Below are positions 1-64,000 of a stretch of 64,000 nucleotides of DNA, piece after piece. Below the pieces are notes generated by a model. The model saw only the letters and a program-made list of their open reading frames with translations, was not told where the DNA came from and ran no database searches. Every line of letters begins with the position of its first letter. Positions within the stretch are counted from its first letter, which is position 1. Origin of the DNA: Haloferax massiliensis (GTDB taxonomy: Archaea; Halobacteriota; Halobacteria; Halobacteriales; Haloferacaceae); assembly GCF_001368915.1 (NCBI RefSeq), contig NZ_CSTE01000002.1, positions 1,736,961 to 1,800,960 of the forward strand, written 5' to 3'. The position numbers were made by a program, and so were the translations under genes.

Positions 1-484
1 AACCGCTGAGGGTACCCTGCGCGATGAACTTCAGCGCCTCGTCGACGCGGCGCTGCGGGGCGACGTCGACGGCCTGCGGGACCGAGATACCGCCGTACTT
101 GAGGCGGACGGTCTCCTCGCGGGGGCCGGCGTTCTCGACCGCGCGGATGAGCACCTGCACGGGGTTCTCCTCGGTGCGCTCGTTGACGATTTCGAACGCT
201 TCCTTGACGATTTTGCTCGTCTTCTGTTTGTGTCCCGTGTTGTCCTCGGTCTGCATCAGGCGGTTGATGAGCCGCTCGACGATGCTGATTTCGGACTTCT
301 GGAACTGCTTCGAGGCGTGACGACCCATCGTGTGGGCGATGGGCGTCGCCTTGATGTACCGGCTCATGCTGGGGTCGGTGTACTCCATCTCGGAGACGTC
401 CCAGACGCCGAACAGAAGCGCGTTCTCTTTCGCTTCCTCGCTGCTCGCGGGGGACTCGGGCTCGGGTGCGTCGCTTTCCGACAT
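1..484 (-). CDS. rps7: 30S ribosomal protein uS7 (partial, C-terminus cut by window edge)
   Basis: This is ribosomal protein S7, which binds the 3' major domain of 16S rRNA and nucleates assembly of the small-subunit head. About 161 codons are visible from the ATG at 484, after which the window ends. The first ~20 residues are an acidic haloarchaeal extension ([15 protein letters not shown]). The S7 core follows, with [26 protein letters not shown] and [13 protein letters not shown] blocks typical of archaeal uS7. The start lies 2 bases after the rps12 stop, so the two genes are one transcript and probably translationally coupled. The next gene outside the window would be expected to be an elongation factor gene (inference from the conserved str operon order). 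Confidence 0.97.
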
Positions 485-486
485 TG

Positions 487-915
487 TTAGCGCACCGGCT
501 TTTCGGCGTTTCCGCGGACGAGTTCGATCATCGAGACGCCGTTGACCTTCTCGACCTTGTAGTTGACGCCCGAAAGGTCACCCATCGCGCGACCCTTCGC
601 GCCGCCGATACCGGCGATGGTGACTTCGTCGTGCTCGTCGATGAACGAAATCGCGCCGTCACCGGGACAGAAGGCGGTGACCTGCTTTCCGTTCTTGATG
701 AGCTGAACACGGACGCATTTCCGAATCGCCGAGTTCGGCTGCTTTGCTTCGATACCGACCTTCTCAAGGACGATGCCGCGACCCTGCGGGGCACCCTCAA
801 GCGGGTCGGACTTCTTGCCGAGACCGCGCTCACGGCGCGCGTACTCAGAGTCGGACCAGCGGCGCTTCTGCCGGTCCTGCTTGAGCTTGCGCGCGGCGTA
901 TTTGCCGTTCGCCAT
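487..915 (-). CDS. rps12: 30S ribosomal protein uS12
   Basis: This is ribosomal protein S12, the decoding-centre protein of the small subunit, 142 residues from [13 protein letters not shown]. The start at 915 is preferred over an in-frame ATG three codons upstream because MANGKY is the usual archaeal N-terminus. Conserved blocks include [14 protein letters not shown], the [15 protein letters not shown] segment and the basic C-terminus. A TATA-like box at 941-948 lies ~27 bases upstream, so rps12-rps7 appear to have their own near-leaderless promoter rather than depending on the rpo operon that precedes them. Confidence 0.97.
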
Positions 916-940
916 AGTGAACAACAGTTCCAGATGGAGC

Positions 941-950
941 TACTTAAGCC
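941..950 (-). promoter_or_regulatory. TATA-like box of the rps12-rps7 operon
   Basis: Read on the minus strand, ggcttaagta sits 26-35 bases before the rps12 ATG, preceded by a purine-rich BRE-like stretch (gaaaaggga). This is the spacing expected for a leaderless or very short-leader haloarchaeal transcript. It implies that the ribosomal genes can be transcribed independently of the upstream channel and nusA genes. Confidence 0.5.
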
Positions 951-1142
951 TCCCTTTTCGAATCCGGCGAGACGGCTTCAGGAGCGATTAGCGGCCCCTA
1001 AGGAGGAATCTGAGGTCGTTTCGTCGGTTCGAACGGCGGCACCTCCGCGTCGAAGAGCGACTAAACCGCCCGGAGATGGTGTCGTTTCGACCTCCGTGCG
1101 AACCGTCGCCACACCGGCCGTTTTCGCCCCCGTTCGGCCGGG

Positions 1143-2036
1143 TCACTCGCCGCCGCGCTCGCCGACGAGGTCCACGTCGAGGCGACCGCTGACCTCCCGT
1201 CCCGACGCCGGTCCGAGCGTCAGCCCCTCCTCGTCGAATCGTCGCTTGACCCGACGCCGGAACCCCGAGCGGACGTCGACGAGGCTCACGTCCATCGGCG
1301 AGGCGACCCAGAACTCCGCCTGCAGCCCGACCGAACTCCCGGCGAATTCGAGGATGCGCGCGGTCGGCTCCGGCTCGTCCAGCACGCGGTCGTCCTCCCG
1401 CGCCGTCTCGACGAGTTCGCGGAGCGCCAGCTCCGTGTCGTCGGCGTACGCGACGTCGACGCGCTCGGTGATTCGGTAGCGCTCTCGGCCGTACGGTCGG
1501 GTAAGCGCGTTCGTCGTGAGCTCCGTGTTCGGCACCGAGATGGTCTCGTTGTTCACCGTCCGTACGCGCGTGACCCGGAAGTCGACCGCCTCGACGACGC
1601 CCTCGCCGCCGGGCCACGATATCCAGTCGCCGACGTTGAAGTCCGGGTCTGCCACGAGAAAGAGGCCGCTGATGAGCGCGCCGATGACCTCCTGTCCGGC
1701 GACGCCGACGACGAGCGTCAGCGCCGCGACGATGAGCGCCGTGTCGGTCAGGACCGACGCGTACCCCGCGCCGATGACGCCGGCGAGCGCGGCGACGACG
1801 ATGACGAAGGCGTGCGCGTAGGTCTCCGTCGCCGACTTCAGCGTCGGGTTGTTCCGGTTGCGGGAGCCGACGAGCCTCGTCACCGCGGGAACCACGAGCA
1901 GCCGACCGACGAGATAGACCGCGACCGCCGCCGCGGCGAACCCCGCGGTCGCGCTCGCGAGCTCCTCGTACTCCGAAAACCCCGTCGGGTCGAGTTGCCC
2001 GACTGCGACCCCCAACGACTGTCGTATCGGCGACAT
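1143..2036 (-). CDS. MscS-family small-conductance mechanosensitive channel
   Basis: A 297-residue membrane protein of the MscS family, which opens under membrane tension to release solutes on hypo-osmotic shock. Three hydrophobic segments are visible (roughly residues 30-60, 75-98 and 100-132). The last ends in the pore-lining pattern GVAGQEVIGALISGLFLVAD and leads into the conserved beta domain (FNVGDWISW, GVVEAVDFRVTRVRT, ETISVPNTELTTN). A mixed alpha/beta cytoplasmic region follows. The ATG at 2036 (MSPIRQ) is chosen because an upstream in-frame alternative would use TTG. The gene sits between nusA and rps12, an unusual insertion in an otherwise conserved transcription-translation cluster. 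Confidence 0.9.
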   Translation of the reverse strand: MSPIRQSLGVAVGQLDPTGFSEYEELASATAGFAAAAVAVYLVGRLLVVPAVTRLVGSRNRNNPTLKSATETYAHAFVIVVAALAGVIGAGYASVLTDTALIVAALTLVVGVAGQEVIGALISGLFLVADPDFNVGDWISWPGGEGVVEAVDFRVTRVRTVNNETISVPNTELTTNALTRPYGRERYRITERVDVAYADDTELALRELVETAREDDRVLDEPEPTARILEFAGSSVGLQAEFWVASPMDVSLVDVRSGFRRRVKRRFDEEGLTLGPASGREVSGRLDVDLVGERGGE

Positions 2037-2087
2037 GCGTAGCTCGCCGTTCGGTGGGGACAAAAACGTGTGGTCGCGTCGACCGCC

Positions 2088-2507
2088 CTACGTCAACTGG
2101 ATGTCGTCGATGTCGTAGTGGCGACGCGCCAGCTCGCGGGCGGTGTCGATGGTCTTCCCGCTCGCGCCGATGGCGACGCCGCGGTCGGCGTCGGCGACCT
2201 CGACGTACGCGACGGTGTCGTTCTGCCGCGAGAGAGTCACGTGTCGGACGGCCGCCGGCGCGAGCGCGCTGGCGACGAACGCCTCCGGCGTGTCGGCGTC
2301 CTCGACCAGTTCGACCGTCCGGCCGAGCTGGCGTTCGACCGACTGGACGGTCCGCCCGCCGGGGCCGATGGCCGTCGCCATGTCGCCCGCGGCGACGAGG
2401 AAGACGACCCGGTCGTCGAAGACGAGGCAGTCGTGGGCGGTCGCCTCCGTCTCCTCCTCGAAGAGGGCGATGAAGCGGCGAGCCGTATCCGACAGCGTAA
2501 CTTTCAT
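2088..2507 (-). CDS. nusA: Archaeal NusA-like transcription factor
   Basis: A 139-residue NusA-like protein made of two KH RNA-binding domains, without the N-terminal polymerase-binding and S1 domains of bacterial NusA. KH glycine loops are visible as AIGPGGRTVQSVE (about residue 46) and AIGASGKTIDTARE (about residue 112). It is thought to act with RNA polymerase in elongation or termination. It starts 3 bases after the rpo1C stop codon, in the order rpo1N-rpo1C-nusA conserved across archaea, so it is co-transcribed with the polymerase. Confidence 0.95.
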   Translation of the reverse strand: MKVTLSDTARRFIALFEEETEATAHDCLVFDDRVVFLVAAGDMATAIGPGGRTVQSVERQLGRTVELVEDADTPEAFVASALAPAAVRHVTLSRQNDTVAYVEVADADRGVAIGASGKTIDTARELARRHYDIDDIQLT

Positions 2508-2509
2508 CG

Positions 2510-3769
2510 TCAGTCGTCGGACGGTTCGGGTGCCGCGTTGGCGTCCGCGTCCTCGACGTCGAGCGAGCCCATGCGGAGGTCCACGTCACCGGTGCCGATA
2601 GCGATCGGCTTGCCGACGATGACGTTCTCGATGACGCCGTCGAGGTCGTCTTCCTCGCCGTGGATGGCGGCGTCGAGCAGGTGGTTGACCGTGACCTCGA
2701 ACGCGGCGCGGGCGAGGACGGAGTCCTTCGACCCGGAGATACCGTGACGGCCGATGGACTCGATGGTCCCGTCGTTCGTCATGATGTCCGCGACGAGCAT
2801 CAGGTGGCGGATGTTCACGTCGTCGAGACCCTGCTCGCGGAGCGTGTTCATCGTCTCGTCGATGATGGCCTCGCGGGCGGCCTCGATACCGAGCTGTTTG
2901 TGCACCTCGTGGATGTTGTTCGAGGTGGTCCGGGAGGCGTCGACGCCCTCGATTGCGAGCGCGTCGCCGAACGCCGAGCCCTCGGTGTAGAGGACGAACT
3001 CCTCGCCGTCGGTGCTCTCGTTGTCCTCCTTGCGGATGACGACGCGGGAGACCTCCTCGATGCCCTTGAACACGATGTCGCGCAGTTCCTCGACGAGTTG
3101 GAGGAGCCGGCGGTAGCTCGGGCTCTCGGGGCCGAACTCGATGAGCGTCCCCTCGCGGCGGGTCTTGATGCCGAGCGCGTCCTCGATGGTCTCGGCGATT
3201 TCGCTCGCGATGACGCCCTCGTCGTCGTAGGTCGGCCAGCGTTCGAGGAGCGTCTCGTCGTTGAGGTTGACCTGCACGACCATGTCGGCGACGTTCGTCG
3301 AGATGTCGCCGAGCGCCAGAATCTTCGTGGACTCGATGTTCCAGACGACCTGGTGGGCGAGTTCGCGGTTGTTCGCGTACTCGTCGTCGAGGTACACCGT
3401 CATCATCGGCGTGTCGGGGGTCTTCCGCGCGTCCACCAGTTCGATGAGCCGCGGCAGTCCCTGCGTGACGTCGATTTCGGCGACGCCCGCGTAGTGGAAC
3501 GTGTTCATCGTCATCTGCGTCCCCGGCTCACCGATGGACTGCGCCGAGACCGTCCCGACGGGGTCGAGCGGGTCGACGCGGGTGTCGAGGTAGCGCGCCT
3601 CGACGGCCTGCGCGATTTCGCCGGCCTGGTCGAGGGTGACGCCCTCGCGCTCTTCGATGGTCTGGTAGATGCGGTCCTTCAGTCGTCGAGACAGCTCTTT
3701 GGTCTCGACGATGTCGACGACGGCGTCGTCGACGAACTCGTAGTCGGCGGTTGCGTCATGTTCAGTCAT
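2510..3769 (-). CDS. rpo1C: DNA-directed RNA polymerase subunit Rpo1C (A'')
   Basis: The C-terminal part of the largest RNA polymerase subunit, 419 residues from [12 protein letters not shown]. It carries the bridge/jaw portion, including [22 protein letters not shown] (read here in two halves), the region that contains the trigger loop, and the conserved [17 protein letters not shown] block near the C-terminus. The start at 3769 overlaps the end of rpo1N by 8 bases; an upstream in-frame start at 3799 would extend the overlap without adding conserved sequence. The C-terminal ~20 residues are an acidic haloarchaeal tail. Confidence 0.97.
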
Positions 3770-6692
3770 CGGATTCGACCCCCGCACGGGCGTCGACACG
3801 CGGTTCGGCGTGCTCGGAGAGGTTGGTCGGCGGTTCGCGCTCGCCGAGGAAGCGTTCTTTCTCCTCCGCGGAGCTGAACTCCGAGGTGAGGACGCGGTCG
3901 GCGATGTTCTCGACGTCGATGGGCGTCTCGTCGTCCGAGGAGACCTTCACCGGGCTCGTGCCGTCCTCGCCGAACTCGAACTGGACGATGGTCCCCGACG
4001 TGTCGCGGACGGAGCCGTCGTACTGCGCCTCGAGCTCGGAGAGGGCGTTGATGAGCCGACGCTGGAGGTAACCGGACTTCGAGGTCCGGACTGCCGTGTC
4101 GACAAGCCCCTCGCGGCCACCCATCGCGTGGAAGAAGAACTCGCGCGGCGTGAGGCCGGCGCGGTAGGAGTTCTCGACGAAGCCGTGGGCCTCTGCCGAG
4201 AGGTCACCCGGTTGGTAGTGGCTCAGGGTGCGGCCTTCGTAGCCGCGGTTGATGCGCTCGCCCCGAACTGCCTGCTGGCCGACACAGCCGGCCATCTGGG
4301 TCAGGTTGAGCATGGACGCACGCGCGCCGGACTTCGACATCACGACTGCCGGGTTGTCCTCCTCGAAGTGGTCTTCGGCGATTTCACCGGCGGAGTCGCG
4401 CGCCTTGCCGAGGCGCTGCATGATCTTCATCTCCAGCGTCTCGTCGACGGAGCGCCCCGGCAGGGATTCGAGCTCTCCCGCCTCGTAGATTTCGATGAGC
4501 TCCTGAATCTTGTCGTAGGCGGCGTCGATGGCCTCGTCGACCTGCGCCGTCGCCTCGTCCGGGATGGACTCGTCGTCGATACCGATAGACAGCCCGAAGT
4601 GCATGATGGCGCGCATCGCGAGCGAGGCGATCTCGTTGATGAAGATGCGCGAGCGCGTCTTCGAGTAGTCCTTCGCGAGGGCGTCGACGATTTCGCCGCC
4701 GAACGCGCCGACGGCGTCCTCGTCGATGGTGCCCTGCACGAGCTGGCCGTCCTCGATGGTGACCGTGTCGCCGACCTTCGAGGTGAACTCCATGTTCAGG
4801 TCGTCCGGCAGGAGCTCGGAGAAGATCTGCTGGCCGGTCCAGTAGGGCTGGCCGTCCTCGTTTTCGCCCGCGGGCTCGGGGAGCGTGTCCACGCGCGTCG
4901 CGCGGAGCAGGTCGAGCGCCTGCGTCTCGACGAACTCGGGGTTGTCGTGGGTGAGCAGGTAGGTGCCCGAGATGTGGTCCTGAATCGCGCCGATGATGTT
5001 CTCGCCGAAGCGCGGCGAGAGAATCTGCTCTTGGACGCGCATGAGGACGCGCGCCTCGGCACGGGCCTCCTCGTTCTGGAGGGCGTGCATGTTCATCTCG
5101 TCGCCGTCGAAGTCAGCGTTGTACGGCGGACAGACGACGGTGTTCAGGCGGAACGTCTTGTACGGCATCACGACGACTTCGTGCGCCATGATGGACATCC
5201 GGTGCAGCGACGGCTGTCGGTTGAAGATGACGATGTCGCCGTCGACGAGGTGGCGGTTGACCTCCCAGCCGAGTTCGACCTTCTCCGCGAGTTCCTCGCA
5301 GTTCTTTTCGGTCACCTTCAGGCGGCGGCCGTCCGGGCGGCGGACGTAGTTCGCGCCGGGGTGGCTCTCGGGTCCGTTACGGACGTACTGTCGAGCCTCG
5401 TCGATGTTGCGCTCGGTGACGTTCATCGTCTGGGTCATCTCGGACGCGACGCGGTCCGGGACGCCGACCTCGTTGAGCGAGAGCGTCGGGTCCGGCGAGA
5501 TGACGGTACGCGCCGAGAAGTTGACGCGCTTGCCGGACAGGGAGCCGCGGAAGCGACCCTCCTTGCCCTTCAGGCGCTGGCTGAGCGTCTTCAGCGGGCG
5601 GCCGGAGCGGTGGCGCGCCGGCGGCGTGCCCGAAATCTCGTTGTCGATGAACGTGGTGACGTGGTACTGGAGCAGTTCCCACAGGTCCTCGATAATCAGC
5701 TGCGGCGCACCCGCCTCGCGGTTCTCCATGAACCGCTGGTTGATGCGGATGATGTCCACGAGCTTGTGAGTCAGGTCGTCCTCGGAGCGCTGGCCGTTGT
5801 CCAGCGTGATGGAGGGACGCGCCGTGACCGGCGGGACGGGGAGGACGGTCAGAATCATCCACTCGGGGCGCGACCGGCTGGGGTCGATGCCGAGCGTGAC
5901 GAGGTCCTCGTCCGGGACGTCCTCGAACCAGTCGCGGATGTCCGAGGGCATCAGCTTGTTCATGTCCTCTTCCGTGAGGTCGAGGTCGAGCGCCTTTTCG
6001 AGCGCCTTGCGGTCGTCGCCGACCGGGCGGAACTCGCCGGCGAGCACCTGATTGACGCGCTCGGCGTCGAGACCGGTCTCGTTGGCGAGGGTGACGGGGT
6101 CGACGCCCTCGTCGTCCTCGTCGTCGGGGTCGGGCTGCATCGCTTCGGCGATGCGCTCGGAGTAGTCCCCGGCGAGCACGTTCTGGACCTCGTAGTAGGT
6201 CGTCGGCTTCTCGTGTTTGATGTCGTGCTGCGGCGAGCCGCAGTGGGGACAGCGGTTGGCCTTGCGGGCCTGCCGGACCGCCGACTTCATCACGTCGCTC
6301 CAGTCGTCGCCGAGTTCCTTCGTGCGACCGAGCTTGTCGCGGTACTCGTCGGCCTCCTCGTCCGTGAGCGAGAGGCGACCGCACTCGCGACACGTTGAGC
6401 GGAGCAGGCGGCGGATGAGCTTCGTGAAGCCGACGTGGATGACGGGCGCGGCCAGTTCGATGTGGCCGAAGTGCCCGTTACACGACCCGGAGTGCTGGCC
6501 GCAGGTGCGGCACTGCAGACCGGGGTCGATGACGCCCAGCCGCGGGTCCATGAGACCCATGTCGATTGGGTAGCCGTCGTCGTCGTAGGTGTCCGCGGTG
6601 ATGACCTTCGTCGCGGACATGTCTCGGTACGTCTCCGGGTCCATCAACCCGAACTGGATGCTGCCGATTTCTTTGGGTGTCTGCATTGACAT
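3762..6692 (-). CDS. rpo1N: DNA-directed RNA polymerase subunit Rpo1N (A')
   Basis: The 976-residue N-terminal part of the largest RNA polymerase subunit, forming the clamp and active centre. The magnesium-binding motif [12 protein letters not shown] lies near residues 525-536. An N-terminal zinc-binding cluster ([17 protein letters not shown], about residues 62-78) and a second Cys cluster (CRECG and CPHCG) are present. [13 protein letters not shown] and [11 protein letters not shown] are further universal blocks. The N-terminus could also be MQTPKEIG two codons later. It follows rpo2C by 6 bases in the operon rpo5-2N-2C-1N-1C-nusA. Confidence 0.98.
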
Positions 6693-6698
6693 GAGTGG

Positions 6699-8528
6699 TT
6701 AGACCGCGTCCTTCAGTTCGATTCGCGGGCGGACGCCGAGCGCGACCATCTCGTCGAGGAGCAGCTTGAACGCGTAGCTGATCTCGATTTCGTGGATGTT
6801 GTCCTCGTCGCCGGTGACCGGGTCGTAGATGCGGCGCTGGTCGCGGTCCTCGACGGCGACCATGCCGGTGTCGGCGGAGATGTAGACCTTCTCCTTGTCG
6901 GAGGAGTCGAGCAGGCGCTCCTGGAGCACCATCGCGGCACCGTGTCCGATGACGGTGTCGCGCTCCATCTCCCCGAGACGGAGGCCACCCTCGCGGGCGC
7001 GACCCTCCGTCGGCTGGCGGGTGAGCACCTGCACGGGACCGCGCGAGCGGGCGTGCAGCTTGTTGCTCACCATGTGGTACAGCTTGTGGTAGAAGATGAT
7101 GCCGACGAAGATTTCGGCCTCGATCTTCTCGCCGGTGACGCCGGAGTACATGACCTCCTTGCCGGAGGACATGAAGCCGCGCTCTTCGAGCGCCGAGCGG
7201 AGCTCCTCTTCGTTTTCGCCCTGGAAGGCGGTGCCGTCGACGCGGCGGCCTTCGAGCGCGCCGACCTTGCCGCCGAGCATCTCCAGCACGTGGCCGACCG
7301 TCATGCGCGACGGCAGGGCGTGCGGGTTGAGCACGAGGTCGGGAACGACGCCGTCGGCGGTGAAGGGCATGTCCTCCTGGGGTGCCAGGTGGCCCACGAC
7401 GCCCTTCTGTCCGTGACGGGACGCGAACTTGTCGCCGAGTTCCGGAACGCGCTGGTCGCGGACGGACACCTTGGCGAGCTTCGAGCCGTCTTCGCCCTCC
7501 ATGAGCGTGACCGTGTCCACGACGCCCGATTCGCCCGAGCGCATCGTGACGGAGGTCTCGCGGCGCTTCTGCGGCGAGAGCCCCGCCATGTCGTCGGGCT
7601 CTTCGAGGAACCGCGGCGGCGAGGTCTTGCCGAGCAGCACGGAGTTCTCGTCGACGACCGTCTCGGGGTTGACGAGGCCGTCCTCGTCGAGGTGCGAGTA
7701 CGCGTCTTCACCGCGCGCGCCGCGCACGTCCTGGGACGGAATCTCGAAGCGGTCTTCCTGCCCGCCGGGGTAGCGGCGCTCCTCGCCCTCGTAGGTGCGG
7801 AAGAAGTGCGAGCGGGCGAGGGCGCGTTCGACGGAGCCCTTGTTCATGACGAGCGCGTCCTCGATGTTGAAGCCCTCGTAGGACATGACGGCCACGACGA
7901 AGTTCTGGGCCGCCGGTCGCTCGTCGAACCCGATCTGCTCCGTGGTCTGCGTCTTGACCATCGAGAGCTGCGGGTAGTGCATGAGGTGCTGGCGGGTGTC
8001 CGGGCGGATGCGGTAGTTCGCCGCGGGCAGCCCCAGCGACTGCTTCATCATCCCTGCACCCATCGTAATGCGGGGCGAGGCGTTGTGCTCCGGGTACGGA
8101 ATCATCCCGGCACCGATGCCGAAGATGAGCTGCGGGTCGATTTCGAGGTGCGTGTGGTCCTCGTTGAGTTCGTCCTCGTCGACCGCGACGTAGATGTCTT
8201 CTTCCTCCTCGGCGTCGATGAACTCGACGAGCCCGCGCTCGACGAGGTCGTCGAAGTCGAGTTCGTCGTTGTCGAGCGCCTCGACGTGGTCGTCGTCGAG
8301 GAGCGGTTCGCCGTCTTCGACGACGATGAGCGGACGGCGGGCGCGGCCCGCGTCGGCGTTGATGATGACTTCGCGGGTGCGCTCTTTGACGGAGACGTTC
8401 ACCATCTGGCTCACGTCGCCGCGGCGGCGCGCCTCTCGAATCTGTGCCGCGAGTTGGTTGGGGTCCGGGTGGGTCCCGACGAGACTACCGTTGACGTATA
8501 CTTTCGCTTCTCGCTGTGCCTGAGCCAT
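6699..8528 (-). CDS. rpo2C: DNA-directed RNA polymerase subunit Rpo2C (B')
   Basis: The C-terminal fragment of the second-largest RNA polymerase subunit, 609 residues from [14 protein letters not shown]. Key catalytic-face motifs are visible: GYNIEDA-type segment ([18 protein letters not shown]), [15 protein letters not shown], and the C-terminal RDTVIGHGA region. In Euryarchaeota such as haloarchaea this subunit is split into two genes, and here the split falls after a highly acidic stretch of the B'' end. The start at 8528 lies directly after the rpo2N stop (one base spacing); a longer upstream frame is not supported by conservation. Confidence 0.97.
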
Positions 8529-8529
8529 G

Positions 8530-10095
8530 TTAGTCGTCCGCGGGTGCGGCGTCGACGCTGTCGATGCCGGGGATACCCTCGACACCCATCGACGCGAGTT
8601 CTCGTTTCAGCGACTGTTCGTCCTCGACGTTCTGGGAGAGCTCCATCGCCTGCGCGAAGTTCTTCACCAGACCGCAGTTCGGTCCCTCGGGGGTCTCGGA
8701 GGGACAGATGCGACCCCACTGGGTCGCGTGCAGGTCGCGCGCCTCGAAGTGCGGCTGCGACCGCGACAGCGGACTCCGGAGGCGGCGAAGGTGCGACAGC
8801 ACACCCATGTAGTCGGTGCGGTCGACGAGCTGCGAGACGCCGGAACGGCCGCCGACCCAGTTGCCCGTCGCGATGGGGTGTTCGAGCCGCTCCGTGAGCA
8901 CGTCGGACCGGACAACGGTGTTGACCGTCAGGTTCCGGTTCCGCATGTTGGCGCGTTCGAGCTGGTACTTCACGTCGCGCGCCAGCTTGTTGAGCGCCGT
9001 CCGGAAGAGGTCCTTCATGAGGTCGCCGGAGACCTTCAGGCGCTTGTTGGCGTAGTGGTCCTTGTCGTCGGAGTCGCGGCGCTGGAGTGCGAGTTCGAAA
9101 CACGCCTCGGCCATGCGACAGAGGTAGTACGCCTTGTTCATGCGCACTTCCTCTTCTTCCGCGCCCTCCTCGTGGAGGTGCGGGAGCAGGTAGCGGTCGA
9201 TGACGTAGTTGGCGCGCTTGAGCTGGTAGTTCTTGCCCTGCCCGCCGGCGACGCGCTTGCCGAGCGCCTCGATGGCCTGCTCTTGGGTCTGCACCTCGGC
9301 CTCTTCGAGGTTTTCGAGCATGAACTTCACAATCTCCGGGTCGTCGGAGACGCGGTGGACGATCTCCTCGTCGGATTCGAGGCCGAGCGCGCGGACGAGC
9401 GTCACGAAGTTGACGCTCCCGGAGACCGACGGGAACGACACTTCGAGGAGCCCCTCGCGGTTGCGCTCACACAGCACGAGCGCGCGGTAGCCGCGGCGCT
9501 GGCTGAACGTCTTCGCGACCTGAATCTCGTCGCCGTACTTCGTGTCGTACTCGGCGAGAATCTTGTTCGGTGCCAGGTCCTCCGAGGTCATGAGCACGCG
9601 CTCGGAGCCGTTGACGATGAAGTAGCCGCCGGGGTCGACGGGGTCCTCGCCGATTTCGACGAGGTCCTCGTCGGAGAGCTCCGCGATGTTGCACTTCGAG
9701 GAGCCGACCATGATGGGCATCCGGCCGACCTTCGTCTCCGCGGTGTCGACGACGACTTCCTCTTCTTCCTCGCCGCCGCGGACGATGGACATCTCCATGA
9801 ACACGGGGGCGGAGTAGGTGATGTTGCGCAGGCGCGCTTCCTGCGGGAAGAGCAGTTCCTCGGAGCCGTCGGCCTCGCGGACGCGGGGCGTCTCCACGCG
9901 GACGCCACCGAGTTCGACGTAGACGGGTTCCTCGCCCTCCTTGTCGCCGATGTCCGTTTCGATGGTCGCCTTCTCCTCGACGACGTCCATCATGCCGCGT
10001 TCGAGGAACGCGTTAAACGAGCGGAAGTGGTGTTCAGCGAGCCGTTCTTCGGAGAAGTACTTGCGAGAGACCTCGCGTCGCGCTTGTCGGTTCAT
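8530..10095 (-). CDS. rpo2N: DNA-directed RNA polymerase subunit Rpo2N (B'')
   Basis: The 521-residue N-terminal fragment of the second-largest RNA polymerase subunit. Recognisable blocks are [22 protein letters not shown] (two parts), RRGYRALV, and the rifampicin-region-like [21 protein letters not shown] followed by [19 protein letters not shown]. Its ATG overlaps the rpo5 stop by 4 bases (ATGA), and its stop is one base from rpo2C, so stoichiometric translation by coupling is likely. Confidence 0.97.
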
Positions 10096-10319
10096 TCAAT
10101 CACCAGTCGGTATACGACTGCTTTGTCTGTCGTTCGAGAGTTCCGAACGATCTTGATGACGTCGCCGGGCTCTGCGTCCTCGGGGAGCGCCGGGTCTTTC
10201 AGCTTGATCTTCGGGAGATTCGTCTTCTCGACGTTGTACTCCTGTAACACGTCCTCGACGGCCTCGTCGTCGAGTTTCGTGTGTTCCGGAACCAGTTTGT
10301 GTTGGCTTACGTCTACCAT
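10092..10319 (-). CDS. rpo5: DNA-directed RNA polymerase subunit Rpo5 (H)
   Basis: The small 75-residue RNA polymerase subunit H, homologous to the C-terminal domain of eukaryotic RPB5. The start [16 protein letters not shown] and the blocks [21 protein letters not shown] and VVYRLVIE match the family. It is the first gene of the polymerase operon. The ATG at 10319 is chosen because translation upstream in the same frame gives no conserved sequence. A 4-base overlap with rpo2N suggests coupled translation. Confidence 0.96.
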
Positions 10320-10383
10320 GTATGGTGCTGCTGGGTGCTGGAAGAAGCTGTCACGGGATACTACGGCTGATTTTGGGACGCAC

Positions 10384-10393
10384 CCATTTAACA
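10384..10393 (-). promoter_or_regulatory. Candidate promoter of the rpo operon
   Basis: On the minus strand gttaaatggg lies ~65-74 bases before the rpo5 ATG, which would give a 5' leader of ~40 bases. A second, better-looking TATA box (atttatatc on the minus strand, 10482-10490) lies farther upstream and would give a leader of ~140 bases, or could serve a plus-strand transcript as gatataaat. The sequence alone does not decide which is used. Confidence 0.35.
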
Positions 10394-10547
10394 CTTGCCA
10401 ACTGCGTCGAAGAAAGGCGACGCTATCGGCAGTCACGCACCGGAGATGCGCGAATCGTCACACCTTGGCATGGGGTGTCGTGATATAAATGTCTTCGGGG
10501 CAGGAATCGCGGTACCGCGGGCCAAGGGCAACCCAGATGGTAAGTCT

Positions 10548-10558
10548 TATCTATAAAC
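10548..10558 (+). promoter_or_regulatory. TATA box of the tRNA-Asp pair
   Basis: The string tatctataaac sits 29-39 bases before the first tRNA-Asp, at the position expected for an archaeal TATA box of a tRNA transcription unit. The second tRNA lies only 29 bases after the first and has no comparable box, so both are probably made from one precursor. Confidence 0.55.
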
Positions 10559-10586
10559 CTCGGCTACGGATGAGTGCAGACGGAGG

Positions 10587-10659
10587 GCCCGGGTGGTGTA
10601 GTGGCCCATCATACGACCCTGTCACGGTCGTGACGCGGGTTCAAATCCCGCCTCGGGCG
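10587..10659 (+). tRNA. tRNA-Asp (GTC), copy 1
   Basis: A 73-base tRNA with acceptor stem GCCCGGG paired to CTCGGGC (one G-U), discriminator G and no encoded CCA. The anticodon is GTC in the loop cctgtcacg, hence aspartate. The T arm (cgggttcaaatcccg) is a perfect 5-bp stem with the usual TTC loop. The sequence is identical to the second copy 29 bases downstream. Confidence 0.97.
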
Positions 10660-10688
10660 CTCTCCGTACCGCAAACTCACTTCAGTAA

Positions 10689-10761
10689 GCCCGGGTGGTG
10701 TAGTGGCCCATCATACGACCCTGTCACGGTCGTGACGCGGGTTCAAATCCCGCCTCGGGCG
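10689..10761 (+). tRNA. tRNA-Asp (GTC), copy 2
   Basis: Identical over all 73 bases to the upstream tRNA-Asp. The last 14 bases plus the following ~36 bases are repeated with one mismatch at 10969-11018, so a stub of a tRNA 3' end lies downstream. Aspartate tRNA duplication suits a proteome very rich in Asp, although that is only an inference. Confidence 0.97.
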
Positions 10762-11018
10762 CTTCTCTGATTTCAACTCCTCCAGCGAGGCGTCTCGTCG
10801 CCGAGCGACAGCGAGTGAAATCTGTGAACGTTGGCGGGTGGGATTTGAACCAAGGAGTGACGCGAACGGAGTGAGCAAAGCGACCGAGGCTCAAATCCCG
10901 TCACACCCGTTCGTTCACGTCGTTCACTCACGGGAGTTCCTGAGTTCACCTCACGCTGTTCGGTGAACTCCCGCCTCGGGCGCGTCTCTGATTTCAACTC
11001 CTCCAGCGAGGCGTCTCG
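10748..11018. repeat. 50-bp direct repeat of the tRNA-Asp 3' end flanking palindromic filler; gene-free stretch 10762-11103
   Basis: Bases 10748-10797 (tRNA 3' end plus flank) recur at 10969-11018 with one difference. The 171 bases between contain nested inverted repeats: gatttcaactc with gagtgaaatc, and gggatttga (10851-10859) with tcaaatccc, the latter being the T-arm sequence in both orientations. No protein-coding reading is convincing in 10762-11103; a minus-strand open frame through it merely translates these repeats. The arrangement resembles att-site duplication at a tRNA end, or the gene-end duplications seen after etfA and the radical SAM gene. Confidence 0.75.
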
Positions 11019-11103
11019 AAGGATAAGTTGACACAGTATCCTCGCGCCTTCCACTACAGCGGTTTTATTATTCAGGAACAGTCGAGTTCAGTCAGAAAAG
11101 CCC

Positions 11104-11861
11104 ATGTCAGATGATATGTCCAGACCTCCTAACTCACGGTGGTGGTATGGAGTGGCATTCTTCATCGGAGTTTTAGGTCTCACATGGGCTTCGTACGGTC
11201 TCCTCCACTTAGTTAGCGAACCCCAAGTTGGCTCTCCCCCAACTCTCGTTCCATCCGGTCCAGAGACTGGATTATTATTTCTATTCTCCTTGATTACGGT
11301 AGCGGCGACGATTCTGATCGGTGGTCTTCTAGCACCTCTGTACTGGCACTGTCTAGTTAGTGACCTCCTCAACCGGCGTTCGTCCGTCGAGCGATTGATG
11401 CGGTCGGTGGAAGTTATAGTATTGCGCAAATTGTATAAACCACTCGCGGACGCTCCCATGACTGCCCACCCACGAATTATGGAAGCGGTCGACTCGCACT
11501 TTGAGCTGGAGGCGAACACCCTGACGGGTGTCGCCGTCCGCTCACGCTCCCAAGTTTCTTCTAAATCCGCCGCAAAGCACTCGCTGAGAAGGTCTGCGAG
11601 CGTCATGATCAATTCACTCAAGGACCTGCTCGTTCCTCAAACTGGCTTAACTAGACAGTGCCTCTGTACTCAATATGTCTTTACCTAGATGTCAAAGCGC
11701 TCCAGCAGAACAACAGCGATTGGACACCGAACCGAGTATTGTGGGGAGTCATTAGCGTACTGCACCTTGGTTCGTTTGTGTTCTCAGCCGTGCAGCTGAT
11801 AACGATTCCAGCAGGAGTTGTGTATCTATACAAGCGTCACAAAGAGGTCAAGCTCAGTTAA
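11104..11861 (+). pseudogene. Small membrane protein gene split by an IS6-type element
   Basis: Bases 11104-11343 encode 80 residues with two hydrophobic helices (about 14-34 and 55-75). Bases 11671-11861 continue with one or two more helices and end in a basic tail (LYKRHKEVKLS). A 318-bp element with an 8-bp target duplication separates them. Removing 11345-11670 or 11337-11662 joins the halves in frame at PLY|SICLYLDVKAL, giving a 143-residue protein. As it stands, translation from 11104 runs through the element and stops at 11688 (194 residues). The helix-rich pattern with a LYLD and YLYKRH ending is seen in haloarchaeal membrane proteins of unknown role; no function is assigned. Codon usage and GC content are lower than in neighbouring genes. 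Confidence 0.85.
11345..11662 (-). mobile_element. Internally deleted IS6-family (ISH14-like) element, MITE-like
   Basis: The 318-bp element has perfect 15-bp terminal inverted repeats (ggcactgtctagtta at 11345-11359, its complement at 11648-11662). It is flanked by the 8-bp duplication tctgtact (11337-11344 and 11663-11670); 8-bp duplications are typical of the IS6 family. On the minus strand it retains the transposase N-terminus (11606-11514, MTLADLLSECFAADLEE... TPVRVF) and C-terminus (11505-11353, including VDRFHNSWVGS and HRPHQSLDGRTPVEEV, stop inside the repeat). The middle, with the DDE catalytic core, is missing and the two ends are out of frame. It can therefore move only if a full-length relative elsewhere supplies transposase. 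Confidence 0.93.
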
Positions 11862-11940
11862 TTAGCCAAATTCGTTTGACTCAAGATGGCCGACTTGCGC
11901 TTCCTACTCAGCACGGTCTCCACTAGAGATCAGTAGTCAA

Positions 11941-12087
11941 GAGTTTCGACAGAGTCCAGAATTTCATACTGCAGTCGTGGAAGGGGTTGAACCAGTAAAC
12001 AAGCTCCTGTCAGAGTTAATTAACCAGCCTCTGGATGAGTTCACCGGCGTACTTGATGCGTTATTCTTGACGGAACATAGTGGGTGA
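11941..12087 (+). pseudogene. C-terminal gene relic of unknown family
   Basis: An open frame without a plausible start encodes ~48 residues (EFRQSPEFHTAVVEGVEPVN..., ending FLTEHSG) before the TGA at 12085. Its amino-acid composition looks protein-like, and the frame can be followed back to a stop near 11866 with less convincing sequence. The only possible start is a GTG at 11977. It is read as the decayed 3' end of a gene in the accessory patch. I do not recognise the family, and a short leaderless gene from the GTG cannot be excluded. Confidence 0.4.
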
Positions 12088-12101
12088 CATATCACTTACT
12101 C

Positions 12102-12458
12102 TCATCCCACAATCCCACCAGCAGCAGCCCCAATCGCAACCCCGACCAACGCCGCCAACAGCGTCCCGAACGCGTACCGAGCGGCCGTGTCGTAGTCGCC
12201 CGCATCGGCGAGTTCCGCGACGCCGACCGCGAACGACGAGAACGTCGTGAACGCGCCGCAGAAGCCGGTTCCGGCGAGGGTCGCGGTCGCGTCGCCCACG
12301 GGCGCGGTGGCGATGAATCCCAGCGCGACGCTCCCGAGGACGTTGACGGTGACGGTGCTCCACTTGCCGACGACTCGCTGGTCGACGGTGTGCCGGGAAA
12401 CCGCGCCGGCCATCCCGCCGACGCCGACGAGGGCGGCCGACAGAAGCGGGAGGGTCAT
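12102..12458 (-). CDS. crcB: CrcB/Fluc-type fluoride ion channel, subunit 2
   Basis: A 118-residue four-helix membrane protein of the CrcB (Fluc) family, which exports fluoride. Family marks are GGMAGAVSRHTVD near the N-terminus, TVNVLGSVALGF (the TxNxxG block) and GFCGAFTTFSSFAVG (the GxxGxxTTFSTF block). Its ATG overlaps the stop of the preceding crcB by 4 bases. Paired crcB genes commonly encode a heterodimeric channel with the two subunits in opposite orientation. Whether that holds here is an inference from the arrangement. Confidence 0.93.
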   Translation of the reverse strand: MTLPLLSAALVGVGGMAGAVSRHTVDQRVVGKWSTVTVNVLGSVALGFIATAPVGDATATLAGTGFCGAFTTFSSFAVGVAELADAGDYDTAARYAFGTLLAALVGVAIGAAAGGIVG

Positions 12459-12790
12459 CGTCGCCCCCCGAACGCGAGGCCGAGCGCGGCGGCGGCGAAG
12501 CCGAGCGCGTAGTTCGCGCCGACGTTGAGCGCGCCGCCCATCGGCGACAGCGACGCGGTCTGGACGGCGAACGTGCTGTACGTCGTGAGCGACGAGAGCA
12601 GCCCGGTCCCGAAGAACAGTTGCGCCCGGCGGGAGGAGACCGACGTGATGAACGTCCCGAGGGCGAAGCACCCGAGGACGTTCACCGCGAGCGTGCCGCC
12701 CGCACCGGGAATCGCGACGGAGACGGCGTAGCGCAGTATCGCGCCGGCGAACCCGCCGAGGGCGACCAGCGCCAGTTCCGAGCGGTCCAT
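12455..12790 (-). CDS. crcB: CrcB/Fluc-type fluoride ion channel, subunit 1
   Basis: A 111-residue CrcB-family protein starting MDRSELALVALGGFAGAILRY. It carries LAVNVLGCFALG and GTGLLSSLTTYSTFAVQ, the conserved pore and sodium-site blocks. It lies directly upstream of the second crcB with an ATGA overlap. The two proteins are clearly paralogous but diverged, consistent with a two-subunit channel. It follows the HerA-like ATPase gene by 20 bases on the same strand and may share its transcript. Confidence 0.93.
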   Translation of the reverse strand: MDRSELALVALGGFAGAILRYAVSVAIPGAGGTLAVNVLGCFALGTFITSVSSRRAQLFFGTGLLSSLTTYSTFAVQTASLSPMGGALNVGANYALGFAAAALGLAFGGRR

Positions 12791-12810
12791 ACGGCCCTTC
12801 TCCGGCCAGA

Positions 12811-13860
12811 CTACTCCACGGTTTCGGAACGGTCGCGCTCGGAGACCGCCCTCGGCGTCGCGCCGCCGTCGGGCGTCTCTCGGGGGCGAACCCGCACGTC
12901 GTGGACGGTCTCCGTGGTGTCGTCGACGACGAGCGCGCACCCGCGTTCCCGCGGGAGCCGAGCGCGGAGCGACTCGTCGAAGTACGTCGGGTCGGCGGCC
13001 GCCATCGCCGACACGTCCGGACCGGCGGTGAGCCGGTGGACGACCCGGAGGTCGGCCTGCGAGACGGCGACCTCGGGGAGCGCAGAGGGCCGCTGAGTCG
13101 CGAGGACGACGCCGACGCCGGGAGCGCGCCCGCGCGTGAGAAGCGTCCGGAGCGCCGGGTCGGCGAGTCCGCCGACGAACGCGTGGGCCTCGTCGAGAAG
13201 CAACCACGGAATACAGGAGACCGAGCCCGAAACACGGGCGTCGTAGAGGCCGCGGGCGACGACGCGGGCGACGGCGTTCGCGGGGGTCGCGTCCAGCCCC
13301 GAGAGGTCGAGCACGTCGGGCGCGGGGCCGCAGAGCGACCGCAGGTCGAGGCCGTCGGAGTGGAATACGTCCCACGAGTCGGCGAGCGCGAGGTGATTCG
13401 CCGCGGCTCTGCGCGCCTCGGGCGCGGCGTCGGCGTCGGCGACCGCCCCGCGCATCGCCAACAGCGAGTCTTCCGCGGCCGCGAGACGCCAGACGAGCGA
13501 CCCCGCGGCGGCAGTGGGGTCGAGACCGAGCAACTCCGGCCACGCGCTCGGCGGGAGCGCGTCGGCGCGGACGCTCGGCGAGTCGTGGACCGCCGCGTCT
13601 ATCGGCGACTCGGCGAGGCCGTCGAAGACGCCCATCGGGTCTATCACGACCGGCGCGACGCCCGCAGCGCGTGCCAGTCCCTCGGCCATGACGCCAAGCG
13701 TGTGGGACTTCCCGCTCCCGCGCTTGCCGACGACGACCGCCGCGTGCGGGCGGTTCACGTCGAGGCCGACGGCCGCGCCGTCGCTCCCGTCGCGGGCACG
13801 GTAGCATCCGAACCGACAGACCGGGCCGTCCTCGTCCGACTTGCGGCCGATAGTGTGCAT
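12811..13860 (-). CDS. HerA/VirB4-like P-loop ATPase
   Basis: A 349-residue ATPase with Walker A VVVGKRGSGKSHT (about residues 42-54), Walker B WLLLDEAHAF (about residue 220), and the downstream GVGVVLATQRPSALP sensor segment typical of HerA/FtsK-superfamily ATPases. It is shorter than classical HerA and lacks an obvious N-terminal HAS barrel. No NurA-like nuclease gene is adjacent, so a role in DNA-end resection is not supported. Proteins of this kind in haloarchaea are usually annotated only as ATP-binding. Substrate and partner are unknown. Confidence 0.8.
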   Translation of the reverse strand: MHTIGRKSDEDGPVCRFGCYRARDGSDGAAVGLDVNRPHAAVVVGKRGSGKSHTLGVMAEGLARAAGVAPVVIDPMGVFDGLAESPIDAAVHDSPSVRADALPPSAWPELLGLDPTAAAGSLVWRLAAAEDSLLAMRGAVADADAAPEARRAAANHLALADSWDVFHSDGLDLRSLCGPAPDVLDLSGLDATPANAVARVVARGLYDARVSGSVSCIPWLLLDEAHAFVGGLADPALRTLLTRGRAPGVGVVLATQRPSALPEVAVSQADLRVVHRLTAGPDVSAMAAADPTYFDESLRARLPRERGCALVVDDTTETVHDVRVRPRETPDGGATPRAVSERDRSETVE

Positions 13861-13904
13861 GGCGCGGACTGGCCGCGCGATGCGACTTGAACCCCCGGAC
13901 GAGG

Positions 13905-13913
13905 GTTTATATA
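13905..13913 (+). promoter_or_regulatory. TATA box of the 13936 gene
   Basis: The string gtttatata is centred ~27 bases before the ATG at 13936, predicting a leaderless transcript. This supports 13936 rather than the in-frame ATG at 13945 as the start. Confidence 0.55.
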
Positions 13914-13935
13914 CGAACCCGCGGCCAGACGGGCT

Positions 13936-14379
13936 ATGCTCGATATGTTCCGGTCAGACACGCGCGCTATCGAAGGTCTCCCCGTCCGCCTCGTCATCGC
14001 CCTCGTGGTCGGCGTCGCCAGTATGAGCGTCATGCTCAACATGCTCTCCGGCGTGCAGGGACTCGCAACCTCGGAACTCGACGTGAAGCCGACGCCCGAC
14101 GTGGTCGGTCCGGGCGAACAGGACCTCGACTTCACCGTCGTCGACCACGAGGGCGACCCCGTGGAGGACGCGACGGTCATCGTGAAGTCTGGAACCGCCG
14201 AAATCGACGGCGTGGCGACGGCGAAGACCGGCGACGGGGGGTCCGCGACCGTTCACGTCGACGCCGAACTCGGCGCGAACCGCGAGGACGGGACGCTCGT
14301 CGTGGACGTGAAACCACCCGCCGGGGGGTCGTTCGTCGACCGCCGCGAGAACACGAACGTCCTTGTCGTTCAGGACTGA
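13936..14379 (+). CDS. Small secreted or pilin-like haloarchaeal protein (DUF7382-like)
   Basis: A 147-residue protein with an N-terminal charged segment (FRSDTRAIEG) followed by one hydrophobic helix (about residues 16-40), resembling the class III leader of archaeal pilins. The rest is a beta-rich extracellular domain with a carboxypeptidase-regulatory-like pattern (FTVVDHEGDPVEDATVIVKS ... GDGGSATVHVD). The protein is very acidic. The family name is recalled from haloarchaeal annotations and was not verified. It is divergently transcribed from the HerA-like gene. Confidence 0.65.
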   Translation: MLDMFRSDTRAIEGLPVRLVIALVVGVASMSVMLNMLSGVQGLATSELDVKPTPDVVGPGEQDLDFTVVDHEGDPVEDATVIVKSGTAEIDGVATAKTGDGGSATVHVDAELGANREDGTLVVDVKPPAGGSFVDRRENTNVLVVQD

Positions 14380-14403
14380 ACGCCGAACCCCCGAACCGCG
14401 ACC

Positions 14404-15672
14404 TCAGCGCTCCGGGTGCGTCGCCGCGTCGAACCCGCCGCGAACGAGCGGCTTGGCGATGTGCCGGCGGGCGCACGGCGGCACCTCGTACCAGCCGAGT
14501 TCGAGGTCGCGGTCGACCGCTCGGTCGACTTTGCCGGGCGCGTCGGTCCCGCAGTCGCGACACCGGTAGCCCTGATTCCGGCCGGCGCTTTTCATCGTCC
14601 GCCCGCAGTCGGGGCACGTCGGCGTCGCGGGCTCGGTCCGCACGAGGTCACGGACCGCGAACTTCTCCAGTTTGAGCGTCCCGTCGCCGACCTCGCCGCA
14701 GGCGGTGAGCGCGTCGCCGACGCGGAGCGCCCGCACCCGGTTTCGGAAGCGTTTCGTCGGTTCGAAGGCGGCGACCGAGACCACGGAGCCGTCGGCTTCG
14801 AGGTCGAAAAAGACGTGGCCGCCGGGGCGCGTCTCCGGTTCGGAGGCGACGGTGCCGGCGACGCGGTAGGCGCGGCCGTCGCGGAGGGCCGAGACCACGC
14901 CGTCGCGGAGGTGCGCGTCGGTCCCCTGATTCGTGAGAAACGTCGCCGAGCGGTCGACGGGTTCCGAGTCGATGGCGGCGGCGACCTCGCGGACGGTGTC
15001 GACGTCGTCGCCGCGGATGCCGTGGAGAATCGGCCCCGGCGCGTTCGGCACGCAGACGGCCTCGCCCTCCTCGCGGTCCACGGTGTCCCACGCGTCGGGA
15101 TACGCCGCGTCGGCGGCGTCGAAGACGGAGTCGAAGTCGACATCGCGGGGCGTCCCGCAGCGGTGGAACTCGCGGTAGGTGATGTGTTCGTAGGTCCACT
15201 CGTCGAAGGCGGCCCACGCGCCGACGGCCGCGAGCGCGCCGATGCGGCCTCGACCGCCGTGCCAGCCCTCGGTCAGAAAGCCGGAGCGCTCGGCGAGGTC
15301 GACCGCCGCGTCGAGGTCGTGGAAGTCGCGGACGGCGTCGCGGGCGAACTCGGCGACGGCGGTCGAAACCGTGTCGGCCGACCCCGGCGCGACGACGAGG
15401 CCCGGACTGGTCCGGTCGTCGTCGAGGACGGCCCAGCGGTCGAGTTCCTCGCGGGCGAGGTCGAACGCCGCGCCCGCGGGGAGGTCGGTGTGAATCGCCA
15501 GCGCCGCGTTCCCGCGGGTCTTGTGTTCGACCGCCGGGTTCAGGCGGACGAGGAGTCGCCGCTCGACGGTCCCGCCGCGGGCCTCGACCGCCTCGGCGAC
15601 GAGCGTCGCCAGATAGGTCGTACACATCCCGAGAGTGCGGGAGTCGGTGTCGTCGAGGCCGATGACGGTCAT
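14404..15672 (-). CDS. tiaS: tRNA(Ile2) 2-agmatinylcytidine synthetase
   Basis: A 422-residue TiaS, which uses ATP and agmatine to convert C34 of tRNA-Ile(CAU) to agmatidine so that it reads AUA. The N-terminus MTVIGLDDTDSRTLGMCTTYLA is characteristic. The middle contains the kinase-like and OB-fold regions (RVAGTVASEPETRPGGHVFF). The C-terminus has a zinc ribbon, CPDCGRTMKSAG with YRCRDCG, used to grip the tRNA. The ATG at 15672 is preferred over in-frame starts up to 84 bases upstream because the LDDTD motif normally lies at the extreme N-terminus. A TATA box (atttatatag, minus strand, ~15722-15731) lies ~50 bases upstream. Confidence 0.95.
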   Translation of the reverse strand: MTVIGLDDTDSRTLGMCTTYLATLVAEAVEARGGTVERRLLVRLNPAVEHKTRGNAALAIHTDLPAGAAFDLAREELDRWAVLDDDRTSPGLVVAPGSADTVSTAVAEFARDAVRDFHDLDAAVDLAERSGFLTEGWHGGRGRIGALAAVGAWAAFDEWTYEHITYREFHRCGTPRDVDFDSVFDAADAAYPDAWDTVDREEGEAVCVPNAPGPILHGIRGDDVDTVREVAAAIDSEPVDRSATFLTNQGTDAHLRDGVVSALRDGRAYRVAGTVASEPETRPGGHVFFDLEADGSVVSVAAFEPTKRFRNRVRALRVGDALTACGEVGDGTLKLEKFAVRDLVRTEPATPTCPDCGRTMKSAGRNQGYRCRDCGTDAPGKVDRAVDRDLELGWYEVPPCARRHIAKPLVRGGFDAATHPER

Positions 15673-15814
15673 GAGCGGAGATTGCCGGAGGGCGCAGTAA
15701 CGCCTTTCGGGACGGCCTCGGCTATATAAATGCGGCATCGAGAACGGATACACCACGGCGAGGGCGGCGATATCGGGGAAAACGCTTTATGGGCCGAATC
15801 GCTTATTGCCCCCT

Positions 15815-16789
15815 ATGTCCCGGTCAGCGCTGGTTGGTAATGTCGCCGCGATGCTCCAAGACGCGGGCTTCGTCGTGAGCGACCGCATCGCCATCCGGCC
15901 GAAGAGCTTCGACCTCGCCGCTCGCAGGGGCGAGGACCTGTTGCTCCTCAAGATACTGGGGAACATCGACGCGTTCGACGGCATCACCGGCTCCGAGATG
16001 CGACGCCTCGGCTCGTACCTCGACGCCACGCCGTTGGTCGTCGGGCTTCGGACCCGAGACGAGGACCTCAAACCCGGCGTCGTCTACTTCCGCCACGGCG
16101 TGCCGGTGTTGAACCCCGACACCGCCATGGACCTGTTCGTCGAGGAAGTTCCCCCGCTCATCTACGCCGCCCCCGGCGGGCTGTACGTGAGTCTCGACGG
16201 CGACGTGCTCGCCGAAGAGCGGCAAGAACGCGGGTGGAGCCTCGGGCAGCTCGCGACCGAACTCGGCGTCTCGCGGCGCACCGTCTCGAAGTACGAAAAC
16301 GGCATGAACGCGAGCATCGAGGTGGCGATTCACCTCGAAGAGCTGTTCGACCGCCCCTTCTCGAACCCGGTCGACGTGCTCACGGGTGCCGAGGACGTGC
16401 GCGACGCCGAGCCGACGCCAGACGACCCGGACGTCGACCCCGACGACGAACACGTCCTGTCGGTGCTGACGCGCGCCGGCTTCACCGTCCATCCGACCGC
16501 CCGCGCGCCGTTCAAGGCCGTCAGCGAGGACGCCGGGCGCAGAAAGGAGACGAACGTCCTCACCGGACACTCGCCCTTCACCCGGAGCGCAGAAAAGCGC
16601 GCCCAGATCATGTCGTCGCTCGGCGAAATCACGCGGACGCGCTCGGTGTACTTCGTCGAGGAACAGCAGAAGCGCGAGTCGGTCGACGGCACCGGCATCG
16701 TCAGCTGCGAGGAACTCGCCGCCATCGACGACCCCGACGAAATCCGCGACCTGATTCGCGAGCGGACCCGCGACCCCGCCGAGAGCTAA
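15815..16789 (+). CDS. Archaeal HTH-type transcriptional regulator with N-terminal nuclease-like fold
   Basis: A 324-residue regulator. Residues ~1-115 resemble the archaeal family of putative HTH regulators with a restriction-endonuclease-like N-terminal region ([40 protein letters not shown]). A Cro/C1-type helix-turn-helix follows ([22 protein letters not shown], about residues 140-162). The C-terminal ~130 residues include an acidic linker and a second conserved domain ([19 protein letters not shown]). The ATG at 15815 lies 27 bases after a TATA-like box (gctttatg, 15784-15791), so a leaderless mRNA is likely; an upstream TTG at 15806 is less likely. Its targets are unknown. Confidence 0.85.
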
Positions 16790-16867
16790 CTCCGCGCCAG
16801 CCCGGCGGCGTCGGGCGCGCCCGCCCGAGCGACTATCGTTATTCTCCTCGCCAGCGTAGCGACTGTG

Positions 16868-17251
16868 ATGTCGAACTGGAGTGGTGCCGAGGGGAGAGGG
16901 GAGACGAGCGAGCGGTCGCGGGCCGCCGTCGAGACGCTCGCGGCCGCGGTGTGGCGGGAGGCCGCTTCGTGGCCGGCGGTCGAGCGGACGGTGCTTTTCG
17001 GCCGTCCGTCGTTCCGGGCGAACGGGACGCTCTTCGCCGTCGTCTCGGAACAGGGGCTCTCGTTTACGTCGTTACCGGCCGCGTCGCGAGCGGCGGTGGC
17101 AGCGCGCCACCGCGTCCTGCCGTTCGAGGCGAACGGTCGCGTCGTCGGGTCGTGGGTGACCGTCGATATCGAGCCGAGTCGAGTCGCCGAACTCTCGGAC
17201 GCGCTTCGCGCGAGCTACGAGACCGCCCGCGGTCGAAAGCGAGAACAGTAG
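16868..17251 (+). CDS. YjbR/MmcQ-like small protein
   Basis: A 127-residue protein with the fold pattern of the MmcQ/YjbR or luciferase-adjacent small alpha/beta families. An N-terminal helix is followed by TVLFGRPSFRANGTLFAVVSEQGLSF and a C-terminal helical end with basic residues. Some family members bind DNA, but no specific role can be read here. ATG at 16868 is used; the GTG one codon earlier is an alternative. It stands alone between the HTH regulator and a convergent glutaredoxin gene. Confidence 0.6.
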   Translation: MSNWSGAEGRGETSERSRAAVETLAAAVWREAASWPAVERTVLFGRPSFRANGTLFAVVSEQGLSFTSLPAASRAAVAARHRVLPFEANGRVVGSWVTVDIEPSRVAELSDALRASYETARGRKREQ

Positions 17252-17300
17252 GCGGGGTCGCAACGCTCACCCCGGGACGGGCCGGACGGAGCGGACGGGG

Positions 17301-17555
17301 TTACGCCGCCGAGCCGTAGGTCTCTTCGAGATAGTCGACGATATCGTCGCTCTCGGCCATCCCCTCGACGCCGTGTTCCTCGTCGACGAGGACGGGGACG
17401 CCGGTCTGACCGCTCACCTCCTCGACTTCCGTGCGCTCGGCGTGGGCGCTGGGAACCATCTGCGACTCGTAGTCGAGGTCGAGTTCGGCGAGCTTGTTCT
17501 TCACCTTCGCGCAGTACGGACAGCCCTGCAGTTCGTAGAGGACGAGATCGGACAT
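17301..17555 (-). CDS. Glutaredoxin family protein
   Basis: An 84-residue thiol oxidoreductase of the glutaredoxin fold starting MSDLVLYELQGCPYCAKVKN. The CPYC active site is intact at residues 12-15, the cis-proline loop is TGVPVLVD, and the C-terminal helix is SDDIVDYLEETYG. Haloarchaea use gamma-glutamylcysteine rather than glutathione, so the reductant is probably different from that of bacterial glutaredoxin (established for the group, not shown here). The ATG at 17555 is chosen since upstream codons do not resemble the fold. Confidence 0.93.
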   Translation of the reverse strand: MSDLVLYELQGCPYCAKVKNKLAELDLDYESQMVPSAHAERTEVEEVSGQTGVPVLVDEEHGVEGMAESDDIVDYLEETYGSAA

Positions 17556-17657
17556 CACGCCGTGGTACGGAGCCGCGGCTAAAGAGTGCCATGGTCTTAT
17601 GCGACCTCGCCACACGACCCCGAAAGGCGCGCCGCGGGGTCGGCTGCGGGGCCGGCG

Positions 17658-19046
17658 TTACCTCCCGAACAACCCGCGGAGCGCGTCGAGTAGCCGCCGG
17701 CGCATCAGATACAGCTCTCCGCCGGTCGCGGTGAGGCCGACGCCGACGGCGCACGCCGCCCAAAACAGGTCCCACGGCGTCATCCAGACCGGGCGGAGCC
17801 ACGGAAGCACGTGCGACAGTCGGGTCGAGAGTCCGCTCATCGGTTCTTCGAGCGGCGTCCCGGAGAACGTCGACTGGACCCGCGAGACGAAGCCGACGCT
17901 CTCGTTCCCGCCCGCGGTGAGGTTCGCGCTCCCGGTGATTGGGTACGAGCCGCTGGCGTTGAGGTCCCGAATCGTCGGCCCCGAGGACTCGTCGCCGTGG
18001 GCGACCCGCTCGGCGTCGTACGGCCCCCACGTCGCGTAGAACTCCCAGACGACCTCGCCGGTCGGCGTGATTTCTATCACGCGGTGATTGAGCGTGTCGA
18101 CGACGAGCGTGTTCCCGTTGGGGAGGCGGTCGGCGTCGCGCGGCCAGTTGAGCGTGTTCGAGCCGACGGACCACGTTCGGACCCACTCGCCGTCTTCCTT
18201 CGCGTACTCGACGATGCGGTTGTTCCCGCTGTCGGCGACGAGCATGGTCGGCGTGCCGTTCTCGCTGACCAGCCAGTCGGGGTTGTGCTGTTCGTTGAGC
18301 ACGTCGTAGTCGTCGTCGGTGCCGAGGCGCTCGACGATCTCTTTGGACTCCATGTCGACGACGATGGCTTGGTCGAAGTTCCGCGGCGACAACAGGAGCC
18401 GACCGTCGCCGATGTAGTCCACGTCGTTGACGTGGCTCCAGTCGGCGTTGTAGCCGCCGTCGGTGTCCGCGGGGAAGTGGTCCTTGAAGTACCACTCCCA
18501 CGTTATTTCGTCGGTGGTTCGGTTGTACACGACGATTCGGTCCTCGCTGACGCCGGCGGAGTCGTTCCACTCGCGCATGTTGGCGATGAGGAGTTCGTCC
18601 TCGCCGAAGGCGTCGACGTCGTGGGTGTCTTCCATGTCGAACCGCTGCTCCCAGACGCGTTCGCGGGTGTCCGGGTCGAGTTCGAAGACGACGGTGTCGG
18701 TCCCGCGGGGCGACGAGACGAGCAGGTTCCCGTTCGGGAGCGGGTCGACGTCGAAGAACCACGCGCTCCCGCCGACCGAGTCGTCGTAGGTCCACTGGAG
18801 GCTCCCGCGTTCGCCGACCGAGACGACGCGAGCGGGTTTCTTCGGGTTCGTGTTGCCCTGGAAGGTGTAGCCTTGGACGCTCACCAGCGTCGAACCGTTG
18901 GCGGGGCTGGTGACGGTCCCGGGTTCGAGGCTCGTCTGCTGGGAGGGGTCGTACGTCAACGCGGAGACCGCAGAGGGTGTGAGAAGGCCGATAATGAGGA
19001 GGAAAACGGCTCCGCGGAGGGCGAGCCGCTCGTTGGGAATATTCAT
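17658..19046 (-). CDS. Arylsulfotransferase (ASST)-like membrane-anchored beta-propeller protein
   Basis: A 462-residue protein with an N-terminal signal/anchor helix (LRGAVFLLIIGLLTPSAVSA, about residues 8-27). A beta-propeller domain follows, with repeated WTYD, DVDPLPNGNLLVSS, DVDYIGDGRLLLSPRN and DADRLPNGNTLVVDT blades, and there is a C-terminal transmembrane helix before a basic end. The blade motifs and conserved HNPDWL and HDVDAF segments match arylsulfotransferase-like proteins. Whether it transfers sulfate is not evident from sequence; it may act in extracellular sugar or aryl modification. A TATA-like box (tcataaagta, minus strand, ~19078-19087) precedes it. Confidence 0.8.
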   Translation of the reverse strand: MNIPNERLALRGAVFLLIIGLLTPSAVSALTYDPSQQTSLEPGTVTSPANGSTLVSVQGYTFQGNTNPKKPARVVSVGERGSLQWTYDDSVGGSAWFFDVDPLPNGNLLVSSPRGTDTVVFELDPDTRERVWEQRFDMEDTHDVDAFGEDELLIANMREWNDSAGVSEDRIVVYNRTTDEITWEWYFKDHFPADTDGGYNADWSHVNDVDYIGDGRLLLSPRNFDQAIVVDMESKEIVERLGTDDDYDVLNEQHNPDWLVSENGTPTMLVADSGNNRIVEYAKEDGEWVRTWSVGSNTLNWPRDADRLPNGNTLVVDTLNHRVIEITPTGEVVWEFYATWGPYDAERVAHGDESSGPTIRDLNASGSYPITGSANLTAGGNESVGFVSRVQSTFSGTPLEEPMSGLSTRLSHVLPWLRPVWMTPWDLFWAACAVGVGLTATGGELYLMRRRLLDALRGLFGR

Positions 19047-19137
19047 ACGGAGTAGCTTAGAACCGCAGTTGTTCAATACTTTATGAATCCGATCGGGTCG
19101 TGAGAAAATCAGCGCGGAGAGAGAGTCGTCGGCGCGG

Positions 19138-20550
19138 TCAGACCTGCGCCTGCAGCATCCCCGAGGTGCGGACGACGAAGTAGAGGACGAACGCGACGGC
19201 GAGCGCCCACTGGCCGGCGCTGACCTCGTCGTACTCGCCGGCGGCGACCTTCACGAGCGGGTACGAGACGATGCCCGCCGCGATGCCGTAGGCGATGGAG
19301 TACGTGAAGGGCATGACGAGGATGGTCATGCCGGCGGGGATGGTGAAGGTAAGGTCGTCCCACTCGATGTCGACGACGTTGCGGAGCATGACGACGCCGA
19401 TGACGACGAGCGCGATGTGCGAGGCGTACTGCGGGATGGCCGTCGCGAGCGGGACGATTGCGAGCGACGCGAGGAAGAGGAGCGCGACGACGAGCGCGGT
19501 GAGTCCCGTGCGCCCGCCCTCCTCGACGCCGGTGGCGGACTCGATGTAGGTCGTGACCGTCGACGTCCCGAGCATCGCGCCCGCGGTGGTGCCGACCGCG
19601 TCGGCCATCAGCGGCTTGTCGATGTCGGGGAGGTCACCGTCCTCGTCGAGGAAGCCCCCGGCCTGCCCGACGCCGACGAGCGTGCCGGCGGTATCGAAGA
19701 AGTCGACGAAGAAGAACGTGATGACGATGAGGGCGAAACTGAACGCCTCGACGTTCCCGAAGCCGGAGACGAACGCCCCGGCCAGCGGCGTGATGTCGTA
19801 GGTCGCCGCGGAGGAACCGGCGACGAGATTGGCCTCAGGGGCGACGAGGCCCGAGACGGTGAGGCCCCAGCCGAGAAGCGACGTGCCGACGATGCCGATG
19901 ATGATAGAACCGGGAACGTTCGCCGCGTAGAGCGCGAACGTCAAGAACAGACCGACGATGGAGACGATGGCGACGGGGTTCGACGCGAGGTTCCCCATCG
20001 TGACGAGCGTCGCGGTGTCGTCGACGACGATGCCCATCGCCTGCAACCCGATAATCGCCAAGAACAGGCCGATACCGGTCCCGACGGCCATCTTGACCGG
20101 TTCGGGGAACACCTTGATGATGGCTTCCCGCGCGCCGACGGCGGTGAGCGCGATGAAGATGATTCCCTCGACGAAGACGGCCGCGAGCGCCGTCTGCCAC
20201 GGGACGCCCAACGCGCCGACGACGGTGAACGCGAAGAAGGCGTTCAGGCCGAGCCCCGGCGCTTGCGCGAAGGGTCGGTTGGCGTAGAACGCCATGACCG
20301 TGGTCGCGATTGCGGCCGCGATGATGGTGACGACGGCGAGCATCGACTGAATCTCACCTGGCGCGTACCCGGCGATGGCGATGCCGTCAACACCCGGTAT
20401 GTTCGGATTATCCACGAGAAGCGACGGGTTGACGACCACGATGTACGACATCGTGAGGAACGTCGTGATGCCCGCGAGAATCTCGGTCCTGATCGTGGAC
20501 CCGTGTTCATGCACGTCGAAGTAGTTTGCGAGGGTTTCAGAGAGCCCCAT
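19138..20550 (-). CDS. NCS2/AzgA-type purine permease
   Basis: A 470-residue polytopic membrane protein of the nucleobase cation symporter-2 superfamily. Marks include the N-terminal STIRTEILAGITTFLTMSYI, QAPGLGLNAFFAFTVV, AVGTGIGLFLAIIGLQ and GTSTVTTYIESATGVEEGGRTG, the pattern of the AzgA branch that imports adenine, guanine or hypoxanthine. It is oriented head-to-tail with a phosphoribosyltransferase-type regulator and pyrE, consistent with a nucleobase uptake and salvage cluster. Two 24-bp imperfect tandem repeats at its start suggest specific regulation. Confidence 0.9.
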   Translation of the reverse strand: MGLSETLANYFDVHEHGSTIRTEILAGITTFLTMSYIVVVNPSLLVDNPNIPGVDGIAIAGYAPGEIQSMLAVVTIIAAAIATTVMAFYANRPFAQAPGLGLNAFFAFTVVGALGVPWQTALAAVFVEGIIFIALTAVGAREAIIKVFPEPVKMAVGTGIGLFLAIIGLQAMGIVVDDTATLVTMGNLASNPVAIVSIVGLFLTFALYAANVPGSIIIGIVGTSLLGWGLTVSGLVAPEANLVAGSSAATYDITPLAGAFVSGFGNVEAFSFALIVITFFFVDFFDTAGTLVGVGQAGGFLDEDGDLPDIDKPLMADAVGTTAGAMLGTSTVTTYIESATGVEEGGRTGLTALVVALLFLASLAIVPLATAIPQYASHIALVVIGVVMLRNVVDIEWDDLTFTIPAGMTILVMPFTYSIAYGIAAGIVSYPLVKVAAGEYDEVSAGQWALAVAFVLYFVVRTSGMLQAQV

Positions 20551-20621
20551 AATGCACGACTAAGCATACCCATGATTGCACACATAAGCATTACCATCCG
20601 ACCGAGAAGAATTATGCACGA
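20547..20621 (-). promoter_or_regulatory. Tandem imperfect repeats at the purine permease promoter
   Basis: On the minus strand atgcttatgtgtgcaatcat and atgcttagtcgtgcattatg lie in tandem just before, and overlapping, the permease ATG. A further tcgtgcata copy lies at 20613-20621. They could bind the regulator encoded by the next gene, whose phosphoribosyltransferase domain would sense a nucleotide precursor; that link is inference only. Confidence 0.4.
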
Positions 20622-20739
20622 ACATGAGTTAAACGACCCATTCGACGTGAACGAATGGCACAGAAGTGCCCATTTTCCCACCAGTTGTAATTGAACTAAC
20701 GAGTTTGGGGCCGTTTATTCGAGCGGCCGCGGGGGAGCC

Positions 20740-21453
20740 TCAGTCGAAACTGCTCAGCGCGCCGACCGGCGCGTCGGTGAGTTCGCGGGCGCGGTTCGTC
20801 CCCTCGTCGCCGACGGCGATGAGCGCGAAGACGCCGGCGATGTCGGCGTCGGCCTGCAAGGCGATGTCCAAGAGGAGTTCCTGCGTCTCGCCCGAGCGGA
20901 TGAGGTCGTCGACGACGAGGACGCGCTCGCCGTCGTCGATGGCGCTGGCGGGGAGGTAGTAGGTGAGTTCGATGCCGGACGCGAGGCGCTGGCGCGACTC
21001 GATGAAGTCCTCGACGGCGGTCTCTTTCGACTTCTTCGCGTACGCGAGGCGCGCGCCGAAGTAGCTCGCCATCGCCGCGCCGAGGGTGATGCCGTCTGTC
21101 GCCGCGGTCAGAATCACGTCGGGGCGTTCGAGGTTCAGCGCGTTCGCCGCGACGGGCGCGACGAGGTCGAGGAACGACTGGTCGAAGACGACGTCGGAGT
21201 TGTCGACGTAGCCCTCGTCGTCGAATCGGACGCGGGCTTCGAGTTCGTCTGCGAGCGCGTCGCGGCCGACGCCCTCGACGACCTCGCGGGCGCGTTCGAC
21301 CCCGGGCAGGACGTGCCCGTTGACGTAGCGGTTGAGGTCGCCGGCCGGCAGTCCCGTGAGTTCGGCCAGCTCGTCGTACGTCCGGGTCTCTTTGAGCATC
21401 CGGAGCACGGAGACAGCCTGCAACTGGAGTGCGGCCTTCTCTGCTCTGTTCAT
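20740..21453 (-). CDS. gfcR: Phosphoribosyltransferase-domain transcriptional regulator (GfcR/PyrE-like)
   Basis: A 237-residue protein fusing an N-terminal helix-turn-helix (AVSVLRMLKETRTYDELAELTGLPAGDLNRYVNG, shown in the first ~50 residues) to a type I phosphoribosyltransferase domain. The PRPP loop VLVVDDLIRSGET is about residues 175-187. Archaeal proteins of this build include GfcR, a sugar-catabolism regulator in Haloferax, and OPRT-like regulators. The gene position, between a purine permease and pyrE, also allows a role in nucleobase control. The start MNRAEKAALQ at 21453 is preferred over an in-frame ATG 24 bases upstream. Confidence 0.8.
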   Translation of the reverse strand: MNRAEKAALQLQAVSVLRMLKETRTYDELAELTGLPAGDLNRYVNGHVLPGVERAREVVEGVGRDALADELEARVRFDDEGYVDNSDVVFDQSFLDLVAPVAANALNLERPDVILTAATDGITLGAAMASYFGARLAYAKKSKETAVEDFIESRQRLASGIELTYYLPASAIDDGERVLVVDDLIRSGETQELLLDIALQADADIAGVFALIAVGDEGTNRARELTDAPVGALSSFD

Positions 21454-21527
21454 GCCTCCGGCTTCGTACTTGCACAAAAATGAATACTTCGATTGCAGAT
21501 TGCGAGTGAATTAGTCACAAGCGTGTA

Positions 21528-22058
21528 TTAGCGGTCGGCGTCGGCCAGCAGGTCCTCGGCGGTGAGAAGCGACTCCAGTTCGATGTCGTGTTCGGCTAAC
21601 AGCTCCGCTGCCCCCTCCTGTCGGTCCACGACGACGACGACGCGGTCGACGACCGCGCCGGCCTCGCGGAGCGCCTCGACGGCGTCGACGGCGCTCTGTC
21701 CGGTCGTCGCGATGTCTTCGAGGACGACGACCTCCTCGCCCTCGTCGAGCGCGCCCTCGATGCGCTTGGCCGTCCCGTACTCCTTCGCCTTCTTGCGGGC
21801 GATGACGTACGGCTTGTTCGTCTCGACCGCGGTCGCGGCCACGAGCGGGACCGCGCCGAGCGCGACGCCCGCCAGTTTGTCGTCGTCCGCGACGCGCTCC
21901 GCGAACGCCTCGGCGATGAGCTTCAGACACCGGGGGTCGGTCTCGAAGAGGTACTTGTCCACGTAGTAGCTCGACGTGCCGCCGTGGGAGAGTTCGAACT
22001 CGCCGAACTGGACCGCGTCGGCGGCTCGAAGCGCCTCGATGAGTGCTGCGTTCGCCAT
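21528..22058 (-). CDS. pyrE: Orotate phosphoribosyltransferase
   Basis: A 176-residue OPRTase that makes orotidine 5'-phosphate from orotate and PRPP in pyrimidine synthesis. Marks are [43 protein letters not shown] and the PRPP loop [13 protein letters not shown] (about residues 119-131). The ATG at 22058 starts [19 protein letters not shown]; upstream in-frame codons are proline/arginine rich and cross a promoter. The homologous Haloferax gene is known as pyrE2. It is transcribed toward gfcR with a 74-base gap. Confidence 0.95.
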
Positions 22059-22083
22059 CTTGTTTCGAGAGGGTTCAGGGAGG

Positions 22084-22126
22084 CGCTTAAGCGGGACGGT
22101 TCGGGGCGGTTCGGGGCGGTTCGGTC
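22084..22126 (-). promoter_or_regulatory. pyrE promoter with three phased 10-bp repeats
   Basis: A TATA-like gcttaagc (22084-22091) lies ~26 bases before the pyrE ATG. Directly upstream on the coding strand are three consecutive 10-bp units of the type ccccgaaccg (22097-22126), one helical turn apart. Such phasing would place any bound protein on one DNA face next to the BRE/TATA. Confidence 0.5.
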
Positions 22127-22164
22127 GCGCCGACCCCCGCGACCGCGGCAATCGGGGCGGGTCC

Positions 22165-23361
22165 CTACTTCCCGGCCTTCTTCGTCACGCGGAAGTCCCG
22201 GGGCGGGTCGAGGATGCCCGCGACCGTCCCCATCGAGTGGACGACGGTGACGACCGGCGCGAGCGGGACCGCGAGCGCCCACGAGAACTTGTCGCGGCCG
22301 TAGTAGACCACGCCCCGCAGGTACCAGAACGCCGTGAGCGCGCCGAGTCCGAGCGACGCGAGCGCGAACAGGCCGCCGGCGACGAGGCCGACGCCGAGGA
22401 CCGAGAGGGGGACCGCGACGACGGTGACCACCGGCGAGAGCGCCCACGCGTAGTTGCGGACGCGGGTGAGAAGTTGGTAGTGAGCGGGGAGCGCCGTCGC
22501 GGCGTCGAGGTTGCCGGCGGCCCAGCGGCGGCGCTGCTGGAGAATCTCGGTGAGCGACGGCGGGGCCTCGTTGGCGCAGGTCGCCGTGGCGAGGTCGAAC
22601 GCGAAGTCGTCGCGTTCCTGCGCGGCCGCCCAGACGAACGCGGTGTCCTCGACGAGCGTCTCGCGGTCCCACGTGACGGCCTCCTCGACCTCCCGGCGGA
22701 CGGCGATGCCGCCGCCCCACGCGAACAGCGGAATCGAGAGGCGAGCGAAGGCGCGCTGTTCTATCTGGACGCCCATCCGGTAGACGTCGGCGAGGTAAGA
22801 AAACAGCGAGTCGGTCCGGCGCGGCCGCTCGCGCAGTTGGACCACGTCGGAGCCGGGAAGCCCGTCGAACGACTCCAGCAGGCTGTCTTCGTCCAAGTAG
22901 AGGACGTACTCGCGGTCGGTTTCGAGGGTCCGCCGCGCCCACTCGATTGCGCGCCCCTTCCGGACGGCGTCGCAGTCGAAGTCGCCGGGGACGGCGTGGA
23001 CCGACGCGCCCGCGACGTCGATGTCGGTCTCGGCGACGACGTGGACCTCGTCGAACGACGCCGGGAGCGAGTCGACGGTCGACTGGACGACCGACTCGGC
23101 GTCGACGGTGAGGATTCGGACCTGAATCTCGTCGGGGCCGTACTCCGGAGGCGGCGGTTCGTAGCCCGCGCCGACGACGTAGGTGAGGACGACCCAGACG
23201 AGGGCCGTGGCGGTGAAAAGCGCCGTCGTTCCGACGACCAGCAGTTCGCCCGCGACGGTCCAGTCGACCCCGCCGGGTGCGAGCCACGGTGCCGCCGTCC
23301 CGACGGCCGCGAGGACGGCCACGAGTCCACCGACGATGAGCGAGATACGTTCGGTCTTCAT
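22165..23361 (-). CDS. Membrane glycosyltransferase, family 2
   Basis: A 398-residue enzyme with two N-terminal hydrophobic helices (about residues 8-30 and 40-63), a GT-A catalytic domain and about four C-terminal helices. Catalytic marks are YLDEDSLLE (the metal-binding acidic cluster, about residue 160), [11 protein letters not shown] (acceptor base region) and [10 protein letters not shown], the Q/RxxRW motif of processive GT2 enzymes such as cellulose and hyaluronan synthases. It probably builds or extends a membrane or surface glycan. Substrate and product cannot be read from the sequence. No other glycan genes flank it. Confidence 0.85.
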
Positions 23362-23589
23362 CTGACCGAGTCGCAACCCTCGGAGGGACTTGAACCGGGG
23401 CGTCCGTCCAGCGCAGTACGGAACGTTTGGCCCGGATTACGCCGAGTTAATCGCGGTGTCTCGCGGTAATCTCGGGTTCGTAACAGGAACGAGCGGGAGC
23501 CGAGAGGACGGCCGGGAGAGCGAACGGGTGACCGAACTCGTGGCCGTGCGCGCGTCGGTCGGCGACCCGCCGCGCGGACGCTCGACCGC

Positions 23590-24132
23590 CTACCACGGCT
23601 CGTTTTTCAGCCCCAGCAGGTACGCGCCGACGTTGGTGACGACGTGGAGCACGGGCGTCATCACGAGCACCACCGCGAGCACGGGGAGGGTGAACGTCGC
23701 CGAGAACCACCCGGGCGCGGCGACGAACGCGAGGGCGAGCGCGCCCACGACGAAGTCGAGTTGGTCGAGACCGGGGAAGGCGGCCCCGCGCTCCCGGCCC
23801 GACCGGCGCTTGAGGAACGACGCGCCGATGTCGCCGAGCATCGCGCCGAGCGCGAGACCGAACCCGGCGGCGAGCGGGAACGTCGGAAGCGCGACGCCGA
23901 GCGGGTCCGAGACCGCGGGCCCGACGGCGTTGAGGACGACGGCGAGGAACGTCCCGGCCAGCGTCCCGGCGGCGGTACCGCGCCACGTCTTTCCGTCCCC
24001 GAGGACGCGCCGCCCGCCCCACGTGCGCCCGCCGTCGATAGGGCGACCGCCGCCCGCGAGGACGGCGGCGTTGTTCGGCACGTACGCGGGCAACATCGCC
24101 CAGAAGGCGGTGGCGACGAGAGAGACGACCAT
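23590..24132 (-). CDS. carS: CDP-archaeol synthase (CDP-2,3-di-O-geranylgeranyl-sn-glycerol synthase)
   Basis: A 180-residue integral membrane enzyme that activates unsaturated archaetidic acid with CTP in archaeal phospholipid synthesis. Conserved parts are the N-terminal [34 protein letters not shown], and [22 protein letters not shown] with [14 protein letters not shown], the cytidylyltransferase signature. About five hydrophobic helices are seen. The ATG at 24132 ([10 protein letters not shown]) is chosen because it starts at the first helix. The 228-base gap 23362-23589 before the glycosyltransferase start holds no recognisable gene. Confidence 0.94.
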
Positions 24133-24258
24133 ACCGACCCGTCCGCGGCGAGGAATGTAAGTTCCGACGGTTCGTCGCCGCTCGACGCGCCGGAGTCGTT
24201 CGATTTCGCGTCCGAATCGATGATAACCCTCAATAGCTGACGGTCGCAATCGTTCGTT

Positions 24259-25098
24259 ATGATTCCGCCCATCGCGAGCAGGTTCGTCGCCGGAGAGTCC
24301 GCGGCGGGAGCGCTCGACCACGCCCGACGGATGAACGACGACGGCGTGGCGGTCATCCTCAACCTCCTCGGAGAGCACTACGACGAGCGCGCGCCCGCCG
24401 ACGAGGACGCGGCGGCGTACGTCGAACTCGTCGAGGACATCGCCTCAACCGGCATCGACGCCTGCGTGTCGGTCAAGCCCTCCCAAATCGGCCTCGACGC
24501 GGGCGACCGCGTGTTCGAGGAGAACTACCGGCGCATCGCCGAGGCGGCCGACGAACACGGCGTCTTCCTGTGGTGCGACATGGAGGACCACGAGACGACC
24601 GACGTGACCCTCGACGCCTTCGAGGAACTCGCCCGCGAGTTCGACGGCGGAATGGGGCTGTGCGTGCAGGCGAACCTCAAGCGCACGCCCGACGACCTCG
24701 AACGCCTCGCCGACGTGCCGGGAAAGCTTCGCCTCGTCAAGGGCGCGTACGACGAGCCCGCCGCGGTCGCCCACAAGCAGAAATCGGCGGTCAACGAGGC
24801 GTACAAGGAGCTTCTGGCGTACCTGTTCCGGGAGTACGACGGCGGCATCGCCGTCGGGAGCCACGACCCCGAGATGATAGCCTACGCCCGGGACCTCGGC
24901 GCGGAGTACGACCGCGACTACGAGGTGCAGATGCTCATGGGCGTGCGCGAGGTCGCCCAGCGCGAACTCGCCGCCGACGGCGTCGAGGTGTGGCAGTACG
25001 CGCCCTACGGCGACAAGTGGTTCTCCTACTTCTACCGGCGCGTCCGCGAGCGCAAGGAAAACGCCCTGTTCGCGCTCCGCGCAGTCGTCGGCGTCTGA
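24259..25098 (+). CDS. Proline dehydrogenase
   Basis: A 279-residue FAD-linked proline dehydrogenase, a single-domain (monofunctional) form that oxidises proline to pyrroline-5-carboxylate. The TIM-barrel marks include [40 protein letters not shown] (substrate loop) and the C-terminal [22 protein letters not shown], in which the RR pair holds the proline carboxylate. No P5C dehydrogenase gene is adjacent. It is divergent from carS with 126 bases between. Confidence 0.93.
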
Positions 25099-25179
25099 GC
25101 GAGCGCCGGAACGCGGCGCGTGTCTCTCGTCCCACACTAGAAATCCCCTTATGCCCGCGGGTTCACGTACTCCATATCA

Positions 25180-25827
25180 ATGTCCTCGTGGAGACGCGAT
25201 TTTGCCAGCGGCCTCGTGGTCCTCGTTCCGCTCATCGTCATCATCTACATATTTACGATATTTTACAATAGCATCACACAGCTACCGTTCGTTTCGACGG
25301 TCCTGTTAGAGCCAGGCCAGGAGCCGACCACCGAATCGCAGGTGCTCGGTTTTTTCATTGCTATCATCATCTTCCTCCTTCTCGTCCTCTCGGTGGGCTA
25401 CCTCATGCGGACCACCGTCGGCCGCGTGCTCGAATCGGGCATCGACGCGGCGATGAACAAGGTCCCGCTCGTCCGAATCGTCTACAACGCTTCTAAGCTC
25501 GCGGTCGAAACCGCGCTCACCGGCACCGAAGACCTCCAGAAGCCGGTCCGCCTCGAAACGTGGCCGGGCATCCGAATGACCGCGTTCAAGACGGGGAAGA
25601 CGACGAAAGACGGAAAGGAGATTATCTTCATGCCGACCGCGCCGAACATCACCACCGGGTTCGTGATGGAAGTCGACCCCGAGGATATCGAGGAGACCGG
25701 CGAGAAGGTCGAAGAGGCCCTCACGCGCGTCCTCTCGGCCGGGTTCGCCGAACAGGAGGGCGTCGACGAGTTCGACATCGAAGTGACGGAGGAGACCGGC
25801 GACGGGCGGGTCCCCAGCAACGAGTGA
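25180..25827 (+). CDS. DUF502 family membrane protein
   Basis: A 215-residue protein with two N-terminal helices (about residues 8-30 and 57-80) and a soluble C-terminal domain. Family marks are DFASGLVVLVPLIVIIYI, GYLMRTTVGRVLESGIDAAMNKVPLVRIVYNASKL (read in parts) and FMPTAPNITTGFVMEVDPEDI. The DUF502 family is widespread in bacteria, archaea and plants (LIKE-COV proteins), without an agreed molecular function. The acidic C-terminal tail is a haloarchaeal feature. A TATA-like ccttatgc lies ~30 bases before the ATG. Confidence 0.9.
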   Translation: MSSWRRDFASGLVVLVPLIVIIYIFTIFYNSITQLPFVSTVLLEPGQEPTTESQVLGFFIAIIIFLLLVLSVGYLMRTTVGRVLESGIDAAMNKVPLVRIVYNASKLAVETALTGTEDLQKPVRLETWPGIRMTAFKTGKTTKDGKEIIFMPTAPNITTGFVMEVDPEDIEETGEKVEEALTRVLSAGFAEQEGVDEFDIEVTEETGDGRVPSNE

Positions 25828-25908
25828 GAGTTCGGCGACGGTCGTCACTCTCGCCCCGCGGCAAGACTGCGACGTGAAAAGGAAGCTCGCGTTCGCGGGC
25901 GTCTACGG

Positions 25909-26847
25909 TTACTGCTCGTCGACGTAGGTGAACCACTCTTCGTGGTCGTCGGTGCGACGCTCCACGAGGTCGAAGAAGGCGGACTGCAGTTCCTCCGTGA
26001 CCGGGCCGCGGGTGCCCTCGCCGATGACGACGTTGTCGACCTTGCGGATGGGAGTCACTTCGGCGGCGCTGCCGGTGAAGAACAGTTCGTCGGCCGTGTT
26101 GAGTTCGCCGCGGCTGATGGTCGCGCTGTCGTCGACCTCGTAGCCGCGCTCGCGGGCGAGCGTGATGACGGTGTCGCGGGTGATACCGTCGAGGATGCTC
26201 TGGGAGAGGCCGGGGGTGTAGAGCTTCCCGTCGCGGACCATGAAGATGTTCTCGCCGGGGCCCTCGGCGACGTTGCCCTCCTTGTTCAGGACGATGGCTT
26301 CGACGTAGCCGTTGCGGCGGGCCTCCTCGCCCGCGAGCATGGAGTTCACGTACAGACCGGTCGTCTTCGCGTTCGTCGGAATCTGGCTGGAGGCGTGCTT
26401 GCGCCACGACGAGACCATCACGTCGACGCCGTTTTCGAGCGCGTCCTCGCCGAGGTAGGTCCCCCACGGCCACGCCGCGATGGCGACATCGGTCGGGTTG
26501 TCCTTGGGGCTGACGCCGAGCGAGTCGTAGCCGTAGAAGGCGATGGGGCGGATGTAGCCGCCGTCGAGGTCGTTGCGGCGGATGACCTCAAGCGTCGCCT
26601 CGGTGAGTTCCTCCCGCGTGTACGGAATCTCCATGTCGTAGGGTTTCGTGGAGTTGTAGAGCCGTTCGAGGTGTTCCTCCCAGCGGAAGATGGCCGGGCC
26701 GCGGTCGGTGTCGTAGGCGCGAACCCCCTCGAAGACGCCCGTCCCGTAGTGGAGGCCGTGGGTGAGGACGTGCACCGTCGCGTCCTCCCAGTCCCGGTAT
26801 TCTCCATTCATCCAGATCGTCGAGACATCCATCTCGTCAAATCCCAT
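25909..26847 (-). CDS. ilvE: Branched-chain amino acid aminotransferase
   Basis: A 312-residue fold-type IV PLP aminotransferase that interconverts leucine, isoleucine and valine with their 2-oxo acids. Marks are MNGEYRDWEDATVHVLTHGL, HYGTGVFEGVRAYDT, the catalytic Lys in NAKTTGLYVNSMLAG (about residue 160), EAIVLNKEGNVAEGPGENIF and FFTGSAAEVTPI. The start MGFDEMDV at 26847 is used; MDVSTIW five codons later is also possible and fits the family N-terminus. Confidence 0.95.
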   Translation of the reverse strand: MGFDEMDVSTIWMNGEYRDWEDATVHVLTHGLHYGTGVFEGVRAYDTDRGPAIFRWEEHLERLYNSTKPYDMEIPYTREELTEATLEVIRRNDLDGGYIRPIAFYGYDSLGVSPKDNPTDVAIAAWPWGTYLGEDALENGVDVMVSSWRKHASSQIPTNAKTTGLYVNSMLAGEEARRNGYVEAIVLNKEGNVAEGPGENIFMVRDGKLYTPGLSQSILDGITRDTVITLARERGYEVDDSATISRGELNTADELFFTGSAAEVTPIRKVDNVVIGEGTRGPVTEELQSAFFDLVERRTDDHEEWFTYVDEQ

Positions 26848-26937
26848 GTAGTGGCCTTCGGCGGCCCCCCTCTAAAATCATGACGACCCGACTACCGCGG
26901 CCCCCGCGGTTTTGTCCGCGGGCCGCCATGACGGGGT

Positions 26938-27828
26938 ATGAGCCTCGAATCCGTCGCCGTCACGGGCGGCACCGGGAATCTCGGGCCGACCGTCGTCGCC
27001 CACCTCCGCGCGAGCGGCTACACCGTCACGAACCTCTCGCGGCACAGCGAGTCGTCGCTCGCGGACCACGACTACCGCGTGAGCGCGCTCGACCCGGGCG
27101 ACCTCACCGCGGCGCTCAGCGACGTCGACGCCGACGCGGTCGTCCACCTCGGAGCCATCTCGACGCCGACGAACGACCCCGGCCACCGCGTCTTCGAGAG
27201 CAACGTCCAATCGACCTACGTCGTCCTCGAAGTCGCCGCCGCGCTCGGCATCGACCGCGTGGTCGTCGCCTCCAGCATGAGCGCCATCGGCGGGAGCTTC
27301 GAGCCCGACCCGGCCCGAATCGACTTCCTCCCGGTGGACGAGACCCACCGCGCGACGCCCTCGAACCCCTACGGCCTCGGGAAGTACGTCGCCGAACGGA
27401 CCGCCGCGGGGGTGGTCCGCCGCGACGACGCCCCGGAGGCGGTCGCCAGCCTCCGGTTCCCGTGGATGCCGAGCGAGGAGGAGGCGAGACAGACGTTCGC
27501 CGAGGCCGACCGCTCGCTGTCGGGACTGCGGGACGCCGGACACTTCCACACCGCGCGCAACACGCTCTTTGCGTATCTGGGTCGGGAGGACGCGGCGCGA
27601 CTCGTCCGGCGGGCACTCGAAGCCGACTTCGCGGGCCACGAGGTGTTCTGGGCCGCGGCCGCCGACACCTCGACGACCGTCGAGTCGGCGATGCTCGCCA
27701 GCGAGGTCTACCCCGGCGCGGAGACCAAAGGGCCGCTTTCGGGCCACGAGGCGCTCGTCTCGACCGAGAAGGCGGAGCGACTGCTGGGGTGGGAACCGAC
27801 GTGGTCGTGGCGCGACGGGCGCGAGTGA
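26938..27828 (+). CDS. NAD-dependent epimerase/dehydratase family protein
   Basis: A 296-residue extended short-chain dehydrogenase. The Rossmann motif AVTGGTGNLGPTVV is at residues 7-20, the catalytic YGLGKYVAE (YxxxK) at about residue 142, and the serine region is VVASSMSAIGG. The N-terminal domain binds NAD(P). The C-terminal part, which sets sugar specificity, is short and does not match a known sugar epimerase closely enough to name. It is divergently oriented to ilvE. Confidence 0.85.
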   Translation: MSLESVAVTGGTGNLGPTVVAHLRASGYTVTNLSRHSESSLADHDYRVSALDPGDLTAALSDVDADAVVHLGAISTPTNDPGHRVFESNVQSTYVVLEVAAALGIDRVVVASSMSAIGGSFEPDPARIDFLPVDETHRATPSNPYGLGKYVAERTAAGVVRRDDAPEAVASLRFPWMPSEEEARQTFAEADRSLSGLRDAGHFHTARNTLFAYLGREDAARLVRRALEADFAGHEVFWAAAADTSTTVESAMLASEVYPGAETKGPLSGHEALVSTEKAERLLGWEPTWSWRDGRE

Positions 27829-27865
27829 GAAAGGAGAAGGTAAATCGGGGCGACCCCGCGGTCGC

Positions 27866-28555
27866 TCAGACGAGTTCGTCGATGAGGACGTCGCCGTCGA
27901 CGAAGGCGAAGCCGTGTCGGTCGGCGTAGTCGCGGGCGGCGTCCTTCGGGAGCGCCGCGCCGGTCTCGTCGTCCAGCATCTCGCAGACGACGACCGCCGG
28001 CGGGATGCCCGCCCCGTCGGCCAAGGCGAGACCGAGTTCGGTGTGGCCCTGCCGGTCCGAAAGCAGGTTCGGCGCGCCGCGGAGCAGGTGGACGTGCCCG
28101 GGCGCGCGGAACTCGCCGCCGAAGTCGTCGGCGTCGTACTCCCCGGTGCGGGCGGCCTCGGCGACGGGCGCGAGCCGCGAGATGGTCATCGCGCGGTCGC
28201 GGTCGGTGATGCCCGTAAACGAGTCGCGGTGGTTCACGGTGAAGGAAAACGACGACCGCGAGTCGTAGGCGAGGTCGTGGGAGGACGCCGCCGGGTGGTC
28301 GAGCACCTCGTCGATGAACGGCAGCCCGAGGGCCTCGGAGACGTCGTTCGGGAGGGCGACGCAGACGAGGCCGCCAGCGTCGTTGCGCATCCGGGCCACG
28401 TCGGCGGGGCCGACCGCGCCCGCGGGGTAGACGAGGTCCGTCTCGCCCTCGCGGTCGTCGAAGTCGTGGACGAGCACCGGTTCGCCGGCGCGGAAGGCGT
28501 CGAGGACGCGCGAGACGGAGTCGAAGTCGCCGGTCGATTCGGCGGTACGGCTCAT
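27866..28555 (-). CDS. ribB: 3,4-dihydroxy-2-butanone 4-phosphate synthase
   Basis: A 229-residue monofunctional RibB, which converts ribulose 5-phosphate to the four-carbon riboflavin precursor. Signature residues are [20 protein letters not shown] (acidic metal loop, given to 20), [20 protein letters not shown] with the catalytic cluster, [23 protein letters not shown] in part, and [20 protein letters not shown]. No GTP cyclohydrolase domain is fused. Its ATG overlaps the ribK stop by 4 bases, so riboflavin synthesis and FMN formation are coupled. Confidence 0.95.
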
Positions 28556-29265
28556 TCGTACTCCGCCTCCTCGACGCGGACCGTGACCGCGTCGCCGTCG
28601 TCGAGGTCGAGTTCGTCGCGGAGCTTGTCGGGCGCGATTATCTCCAGTTGCGACTCGTCGTGGTGGGTCCGCTCGGGGACGATGATGTGGACCGGCTCGT
28701 AGGAGTCGCCGCCGACCGCGACGGAGGCGGCGTAGCACGTCGCCGGACCGAAGGTGCGTTCGTCGTCCTCCCAGCCGTCTATCGGGACCGCGTCGAGGGC
28801 GGTCATCCCGGCGCGGGCGCGGACCGCGTCGTCGCCGAGGCGGACGTTCAGCGTGCCGGGGAACGGCTCGTAGCCGAGTCGGTCTTTGAACTGCTCCATG
28901 TAGCCCGGAAGCGAGATGTAGTGGCGGCCCTCGCCCATCCCGCCGGTGACCTCGCCGTCGAGGACGACCACGGAAGGCGTCTCGAAGATGCGCCGGTAGT
29001 CGGCGTACTCCTGTCTGAGCGCGGACTCGCCCGCGTCGGTGATGGTTATCCACTGGCCGTCGGCGACGACCTCGCGGTCGATGAAGTCGGCCTCTTCGAG
29101 GCGCTGGAGGCGGCGAGAGGCCGTCTGGTTCGACACGTCGAGCCGGTTCGCGACCCCGGAACAGGAGAGCTTGACCGGGCCGGAGCGCCCGCCGTCGAGC
29201 GCGACGAGCTTGAGCGTGGCCAACTCGTCGTACCCGACCGCCGCGGCGACTGCCGATTCTGACAT
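28552..29265 (-). CDS. ribK: CTP-dependent riboflavin kinase with N-terminal HTH domain
   Basis: A 237-residue archaeal riboflavin kinase that makes FMN with CTP rather than ATP. Residues ~1-95 form a winged helix ([24 protein letters not shown]) and residues ~100-237 the RibK barrel ([46 protein letters not shown]). The HTH fusion suggests it also acts as a flavin-responsive regulator, as proposed for RbkR proteins. The start [10 protein letters not shown] at 29265 is favoured; an in-frame ATG at 29292 is possible. The 280 bases upstream (29266-29545) hold no gene. Confidence 0.93.
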
Positions 29266-29545
29266 ACCTCCCGCTTCGAACGCGCCGCCCATAAGCGTAT
29301 CGTAAGTGGAATGCGTTCCAAAAATGAGATGGTGGCGGGGCGACCGGGGAACGCGGCCCCGGTGGATGCGCCACAGTATCAATCGCGGACGGGTAAGTCC
29401 GTCGGTCAGTCTACCGCGGCGAGAACGGGGTCGTTCGAGGGAGGACGCGGCCGGTTCCGGGGCCGTCGACAGGCGAGTCAACCGCCGAGGTCGGCGCGGC
29501 GGCGCGCGGGAGACGCGAGCGGCGTGGCGTGACCGAAGCGCGACC

Positions 29546-29698
29546 TCAGAGAGACGACGCTCGCCGCTCGGTGCTGACCTGTGAGATACCCGCGTTCGCC
29601 GAGCAACTGGGACACGCGTACACGTTGCCGTCCTCGTCGCCGAAGACGCGGACGAAGTTGTTCGACACGAACGTCTCGCAGTGGTTGCATTGACTCAT
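29546..29698 (-). CDS. 50-residue double-CxxC zinc-finger microprotein (DUF7563-like)
   Basis: A 50-residue reading frame from the ATG at 29698 encodes [20 protein letters not shown], followed by an acidic turn and [15 protein letters not shown]. The CxxC...CxxC spacing (Cys 4, 7, 29, 32) forms one zinc site. This pattern is repeated in many haloarchaeal microproteins, some annotated DUF7563. Several haloarchaeal zinc-finger microproteins affect growth, biofilm or motility, but no function is known for this one. A 14-bp perfect palindrome lies ~73 bases upstream of its start. Confidence 0.85.
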
Positions 29699-29770
29699 GG
29701 GTGGGTGGTGGGGACGGCGGGTCGCCGCCCCGTGGTTCGACTGTCGTCCCCCGGAAGCATACCACTACTA

Positions 29771-29784
29771 CCTTACTAGTAAGG
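29771..29784. promoter_or_regulatory. 14-bp perfect palindrome, candidate operator
   Basis: The sequence ccttactagtaagg is fully palindromic. It lies in the divergent 212-base gap between the zinc-finger microprotein gene (minus) and argS (plus), upstream of a possible TATA for the microprotein (ggtatgctt on the minus strand). It could be a dimeric regulator site. Confidence 0.4.
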
Positions 29785-29910
29785 CGCTTTCGCGGGGAGG
29801 GACAGGGCGACCCAACGAACGGCGGGAAACGAACGAACCCACTCGGCGCGGTCCGCGGTCGCTCGGACGGTTCGGAAAGGCCTTTAGCCGCCTATCGAGA
29901 ATCCGCGTAC

Positions 29911-31674
29911 ATGTTCAGACAGTTCCGTGAGGAGGTCGAGACGGCGCTCTCTGCGGCGCTCTCGTCGCTCGACCTGCCCACCGACGACCTCGGGGTCGAG
30001 GAACCGCCGGAAGACGTACCCGCGACGCTCGCCTCCAGCGTCGCCTTCCGACTCGCCGGGGTCGTCGGCGCGCCGCCGCCGAAAATCGCCGCCGACATCG
30101 CCGACGAACTCTCCGTCGAGGGCCACGACTACCTCGCCGCGGTCGACACGCAGGGACCGTACGTCAACTTCCACGTCTCCGACGCCTACTACGACGACAC
30201 CCTCGAAGCCGCCGCGACCGACGAGGCGTACGGTCGCCTGCCCGCGACCGGCGACAGCGTCGTCGTCGAGCACACGAGCGCGAACCCGACCGGCCCGGTC
30301 CACGTCGGCCGCACCCGCAACCCGGTCATCGGCGACGCCGTCGCCAACCTGCTCGACTTCGCCGGCAACGACGTCGAGCGCCACTACTACGTCAACGACG
30401 CCGGTCGCCAGATGGCCGTCTTCACGTGGGCCTACGAGACGTTCGACGAGGAGGACCTCGACAGCGAACCCGCGCGGGAGCGCGTCGAGTACGACCTCGT
30501 CCGCTACTACCGCAAGGGCAACGCCTTCCTCGAAGCGGCCGACCCCGAGGACGTCGAACGGGCCGAAGCCGAAATCACCGAGATTCTCCAGGGCATCGAG
30601 GAGGGCGACGAGGAGACGTACGCCCGCGTCGAGACCGTGGTCGACCAGGTGCTCGGCGGCATGCGCGAGTGCCTCGAACGCCTCCCCGCGGAGTTCGACG
30701 AGTTCGTCAAGGAGACGCGCTTCATGTTCGACGGGAGCACCCGCGACCTCGCGGAGCGCCTCAAGGAGACCGACCACGCCGTCTACGAGGAAGACGCGTG
30801 GCAGCTCGAACTCGGCGACTACGGCTTCGAGAAGAACCTCGTGTTCCTCCGGTCGGACGACACCTCGCTGTACACGACGCGCGACCTCGCCCACCACGAG
30901 TGGAAGTTCGACAACTTCGACCGCGCCGTGACCGTCCTCGGCGAGGACCACAAGCTCCAGTCCGGACAGCTCCGCGCCGCGCTCGACATCCTCGGCAACG
31001 ACGTGGACAAACTGGAGAACGTCATCTACTCGTGGGTCAACCTCCCCGGCGGCGAGACGATGTCCACCCGAAAGGGGACGGGCGTCATGCTCGACGATCT
31101 CCTCGACGAGGCCATCGACCGCGCCCGCGACGAGGTCGAGACCCGCCTCGAAGGCCGCACCCGCGACGACGACCTCGACGAGGCCGACATCGACCGCATC
31201 GCCCGGCAGGTCGGCATCGGCGCGGTCCGCTACGACATCGTCTCCAAACAGCCCACGAAGACCATCACCTTCGAGTGGGACCAGGCGCTCAACTTCGAGG
31301 CCCAGTCCGCGCCGTACATCCAGTACGTCCACGCGCGCTGTTGCGGCATCGCCGACGAGGCGGCCGCCGCCGGCCTCGACGCGAGCGAGGTCGACCCCTC
31401 GGTGCTGACGACCGACGCCGAGCGCGACCTGCTGGCGACCATCGCGCGGTTCCCCGCGGTCGTCGAAACCGCGGCCGACGACCTCGAACCGCACACCGTG
31501 GCGACGTTCGCCCGCGAACTCGCCGAGGTGTTCAACACCTTCTACCGCGAGTGCCCCGTGCTCGACGCCGACGAGGAGGTCGGTGCGGCCCGCCTCGCGC
31601 TCGTGGAGGCCTCGCGGAACGCGGTGGCGAACGCGCTCTCCATCGTGGGCGTGGAAGCGCCCGAGTCGATGTGA
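29911..31674 (+). CDS. argS: Arginyl-tRNA synthetase
   Basis: A 587-residue class I synthetase. The HIGH-type motif appears as [17 protein letters not shown] (about residues 122-138) and the KMSKS-type motif as [12 protein letters not shown] (about residue 385). The N-terminal Add-1 domain binds the tRNA D loop and the C-terminal helical domain reads the anticodon (FYRECPVL ... [13 protein letters not shown]). The ATG at 29911 follows a TATA-like gcctttagc by ~27 bases, so the mRNA is probably leaderless; in-frame codons upstream are non-conserved. Confidence 0.97.
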
Positions 31675-31705
31675 CCGCGGGCTAAACGAGTTCTTCGCAG
31701 ACGGG

Positions 31706-31711
31706 TTTTTT
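31706..31711 (+). terminator. T-tract after argS
   Basis: A run of six T (31706-31711) lies 32 bases after the argS stop codon. Oligo-T in the non-template strand is the archaeal intrinsic termination signal. No stable hairpin is needed or seen. Confidence 0.45.
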
Positions 31712-31719
31712 CGAGCGGT

Positions 31720-31857
31720 TCAGAAGAAAAACGGGAGCACCGCGGCTCCGGAGATGAGCGACCCGCCGACCGAGAAGACGACGGCGGCTCCGCTGCCGAG
31801 CGCGAGCACGAGAAACAGGACTATCCACCAGAAAGGAACGGACTCGGATTCTGCCAT
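31720..31857 (-). CDS. 45-residue single-helix membrane microprotein
   Basis: A small frame from the ATG at 31857 encodes a 45-residue protein: MAESESVPFWWIVLFLVLAL, then a glycine-rich hydrophobic second half ending in PFFF. It holds one long or two short transmembrane helices and a short acidic N-terminus. It fills the space between argS (convergent) and the MinD-type gene; its start is ~39 bases from the stop of the MinD-type gene on the same strand. The acidic-then-hydrophobic build and clean stop support a real gene, but no homologue is recognised. Confidence 0.55.
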   Translation of the reverse strand: MAESESVPFWWIVLFLVLALGSGAAVVFSVGGSLISGAAVLPFFF

Positions 31858-31896
31858 AGAGGCCATTCCGCAGACGCGAGTAAAAGGCCTTCCCGT

Positions 31897-33738
31897 TTAG
31901 CCGAGGAAGCGCCTGAAGAATCCCTTCTTCTTCTCGTCGCGCTCGTCGTCGTCGAACGATTCGACTTCCTCGACGAGCGAGGTGGTGTAGACGCCCTCCT
32001 CGTCGCCGTCGTCAGCCTCGTCGTCGTCATCGGCGTCCGCGTCGGCCCCGGACGCGTTCGGTTCGGCCTCGGCGACGAGCGGTTCGTCCGCGTCGGGCGC
32101 GTCCGCCTCTGCCCCCGCCGCCTCGGCCGACTCGTCCGAGACCGAACTGGCGGTCGGGTCGGCGACCGACTCGGAGTCGGCCGCGTCTTCCGCGAGCGGG
32201 TCCGAGCCCGCCGAATCGGCGTCCGCGTCGACATCCGGGACGACGTCGTCGGCGTCGTCGGCGTCGTCGGCATCGTTGGCGTCGCCGACCGCCTCCTCGT
32301 CGGCGGTCGAGGTCCCGCGGGTGACCGCTTCGAGGTCCGCCGCCAGCGGGTCGGTGTCGGGACCCTCCTCGCCCACCGGCTCGGAATCGGAGATCATCGA
32401 GTCGTCGGCCGCGTCGGCGGCCAGCGGGTCGGTCGGCGCGTCCGTCGCGTCGTCCTCAGCGGGGTCGGCAGGGTCGGCGGGGGCGGCGGGGTCGGGGTCC
32501 GCCGCTTCGACCGGGTCGGCGACCGCATCGGAGTTGCCGTCGGCGTCGCCCGCGTCGTCGGCGGGAGACGAGTCGGGTTCCGCGGCGGGGGCGTCCGAGT
32601 CCTCGACGGGGTCACCCGAGAACGGAATCGACGCAGCGAGGTCGTCGTCGGCCGCGGACTCGTCGTCGGGGTCGGAGCCGGCGTCGGCGTCGGCTTCCGG
32701 TGGTTCCTCGGGCTCGAAGTTCGGTTCCGGTTCGGTCTCGGATGCCGGTTCCGGTTCGGTCTCGGGTTCCGCCGTGACTCGGTCTTCGTCCGCGGCCGCG
32801 GCGGCGACGTCGTCGGGGGTGGATTCGGGGTCCGAGTCCGGGGCTGTCTCAGGTTCCGGAACCGTCTCCGACGCCTCCGCGGAGTCGGCGTCGGCCGGCA
32901 CGACCGAGGCGTGTTCGTCCGTCTCCGGTTCGGTGGCTTCGCCGTCATCCGCGTCGTCGCCGTCGGTCGGGGGGGCTGCGTCCTCCGCGTCCGCCTCCGA
33001 CTCGGCAGCGTCCGCCGCGGCGTCCGGAATCGGGACCGGCTGGCCGGTGAGCGCCTCGGCGAGCGCGCGGTAGCCCGCGGCCGCGATACTGTCGGGCGAG
33101 CGGGCGACAACCGGAATCTGCGTGTTGAGCGCCTCGCGGATGGCCGGGTCCTCCGGGACGACGGCGATGACGCCGGCGTCGAGGAGCGAGGCGACCACCT
33201 CGGCGTTCGGGTTCGACTGGTCGACCCGCGTGAGGACGACGCCGACCACGTCGGCACCGATGCGGTCGCCGAGCTGTCGGGTCTTTTCGGTGTCGCCGAG
33301 CGCCTCGCGCTCCGTCGTGGAGACCAAGACGACCTCGTCGGCGAGCTTCAGCGGGACGAACGTGTCGTCGCTCAGCCCCGCGCCGGTGTCGATGATGACG
33401 ATGTCGTGGGTGGCTTCGAGCGCCGAGATGACGGAGTCGAGTTCCCGCACGTTCGCGGTCGCGAACGCTTCGAGGGCGTTCGAACCGGGAACCACCGAGA
33501 GTCCCGCCGGTCCGTCGTAGACGGCCGTCTCGACCGCCGATTCGCCTGTCAACACGTCGTGAAGCGTCGCCCCGTCCGGGTCGACGCCGAGCGCGCCGGC
33601 GAGGTTCGGCATCCCGAGGTCACCGTCGACGACGACGACGTCGTGACCGGCCATCGCGAGCGTCGTCCCGAGGTTGGCCGTGGTCGTCGTCTTTCCAACC
33701 CCGCCTTTCGCGCTGGCAACTGCGTACACCCGGGCCAT
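31897..33738 (-). CDS. minD4: MinD/ParA-type ATPase with long acidic tail (MinD4-like)
   Basis: A 613-residue protein. Residues ~1-245 are a MinD-type ATPase: deviant Walker A ASAKGGVGKTTTTANLG at ~7-23, DGDLGMPNLAGALG, and IIDTGAGLSDDTFVP. The remaining ~350 residues are a low-complexity Asp/Glu/Ala/Pro linker, and the last residues (KKKGFFRRFLG) form a basic amphipathic end like the MinD membrane-targeting helix. Haloferax MinD4, a protein with a long C-terminal extension, oscillates between poles and positions archaella and chemoreceptor arrays; the match in architecture supports that name. The start MARVYAVASAK at 33738 is clear. Confidence 0.85.
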   Translation of the reverse strand: MARVYAVASAKGGVGKTTTTANLGTTLAMAGHDVVVVDGDLGMPNLAGALGVDPDGATLHDVLTGESAVETAVYDGPAGLSVVPGSNALEAFATANVRELDSVISALEATHDIVIIDTGAGLSDDTFVPLKLADEVVLVSTTEREALGDTEKTRQLGDRIGADVVGVVLTRVDQSNPNAEVVASLLDAGVIAVVPEDPAIREALNTQIPVVARSPDSIAAAGYRALAEALTGQPVPIPDAAADAAESEADAEDAAPPTDGDDADDGEATEPETDEHASVVPADADSAEASETVPEPETAPDSDPESTPDDVAAAAADEDRVTAEPETEPEPASETEPEPNFEPEEPPEADADAGSDPDDESAADDDLAASIPFSGDPVEDSDAPAAEPDSSPADDAGDADGNSDAVADPVEAADPDPAAPADPADPAEDDATDAPTDPLAADAADDSMISDSEPVGEEGPDTDPLAADLEAVTRGTSTADEEAVGDANDADDADDADDVVPDVDADADSAGSDPLAEDAADSESVADPTASSVSDESAEAAGAEADAPDADEPLVAEAEPNASGADADADDDDEADDGDEEGVYTTSLVEEVESFDDDERDEKKKGFFRRFLG

Positions 33739-33893
33739 AATTCCAACGTCGAAGTCCACCCGTGACAGCCACATAAATGTTCTCCGACCGCGCCCGTCTC
33801 CGCGGTCGGGTCGTACGGACCCTCGTGCGGCGAGATACCGCGGCGCGTGCCCAGTCAAAGGTTACTTAGCCGCTGGAGGGACTAGGTGGAGTG

Positions 33894-35138
33894 ATGAGTA
33901 GCGACGCCGAGGAGGCGAGCGAAGACCGCCGAAAGTACGAGTTCAAGAAGGTCATCGAGGACCTGCGAGAGTACGAAGGGTCGGGAACGCAGCTCGTCAC
34001 CATCTACATCCCCGAAGACAAGCAGATTTCCGACGTGGTCGAACACGTCATCACGGAGCACAGCGAAGCGTCTAACATCAAATCGAAGCAGACGCGAACG
34101 AACGTCCAAGACGCCCTGACGAGCATCAAGGACCGACTCCGGTACTACGGGAACTTCCCGCCGGACAACGGCATCGTGATGTTCTCCGGCGCGGTCGACG
34201 CCGGCGGCGGCCAGACGACGATGGTCACGAAGGTGCTCGAAAGCCCGCCGGAGCCGATTCAGTCGTTCCGGTACCACTGCGACTCGAACTTCCTCACCGG
34301 GCCGCTCGAAGACATGCTCATGGACAAGGGCCTGTTCGGCCTCATCGTCCTCGACCGCCGCGAGGCCAACGTCGGCTGGCTCAAGGGCAAGCGCGTCGAA
34401 CCGGTCAAGAGCGCCTCGTCGCTCGTCCCCGGCAAGCAGCGAAAGGGCGGCCAGTCCGCCCAGCGTTTCGCCCGCCTCCGCCTCGAAGCCATCGACAACT
34501 TCTATCAGGAGGTCGCCGGCATGGCCAACGACCTGTTCGTCCCCAAGCGACACGAGATGGACGGCGTCCTCGTCGGCGGTCCCTCCCCGACGAAAGACGA
34601 GTTCCTCGACGGCGACTACCTCCACCACGAGATTCAGGACCTCGTCGTCGGGAAGTTCGACGTGGCCTACACCGACGAGTCCGGTCTCTACGACCTCGTC
34701 GACGCCGGCCAGGACGCGCTGGCCGACCAGGAGGTCATCAAGGACAAAAAGCAGATGGAGGAGTTCTTCGAGAAACTCCACCGCGGCAACGAGTCCACCT
34801 ACGGGTTCGAGGCGACCCGGAAGAACCTCGTGATGGGGTCGGTCGACCGCCTCCTCATCTCCGAGGACCTCCGAAAGGACATCGCCGTCTACGACTGCGG
34901 CGGCCAAGAGGAGTACGAACTCGTCGACCACCGTCGCGACACGCCAACCCACGAGTGCGACGACGGCTCGGAAGCCGAACTGAAAGACCGCGAGGACGTC
35001 ATCGAGTGGCTCATGGACCTCGCCGACCAGCGCGGCACCGAGACGAAGTTCATCAGCACCGACTTCGAGAAAGGCGAACAGCTCTACGACGCGTTCGGCG
35101 GTATCGCCGGCATCCTCCGGTACTCCACCGGCGTCTAA
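33894..35138 (+). CDS. prf1: Peptide chain release factor aRF1
   Basis: A 414-residue archaeal class I release factor that reads all three stop codons. The codon-recognition NIKS motif lies in ASNIKSKQTRTN (about residue 63), the YxCxxxF motif is YHCDSNF (about residue 128), and the peptidyl-hydrolysis GGQ loop is KQRKGGQSAQRFARLR (about residue 185). Domain 3 ends with the zinc-associated YDCGGQEEYELVDH region. The ATG at 33894 is preceded by ggtggag, a Shine-Dalgarno-like string, and by a TATA-like gttacttag ~30 bases upstream. Confidence 0.97.
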   Translation: MSSDAEEASEDRRKYEFKKVIEDLREYEGSGTQLVTIYIPEDKQISDVVEHVITEHSEASNIKSKQTRTNVQDALTSIKDRLRYYGNFPPDNGIVMFSGAVDAGGGQTTMVTKVLESPPEPIQSFRYHCDSNFLTGPLEDMLMDKGLFGLIVLDRREANVGWLKGKRVEPVKSASSLVPGKQRKGGQSAQRFARLRLEAIDNFYQEVAGMANDLFVPKRHEMDGVLVGGPSPTKDEFLDGDYLHHEIQDLVVGKFDVAYTDESGLYDLVDAGQDALADQEVIKDKKQMEEFFEKLHRGNESTYGFEATRKNLVMGSVDRLLISEDLRKDIAVYDCGGQEEYELVDHRRDTPTHECDDGSEAELKDREDVIEWLMDLADQRGTETKFISTDFEKGEQLYDAFGGIAGILRYSTGV

Positions 35139-35195
35139 GCGGCCTCCTCCTCGGCGTCTTCACGCCACGGTTTCGACGGCACGGAGCGGCGGCGC

Positions 35196-35579
35196 TCAGA
35201 GGAACGCGTCCAACTGGCTCTGCCGACGGGCGACGTCGAAGTGGGGGTCTGTCGCCGCCCGCTGGAGCCGGTCGAGGGTGAGATGCACGTCGGTGCCGGA
35301 CCGCTCGGCGAACTCGACGCAGTCGACGATGCCGGCGCGGTTGAGCGCCAGCGAGTCGAGCATGCCGACGAGAAGTGCGACCGCCGCGCCCGCGTCGCCC
35401 TCGGGAAGCGCGTCCGCGAGCGGCCGCGAATCGCCCTCCGTCACCGGTTCGTCGGTCGGACGGAGTGCGAGACAGTCAGCGCACAACCCGACGGTCAGCG
35501 CCGCCTCGGGCGCGTGGGCTTCGAGCGGTTCGGGCACCGCGAAGACGGCGAGTTCGCCGTCGCAGTCGGGACAGGACAT
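35196..35579 (-). CDS. Small zinc-finger protein (DUF6276-like)
   Basis: A 127-residue protein with an N-terminal CPDC (residues 3-6) and a second CADC (about residues 33-36), forming one zinc site. A helical C-terminal region follows (AVALLVGMLDSLALNRAGIVDC, HLTLDRLQRAATDPHFD). The DUF6276 label is recalled from haloarchaeal annotations and not verified. Function is unknown. It is convergent with prf1 and transcribed in the same direction as atpD, which lies upstream. Confidence 0.75.
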   Translation of the reverse strand: MSCPDCDGELAVFAVPEPLEAHAPEAALTVGLCADCLALRPTDEPVTEGDSRPLADALPEGDAGAAVALLVGMLDSLALNRAGIVDCVEFAERSGTDVHLTLDRLQRAATDPHFDVARRQSQLDAFL

Positions 35580-35667
35580 GGGAGTCCCTACGCGCCGGTG
35601 CGATGAAAAGCGGTCGGAGACCCGACCGAGAGGAGACGGAATCGAGAGAGAAAACGGGCGAGTCCGG

Positions 35668-36357
35668 TCAGTCGGCCGTCGCCGCTTCCGCTTCGGCGGC
35701 CGCGTTCTCCGCGGCGCGTTCTTCCTTCTCTTCTTCTTCCTTCTTCGCCTTGATCTTCTTCAGGCGGAAAATCTCTTCGCGCTCCTGTTCTTCGAGCTTC
35801 TGCTCGATGTACTCCTGATTCTCGTAGAGCTCCGGGAGCAGTTTGAATTCGAGCGCGTTGACGCGGCGCTTCGTCGTCTCGATCTCTTCGAGCATCTTCT
35901 TCATCGCCGTCTCGACCTCCGCGGCGAGGATGATGGATTCGAGGAGTTCCTCGTAGGCGTCGGCGGCCTCGTCGATGCGGGCCGAGGAGCCGAGGAGACC
36001 GTAGCCGCGCTGGTCGAGGCTCTTTTTCACGCGCGAGGACTCGATCTGCGGGACGACGACGCCCATGATGTTCTTCGACTGCGTCGTGATTTCGGGGTAC
36101 TCTTTCAGCGCGGCGGCCGCGCCGCGAACCGCCACGTCGCCCTCCATGGCGCGGGCCATGTTGATCTTGTTCTGCGCGCGCTCGTAGTCCTGATTGAGGT
36201 TGGCCCGCACGTCTTGGGCCTGGTCGAGGATGTCCATGAACTCCATGATGAGCCCGTCACGCTTCTGTTCGAGCGTGTCGTGGCCCCGCTCGGAGAGTTC
36301 GATGCGATCTTCGATCGCCATCAAGTTCTTGCGGGTCGGCTTGACGTCTTCGGCCAT
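35668..36357 (-). CDS. atpD: A-type ATP synthase subunit D (central stalk)
   Basis: A 229-residue rotor-stalk subunit made of two long antiparallel helices. The N-terminus [21 protein letters not shown] and the C-terminal [17 protein letters not shown] are family signatures. A haloarchaeal charged tail ([15 protein letters not shown]...) follows. It is separated from the rest of the atp cluster by the LOV/Bat-type regulator gene, and an AT-rich string before its start (gattaacac on the minus strand, ~36384-36392) may be its own promoter. Confidence 0.95.
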
Positions 36358-36492
36358 CGTTAGCGGGGGTTGTTCGCCTGGGGTGTTAATCTTTTACTGT
36401 CTGGCCGGCCGGACCGCCCGAAATCGGTCAGAACGCTCGGTGGATTGACGTCTCCGGACCGCCGGGGCGTCCCCCCGGAGGTCGGCGCGGCG

Positions 36493-38490
36493 CTACCGCG
36501 TCCCCTCCTCGAAAAAACCGGTGACGAGCTTTCGCTGGGCCGCGCGGAGGTGCTGGTGAAACGTCGCCCGCGAGACGTCCATCGCCGCCGCGAGCTCGTC
36601 GCCGGTCACGGCGTGGGGCCACTCGAAGAAGCCGCCGAGATGCGCGAGCTGGAGCGCGGTCTGCTGTCTGTCGGTGAGCGCCGCGTTCACCTCGGCGGCG
36701 AACCCCCGACCCGTCCGCGGCGGGGCCGACCGCTCTCTGACCGCCCGGAGTTCGACGCCGGCGGCCGCCCCCGAGAGGTCGTCGAGTAGCGCCCGCCCCG
36801 CGCCGCGGTCCGGGACGACCGCGGTGAACCGACAGCCGTCACGGTCGGCTTCGAGGCCGCGAAGCCGCCCGCCCGCGTCGGCAACGAGGTGCGTCAGCGA
36901 CCCCGCGTCGAAGACGACCTCGTAGAGGCCGACGCCGTCGCCGCGGGGGAGCCGGGTCACGCCGGCCACGCCGGGGAAGTCGCCATCGCCATCCACATCG
37001 GCCTCGACGTCCGCGAGTCCGTCTGTCGGGGGGTCCGTCGAGACGAACAGGCTGAGCGTCCCGTCGTCGTGAGAGATCGCGCCCTCGTAGTCGAGCGCGC
37101 ACGCCCCCGCGACGGCGAGTCGGACCAGCGGTTGCGTCTCGTCGCGCACCTCGATTTCGAGTTCGAGTCGCTCGTCGGACAGCAGCGACCGCCGGCTCTC
37201 GAAGGCGTCGATGGCCGCGCCGACCGCCCGCCCGAGCGTCCCGAACACCACCCGGACCTGCTCGTCGAGTTCCGCGGCGTCAGTGTAGACGGTCAACACG
37301 CCGTAGAGCGTCTCGCGGTGGACCAGCGGAACCGCGATGGCCGAGTCGAACGGGACGACCGGCTCGGCGGAGACGCCCCCCTCGCCGACGGTCGCCGACT
37401 GGACGGTTCGCGTCTCGGCGGCGCGAGCGGTGGGGTCGTCGGGGTCGGACCGGTCGATTTCGAGATCGTCGAGGAATCCGGTGTCGGCTCCGGCCCGCTC
37501 GTTGGGAACGATGACCGCCGGCGAGAGGTCGCAGTGGCCGACCCACGCGCAGTCGAACGAGCCGGCGGCGGTGACCCGGTCGCAGACGGCGGCTTCGAGC
37601 TCCCGTCTGCTCTCGGCGCGGACGAGCGCGCTCGTCACGTCACCCAACAGTCCCTCGATGTGCTCGACGAGCGTCTGGAGGCGTGCGCGCTCCTCGTCGA
37701 CTCCGGCGGCGTACCGCTCGGCGGCCGCCTCGGCGCGCACGCGCTCCGTGATGTCAGTCTGGAAGCCGACGTAGTGGGTCACCTCGCCGTCCGGCCCGCT
37801 CAGGGGCGCGACGTCGACCCGGTTCCAGAACGTCTCGCCGTTCGCGCGGTAGTTCAGCAGTTCGACCGACGCCGACTCCTCGGCCTCGATAGCGCGGCGG
37901 AGTTCGGCGACGCGCTCGGGGTCCGTGTTCGGTCCCTGAAGGTATCGGCAGTTCCGCCCCAGCGCCGCGTCGGCCGAGTAGCCGGTCATCGTCTCGAACG
38001 CCTCGTTGACGTAGACGAGCGGTCGGTCGGGCAACGAGCAGTCGGCGACGGTGATGCCGACGGGGGCCTCGTCTATCGCCTGTTCCTTCAGGTCCTCCGT
38101 TATCTCGCTCGCGGCCGCCGCGCCGCGGCGACGCCACGCGACGGCGCTCTCGACCCGCGCCGGGAGCCGCTCGAAGAGGTTCGAATCGACGACCGGGACC
38201 ACGTCTGCCGCGCCGGCGTCGCGGGCGGCCGCCGCCGAGAGGTCGCCGTCGGGCGGGACGACGACCACGAGCGGGACCGCGATTGCCCCGTGGACCGCCT
38301 CGACGTCCGCGAGCCGGTCGGTCGCGAGCACGACGCAGTCGACCCGTTCGTCGGCGGCGCGCCGGCCCACTGCCTCGACGGACCCGGCGACCGACACCGA
38401 AAGCGGCGAGAGCGCGTCCACGAGTCGCTCCCGGTCGACGGCGGGACCGACGACCGCGAGGACGCGGACGGGAGACGAAGTGGCGTCCAT
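36493..38490 (-). CDS. LOV-GAF-Bat type light/redox-responsive transcriptional regulator
   Basis: A 665-residue multi-domain regulator. Residues ~7-120 resemble a degenerate receiver domain. Residues ~135-260 are a PAS/LOV domain with GRNCRYLQGPNTD, the flavin-binding LOV signature with its photoactive cysteine (Cys181), plus WNRVDVAPLSG and HYVGFQTDITERV. A GAF-like domain occupies ~295-450. The C-terminal ~220 residues match bacterio-opsin activator proteins, ending in an HTH_10-type DNA-binding region (LTDRQQTALQLAHLGGFFEW ... VSRATFHQHLRAAQRKL). The start MDATSSPVRV at 38490 is used. The gene lies between atpB and atpD. Target genes are unknown. Confidence 0.88.
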   Translation of the reverse strand: MDATSSPVRVLAVVGPAVDRERLVDALSPLSVSVAGSVEAVGRRAADERVDCVVLATDRLADVEAVHGAIAVPLVVVVPPDGDLSAAAARDAGAADVVPVVDSNLFERLPARVESAVAWRRRGAAAASEITEDLKEQAIDEAPVGITVADCSLPDRPLVYVNEAFETMTGYSADAALGRNCRYLQGPNTDPERVAELRRAIEAEESASVELLNYRANGETFWNRVDVAPLSGPDGEVTHYVGFQTDITERVRAEAAAERYAAGVDEERARLQTLVEHIEGLLGDVTSALVRAESRRELEAAVCDRVTAAGSFDCAWVGHCDLSPAVIVPNERAGADTGFLDDLEIDRSDPDDPTARAAETRTVQSATVGEGGVSAEPVVPFDSAIAVPLVHRETLYGVLTVYTDAAELDEQVRVVFGTLGRAVGAAIDAFESRRSLLSDERLELEIEVRDETQPLVRLAVAGACALDYEGAISHDDGTLSLFVSTDPPTDGLADVEADVDGDGDFPGVAGVTRLPRGDGVGLYEVVFDAGSLTHLVADAGGRLRGLEADRDGCRFTAVVPDRGAGRALLDDLSGAAAGVELRAVRERSAPPRTGRGFAAEVNAALTDRQQTALQLAHLGGFFEWPHAVTGDELAAAMDVSRATFHQHLRAAQRKLVTGFFEEGTR

Positions 38491-38619
38491 GCCGAGACGT
38501 AGACGGCGAGACGTAAGGAAGTTCCCGCGGGCGACGCGCGGCCGCACGGCTCGAAGAACGAACGGCGCGAATAGAAGAGGAGAATCGAACCGAGGGACGA
38601 ACGCGGCGTTCGCCGCGGT

Positions 38620-40026
<1,407 letters not shown>

Positions 40027-40030
40027 GGTC

Positions 40031-41791
<1,761 letters not shown>

Positions 41792-41797
41792 GTTTGG

Positions 41798-42118
41798 TTA
41801 TTCGTCCATCAGATCGATACCGATTGCTCTCTTGATCTGGTCACGGAGGCCGCTCGCGCCGCCGGAACCGCCGAGCGTCACGAGCGTCGGCTCGATGCTT
41901 CGCTCGACCGACTGCCGCGCGGTACGCGAGAGGTGGTCGAGGTCGTCTTCGTGCATCACGATGATGCCGACGTCCTCGTCCTCCAGCGTCCGCGTCACGG
42001 CCTCGTCGAGTTCGTCGTCCTTCGCTTCGTCCGGGACGTTCTCGAACTTGCGGACACCCGCAAGCCGAAAGCCCGTGGTGAAGTCCGGACTGCCGATAAC
42101 TGCGATTTCCTGGCTCAT
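41798..42118 (-). CDS. atpF: A-type ATP synthase subunit F
   Basis: The 106-residue central-stalk subunit F, with the Rossmann-like fold pattern of the family: EIAVIGSPDFTTGFRLAGV at the N-terminus, DEDVGIIVMHEDDLDHL in the middle, and a C-terminal helix. Its ATG overlaps the atpC stop by 4 bases and its stop is 6 bases from the atpA start. Confidence 0.96.
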   Translation of the reverse strand: MSQEIAVIGSPDFTTGFRLAGVRKFENVPDEAKDDELDEAVTRTLEDEDVGIIVMHEDDLDHLSRTARQSVERSIEPTLVTLGGSGGASGLRDQIKRAIGIDLMDE

Positions 42119-43161
42119 ATGGTGACCAGCTCCTCTTCTATTGCATCGGGGTCCAGCCCGGCCTCGCGGCCGCGGGCGATCGCCCGAATGTTGTCGACCT
42201 CGCGCTCCTTGGCGAGGATGTACGAGACGATTGGCGTGACAGAAAGCGGGAACACGTAACCGAGCGTGTCCGCGTACTCCAAGAGCGCCGCGTCGAGGGC
42301 GCGCTCGAAGCCGATGAGGCTGTCCGCCTCTTCGAGGTCCGAGAGGGCCGACGAGAGGCGGTCGCCGTACCGGCTGTCACGGATCTTCGACACCAGTTCG
42401 TCCGGACTGGTCGCCAGCGACGCGATCTCCCCGGCGCGGAACAACGCACCGCCCTCGATGAAGTAGTCCACGGGGTCGAGGTCGGTGCCGCTGCGAGCGA
42501 TTCGGAGCGCGTTGCGGGCGTTTCGGAAGTCTATCTCCGCCTGGAGGAACTCGTGGTACTGCTCGGTTTCCTCGCTGACGACGAGCCCTTCGAGCAACTG
42601 CTCGTAGAAGGCGCGGTCGACGGCGTTTTCGAGCGGAACGAGAACGCCCACGGTCTCGAAGTCGTCGTACGCCTTCGCGAGTCCCTCTCCGAAAACCGTC
42701 CCCGACAGCTGTTCGACGACCTCCTCGATCTCCGTCGCATCGAGCAGACGCGAGATGAGGCTGTCGCTGAACTCCCCGGCGCGGATGAGGTCGGCTTCGA
42801 CCTCCTCGCGGGGGGTGTCGGAGTAGAGGCCGCGGATAATCGTCTTGACGTTCCACGCGTCGAACTTCCGGAGGTAACGCGCGATGAGGCCGTAGAGGCG
42901 GCCGCCCGACCAGTCGAGGATGTCGTTGAACTGCTTCGCCAGGTTCTGGTTCAGCGCGTACTCGATGAGGTCGACGCCGGAGAACCGACTCCCGAGGGCG
43001 TTGATCTCGGTCTCGTACTCCGAGTCCTCCATGAATCGGGCGATTTCGGCCGGACTCATACGGACCAGTTTGCGGTAGTCCTCTTCGCCGAACAGCGCAC
43101 TGCGCCGCGCTCGAACACGAGCGATAACGTATTCGGGATTCGAGCCGCCAGCAGTGCTCAT
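42115..43161 (-). CDS. atpC: A-type ATP synthase subunit C
   Basis: The 348-residue subunit C (homologous to V-ATPase subunit d), the funnel that joins the central stalk to the membrane ring. It is almost wholly helical. Recognised parts are NPEYVIARVRARRSALF, LRKFDAWNVKTIIRG and the C-terminal FPLSVTPIVSYILAKEREVDNIRAIARGR (in part). It overlaps atpE by 4 bases and atpF by 4 bases. Confidence 0.95.
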   Translation of the reverse strand: MSTAGGSNPEYVIARVRARRSALFGEEDYRKLVRMSPAEIARFMEDSEYETEINALGSRFSGVDLIEYALNQNLAKQFNDILDWSGGRLYGLIARYLRKFDAWNVKTIIRGLYSDTPREEVEADLIRAGEFSDSLISRLLDATEIEEVVEQLSGTVFGEGLAKAYDDFETVGVLVPLENAVDRAFYEQLLEGLVVSEETEQYHEFLQAEIDFRNARNALRIARSGTDLDPVDYFIEGGALFRAGEIASLATSPDELVSKIRDSRYGDRLSSALSDLEEADSLIGFERALDAALLEYADTLGYVFPLSVTPIVSYILAKEREVDNIRAIARGREAGLDPDAIEEELVTI

Positions 43162-43742
43162 TGGTCGTCGAACAGTCGCGTACTCACTTCCTTCAGGTTG
43201 TCCTCCCAGACTGTGTCGAGGACCGAGTCGAAGGTGTTGTTCACCCGAACGCGCGAATTCGTGCCTTCGACCACGACGCCACCGAGGCAGTCGCGCTCAC
43301 CGGCAAGTTCGTAACCGTCGTAATTGGAGAGGATATCTTCGAGGAGGCCAGCGTCGGACGCACGGCCGTAGACGAGGACCTCGTCCTCGTCTTCGAACTC
43401 GACGGAGGCGGCGTCGAGGAGGGTTTTGGTCAACTCCTCGCGTCGGTCGCCCTCAAGCTCTGCGAGCTCGGTCTCGACCTGCTCGCGGACGCGCTGAAGC
43501 ACGTCGCGGCGGGCGCTCAGCCGGGCCTGCTTGGCTTCGAGCTTCGCGCTGGAGAGCGCCTGTTCGCGCTCCCGTTCGAGTTGTCGCTCAACTTCGGCCT
43601 CGCGCTCTTCGACGAGCGCTTCGGCTTCGGCCTCGGCTTCGGAACGAATCGTTTCGGCTCGTTCTTCGCCGGCCTCTTTGATTTCCTCCGCACGTGCGCG
43701 GGCTTCGTCTCGGATGTCCTCAACAACGTTGTCCAAACTCAT
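43158..43742 (-). CDS. atpE: A-type ATP synthase subunit E (peripheral stalk)
   Basis: A 194-residue peripheral-stalk subunit. The N-terminal ~100 residues are a highly charged coiled coil (EARARAEEIKEAGEERAE...). The C-terminal globular domain has LLEDILSNYDGYELAGERDCLGG and NNTFDSVLDTVWEDNLKEVS (given in parts). It pairs with AtpH in the stalk. The start is 21 bases after the atpK stop. Confidence 0.95.
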   Translation of the reverse strand: MSLDNVVEDIRDEARARAEEIKEAGEERAETIRSEAEAEAEALVEEREAEVERQLEREREQALSSAKLEAKQARLSARRDVLQRVREQVETELAELEGDRREELTKTLLDAASVEFEDEDEVLVYGRASDAGLLEDILSNYDGYELAGERDCLGGVVVEGTNSRVRVNNTFDSVLDTVWEDNLKEVSTRLFDDQ

Positions 43743-43763
43743 GATGGGAAAGAGAGGGGGTGC

Positions 43764-44021
43764 TTAGGCCGCGAAGACAACGACCAGCGCGAGGATGACG
43801 AGGGTCTCGGGGAGAACCGTAAGGATCAGCCCGTTGACGAAGAGGTCCTCGTCTTCTGCGATGGCGCCCATCGCGGCGGAACCGATGCCACGCTCCGCGT
43901 AGCCGGCGCCGAAGGCGGCGAGACCGACGGCCAGGGCCGCCGCAGCGTCGGAGGTAATAGCGGGTGAGGAAGCGGCTTCACTCTGCAGTACAGTCATGAG
44001 GGGTTCGATTGCTTCAATCAT
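43764..44021 (-). CDS. atpK: A-type ATP synthase subunit K (membrane rotor ring)
   Basis: An 85-residue rotor-ring subunit with two hairpin helices (about residues 25-48 and 60-84). The ion-carrying acidic residue lies in the second helix (LILTVLPETLVILALVVVF), and the glycine-rich AALAVGLAAFGAGYAERGIGSAAMG forms the first. The single-hairpin form implies one ion site per protomer. The start MIEAIEP at 44021 is chosen over an in-frame ATG 75 bases upstream that lies in promoter DNA. It has its own likely promoter, in keeping with its need for many copies per enzyme. Confidence 0.95.
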   Translation of the reverse strand: MIEAIEPLMTVLQSEAASSPAITSDAAAALAVGLAAFGAGYAERGIGSAAMGAIAEDEDLFVNGLILTVLPETLVILALVVVFAA

Positions 44022-44048
44022 TGTGTGTTCCTGAGTACCGGATTGTCG

Positions 44049-44177
44049 TCTCCGAACGTCCGTATGTGCTGGCAGCCGTATCATAAAGGTTCCCAAAACG
44101 TTCGGAGCAGTCTGTCTACGACGGTGGAATCGTCGTCATTGCAAAAGCAGTCGCTCCGAACGGACAAAGTCAAAAAA
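44049..44177 (-). promoter_or_regulatory. atpI terminator and atpK promoter region with alternating inverted repeats
   Basis: Between atpI and atpK (171 bases, no gene) the minus strand shows a T6 tract (44172-44177) 16 bases after the atpI stop. A TATA-like ctttatga follows (44081-44088), ~60 bases before the atpK ATG. The string ctccgaacg occurs at 44050-44058 and within gctccgaacg at 44153-44162, and its exact inverse cgttcggagc at 44099-44108. The middle copy can pair with either outer copy. Confidence 0.5.
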
Positions 44178-44192
44178 GGACCGATTAGAGGG

Positions 44193-46382
44193 TTAGTCTT
44201 CGGTCGTGAACTCGCGGTCGTAGCCGAACGGCATGTACTCGCGACCGCCGCCCTCGAAGAACTTGTTGAAGAACTCGACGTATTCGAGACGCACGGCCTG
44301 CAGGCCGGCGCTCGTGACGCCGAGCGCGAGGACGACGAGGTGGCCGACGACGAGGACGAGCAGCCCGCCCACGACGCCCGCGGCCCCCGAATGGAAGAGA
44401 CCGCCGAACATGACTTCGGTCACCTCGTGGCCGTGGTACATATCGCCGACGTGATACATGTGGCCCAGACCGAAGTGCCACTCCGCCTCGCTCCCTTCGC
44501 CGGTGACGAACACGCCGAAGACGAGCAGGTTGACGGCGAACGCCATCGACGCCTTCGCGATGAGGACCGCGCCGAGACGCGTGTACGACAGGACGTTCGA
44601 CAGCGGGGCGGCGAACTCGACGAGTTCGGCCAGTTCGGCCATCCCGAGCAGCACCGCGCCGAGCATGTACAGCCCGAAGCCGACCCAGCCGACGGTGAAC
44701 GAGAAGCCGGAGAAGCCGAGCGGGATGAGCCCGTCAGCGGCGAACGTGGTGAACAGGAACTCCGGCGGGACGCCACCGAGGGCGTCGCTGAAGATCCAGA
44801 TCCACAGCCCGTTCAGCATGAGGATCCACGAACCGCTTTCGAGGACCGCCTCCTTCGCGCCGTGGAGCTCGTAGCTCTCGACGAAGTCGAAGATGTAGCC
44901 CACGTTGACGTGGATGATACCGACGACGACGCTCACGGTGAGCCAACCGAGGGCCCACTCAGCGGTGGCCGGCGACAGCCCCTTCTCGATGGGCGGGTGC
45001 GACAGCCCGAGCATCCCCTCCCAGAAGTACTGGGTGATGAGGTGGAAGCCGAATATCTCGCCGTAGAGGATGCCGAACAGCGTCGTGAACAGCCCCGCGG
45101 CGAGGGTGACGCCACCCATGCTCTTGAGCGCGCCGTCGTCGAACTTCGAGTAGAGGAAAAAGCCGATGGCGGTGTAGATGACACCGTACCCGAAGTCACC
45201 GATCATGAACCCGAAGAACGTCGGGAACGTCAGGAACAGGATGACCGTCGGGTCGAACTCGTAGTAGTTCGGGCGGTTGACCGCCTGAACGAGGAGTTCG
45301 AACGGCTCGACCGCGCCGCCGTTCTTCTGGACGACCGGTGGGTCGTCGCTGGACATCGAGACCGTTCCGCCGTCGGTGGCCGCGACCGCACTACCGCTCT
45401 CGGCGACCTCTTCGCGCGCGTGGTCGTGCCCGTCGCGCGAGAACTCGGCGCGTTCGATCTCTTCGACGTCGACGTGCTCGCCGACGGCGTCCTTCAGCCC
45501 GGTTGCGAACTCGTTGTATCGCTCAGTGGGAATCCAGCCCTCTGCGACGAAGGCGTTCTCGGTCGTCGCGAACGACAGCGGCGCTTCCGTCTTCTGGACG
45601 TCGATCGCCAGTCGCTCCTCGGCCGCGAGGAGGAACTCGCCCTCTTCGACGGCGATGTCGTTCAGTTCGGACTCGACGGTGTTGAGCTTCGATTCCAGCT
45701 CGCGCTTCTGCTGCTGGAGGTCCTGGATGTAGTCTTCGGGGCTCCCCTCGGCGTCCGGGATTTCGAGCGTCGCGAAGTCCGTGCCGACGAGCGCGTCCAC
45801 GAGCGCAGTCTCCGACGCGTCCTCCGTGGGACGGCCGAAAATCGCGTGGGTTCGCTCGCCCGAGAATATCTCGTAGGCGTTGATGTCGTCGGCGTCGACG
45901 ACCGCTCGCTCGACGGTTTCGACCTTCCCCTGACCGACGACGACCTGCAGGGACTCGTAGCCCGAAAGCAGGTCGAGGTCGATTCCGAGGTCGACAAACG
46001 GCTCCATCGCGTCGACCTCTTCGTCGATGTCGTCGAGGCGGCTCCGCAGTTCGGAGCGACGGTCGTCCAGTTCGTTGACCTCGGTGCGGATCTCTTCGAG
46101 GGGCTCTTCGAGCGCGTCGTCCGGGACGATGCGCTGGCGGCCGGCCTCGGTCTCTTCGACGCCGAGGATGCTCTTGAGCGAGCGGATGGTGACGAGTTTA
46201 TCGGAGGCGCTCTCGGCGCCTTCGATCGGCGTCCCCGTCTCGAATCCGAACTCCTCCCGCCACGAGCCGTCGTATTCGGTGACGTGCAGCAGTCGGAGGT
46301 CGTGGGTAGCTTCGATGACCTCGGGCATGACGCCCTTCGAACCGGTCACCGAGACCTTGCTCATCTGCTCAGGTCTGAGCAT
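44193..46382 (-). CDS. atpI: A-type ATP synthase subunit I (a-type stator)
   Basis: A 729-residue subunit with a long cytoplasmic N-terminal arm (about 1-370, coiled coils around DLQQQKRELESKLNTVESEL) and a membrane domain of about eight helices. The membrane half includes FPTFFGFMIGDFGYGVIYT, LFGILYGEIFGFHL and LSNVLSYTRLGAVLIAKASMAFA, the last carrying the essential stator Arg. The start MLRPEQMSKVSV at 46382 overlaps atpH by 14 bases; MSKVSV at 46364 is the alternative. Confidence 0.95.
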   Translation of the reverse strand: MLRPEQMSKVSVTGSKGVMPEVIEATHDLRLLHVTEYDGSWREEFGFETGTPIEGAESASDKLVTIRSLKSILGVEETEAGRQRIVPDDALEEPLEEIRTEVNELDDRRSELRSRLDDIDEEVDAMEPFVDLGIDLDLLSGYESLQVVVGQGKVETVERAVVDADDINAYEIFSGERTHAIFGRPTEDASETALVDALVGTDFATLEIPDAEGSPEDYIQDLQQQKRELESKLNTVESELNDIAVEEGEFLLAAEERLAIDVQKTEAPLSFATTENAFVAEGWIPTERYNEFATGLKDAVGEHVDVEEIERAEFSRDGHDHAREEVAESGSAVAATDGGTVSMSSDDPPVVQKNGGAVEPFELLVQAVNRPNYYEFDPTVILFLTFPTFFGFMIGDFGYGVIYTAIGFFLYSKFDDGALKSMGGVTLAAGLFTTLFGILYGEIFGFHLITQYFWEGMLGLSHPPIEKGLSPATAEWALGWLTVSVVVGIIHVNVGYIFDFVESYELHGAKEAVLESGSWILMLNGLWIWIFSDALGGVPPEFLFTTFAADGLIPLGFSGFSFTVGWVGFGLYMLGAVLLGMAELAELVEFAAPLSNVLSYTRLGAVLIAKASMAFAVNLLVFGVFVTGEGSEAEWHFGLGHMYHVGDMYHGHEVTEVMFGGLFHSGAAGVVGGLLVLVVGHLVVLALGVTSAGLQAVRLEYVEFFNKFFEGGGREYMPFGYDREFTTED

Positions 46383-46701
46383 CAACCGCCTCCTCGAATT
46401 GGCCGATGGCGAACTCGACCGCGTCGTCGATGTGGTCTTCCGCCTCGGCAACTAGTTCGTCGCGGGCCTCCTCGCCTTCTTCGAGGATACGTTCTCGCTC
46501 CGCCTCTATCTCCGCGCGTCCCTCCTGTAGACGCTCGGATTCGAGTTCCGCGGCCTCTTCTTCGGCCTCGGAGCGAATCTCATCGGCTTCGCTACGCGCC
46601 TCCGCGACGAGTTCCTCACGTTTAGCCTCGGCCTCTTCAACGATGTCGTCGGCCTCCTGCTCGGCCGTTTTGATTCGTTCGAGAACCTCTTGTCTCGGCA
46701 T
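46369..46701 (-). CDS. atpH: A-type ATP synthase subunit H (peripheral stalk)
   Basis: A 110-residue, wholly helical, strongly charged coiled-coil subunit (MPRQEVLERIKTAEQEADDI ...) that forms the peripheral stalk with AtpE. It is the first gene of the ATP synthase cluster. The start at 46701 is supported by a TATA-like box 30-39 bases upstream; in-frame codons farther upstream cross that box. Confidence 0.93.
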   Translation of the reverse strand: MPRQEVLERIKTAEQEADDIVEEAEAKREELVAEARSEADEIRSEAEEEAAELESERLQEGRAEIEAERERILEEGEEARDELVAEAEDHIDDAVEFAIGQFEEAVDAQT

Positions 46702-46730
46702 ACTCGTATCACAGGAACGTTGCACAAGCG

Positions 46731-46740
46731 CTGTATAAGG
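46731..46740 (-). promoter_or_regulatory. Promoter of the atp operon
   Basis: On the minus strand ccttatacag lies 30-39 bases before the atpH ATG, giving a predicted leader of only ~10 bases. The divergent methyltransferase gene starts at 46856 with 154 bases between the two start codons. Confidence 0.5.
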
Positions 46741-46855
46741 TGTTTGCGGAAAGTTTGCGACAGACCCCCGAAAGGCGCGACCGAGACCCCCCTCGAACGC
46801 CGACTCGCGCGGCGAATCCGCACCGTTATCATCGGTGAGTCCTAATCCCGGCGCG

Positions 46856-47479
46856 ATGGGAGTCCTCGAAAACAAAGCGCGGGCCCGCCTGTTCTACAAG
46901 TACCTCTCGAAGGTGTACGACCGGGTGAACCCGTTCATCTGGAACGAGGAGATGCGCGACGAGGCGCTGGAGATGCTCGACATCCAGGAAGGCGACCGCG
47001 TCCTCGACGTGGGCTGTGGCACCGGCTTCGGAACCGAGGGACTGCTCCGCTACACCGACGACGTTCACGGCCTCGACCAGAGCATCCACCAGATGCAGAA
47101 GGCGTGGGAGAAGTTCGGCAAGAACGACGAGGTCCGGTTCTACCGCGGGGACGCCGAACGGCTCCCCTTCGCTGACGACACCTTCGACGTCATCTGGTCG
47201 TCCGGCTCCATCGAGTACTGGCCGAACCCGGTCACCGCGCTCGAAGAGTTCCGCCGCGTCGTGAAACCGGGGAACAAGGTGCTCGTCGTCGGCCCCGACG
47301 ACCCGAAGTCCGGCGTCTTCCAGAAACTGGCGGACGCCATCATGCTGTTCTACGACGAGGAGGAGGCCGACCGGATGTTCGAGGCCGCCGGCTTCGTCGA
47401 CATCGAACACCACATCCTCCAGCGCCAACCCGGTAGCCCGCGGGCCATCGTGACTATCGCGCGCGCGCCGGAGGAGTAA
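46856..47479 (+). CDS. SAM-dependent methyltransferase, quinone (MPBQ/VTE3-like) type
   Basis: A 207-residue class I methyltransferase. Motif I is VLDVGCGTGFGTEG (about residues 48-61), with post-I HGLDQSIHQMQ and motif II FDVIWSSGSIEYWPNP. The N-terminal segment ARLFYKYLSKVYDRVNPFIW, followed by NEEMRDEALE, closely recalls plant VTE3 and cyanobacterial MPBQ/MSBQ methyltransferases rather than UbiE. Haloarchaea make menaquinone with extra ring methyl groups, so a methyl-menaquinone role is plausible; this is inference. The start MGVLENKARAR at 46856 is used. Confidence 0.8.
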   Translation: MGVLENKARARLFYKYLSKVYDRVNPFIWNEEMRDEALEMLDIQEGDRVLDVGCGTGFGTEGLLRYTDDVHGLDQSIHQMQKAWEKFGKNDEVRFYRGDAERLPFADDTFDVIWSSGSIEYWPNPVTALEEFRRVVKPGNKVLVVGPDDPKSGVFQKLADAIMLFYDEEEADRMFEAAGFVDIEHHILQRQPGSPRAIVTIARAPEE

Positions 47480-47530
47480 GCCCCAACCGCGCCGAGGTCG
47501 ACTCGGGCGCTCGTTTTCGCCGCGGCCGAC

Positions 47531-48013
47531 TCACGACGCTCTCGCTTCGAGCGCCGCGACCGGCGTGTCGCCGTCGAAGACGCGAACGGTCACCGTCGCA
47601 CCCGGTTCGATGCCCGGGTCGTTCGTCCCAGCCAGTTCGAGCGTCGCCGTCTCGCCGACGGTCCACCGCGAGTCGGCGGCGGCGTTGAACGGGCCGGTCG
47701 GGCCGGGTCGGAAGCCGCTGGCCGAGAAGAACGGCACGGGCGGTTGGTGCGCGAGCGGCTCCCCATTCACGGAGATTCGAACCGCGAGCGAGTCCACGTC
47801 CAGCGGCGCGCCGCCCTCGTGAACCAGCGACAGCGTGTCACCCGAGACGGACAGCGACAGCGCCGTGGGCCGCGTCGGGGTCGGCGAGGAGTCGGCCGCG
47901 TCGAACGCCGCCGCGCCGACGGCGGCCGCGACGACGACCACGAGGCCGATGAGGAGCACGCTCCCGAGGAGCACGGACGAGCCGCGGGTCGAGTTGCGGA
48001 ACTGGCGAGGCAT
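47531..48013 (-). CDS. Type IV pilin-like secreted protein
   Basis: A 160-residue protein with a class III-like leader: basic N-terminus, RGSS, then a 24-residue hydrophobic helix (VLLGSVLLIGLVVVVAAAVG). An acidic beta-rich domain follows, including LSLSVSGDTLSLVHEGGAPLD, a fold seen in haloarchaeal pilins and archaellin-like proteins. It probably is processed by PibD-type peptidase and assembled or anchored at the surface (inference). The leader lacks the perfect RAVSPV consensus of PilA pilins. Confidence 0.75.
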   Translation of the reverse strand: MPRQFRNSTRGSSVLLGSVLLIGLVVVVAAAVGAAAFDAADSSPTPTRPTALSLSVSGDTLSLVHEGGAPLDVDSLAVRISVNGEPLAHQPPVPFFSASGFRPGPTGPFNAAADSRWTVGETATLELAGTNDPGIEPGATVTVRVFDGDTPVAALEARAS

Positions 48014-48052
48014 CGAGACGGGGTGGCCCCGTCATGGGATAAGAAGCTCCGG

Positions 48053-49429
48053 TCAACCGTCGGCGGGCGGGCCGGCGGGCCCGCTCTGCGAGACCGTCGA
48101 GACGGAACCGGTCGACTCGGTCGACTCGGTCGGCGTCGACGTGACCGTCGGGGAGGTGCCGTTTTCCGCGGCGGTCGCGTTCCCCGCGAGGTACGGCATG
48201 GGCGTCGGCGAGGTCGTGAGCACGACCGCCGAGTTACCCCTGATGACCGTGACGGTGTAGGGCGCTGACGGCGAGACAGTCCAGATCGTCCCGTCGGACC
48301 CGGTGTGGCCCAACAGCGTGCTCTCCTGAGTGGCTTCGAGTCCGATCGTGACGTTCGCGTCGACCGGGTCGCCCGACTCGCTTTCGTTCAACCCGATGCG
48401 AAGCGGTCCACCGGGATAGGTCCGGTCCACGGTGAGCGCCAGCCCGTCTCTGACCCCGGTGGCGCTGTCCCGGGCCGTAATCGATTCGAGGGGGCGCGTC
48501 TGCGACTCCTTGAACACTCGTCCGGTTCCGGCGTCGACGTACGCGGTCAACTGACCGTCCCTGTAGTTGATGCGTACGCGGTGGCTGTCGCCGGCACTGA
48601 TGACGTTGGTCCCGTTCTGCGCGGCGCGGCTTGAGTAGATCGTCGGGTAGTCCTCCGCGACGATGTCGAGCGCCTCCTCGTAGGAGACCGTGTTCTGGTC
48701 GCGGTTGCGGAGGTCCGCGCGGTAGGCCTCGCGGACGTACTCGCCGTCGGTCACGACACTGAGAACGACCCCGGTCTCGCTCGTCCGCACGGAGAACCGC
48801 GCGGGGTCGGACTGGCCGGTCACGACCGAGACGGCGTGCCTCCGAACCGGGCCGGTGAACGTATCGAGTTCGCGTTCGAGCGCCGCGAGCCGCCCGGAGC
48901 TAATCGAGAAGTCCGGCGTCTCGGTCGTGATATCCCGGAGGGCGACGCGCCGCTCGTCGAGTTCTCGCGCCTCGGCGTCGATTCGCGCGAGTTCGATGAG
49001 GAGGTCTCGCGCGGTGATGTCGTCGGCGTTGAACCGTTCGATAGCGGAGCGCTGCGCGCTCTGGAGCGCAATCGCGCGCTGCTCGATGCTGTTTAGTTCG
49101 TCGAGGATGAGCTGTTGTCGCGTGCTGTCGTCGGTCGCGGACTCGATGCGCTCGATGGACGCGCCCGTCTGAATCTGGCCGCCGGCCCTGAGTGCGGAGA
49201 AGTCGAGGGACGGACCGAGGTCGACGTGGTGGGCTTCGACCGTCGACCGAACCAGCGCCGACGACGGGACGTCGAGGACGTGCGTCGTCTCGTTGGTCGG
49301 CGACTCGACCTGTGCGGACACCTCCCCGTCGGGAGCCATCGAGCGAGTCGAACCGTCGGCGGGACCGACCGCGCCGAGCACCGGCGACGCCACGAGGAGC
49401 ATGACGACGACGAGCGGGAGGGCCTTCAT
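48053..49429 (-). CDS. Haloarchaeal secreted/membrane protein (DUF7096-like)
   Basis: A 458-residue protein with a signal peptide (MKALPLVVVMLLVASPVLGA). A helical region with coiled-coil character follows (about 95-200, QQLILDELNSIEQRAIALQS), then a beta-rich domain (VVTGQSDPARFSVRTSETG, RVRINYRDGQLTAYVDAGTG), and a Thr/Ser-rich end (TSTPTESTESTGSVSTVSQS) typical of glycosylated cell-surface spacers. No membrane anchor is seen at the C-terminus. It is divergent from a membrane-bound winged-helix protein gene, a pairing that recurs in haloarchaea; function unknown. Confidence 0.7.
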   Translation of the reverse strand: MKALPLVVVMLLVASPVLGAVGPADGSTRSMAPDGEVSAQVESPTNETTHVLDVPSSALVRSTVEAHHVDLGPSLDFSALRAGGQIQTGASIERIESATDDSTRQQLILDELNSIEQRAIALQSAQRSAIERFNADDITARDLLIELARIDAEARELDERRVALRDITTETPDFSISSGRLAALERELDTFTGPVRRHAVSVVTGQSDPARFSVRTSETGVVLSVVTDGEYVREAYRADLRNRDQNTVSYEEALDIVAEDYPTIYSSRAAQNGTNVISAGDSHRVRINYRDGQLTAYVDAGTGRVFKESQTRPLESITARDSATGVRDGLALTVDRTYPGGPLRIGLNESESGDPVDANVTIGLEATQESTLLGHTGSDGTIWTVSPSAPYTVTVIRGNSAVVLTTSPTPMPYLAGNATAAENGTSPTVTSTPTESTESTGSVSTVSQSGPAGPPADG

Positions 49430-49575
49430 CGCCGTGAGGGTACACGGCGGCGGTACTAAAATGACCCTCTTGACGCTGTCGGCGTCGGCGACGGCGGGAG
49501 AGCGCATCTCGGCGGCGTCTGACACTGTTGAATCGATGGAAAGCGTTTTCATCGCCGGATGAAACGGATTTACGT

Positions 49576-50745
49576 ATGCGGAGCGCCGCCCTCATCGTTG
49601 CCCTCCTCACCATCGTCGCCGGCGTCGCAGCACCGGTGGCGGCCACAGACGCGGCTGCTGCCGGTGCGCAGAGCGCGGACACGGTCGTCGGCGTCTCCGC
49701 CGTGGACACGCGCGCGGGCGCGGACAAGACAACCGCTTTCGGGCGTCCGTCGGTCGTCGCCCAGCAGACGAGTCTCGAACGGTCGCCGCAGACGGAAATC
49801 TCGATTCGACTGCGTGCCGACCGCTCCGCAGACTGGCGAATCGAGATGCGCTACGAGCTCGACACGCGAAACGAGACCGCGGCGTTCGAGGAGTACGCAC
49901 AGGAGTACGAACAAGGAACCACCGACGTCGGTCCCGACGAAGCGTTCTTCGGACGCGTCAGTCAGATGGCCGCCGAGCAGGCCGGCCGGTCGATGACGGT
50001 TCAGAACGCGACGACGAGGGGATACGTCGAAAACGGGACCGGCGTCCTCGTGTTGACGTTCACCTGGACCAACTTCCTAGAACAGACCGACGAAGGGCTG
50101 CGCCTCGGCGACGCCCTGTCGGCCGATGACGGCGAGACGTGGCTCACGTCGCTTCGGTCGAATCAGAACCTCACGATTCAGACGCCGCCCGGACACGCCG
50201 TCAGCGACACGGAGCTTCCCCTGGAGAACAACGCCGTCGTCGTCGAGGGGCCGCGGACCTTCGAGTCGACCGACCAGTTGACCGTGGCGTACGTCTCGAC
50301 GGGCACGGACCAGGGTGTCCCGTGGGCGCTCGTCGGCGGCGGTGCCGTCATCCTCGCGGTGGCCGTTGCGGGCGTCGTCCTGTTCACCCGGCGGCGGCCG
50401 AGCGGGACGGAGCCGGCCGGAACGTCGGTGAGCCCCGAGCCGCGACAGGAGTCGGTGTCGGAGCCGACCGACGAGCCAGCGCCGGACGACGGCGACGGCG
50501 AGGAGTCCGACGACGACGTCGACCTCGACCTGCTCTCGGACGAAGAGCGGGTCGAACTCCTCTTGGAACGGAGCGGCGGGCGGATGAAGCAGGCGAACAT
50601 CGTCAAGGAGACCGGCTGGTCCGACGCCAAGGTCTCACAGCTCCTGTCGGCGATGGCCGACGAGGAACGCGTCGAGAAGCTTCGGCTCGGCCGCGAGAAC
50701 CTCATCTCGCTTCCCGACGAGGACGAGGACGACGAAGCGGAGTAA
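49576..50745 (+). CDS. Membrane-anchored winged-helix protein (DUF7345-like)
   Basis: A 389-residue protein with a signal peptide (residues 1-24), an extracellular beta-rich domain with ISIRLRADRSADWRIEMRYEL and TTRGYVENGTGVLVLTFTWT, and one transmembrane helix (about 250-272, WALVGGGAVILAVAVAGVVL). An acidic linker and a cytoplasmic winged helix complete it (about 320-385, LLERSGGRMKQANIVKETGW, SDAKVSQLLSAMADEERVEK). The topology suggests an outside-to-DNA one-component sensor, as proposed for similar haloarchaeal proteins. The ATG at 49576 starts the signal peptide. Confidence 0.8.
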   Translation: MRSAALIVALLTIVAGVAAPVAATDAAAAGAQSADTVVGVSAVDTRAGADKTTAFGRPSVVAQQTSLERSPQTEISIRLRADRSADWRIEMRYELDTRNETAAFEEYAQEYEQGTTDVGPDEAFFGRVSQMAAEQAGRSMTVQNATTRGYVENGTGVLVLTFTWTNFLEQTDEGLRLGDALSADDGETWLTSLRSNQNLTIQTPPGHAVSDTELPLENNAVVVEGPRTFESTDQLTVAYVSTGTDQGVPWALVGGGAVILAVAVAGVVLFTRRRPSGTEPAGTSVSPEPRQESVSEPTDEPAPDDGDGEESDDDVDLDLLSDEERVELLLERSGGRMKQANIVKETGWSDAKVSQLLSAMADEERVEKLRLGRENLISLPDEDEDDEAE

Positions 50746-50814
50746 TCGAACGACTGCGGTGCGGACGGCCGCGGTGCGAAAACGTTTATTCGCCCCGGTC
50801 GGTAGTGAACGTTG

Positions 50815-51612
50815 ATGAAAGTTCTCGTAACCGTCAAGGAGGTCGCCGAGGTCGAAGAGGACTTCGAGCTCGACGGGCTCAGCGTGGCGGACCAGTACCT
50901 CGACTACGACCTCAACGAGTGGGACGAGTACGCGGTCGAGGAAGCCGTCCAAATCTCCGAGGAGAGCGACGACGACGTGGAGGTCGTCGCCGTCACCATC
51001 GGTCCCGAGCGGTCCGAAGAGACCATCCGGATGGCGCTCGCCAAGGGCGTCGACCGCGCGGTCCGGGTGTGGGACGACGCGCTCGACGGCGTGGACCTGC
51101 TCGACGTGGGCGCGAAGACGCGCCTCCTCTCGGCGGTCGTCGAGGACGAGGACCCCGACCTCGTCCTGACGGGCGTGCAGGCGAACGACGACAGCTTCGG
51201 CGCGACCGGCGTCTCGCTCGCCTCGGCCATCGACTTCGAGTGGGCCGCGGTCGTGAACGCCCTCGACCTCGACGCAGAGGGCGGCGTGGCGAGCGTCCGC
51301 CGCGAACTCGAAGGCGGCGTGGAGGAGCTCACCGAAGTCGACCTCCCCGCGGTCCTCACCATCCAGACGGGTATCAACGAGCCGCGGTACGCGAGCCTGC
51401 GCGGGATTCGACAGGCTCAGTCGAAGGAGATCAAACCGCTCGCGCTCTCCGACCTCGGTCTCGACGCCGCGGCGGTCGAGTCCGACCTCGTCCTGACCGA
51501 CGTGTACGAGCCGGAGACCGAGTCCGACGCGACCTACTTCGAGGGCGACGCCGGGGAGCAGGCCGCCGACCTTGCGACCGTCCTCCGCGAGAAGGGGGTG
51601 GGCGCGCAATGA
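50815..51612 (+). CDS. etfB: Electron transfer flavoprotein beta subunit
   Basis: A 265-residue ETF beta subunit, which with ETF alpha carries electrons from flavin dehydrogenases to the quinone pool. Marks are MKVLVTVKEVAEVEEDFELD, NEWDEYAVEEAVQISE, LVLTGVQANDDSFGATG and LPAVLTIQTGINEPRYASL. The ATG at 50815 is 23 bases after a TATA-like gtttattcg, so a leaderless mRNA is likely. It overlaps etfA by 4 bases (ATGA). No etf-quinone oxidoreductase (fixC/fixX) gene is adjacent. Confidence 0.95.
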   Translation: MKVLVTVKEVAEVEEDFELDGLSVADQYLDYDLNEWDEYAVEEAVQISEESDDDVEVVAVTIGPERSEETIRMALAKGVDRAVRVWDDALDGVDLLDVGAKTRLLSAVVEDEDPDLVLTGVQANDDSFGATGVSLASAIDFEWAAVVNALDLDAEGGVASVRRELEGGVEELTEVDLPAVLTIQTGINEPRYASLRGIRQAQSKEIKPLALSDLGLDAAAVESDLVLTDVYEPETESDATYFEGDAGEQAADLATVLREKGVGAQ

Positions 51613-52562
51613 GCGACGTGCTCGCCGTCGTCGAGCACCGCCGCGGAAGCCTCCGCGACGTGTCGTTCGAACTCGTGACCGCCGGGGCCGACCTCGTCGG
51701 CGACACCGGCGGCGACCTCCACCTCGCGGTCGTCGGCGGCGACGTGGACGCCTTCGCCGAGGAGCTCTCGCTCGCCGGCGTTGACGCGATTCACACCGTC
51801 GCCGAGGGCGACGAGTTCAACCACGACGTGTCCGTACAGGCCGTCGAAGCGCTCGCCGGGGAGCTCGACCCCACGTACGTCCTCATGGGCAACACGGTCA
51901 ACGGCCTCGACTACGCCCCCGCGGTCGCGGAGCGCCTCGACCGCCCGCTCGTGACCGACGCCATCGACCTCCGGAACGACGGCGGCCTCGTCGTCACCCG
52001 CGAGATGTACGCCTCGAAGGTCGAATCGACCGTCGAGGTCGACGCCGACCGCGCCGCGGTCACCGTCCGACCCGGCGAGTGGGACGCCGCCGAGGAGCCG
52101 GGCGAGCCCGCCGTCGAGGCGTTCTCGTTCGACCTCGACGAGTCTCGCGTGCGCTCGCGCGTGACCGGCTTCGAGGAGGTCGGAAGCGGCGACGTGGACA
52201 TCACCGACGCAGACGTGCTCGTCTCCGTCGGCCGCGGTATCGAAGAAGAGGAGAACATCGAACTCGTGCAGGAACTCGCCGACGCGCTCGGCGCGACGCT
52301 GTCGTCGTCGCGGCCCATCGTCGACAACGGCTGGCTCCCGAAGGACCGACAGGTCGGCCAGTCCGGGAAGGTCGTCACGCCCAAGTTCTACATCGCAATC
52401 GGCATCTCCGGCGCGGTCCAGCACGTCGCCGGGATGAAGGGTGCGGAGAACATCGTCGCCATCAACACCGACCCGGACGCGCCCATCTTCGACATCGCCG
52501 ACTACGGCATCGTCGGCGACCTCTTCGAGGTCGTGCCGGAACTCATCGAGCAGTTCGAGTAA
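51609..52562 (+). CDS. etfA: Electron transfer flavoprotein alpha subunit
   Basis: A 317-residue ETF alpha subunit. The FAD-binding C-terminal domain is intact, with [61 protein letters not shown] and [20 protein letters not shown]. The N-terminal half is the alpha/beta domain shared with EtfB. The last ten codons plus stop are repeated with two synonymous or stop-codon changes 103 bases downstream, beyond a hairpin; the duplicate is not part of this gene. Confidence 0.95.
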
Positions 52563-52661
52563 CCACCTCCCGTTTTTGGTCCAGCTTTTCCCGGACGCGA
52601 ACTCGTGAGCGTTCGGGAAAAGGTGGTTGCAGGTCGTGCCGGAACTCATCGAGCAGTTCGA
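52528..52661 (+). repeat. Duplicated etfA 3' end flanking a hairpin element; gene-free stretch 52563-52905
   Basis: The 31 bases 52528-52558 recur exactly at 52631-52661, and the following stop codon is also present in both (TAA, TAG). Between them lie cgtttttggtccag (52571-52584), a 14-bp stem (52585-52598 with 52609-52622, one G-U) with a 10-base loop, and ggtggttgc. The rest of 52662-52905 holds a GC hairpin (gcggcctgaagccgc) and no convincing gene before the prenyltransferase start at 52906. The same 14-mer and hairpin occur at 58078. Confidence 0.85.
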
Positions 52662-52905
52662 ATAGAACCGTTTGCGCTGCGGGCGGCCTGAAGCCGCCCT
52701 CGGCAACCGCGTCACCAAAAACGCGCCTCGCTCACGGTACGTACCCAAGACAGCGTGGACGAGCAGAGCGTCGGCTGAGGGGAGCCTGAACGGGCGCACA
52801 ATCACGACCCACTCGGTAGGTCAAAAACGGCCGCCAACGGCGGTTCCCGCGCTCGGTTTCTCCAAATCCGGTACGTACTTCCCTACCCAACCCTACGAAC
52901 CGACA

Positions 52906-53748
52906 ATGGAATACCTGGAGCGCCGGGTCACGATGGTAAACGACCGCCTTGAGGAGGTCGTCTCGGCGGTCGAGCCGTCGGAGCTCGCCGACCAACTCGA
53001 CCACGTCGCTCTCGCGGGGGGCAAGCGCGTCCGCCCCGCCGTGACCATCCTCGCCTGCGAGGCCGTCGGTGGCACCCCCGAGGACGCCGTCGACTTCGCG
53101 GTCGGCGTCGAACTCGTCCACAACGCCTCGCTCGTCGTCGACGACATCATCGACCGGTCCGACATCCGCCGCGGCACGCCGAGCGCGTGGGCCGAGTACG
53201 GCTACGGGCCGGCCATCATCGCCTCCGACGGCCTGCTCGGCGAGGCGTTCGCCCTCCTGTCGTCGTCCGACCGCGCCACCCGCATCGTCGCCGAGTCGAT
53301 GGTCGAACTCGGCGAGGGCGAGGCGACCGAACTGGTCGCGGTCCCCGGCAACGAATCCGAGTACATGCAACTCGCCCACCGAAAGACGGGCGCGCTGTTC
53401 CGCGCCGCGGCCGAACTCGGCGCGGTCGCCGCGGGCGGCGACGCACACGTCGTCGAGTCGTTCGGCGACTACGCGGCCCGCGTCGGCGTCGCCTTCCAGA
53501 TTCGCGACGACGTGCTCGACGCCACCGCGGACGCGGAAGAACTCGGCAAGCCGACGGGGCAGGACGCCGAGATGGGCCGACCGTCGCTCGTGCAGGTGAC
53601 GGACCTGACCCCCGAAGAAGCGAACCGCAGGGCCCGAAAGCAGGCCGACGAGGCGCTTTCGGCCCTCGACGCCTCGGGCGTCGACGACTCCGAACCGCTG
53701 GAGTATCTCCGCGACCTCGCGGAGTTCGTCATCGTGCGCGAGAGCTGA
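52906..53748 (+). CDS. idsA: Polyprenyl (geranylgeranyl) diphosphate synthase
   Basis: A 280-residue trans-prenyltransferase. The first aspartate-rich motif is LVVDDIIDRSDIRRG (DDIID, about residue 85) and the second is FQIRDDVLDATAD (DDVLD, about residue 205). GGKRVRPAVTILACEA is the substrate-binding block. It is somewhat short for the family, and the residues before the first Asp motif (HNASLVVDD) are small, which favours longer products. Haloarchaea carry several paralogues, so exact chain length is not certain. The ATG at 52906 (MEYLERRVTMVN) is used. Confidence 0.92.
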   Translation: MEYLERRVTMVNDRLEEVVSAVEPSELADQLDHVALAGGKRVRPAVTILACEAVGGTPEDAVDFAVGVELVHNASLVVDDIIDRSDIRRGTPSAWAEYGYGPAIIASDGLLGEAFALLSSSDRATRIVAESMVELGEGEATELVAVPGNESEYMQLAHRKTGALFRAAAELGAVAAGGDAHVVESFGDYAARVGVAFQIRDDVLDATADAEELGKPTGQDAEMGRPSLVQVTDLTPEEANRRARKQADEALSALDASGVDDSEPLEYLRDLAEFVIVRES

Positions 53749-53821
53749 GGAGTCTGGTTCGAGTTCCGAACTGACGATGTCGACACAGACAGCCCCGAGC
53801 GGCGCGACCGCCCGCGACTGC

Positions 53822-54955
53822 TTACGCCGGTTGCTCGCTTTCGCCGTCGGAACCGGTCGGGTACCGGGACTCGGCCACCGCGAACGTGAGCGTGCTCAGC
53901 ACGCCGAGGAGCGTGCCGACCGTGAGCGCGACGGCGAGGCCTGGGAGGTAGAACTTCCGGACCCCGGCGACCCCCTCGGGGAGGAAGAAACCGGACAGCG
54001 CGTACAGTACGATGGCGATGGCGAACACGTAGAACGGCGCGTTGAGGTAGCGCCACTTGAATCGGTCGTGGAGGTACTCGTCTGTGACCTGTCCGAGACT
54101 GCTCGTGATGCCGGCGGCGGCGAACCACTCGACCGCGCCGTGGACGAGCGTGGCGAGGATGAGCCCCGGAGCGGGGTCGCCCGCGACGCTCTCGGAGACG
54201 GTTTCGAGGAGTTCCACCCCGCGGACGCCGCCGACGACGAGGAGCGCCGCGGCCGCGACGTAGGTGATGATGGTGACGCGGCCGGCGTAGAGGACGTTCC
54301 GCGCGCGGTTTGCCGCCTCGTCGACCGCCGATTCGAGGCCGAGGCCGCGGAACAGCGTGTACAGGCCGAGGAGCGCCGAGATGAGGCCGAGGACGACCGC
54401 GCCGGGCACGTCGAAGAAACTGGCGATGGTGACGAAGGGGTAGATGAGAAGCAGGATGCCGAGCGGGACGAGGATGGTCCCGCGGGTCTCGGGGTCGGCG
54501 AGCACCTGCTTCATCGTGTAGTACATCGATTCGAGGTTCTGGGCCTGCCTGACGACGACCCGACGGACCCCGTCGATGGGGACGCGCGAGCGGATGACCG
54601 GGAGGACGGACTCGTCCTGTGCGCCGTCGGTGATGACGATGGCGTGGACCGGCTCGCCGGTCGAGAGGCTCGCGAGAACGGTGTCTATCTCGTCGCCGAT
54701 GGCGCGGTTCGCCTTCACGTCGCTGCCTTCTAACCCGGTGACCGCCGCGACCTCGACTTCCTCGTCCTCCGATTCGAGCAGTTCGTCGTGGACCTGAATG
54801 CCCTGAAAGAGGACGTTCACGTCGGAGTCCTCCGGGTCCGCGGTGGCCAGCGCCACCGCGGCCTCCTCGACGCGCTGTCGACCGACGACGGGCGTCGACA
54901 GCCCCGTCTTGCGGCCGAGGTCGTCGTCGAGGTCGACACAGAGGACCAAGAGCAT
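53822..54955 (-). CDS. DUF373 family membrane protein
   Basis: A 377-residue archaeal protein. The N-terminal ~150 residues form a soluble alpha/beta domain beginning MLLVLCVDLDDDLGRKTGL, with a conserved DLDDD acidic cluster and VHAIVITDGAQDESVLPVI. About six transmembrane helices follow. DUF373 proteins are found across archaea and have no known activity; the acidic N-terminal cluster suggests metal or nucleotide binding. The C-terminal tail is short and polar. It is convergent with idsA. Confidence 0.88.
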   Translation of the reverse strand: MLLVLCVDLDDDLGRKTGLSTPVVGRQRVEEAAVALATADPEDSDVNVLFQGIQVHDELLESEDEEVEVAAVTGLEGSDVKANRAIGDEIDTVLASLSTGEPVHAIVITDGAQDESVLPVIRSRVPIDGVRRVVVRQAQNLESMYYTMKQVLADPETRGTILVPLGILLLIYPFVTIASFFDVPGAVVLGLISALLGLYTLFRGLGLESAVDEAANRARNVLYAGRVTIITYVAAAALLVVGGVRGVELLETVSESVAGDPAPGLILATLVHGAVEWFAAAGITSSLGQVTDEYLHDRFKWRYLNAPFYVFAIAIVLYALSGFFLPEGVAGVRKFYLPGLAVALTVGTLLGVLSTLTFAVAESRYPTGSDGESEQPA

Positions 54956-55086
54956 CGTTGACTCCTATGCCACGGGGATATATCTGCTTTCGGGGGCGCG
55001 GTCGCGGTGGCGCGGTCCGTCGGTCTCGCGGAGCGAGCGGGCGACCGCCGCGACGCTGTCGCGACCCCCTCGCGGGCCGCGGCCAG

Positions 55087-56967
55087 TCACGCCATCTCGC
55101 CGGCCTCGCCGACGGGGTCGAAAAGCACCTCGAAGCGCGCACCGGTCGCGCCGTCGACGGCCCGGATCGCCCAGCCGTGGGAGTCGGCGATCTGCCGGAC
55201 GATACCGAGCCCGAGTCCGGTTCCGTCGCCGTCTTTGGTCGAAAAGCCCGAGTCGAAGACGCGGTCGCGGATCGACGGCGGGATGCCGGGGCCGTTGTCC
55301 TCGACGAAGAAGCCGCGGTGCGACGGGAGCGCGCCGACGCGAATCACGAGGTCCGAGTCGTCGCCGGTCGCGTCGGTGCGACCGCCCCGAGCGTGTTGGA
55401 GCGCGTTCCGAAACAGGTTCTCGAAGAGGCGCGTCGCCCGGCTCTCGTCGGCTTCGACCACCGGGAGCTCGCCGATTTCACAGCGGACGTGGTCGACGTT
55501 CGACGAGCACATCTCCCAGCCGGTGGCCGCGGAATCGGCCAGCGAGATCTCCGACGCGTCGAAGACGGAACGCTCGTCGCGGGCGAGAGAGAGCACGTCT
55601 TCGACCACGTCGGCGATGCGGCGGTGAGCGCGCTCGACGTGGTCGAGGTGGGAGTCGTCGTCGAGTTCGCGGGCGAGTTCGAGCCGGCCCTGTGCGACCG
55701 CCAGCGGCCCGCGGATGTCGTGCGAGAGGACGCGGGCGAAGGCGTCGAGCCGGGCGTTCTGCTGGGCGAGTTCGCGCTCGTGACTGATGCGTTCCGTGAG
55801 GTCGGAGACCACGCCGATGATGTTCGTCACGTCGCCGTGCTCGTCGAGGAGCGGGACCGCGCGGGCGTTCGCCCAGCGGATGGTGTCGCTTCCCTCGGGG
55901 AGGAATCTGAACTCGAACTCGTACTGCTCGTCGGCGACACCGTCTCGGATGTCGGCGAACATCTCGTCGATGGCCCGTCTCAGTTGGTCGCGGTCGTCGA
56001 CGTGGATGAGGTCGAGGAACGAAAACGGGTCCTCGTAGAGCAGCGACACGTCTCGTCCCCAGGCGTCTTCGAACTGGTCGTTGATGTAGATGACGTCGAA
56101 CTCGGTCGGCTCCGAGATGAACACCATATCCGGGAGCGACGAGATGATCTGTCTGGTGAGGCGCTCGGAGCGCCTGAGGAGCCGTTCGGACTCCAGTCGG
56201 GCCGTGACGTCCATCGCGGTCCCGACGACGACCGGCTCGCCGTCGACCGTCGTCCGCTGGCCGGTGATTTCCAGCGTGGTCAGGTCGCCGGCGTTGTCGC
56301 GGATGCGGACGGTGTACGACATCGATTCGACGCTCCCGTGCGACCGGTCCCTCAGGCTCTCGTCGACGATGGCGCGGTCTTCCTCGACGATGAAGTCGGT
56401 GATAGGTCGGTCGACCACCTCGTCTGTGTCGTAGCCGAGCAGGTTCGAGAGGTACTCGTTGACGAACTCGACTCGACCGTCTCGAATCACGTACAAGCCG
56501 ACGAGCGACTGGTCGGCGATGACCCGGACCCACTCGTGCAGTTCGTCGAGTTCGGTCGACTGGCGGGCCGCGACGCTCGCCTTCGAGATGCGGTGCGCGA
56601 GGACCGCGAACTGGGCGTCGGTCGACCGCTTGTCCACCACGTCGGTGACGCCGGCGGCGAACGCTTCGCTGACCACGTCCTCGGAGTCGAGTCGGGTGAA
56701 CAGAATCACCGGCGGCGGGTTCGGCGACTCGCGGACGCTGAGCAGGGTGTCGAGGCCGGCGGTGCCGTCGAACTCGAACTCGGTGACGATACAGTCGAAC
56801 GGCGATTCGGCGTGCGCCTCAAGCGCCGCCGTCGGGTCGGCGACCGCCGCGACGTCGAGGTTGTCGCAGTCGTCGAGCGCCGCTACCGTGTCCGCGACGG
56901 CCTCGGTGTCGTCGACGATGAGGACCCGAACCGGACCCTCAGCGCGGGTGACGGGACCGAGAGACAT
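55087..56967 (-). CDS. PAS-domain sensor histidine kinase with degenerate N-terminal receiver
   Basis: A 626-residue signalling protein. Residues ~12-130 form a receiver-like domain (VLIVDDTEAVADTV, CIVTEFEFDG) in which Glu63 replaces the phospho-accepting Asp. Two PAS domains follow (about 140-260 and 270-395). The kinase core starts at the H box RVLSHDIRGPLAVAQGRLEL, with N box LFRNALQHA, G1 VEDNGPGIPPSIRDRV and G2 GTGLGLGIVRQI. No transmembrane helix is seen, so it is cytoplasmic. No partner response regulator is adjacent. Confidence 0.9.
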   Translation of the reverse strand: MSLGPVTRAEGPVRVLIVDDTEAVADTVAALDDCDNLDVAAVADPTAALEAHAESPFDCIVTEFEFDGTAGLDTLLSVRESPNPPPVILFTRLDSEDVVSEAFAAGVTDVVDKRSTDAQFAVLAHRISKASVAARQSTELDELHEWVRVIADQSLVGLYVIRDGRVEFVNEYLSNLLGYDTDEVVDRPITDFIVEEDRAIVDESLRDRSHGSVESMSYTVRIRDNAGDLTTLEITGQRTTVDGEPVVVGTAMDVTARLESERLLRRSERLTRQIISSLPDMVFISEPTEFDVIYINDQFEDAWGRDVSLLYEDPFSFLDLIHVDDRDQLRRAIDEMFADIRDGVADEQYEFEFRFLPEGSDTIRWANARAVPLLDEHGDVTNIIGVVSDLTERISHERELAQQNARLDAFARVLSHDIRGPLAVAQGRLELARELDDDSHLDHVERAHRRIADVVEDVLSLARDERSVFDASEISLADSAATGWEMCSSNVDHVRCEIGELPVVEADESRATRLFENLFRNALQHARGGRTDATGDDSDLVIRVGALPSHRGFFVEDNGPGIPPSIRDRVFDSGFSTKDGDGTGLGLGIVRQIADSHGWAIRAVDGATGARFEVLFDPVGEAGEMA

Positions 56968-57047
56968 GGCGTACTGTCAGACACATACAACAATAACCGT
57001 ACCGGCGAGCGGGAGGAGCTCCGGACGAAGTCGGACGCCTTTTGGCG

Positions 57048-58070
57048 ATGCGCCAAGTACAGTTCCGTAATCGAATGATCTCGAAGGGATGCGAGCAGTG
57101 CGCCATGGGCGGGAAGATGGTGCTGTTCGTCTACGGGTACTGCGACCAGCGCGATTGTTTCTACTGCCCGCTCGGCGAGAATCGCAAGAACGTCACCGAC
57201 GTGTACGCCAACGAGCGGAAAGTCGAGTCCGACGCGGACGTCATCGAGGAGGCGAAACGCATGGACGCGCTCGGGTCGTCCATCACCGGCGGCGAGCCGC
57301 AGGAGGCGCTCGACAAGACCTGCCGTTACATCTCGCTTCTCAAAGACGAGTTCGGCGAGGACCACCACATCCACCTCTATACGGGTATCACGGGCGGGCG
57401 CGAGAACATGCGCCGCCTCGCCGAGGCCGGCCTCGACGAGATTCGCTTCCACCCGCCGCTCGAACTCTGGGGTGACATGCACGGCACCGAGTGGGAGGAC
57501 ATCCTCTACATCGCCCGCGAGGAGGGCCTCACCCCGGCGTTCGAGATTCCGGGCATCCGCGCGGAGCGGGAGTTCCTCGACTTCCTCGACGAGGGGGCCG
57601 CCGAGTTCTGCAACATCAACGAGTTCGAGATGTCCGACGGCAACTACCGCCGGATGCAGGAGAAGGGCTACGAACTGCAGGACGGCCACATGTCGGCGGT
57701 CGACGGCTCGAAGGAGGCCATCCTCGACGAGATGGGCGACCACGAGCGCGTCTACTTCTGTACCTCCGTGTTCAAGGACGCCGCCCAGCACAGAAACCGC
57801 CTGAAGCGCATGGCTCGCAACCTCCGCCGGCCCTTCGACGAGGTGACCGACGACGGCACGCTCGTCTACGGGAAGACCTACACCCCCGCCGAGCGCTTCA
57901 TCGAACTCGGCGTCCCCGACGAGTTCTACAGCATCAAGTCGAACCACGTCGAGGTCGCGTGGTGGCTCCTCGAAGAGATGATCGAAGACGGCGACGTCGA
58001 CGACGGCGAAATCGTCGAGCAGTACCCGACCTACGACGGTACCGTGGTCGAGCGGACGCCGTTAGCCTGA
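57048..58070 (+). CDS. Radical SAM protein of unknown substrate
   Basis: A 340-residue protein with a radical SAM core: iron-sulfur cysteines in YGYCDQRDCFYCPLG (Cys32, 37, 40, spacing CX4CX2C), SITGGEPQEALD (the GGE motif), LYTGITGG and RFHPPLELW. It resembles archaeal proteins related to pyruvate-formate-lyase activating enzymes whose substrates are unknown. A second CxxC (Cys15, 18) precedes the core. The ATG at 57048 is used; TTG two codons earlier is unlikely. The last 10 codons are duplicated downstream. Confidence 0.82.
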   Translation: MRQVQFRNRMISKGCEQCAMGGKMVLFVYGYCDQRDCFYCPLGENRKNVTDVYANERKVESDADVIEEAKRMDALGSSITGGEPQEALDKTCRYISLLKDEFGEDHHIHLYTGITGGRENMRRLAEAGLDEIRFHPPLELWGDMHGTEWEDILYIAREEGLTPAFEIPGIRAEREFLDFLDEGAAEFCNINEFEMSDGNYRRMQEKGYELQDGHMSAVDGSKEAILDEMGDHERVYFCTSVFKDAAQHRNRLKRMARNLRRPFDEVTDDGTLVYGKTYTPAERFIELGVPDEFYSIKSNHVEVAWWLLEEMIEDGDVDDGEIVEQYPTYDGTVVERTPLA

Positions 58071-58183
58071 GTACCGGCGTTTTTGGTCCAGATTTTTGCG
58101 GAGTGAGCGAATGCGAACTCCGGAAAAAGGTGGGATGGAACCGTGGTCGAGCGGACGCCGTTAGCCTGAGTACCGGCGTTTTT
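58041..58183 (+). repeat. Duplicated radical SAM gene 3' end flanking a hairpin element
   Basis: The 44 bases 58041-58084 (last codons, TGA and following gtaccggcgttttt) recur exactly at 58140-58183. The 55 bases between contain ggtccag (completing cgtttttggtccag at 58078-58091) and a hairpin (tttttgcggagt at 58093-58104 with aactccggaaaaa at 58116-58128, one mismatch), then aggtgggatgg. The same parts in the same order lie after etfA. Confidence 0.9.
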
Positions 58184-58205
58184 CGTTCGGGGTTTTGCGC
58201 GACCG

Positions 58206-58892
58206 TCACGACCGATAGCGGCGGTTCGGTGTCCGGGTTCTCGCGAGCGCGACGAACAGACTCGGCGTGAGCGCCGCGACCACGGCCGCGGCAGTCGTCG
58301 GCCCGAGGGGGAGACGCATTGCGACGCCGATGCCCGCGACCGCGACGCCGACGAACACGCCCGCGGCGACGCCGGCGCGCTGTTGGCGATGGGTCGGTCG
58401 AAAGCCGCGGGCGTCGGCGTAGAGCGCCCCCGAGAGCCCGAGGACGAATCCGAGAAGCGCGCTCGTCGTCCCGAGGCGCGGGGCGAGCGCGAGGAACGCC
58501 GCGCCGACGACCGCACAGCAGGCGAGCGACGCGACCGGTGAAAGCGGGTTCACGCCCGCGCCGAAGCGGACCGCGTAGGCGACGGGGGGAAGCGACACCA
58601 CGACGGCGGCGAAAAGCCCGTCGAGCGGTTCGACCGTCGCGCGTTCGAGGACGGCGGTCGCCGCGGTCAGGAGTCCGATGGCCGCGCCGAGGCCGAGGAC
58701 GACTCGGGGTGGCAACGCCTCCGAGGGGTCGTCCGACCGGAGGACGCCGAAGGCGGCGAAGGGGTAACAGACGACGGCGCCGAAGAGAAGCGGGCGAAAC
58801 AGCGCCCCCGAGAGGACCGCCGCGGAGACGGTCGCAGAGAGGCCGAGGAAGACGCCGATGAGGAGCGCGAACTCGGGGACGCGTTCTGCCAT
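58206..58892 (-). CDS. Polytopic membrane protein of unknown function
   Basis: A 228-residue protein with about six to seven hydrophobic helices, rich in Ala, Gly, Val and Leu, with short loops and a basic C-terminal tail (RTRTPNRRYRS). Blocks such as PLLFGAVVCYPFAAFGVL and LGFVLGLSGALYADARGF are seen, but no transporter or enzyme motif is recognised. It ends 23 bases from the duplicated radical SAM gene end, convergently, and starts 91 bases from the divergent TRAM gene. Confidence 0.7.
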   Translation of the reverse strand: MAERVPEFALLIGVFLGLSATVSAAVLSGALFRPLLFGAVVCYPFAAFGVLRSDDPSEALPPRVVLGLGAAIGLLTAATAVLERATVEPLDGLFAAVVVSLPPVAYAVRFGAGVNPLSPVASLACCAVVGAAFLALAPRLGTTSALLGFVLGLSGALYADARGFRPTHRQQRAGVAAGVFVGVAVAGIGVAMRLPLGPTTAAAVVAALTPSLFVALARTRTPNRRYRS

Positions 58893-58982
58893 ACCGCGGA
58901 GTTCGAGCGCGCGACGGAAAGCGTTTCGGCGGCCGGCGGGCTACCCGCAAGCGTTTAGAGTGCCCCTAGTGTACCTCCCCGC

Positions 58983-59447
58983 ATGTCCGACTGTCCACTC
59001 GCGGACGACTGCCCGAGCTTCTCAGAACGAATCGCGGGCATGGGGTGTCAGTACTACAGCGACCGGGGCGGGGCGGAGTGGTGCGACCACTACGAACGGC
59101 CCATCTCCGAGCTCAAACAACAGCCGGTCAAGCCGGGCGAGGAGGTCATCGTCACCGTCGAGGACATCCACGAGAGCGGTGCCGGCGTCGGTCGGACCGA
59201 AGACGGTTTCATCGTCTTCGTCGACGGGCTCCTGCCTGACGCGCGCGCCGTCGTCCGAATCGACCAGGTGAAAGGGAGCCATGCCCGCGCGAAGAAGATC
59301 GTCGAGCGCCTGCCGATGGACCCCGACGCCGAGGATATCGAATCGGGTGAAACCGCGGACGCCGACGCCGAATCGACGGGGAGCGGTCGCGACGGCCCGA
59401 AGCGCCCCGAGGCGCTCGGGAGCCGAGACAACTTCTGGGGCGAGTAA
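58983..59447 (+). CDS. TRAM-domain RNA-binding protein with Cys-rich N-terminus
   Basis: A 154-residue protein. The first ~45 residues hold five cysteines (MSDCPLADDCPSF, GMGCQYYSD, EWCDHYERP), likely a metal site. Residues ~48-110 form a TRAM domain (GEEVIVTVEDIHESGAGVGR, GFIVFVDGLLPDARAVVRI). The acidic end is low complexity. Single TRAM proteins act as RNA chaperones in methanogens; a similar role here is inference. A TATA-like cgtttagag lies ~30 bases before the ATG. Confidence 0.88.
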   Translation: MSDCPLADDCPSFSERIAGMGCQYYSDRGGAEWCDHYERPISELKQQPVKPGEEVIVTVEDIHESGAGVGRTEDGFIVFVDGLLPDARAVVRIDQVKGSHARAKKIVERLPMDPDAEDIESGETADADAESTGSGRDGPKRPEALGSRDNFWGE

Positions 59448-59523
59448 CGCCGAGTCGTCGGCGGCGTCCCGTGGACAGTCAGCCTGCTGTATCTTTTTTC
59501 ACCCCCGAGACCTACCCCGAGGT

Positions 59524-60018
59524 ATGAGCGACGCCGGACGCGACGACGAGACGGTCCCCGACGTAGACCAACTCCTCGACAGGGCGGGATTCGACCCGGA
59601 AACGAGCGTGCTCACCCGGAGGCAGGCGGAGGTGCTCGCGCTGCGCGAGCGGGGGGTCCGACAGTCGACCATCGCCGACTTCCTCGGCACCTCGCGTGCG
59701 AACGTCTCCAGCATCGAGGCCAGCGCCCGCGCCAACGTCGAGAAGGCCCGCGAGACGGTGACGTTCGTCGACGCGCTCACCGCGCCTGTCCGCGTCGAGG
59801 TCCCCGCCGGGAGCGACCTCTACGACGTGCCCAAGCAGGTGTACGACGCCTGCGACGAGGCGGGCGTGAAGGTGAACCAGACCGCGCCGGACCTGATGAA
59901 AATCGTCTCTGACGCCGCCGGCGACGCGGTGGAGGGACGAGAAATCAAAGAACAGCTCTTCGTCGGCGTCACGAGCGACGGGCGCGTCCGGGTCCGCCGG
60001 CACGCCGACGGCGTCTGA
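59524..60018 (+). CDS. Tfx family DNA-binding protein
   Basis: A 164-residue regulator. The N-terminal helix-turn-helix (TRRQAEVLALRERGVRQSTI, ADFLGTSRANVSSIEASARA) matches the Tfx family first described in methanogens. The C-terminal ~80 residues (VRVEVPAGSDLYDVPKQVYD ... LFVGVTSDGRVRVRR) are the conserved partner domain. In methanogens Tfx binds downstream of the fmd promoter; the target in haloarchaea is unknown. The ATG at 59524 is used. Confidence 0.9.
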   Translation: MSDAGRDDETVPDVDQLLDRAGFDPETSVLTRRQAEVLALRERGVRQSTIADFLGTSRANVSSIEASARANVEKARETVTFVDALTAPVRVEVPAGSDLYDVPKQVYDACDEAGVKVNQTAPDLMKIVSDAAGDAVEGREIKEQLFVGVTSDGRVRVRRHADGV

Positions 60019-60139
60019 GCCGCGCCCGAGGAGCGCGGCGTCCGTCCCGCCTGTCGCGTCTCCGAGCCCAGCGGCTCGGTTCACCACACGTCGTGCCGCG
60101 AGGCCCACGCTTTTGCTCGCGGCGGCCGTCGCCTCTCGC

Positions 60140-60925
60140 ATGGAACTCGGACTCGACGGCGACACGGTCGTCGTCACGGCGAGTTCGGCCGGCCTCGGGC
60201 GCGCGAGCGCCGAAGCGCTGGCCGACGAAGGAGCGAACGTCGTCGTCTGCGGGCGCGACTCAGAGCGCCTCGCGGCGACCGAATCGGAACTGGGCGACCT
60301 CGACGGCGACGTGCTCGGCGTCGAGACGGACATCACGAGCAAGCACGACGTCGAGGCGCTGGTCGAGGCGGCCGTCGAGGAGTTCGGCGGCGTCGACCAC
60401 GTCGTCACCTCGGCCGGCGGCGTGCCGCCGGGCGGGTTCGCCGACCTGACCGAACAGGAGTGGTACGGCGCGTTCGACATGCTCGTCATGAGCGCCGTCT
60501 GGACCGTGCGGGCGGCGCGACCGCACCTCGAAGCGAGCGACGCGGGCACGATTACCTGCATCACCTCCACGTCGGTCAGGGAGGTCATCGACGACCTCAT
60601 CCTCTCGAACGCGGTCCGCCGCGGCGTCATCGGCCTCGTGAAGTCGCTGTCGCGCGAACTCGCGCCGGGCGTGCGGGTGAACGCGGTGCTGCCGGGCGCG
60701 CACGAGACGAGCCGCATCGAGGAACTGGTGGAGGCGGCCGTCGAGCGCGGCGACCACGACACCTACGAGGAGGGACTGAACTCGTGGTCCGACGGGATTC
60801 CGCTGGGCCGCGTCGGCGACCCGCGCGAACTCGGCGACGTGGTCGCGTTCCTCGCCAGCGACCGCGCGAGTTTCGTCAGCGGAGCGTGCGTTCCGGTCGA
60901 CGGCGGGCGACTGCGGAGCGCCTGA
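60140..60925 (+). CDS. Short-chain dehydrogenase-like protein with altered catalytic residues
   Basis: A 261-residue classical SDR fold: VVVTASSAGLGRASAEALAD carries the TGxxxGxG-type loop in altered form, with VTSAGGVPPGG, ITSTSVREVIDD and a C-terminal FLASDRASFVSGACVPVDGG. At the YxxxK position the sequence reads SNAVR (Ser156, Arg160), so the usual Tyr and Lys are absent. Divergent SDRs with SNxxR are known and may be active by another route or act as non-enzymatic. The start MELGLDGD at 60140 is used. Confidence 0.85.
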   Translation: MELGLDGDTVVVTASSAGLGRASAEALADEGANVVVCGRDSERLAATESELGDLDGDVLGVETDITSKHDVEALVEAAVEEFGGVDHVVTSAGGVPPGGFADLTEQEWYGAFDMLVMSAVWTVRAARPHLEASDAGTITCITSTSVREVIDDLILSNAVRRGVIGLVKSLSRELAPGVRVNAVLPGAHETSRIEELVEAAVERGDHDTYEEGLNSWSDGIPLGRVGDPRELGDVVAFLASDRASFVSGACVPVDGGRLRSA

Positions 60926-60935
60926 GCCCCGCCGG

Positions 60936-61583
60936 TCACGGCGCGATTTTTGAGGGGGACACCGACGCCGCCACGTCCCCGTGAACCCGCGACCTGAGCG
61001 CGAGGTGCGAGATTCCCACGAGGAGCAGGCCGGCAAAGTACGCGAGAAGCGCCGCACCGACGAGACCGGCGTTTAGGTCGATGCCGGCGACCGACGGAAC
61101 GTTGCCGCCGTAACGCTCCCAAGCCACGGGGCGCGTCGAAATCACGGCGAAACAGCCGTAGGCCACGACGCCGAGCGCGAGTTGAAACAGGTGCGGAACG
61201 TCGGCCAGCGACAGTCGCCCTCCCCTCCCACGCTCGTCGCCGAAGACGCCGCCGCGGACGCGTTCGTGTCTGAACGGGGAGTCCGACGACCCCGCGAGCG
61301 CCGCCTCGATGACCGCGAGGTGCTTCGCCACGAAGAGCATCTGGTTGTGAGTGAGAATCACCTCGACGAACACGAGACCGATGAGAATCGGGACCATCCC
61401 GAGATACACGAGGTGGCCGGCGTAGAGCGCGTAGCCGATGACGGCGGCGATGGCGGCCATCAGGCCCTGAATCCGCCTACCCTGTTGGTCGATGAGGTCC
61501 TGTTTTTCGCTCTGGAGGCACTCGTACTGCGTCAGTAACTGCTCGACGCGCTGCCGTCGGTTCGGGAGGTAACGGTCACTCAT
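60936..61583 (-). CDS. Four-helix membrane protein of unknown function
   Basis: A 215-residue protein: an N-terminal coiled-coil-like segment (about 1-38, NRRQRVEQLLTQYECLQSEK), two adjacent helices (about 42-85), a basic/acidic loop (SPFRHERVRGGVFGDERGRG), and two C-terminal helices (about 130-150 and 172-195). No enzyme or transporter signature is recognised. It is convergent with the SDR gene (10 bases between stops). Confidence 0.7.
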   Translation of the reverse strand: MSDRYLPNRRQRVEQLLTQYECLQSEKQDLIDQQGRRIQGLMAAIAAVIGYALYAGHLVYLGMVPILIGLVFVEVILTHNQMLFVAKHLAVIEAALAGSSDSPFRHERVRGGVFGDERGRGGRLSLADVPHLFQLALGVVAYGCFAVISTRPVAWERYGGNVPSVAGIDLNAGLVGAALLAYFAGLLLVGISHLALRSRVHGDVAASVSPSKIAP

Positions 61584-61624
61584 ACTGTCAATCCGGCTGA
61601 ACTACGCGGAAAAGAACGGTTCGG

Positions 61625-62629
61625 TCAGAACATCTCTTTCCGCTTCAGCCGCGAGACGACCTCGCGGACTCTCTGCGCTTGTTCCTTCGGCACGACGAGC
61701 ACGCGGTCGTCCCACGCGACGACCGCGAGGTCGGAGACGCCGACGAGCGAGACGTTCGCGCCGTCGGTGGCGACCACGTTGTCCGCGGCGTCGACGAACA
61801 CCGGGTCGTCGCCGAGCGCGACGTTGCCGTCCCCGTCGGCGTCGACGATGCGTTCGAGGGCATCCCACGAGCCGAGGTCGTCCCACTCGAAGCCGACCGG
61901 GACGACCGCCGCGTCGGCGGCGCGCTCCATCACCGCGTAGTCGACGCTGACGGCCTCGACCGCCGCGAAGCCGGCGTCCGTGTCGCCGTCGTCGAGCGCG
62001 TCGAGGAGGGGGGAAAGCGGCGAGTCGCGCGCGGCGGAAAACAGCGCCTCGGGCGTCCACGCGAACATCCCGGCGTTCCAGAGGTAGCCCTCGTCGACGT
62101 AGCGGGCGGCCGTCTCGGCGTCCGGTTTCTCGTGGAACGCGGCGAGGTCGCGGTAGTCGCCGCGGTCCGCGCCGGGTTCGATGTAGCCGTAGCCGGTGTC
62201 CGGACGGGTGGGTTCGACGCCGAAGGCGACGAGCGAGCCGGTGTCGGCGGCGACGCGCGCGCCGCGGGTCATCGCCTCGGCGAAGCCGTCGCCGACGTGG
62301 TGGTCGCTCGGGAGGACGACGACGACCGGGTCGTCGTACAGCTCGGCGATTCGGTGGGTCGCGTAGGCGAGCGCCGGGCCGGTGTCCTTGGCCGCGGGTT
62401 CGACCACCACCTCGGCGTCGGGGGCGTGGTCGGGGACGTCGTCGGCGAACGCGGGGCGCGTCGAGACGACGACGTGGTCGGCGAAGTCGGCGCGGGCGAC
62501 GGTCTCGGCGAGGAGGGAGCGGTCGCCGCCGAGCGGGAGGAACTGCTTGGGCCGGTCGCTCCGGCTCGCGGGGTACAGGCGGGTGCCGGTGCCGCCGGCG
62601 AGGACGAGCGCGACGAGTGGTCGGTCCAT
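61625..62629 (-). CDS. Mannose-1-phosphate guanylyltransferase-like sugar nucleotidyltransferase
   Basis: A 334-residue nucleotidyltransferase with LVLAGGTGTRLYPASRSDRPKQF in part (residues ~6-27, the NTP-binding signature with the activated Lys), VEPAAKDTGPALAYA, VVLPSDHHVGD, FHEKPDAETA and YLWNAGMFAW. This is the pattern of GDP-mannose pyrophosphorylase (ManC type) without the fused isomerase domain. It probably supplies GDP-mannose for surface glycans; no other glycan genes lie close by. Confidence 0.9.
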   Translation of the reverse strand: MDRPLVALVLAGGTGTRLYPASRSDRPKQFLPLGGDRSLLAETVARADFADHVVVSTRPAFADDVPDHAPDAEVVVEPAAKDTGPALAYATHRIAELYDDPVVVVLPSDHHVGDGFAEAMTRGARVAADTGSLVAFGVEPTRPDTGYGYIEPGADRGDYRDLAAFHEKPDAETAARYVDEGYLWNAGMFAWTPEALFSAARDSPLSPLLDALDDGDTDAGFAAVEAVSVDYAVMERAADAAVVPVGFEWDDLGSWDALERIVDADGDGNVALGDDPVFVDAADNVVATDGANVSLVGVSDLAVVAWDDRVLVVPKEQAQRVREVVSRLKRKEMF

Positions 62630-62707
62630 ACGTCCCGGTGGCGCTACAGCCCCAAAACCGTACCACGTCGCCGGCGGCGTCGCCGACCGCGTCGCCGACA
62701 GCATCGC

Positions 62708-62989
62708 CTACCACGTCTCGACTATCCCCTCGCGGATGTCCTCGACGCAGCCCTGGCAGTCGGGGTGGTCGGGGTCGAAACAGGCGGGGCGACCCTTCCG
62801 GTCGACGGCGACGGCGCGGCGCTCGGCGTGGCGGCGACAGACGAGTTTCGCGCGGCCCTCGCCGTCCCGCGGGAGCGAGTGCGCCGGCGACGAGTCGCGG
62901 CCGTCCCGATAGGCGCGTTTGACCTCCTCGTAGCGCTTGCCGGCGTTTCGAGCGGCGCTTCGAATGATGCTTTCGAGGCGGTCGTCCAT
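62708..62989 (-). CDS. Cys-rich haloarchaeal protein (DUF7091-like)
   Basis: A 93-residue protein: a basic N-terminal helix (DDRLESIIRSAARNAGKRYE) followed by a metal-site region with LVCRRHAERRA, PACFDPDHPDC and QGCVEDIREG (four Cys and several His). The composition suggests a small zinc- or iron-binding protein. The family label is recalled and not verified. No function is known. Confidence 0.75.
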   Translation of the reverse strand: MDDRLESIIRSAARNAGKRYEEVKRAYRDGRDSSPAHSLPRDGEGRAKLVCRRHAERRAVAVDRKGRPACFDPDHPDCQGCVEDIREGIVETW

Positions 62990-63088
62990 GGTGTCGAATG
63001 CGTCCCCGTGGCTATCAATTCCTCGCTCGGTGCGACGGTTCCGCCGCGCGCTCGGGCGTGACGTTCACTTTCACTGCGGGGTTTGCAA

Positions 63089-63098
63089 CTTTTTATAT
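63089..63098 (+). promoter_or_regulatory. TATA box of the rpa transcript
   Basis: The string ctttttatat is centred ~26 bases before 63120, where an ATG begins a 15-codon micro-ORF. The predicted transcription start therefore coincides with that ATG, and the rpa ATG lies 40 bases inside the transcript. Confidence 0.6.
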
Positions 63099-63119
63099 GA
63101 GTACGCATCCAAGCTCAGT

Positions 63120-63167
63120 ATGCCTCCCAATGGAAACCAAGGTGGAGGCGAGGTAGACCATGACTGA
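63120..63167 (+). CDS. 15-codon leader ORF overlapping the rpa start
   Basis: An ATG at 63120 opens a 15-residue frame (MPPNGNQGGGEVDHD) ending at TGA 63165-63167, which overlaps the rpa ATG (63160) by 8 bases in another frame. The TATA spacing predicts a leaderless mRNA beginning at this ATG. A Shine-Dalgarno-like gaggt within it lies 7 bases before the rpa ATG. It may serve to load ribosomes for rpa by coupling or reinitiation. Whether the peptide has a role of its own is unknown. Confidence 0.45.
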   Translation: MPPNGNQGGGEVDHD

Positions 63168-64000
63168 TTTGCGAACCCACGCGGCTGAGATAGCCGACCA
63201 GTTCTCGGACCATTTAGACGTGTCCGCGGACGAAGTCGAAGAACGTTTAGAGAGCCTCGTCACCGAGTACCGCGTCCCCGTCGACGAAGCGCGGCGGAGC
63301 GTCGTCAACAGTTACCTCGACGAGGCCGGTATCGAGCGCGACGAGCTCGCCGGCGGCTCCGGCGGGAACGAACAGACCCTGCTCAACGACATCGACCAAG
63401 ACGAGCAGTGGGTCGACGTGCGCGCGAAGGTCGTCGAACTCTGGGAACCCCGGAGCGAGTCCGTCGCGCAGGTCGGCCTGCTCGGCGACGACTCCGGGCG
63501 GATGAAGTTCATCGCCTTCACCACGTCCGAACTCCCCGAACTCGAAGAGGGGAAGTCGTACGCGCTCGGCAACGTCGTCACAGACGAGTACCAGGGCAAC
63601 TTCTCCGTGAAGCTCAACCGGACGACGAGCATCACCGAACTCGACGAGGAGATCGAAGTCGGCGACGACTCGACCAGCGTCGAGGGCGCGCTCGTGGACA
63701 TCCAGTCCGGAAGCGGCCTCATCAAGCGCTGTCCCGAGGAGGGCTGTACGCGCGTCCTCCAGAACGGGCGCTGTTCCGAACACGGCAGCGTCGAAGGCGA
63801 GTTCGACCTCCGCATCAAGGCCGTCGTCGACGACGGCGACGAGGTCCACGAAGTCATCTTCAACAGGGAGATGACCGAGGAGCTGACCGGTATCGAACTG
63901 GACGAGGCGAAGCAGATGGCCATGGACGCCCTCGACACCACCATCGTCGAAGAGGAGATGCGCGGTGACCTCGTGGGGTTCTACTACCGCGTCACCGGCC
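63160..64000 (+). CDS. rpa: RPA-like single-stranded DNA-binding protein (partial, C-terminus beyond window)
   Basis: The first ~280 residues of a replication protein A homologue. After an N-terminal helical segment there are OB-fold blocks: WVDVRAKVVELWEPRSESVA, GRMKFIAFTTSELPELEEGK, and a zinc-finger-like CPEEGCTRVLQNGRCSEHG (about residues 193-211). These lead into VEGEFDLRIKAVVDDGDEVH. It binds single-stranded DNA in replication and repair. The ATG at 63160 is used. Haloferax has several RPA genes; which one this is cannot be told from the sequence alone. Confidence 0.9.
   Translation, partial: MTDLRTHAAEIADQFSDHLDVSADEVEERLESLVTEYRVPVDEARRSVVNSYLDEAGIERDELAGGSGGNEQTLLNDIDQDEQWVDVRAKVVELWEPRSESVAQVGLLGDDSGRMKFIAFTTSELPELEEGKSYALGNVVTDEYQGNFSVKLNRTTSITELDEEIEVGDDSTSVEGALVDIQSGSGLIKRCPEEGCTRVLQNGRCSEHGSVEGEFDLRIKAVVDDGDEVHEVIFNREMTEELTGIELDEAKQMAMDALDTTIVEEEMRGDLVGFYYRVTG

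Follow-up and report, generated by a model that had tools for sequence, protein, structure and literature searches.

An IS6-family insertion splits a membrane-protein gene of Haloferax massiliensis, and its miniature form is probably an assembly artefact

We analyzed a 64,000-nt stretch of the Haloferax massiliensis Arc-Hr genome (NZ_CSTE01000002.1, positions 1,736,961 to 1,800,960, forward strand), hereafter the window. A 318-bp insert with perfect 15-bp inverted ends and an 8-bp duplication, TCTGTACT, separates the two halves of one small membrane-protein gene (Table 1). The 5′ part ends in the first copy of the target-site duplication (TSD), which forms its last 8 bp. The halves now lie in reading frames of 194 aa (11104-11688) and 67 aa (11658-11861), and rejoining the flanks with a single TSD gives 143 codons plus a stop in one frame. 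The inverted ends, duplication, insert length, and rejoined 143-residue frame had all been read from this sequence in an initial annotation, and we recovered each of them at the same positions. The gene adjoins two tandem, identical tRNA-Asp(GTC) genes (window 10587-10762). A 53-nt direct repeat (10745-10797 and 10966-11018), made up of the tRNA 3′ end and the sequence that follows it, has copies that are 96% identical and spaced by 221 bp; it resembles the boundaries that an integrative element leaves behind at a tRNA gene.

Table 1. Features of the split gene and its insert (positions in the window)
Feature	Position	Strand	Basis
Split membrane-protein gene, 5′ part	11104..11344	+	Alignment of residues 1-80 to eight uninterrupted orthologues
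Target-site duplication, left copy TCTGTACT	11337..11344	.	Sequence
IS6-family insertion as assembled, 318 bp	11345..11662	-	Transposase frame on minus strand
Terminal inverted repeat, left	11345..11359	+	GGCACTGTCTAGTTA, 15/15
GAG, 3-bp overlap; 426 bp of IS absent; probable false assembly join	11503..11505	.	Comparison with full-length copy
1-nt deletion in transposase frame, common to full-length copy B	11510..11511	.	Comparison with copies
Terminal inverted repeat, right	11648..11662	-	GGCACTGTCTAGTTA, 15/15
Target-site duplication, right copy TCTGTACT	11663..11670	.	Sequence
Split membrane-protein gene, 3′ part to stop codon	11671..11861	+	Frame joining, orthologue alignment

The product of the split gene matched no family among the Pfam and NCBIfam models, and its several hydrophobic stretches are in keeping with a small membrane protein. 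Uninterrupted orthologues, which had been predicted to exist, were first matched in two genomes (G034 and G005). When the G034 orthologue was used as the query, close relatives (77-85% identical) were found in at least eight other haloarchaeal genomes. All were continuous across the insertion point (...LLAPLYS[I/L/V]C[L/I]YLD...), and none was interrupted at the site. Of the 391 class-level genomes searched, these eight included, 140 have some match. The distribution of the gene is patchy, and it is present also on Halorubrum plasmids.

By sequence comparison, the insert is a member of the IS6 family. It has the short, near-perfect terminal repeats and the 8-bp target duplication of that family, and its terminal repeat occurred twice in the window, where 0.01 matches were expected at up to two mismatches, indicating that the repeat is not due to chance. 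The insert itself carries only the ends of the transposase frame, and the IS6-type DDE transposase was instead identified in a sister copy on contig C1 of the same genome. This sister (copy A, C1:515595-516339, 745 bp) encodes an apparently intact 228-aa transposase that matches NF033587 (transpos_IS6) at 6.6e-61 and 205.5 bits (cut-off 125), bearing out the IS6-type assignment of the initial annotation. IS6 elements range from about 700 to 890 bp; the full-length copies here measure 744-746 bp, whereas the window copy measures 318 bp as assembled. Full-length copies of about 745 bp occur in this genome and on plasmids of Haloferax, Natrinema, and Haloterrigena.

A second full-length copy (copy B, C1:514601-515344) has a 1-nt frameshift in its transposase that is also found in the window insert. 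The left 161 bp and right 160 bp of the insert are the ends of copy B, and apart from a 426-bp gap the two are identical at 313 of 313 compared positions, i.e., all of the insert except 5 terminal bases missing from copy B; this identity agrees with the earlier view that the insertion was recent. The gene disruption is an ordinary, recent IS insertion, real in kind. The missing 426 bp lies between two GAG triplets. Copies A and B share 93% identity over a 740-bp alignment and form an IS6 composite (locus L010, C1:514443-516474), in which copy B, 250 bp, and copy A follow each other, the copies being in direct orientation and TTAATGCC standing on each outer side; its junction between the B end and the start of the 250-bp segment recurs in another Haloferax draft (G007 contig C5, locus L030).

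A search of the genome for further copies of the short element had also been proposed, and one with the same junction does exist, although it matches copy A, not B. This second insert (319 bp, C2:132479-132797) lies immediately 5′ of a 122-aa reading frame, has its own 8-bp TSD, GGCTCTGT, lacks the same 426 bp, and is joined at the same GAG (C2:132637-132639); it is identical to copy A at 319 of 319 positions. Since each short insert agrees at every compared position with a different full-length copy, and these copies are only 93% identical, the two short inserts do not, in any simple way, descend from one short common ancestor.

Several features make a genuine miniature element worth weighing, namely a non-autonomous, MITE-like IS6 derivative deleted at GAG and mobilised in trans by the copy A transposase to this gene and to C2:132479. 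The window insert is clean in sequence and possesses both ends and a TSD, as a real miniature element would, and one junction in two copies also fits a real MITE family. Both copies have intact ends, their 8-bp TSDs differ, a transposase copy that appears intact is available within the genome, and two IS6-derived MITEs of 227 and 336 bp are listed in ISfinder (PMC7986276). This explanation must account for two differing copies, either by the same deletion occurring twice or by homogenisation of the arms through exchange with full-length copies. The type-specific differences between A and B nearest the junction, however, lie within about 10 bp on both sides, leaving hardly any space to exchange the deletion alone; we rejected the idea that short and long copies had exchanged sequence, by gene conversion or otherwise, to give the common junction, because a tract with only the deletion would be implausibly short. 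The recurrence of the same arm lengths and 3-bp join in an unrelated ParA-type gene copy (see below) also speaks against a MITE-like element, as does the absence of the junction from all other genomes searched. Overall, we consider this explanation unlikely.

The searches covered the genus and beyond. A whole-insert search of 14 other Haloferax species returned no copy with the same junction; the junction pattern gave only one unrelated chance match in GTDB contigs, from Hymenobacter, and the junction query found none among the PLSDB plasmids. Full-length copies, by contrast, were plentiful. A widespread miniature family was rejected on this basis. Rather than short copies that share one internal sequence and spread by transposition, we found two only, each equal to a different full-length parent, with none in the other genomes searched.

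Deletion events of other kinds were also considered. A deletion made by the transposase was rejected, as no IS end lies at the junction. The 3-bp direct repeat at the deletion ends would suit a real local deletion, in which a full-length type B IS was shortened in place by GAG slippage and the C2:132479 copy was shortened independently, but the same choice would have had to be made twice among about 2,700 microhomology deletions, and the ParA-type copy would be left unexplained; we regard this as exceedingly improbable. More generally, about 2,710 deletions of the IS are possible at microhomology of 3 bp or more, and only 5 of them leave arms equal within 1 bp. The GAG junction has near-equal arms and was seen twice on two backbones, which makes an origin by deletion unlikely. 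It seems very doubtful that both miniatures exist and that two diverged IS6 backbones lost the same 426 bp independently; if true, it would reveal a sequence-directed, recurrent haloarchaeal path by which full IS copies become miniature elements.

The assembly itself (4,015,175 bp, 8 contigs) rests on one mate-pair library run on a MiSeq and was put together using SPAdes, SSPACE, Opera, GapFiller, and manual tools (PMC5862939). We inspected joins in 2.77 of its 4.02 Mb (all but about 1.2 Mb of contig C2) and found clean internal-deletion joins at only three repeat loci: the two IS6 inserts and a ParA-type gene copy. Each of the three shows a 3-bp overlap, with arms of 157-161 bp. The ParA-type copy (C4:9613-9924), which is unrelated to IS6, has arms of 158 and 157 bp joined at C4:9768-9770, with about 1.03 kb missing. 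On either side of the intact ParA-type region (C4:141460-142845), its ends are repeated exactly in tandem, with 3-bp overlaps. In the assembly, six exact tandem duplications of 131-228 bp have copies that overlap by 3 or 4 bp where they meet; those at C4:128134/128362, C4:141275/141460, C4:142712/142843, C6:216504/216671, and C6:222814/223025 are probable untrimmed contig ends in the public draft genome. Other tandem pairs, which may be real, overlap by more (7-22 bp) or are separated by gaps. When single repeat units were taken out at the tandem duplications, reading frames did not become longer in any consistent manner, which supports neither side. A chance overlap of at least 3 bp is expected in about 5% of random joins, a figure that serves as a guide only, as the joins were found by seeking such structures.

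Similar traces surround the IS6 copies. In the block at C1:514443-516474, a 166-bp IS start is joined at TGT, and a 135-bp repeat (IS end plus TTAATGCC) is joined over 4 bp of overlap. At a third IS6 site (C1:135503-137517), 1,731 N separate IS arms of 130 and 154 bp; because of these N, the 2,015-bp stretch was rejected as a composite. As the published description reports an assembly without gaps (PMC5862939), the runs of N in the copy analyzed may be masking rather than scaffold gaps. The ParA region and IS6 each have one site where the repeat contig has untrimmed duplicated ends and another where the join is direct. The same join signature was present at unrelated repeats, both at the ParA-type copy and at the tandem joins.

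Because the same join, with arms of about 160 bp and a 3-bp overlap, occurs in a second IS type and in a ParA-type gene, a collapsed full-length IS is likelier than the deleted element proposed initially. We put the probability at roughly 0.87 that a full-length IS6 copy inserted recently, that gap closing removed its middle, and that the 318-bp element is artefactual. A type B element of about 745 bp would have entered the membrane-protein gene by replicative transposition, generating the 8-bp duplication and splitting the gene; with the copy B transposase frameshifted, this movement would depend on transposase supplied by an intact copy, for instance A. The draft contigs on either side would have extended about 160 bp into the repeated IS; their ends would then have been joined during gap closing at GAG, a chance 3-bp overlap, dropping the 426-bp middle and leaving an apparent miniature element absent from the cell. 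The patterns at these repeats are those expected if contigs ending about 130-190 bp inside a repeat were joined directly, joined untrimmed to the repeat contig, or left open. The insertion signature, the IS6 identity, the uninterrupted orthologues, and the shared join are direct observations; from them we infer an artificial join and a full-length real insert, although the latter could alternatively be a composite such as the B-cargo-A unit at C1:514606-516339. The deposited sequence does show a 318-bp insert, but the underlying 426-bp internal deletion is probably an assembly artefact.

IS6 elements transpose replicatively through cointegrates and generate an 8-bp duplication (PMC7986276). 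Restoration of the gene by precise loss, as suggested initially, is consequently a weak prospect: exact excision is not a normal IS6 reaction and needs rare slippage between the 8-bp repeats. The insert resembles the haloarchaeal IS6 branch (NF033587) in its 15-bp ends starting GGCACTGT, 8-bp TSD, and single transposase frame, but as assembled it is 318 bp and lacks the catalytic core, and type B also has the 1-nt frameshift. With IS6-derived MITEs it has in common both IS ends, the absence of transposase, an 8-bp TSD, and a similar size, whereas the deletion here is probably an assembly join and the two copies point to two parents, not one lineage. Its symmetric repeat arms of about 160 bp and minimal overlap join, the recurrence of that join in a repeat unrelated to it, and the duplication of contig ends at other places match the gap-closing errors of collapsed repeats in short-read drafts, from which, judged on sequence, we found no difference.

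Truncated IS6 ends of about 80-97 bp lie beside full copies, at 1-bp spacing, at L018, L030 (G007 contig C5), and L019 (G008 contig C14). In the G007 and G008 Haloferax drafts, these look like k-mer-length assembly remnants, so the problem may extend beyond the Arc-Hr genome. Collapsed IS copies in short mate-pair drafts can mimic miniature elements, perfect ends and target duplications included, and an identical minimal-overlap join at unrelated repeats is the tell-tale of such collapse.
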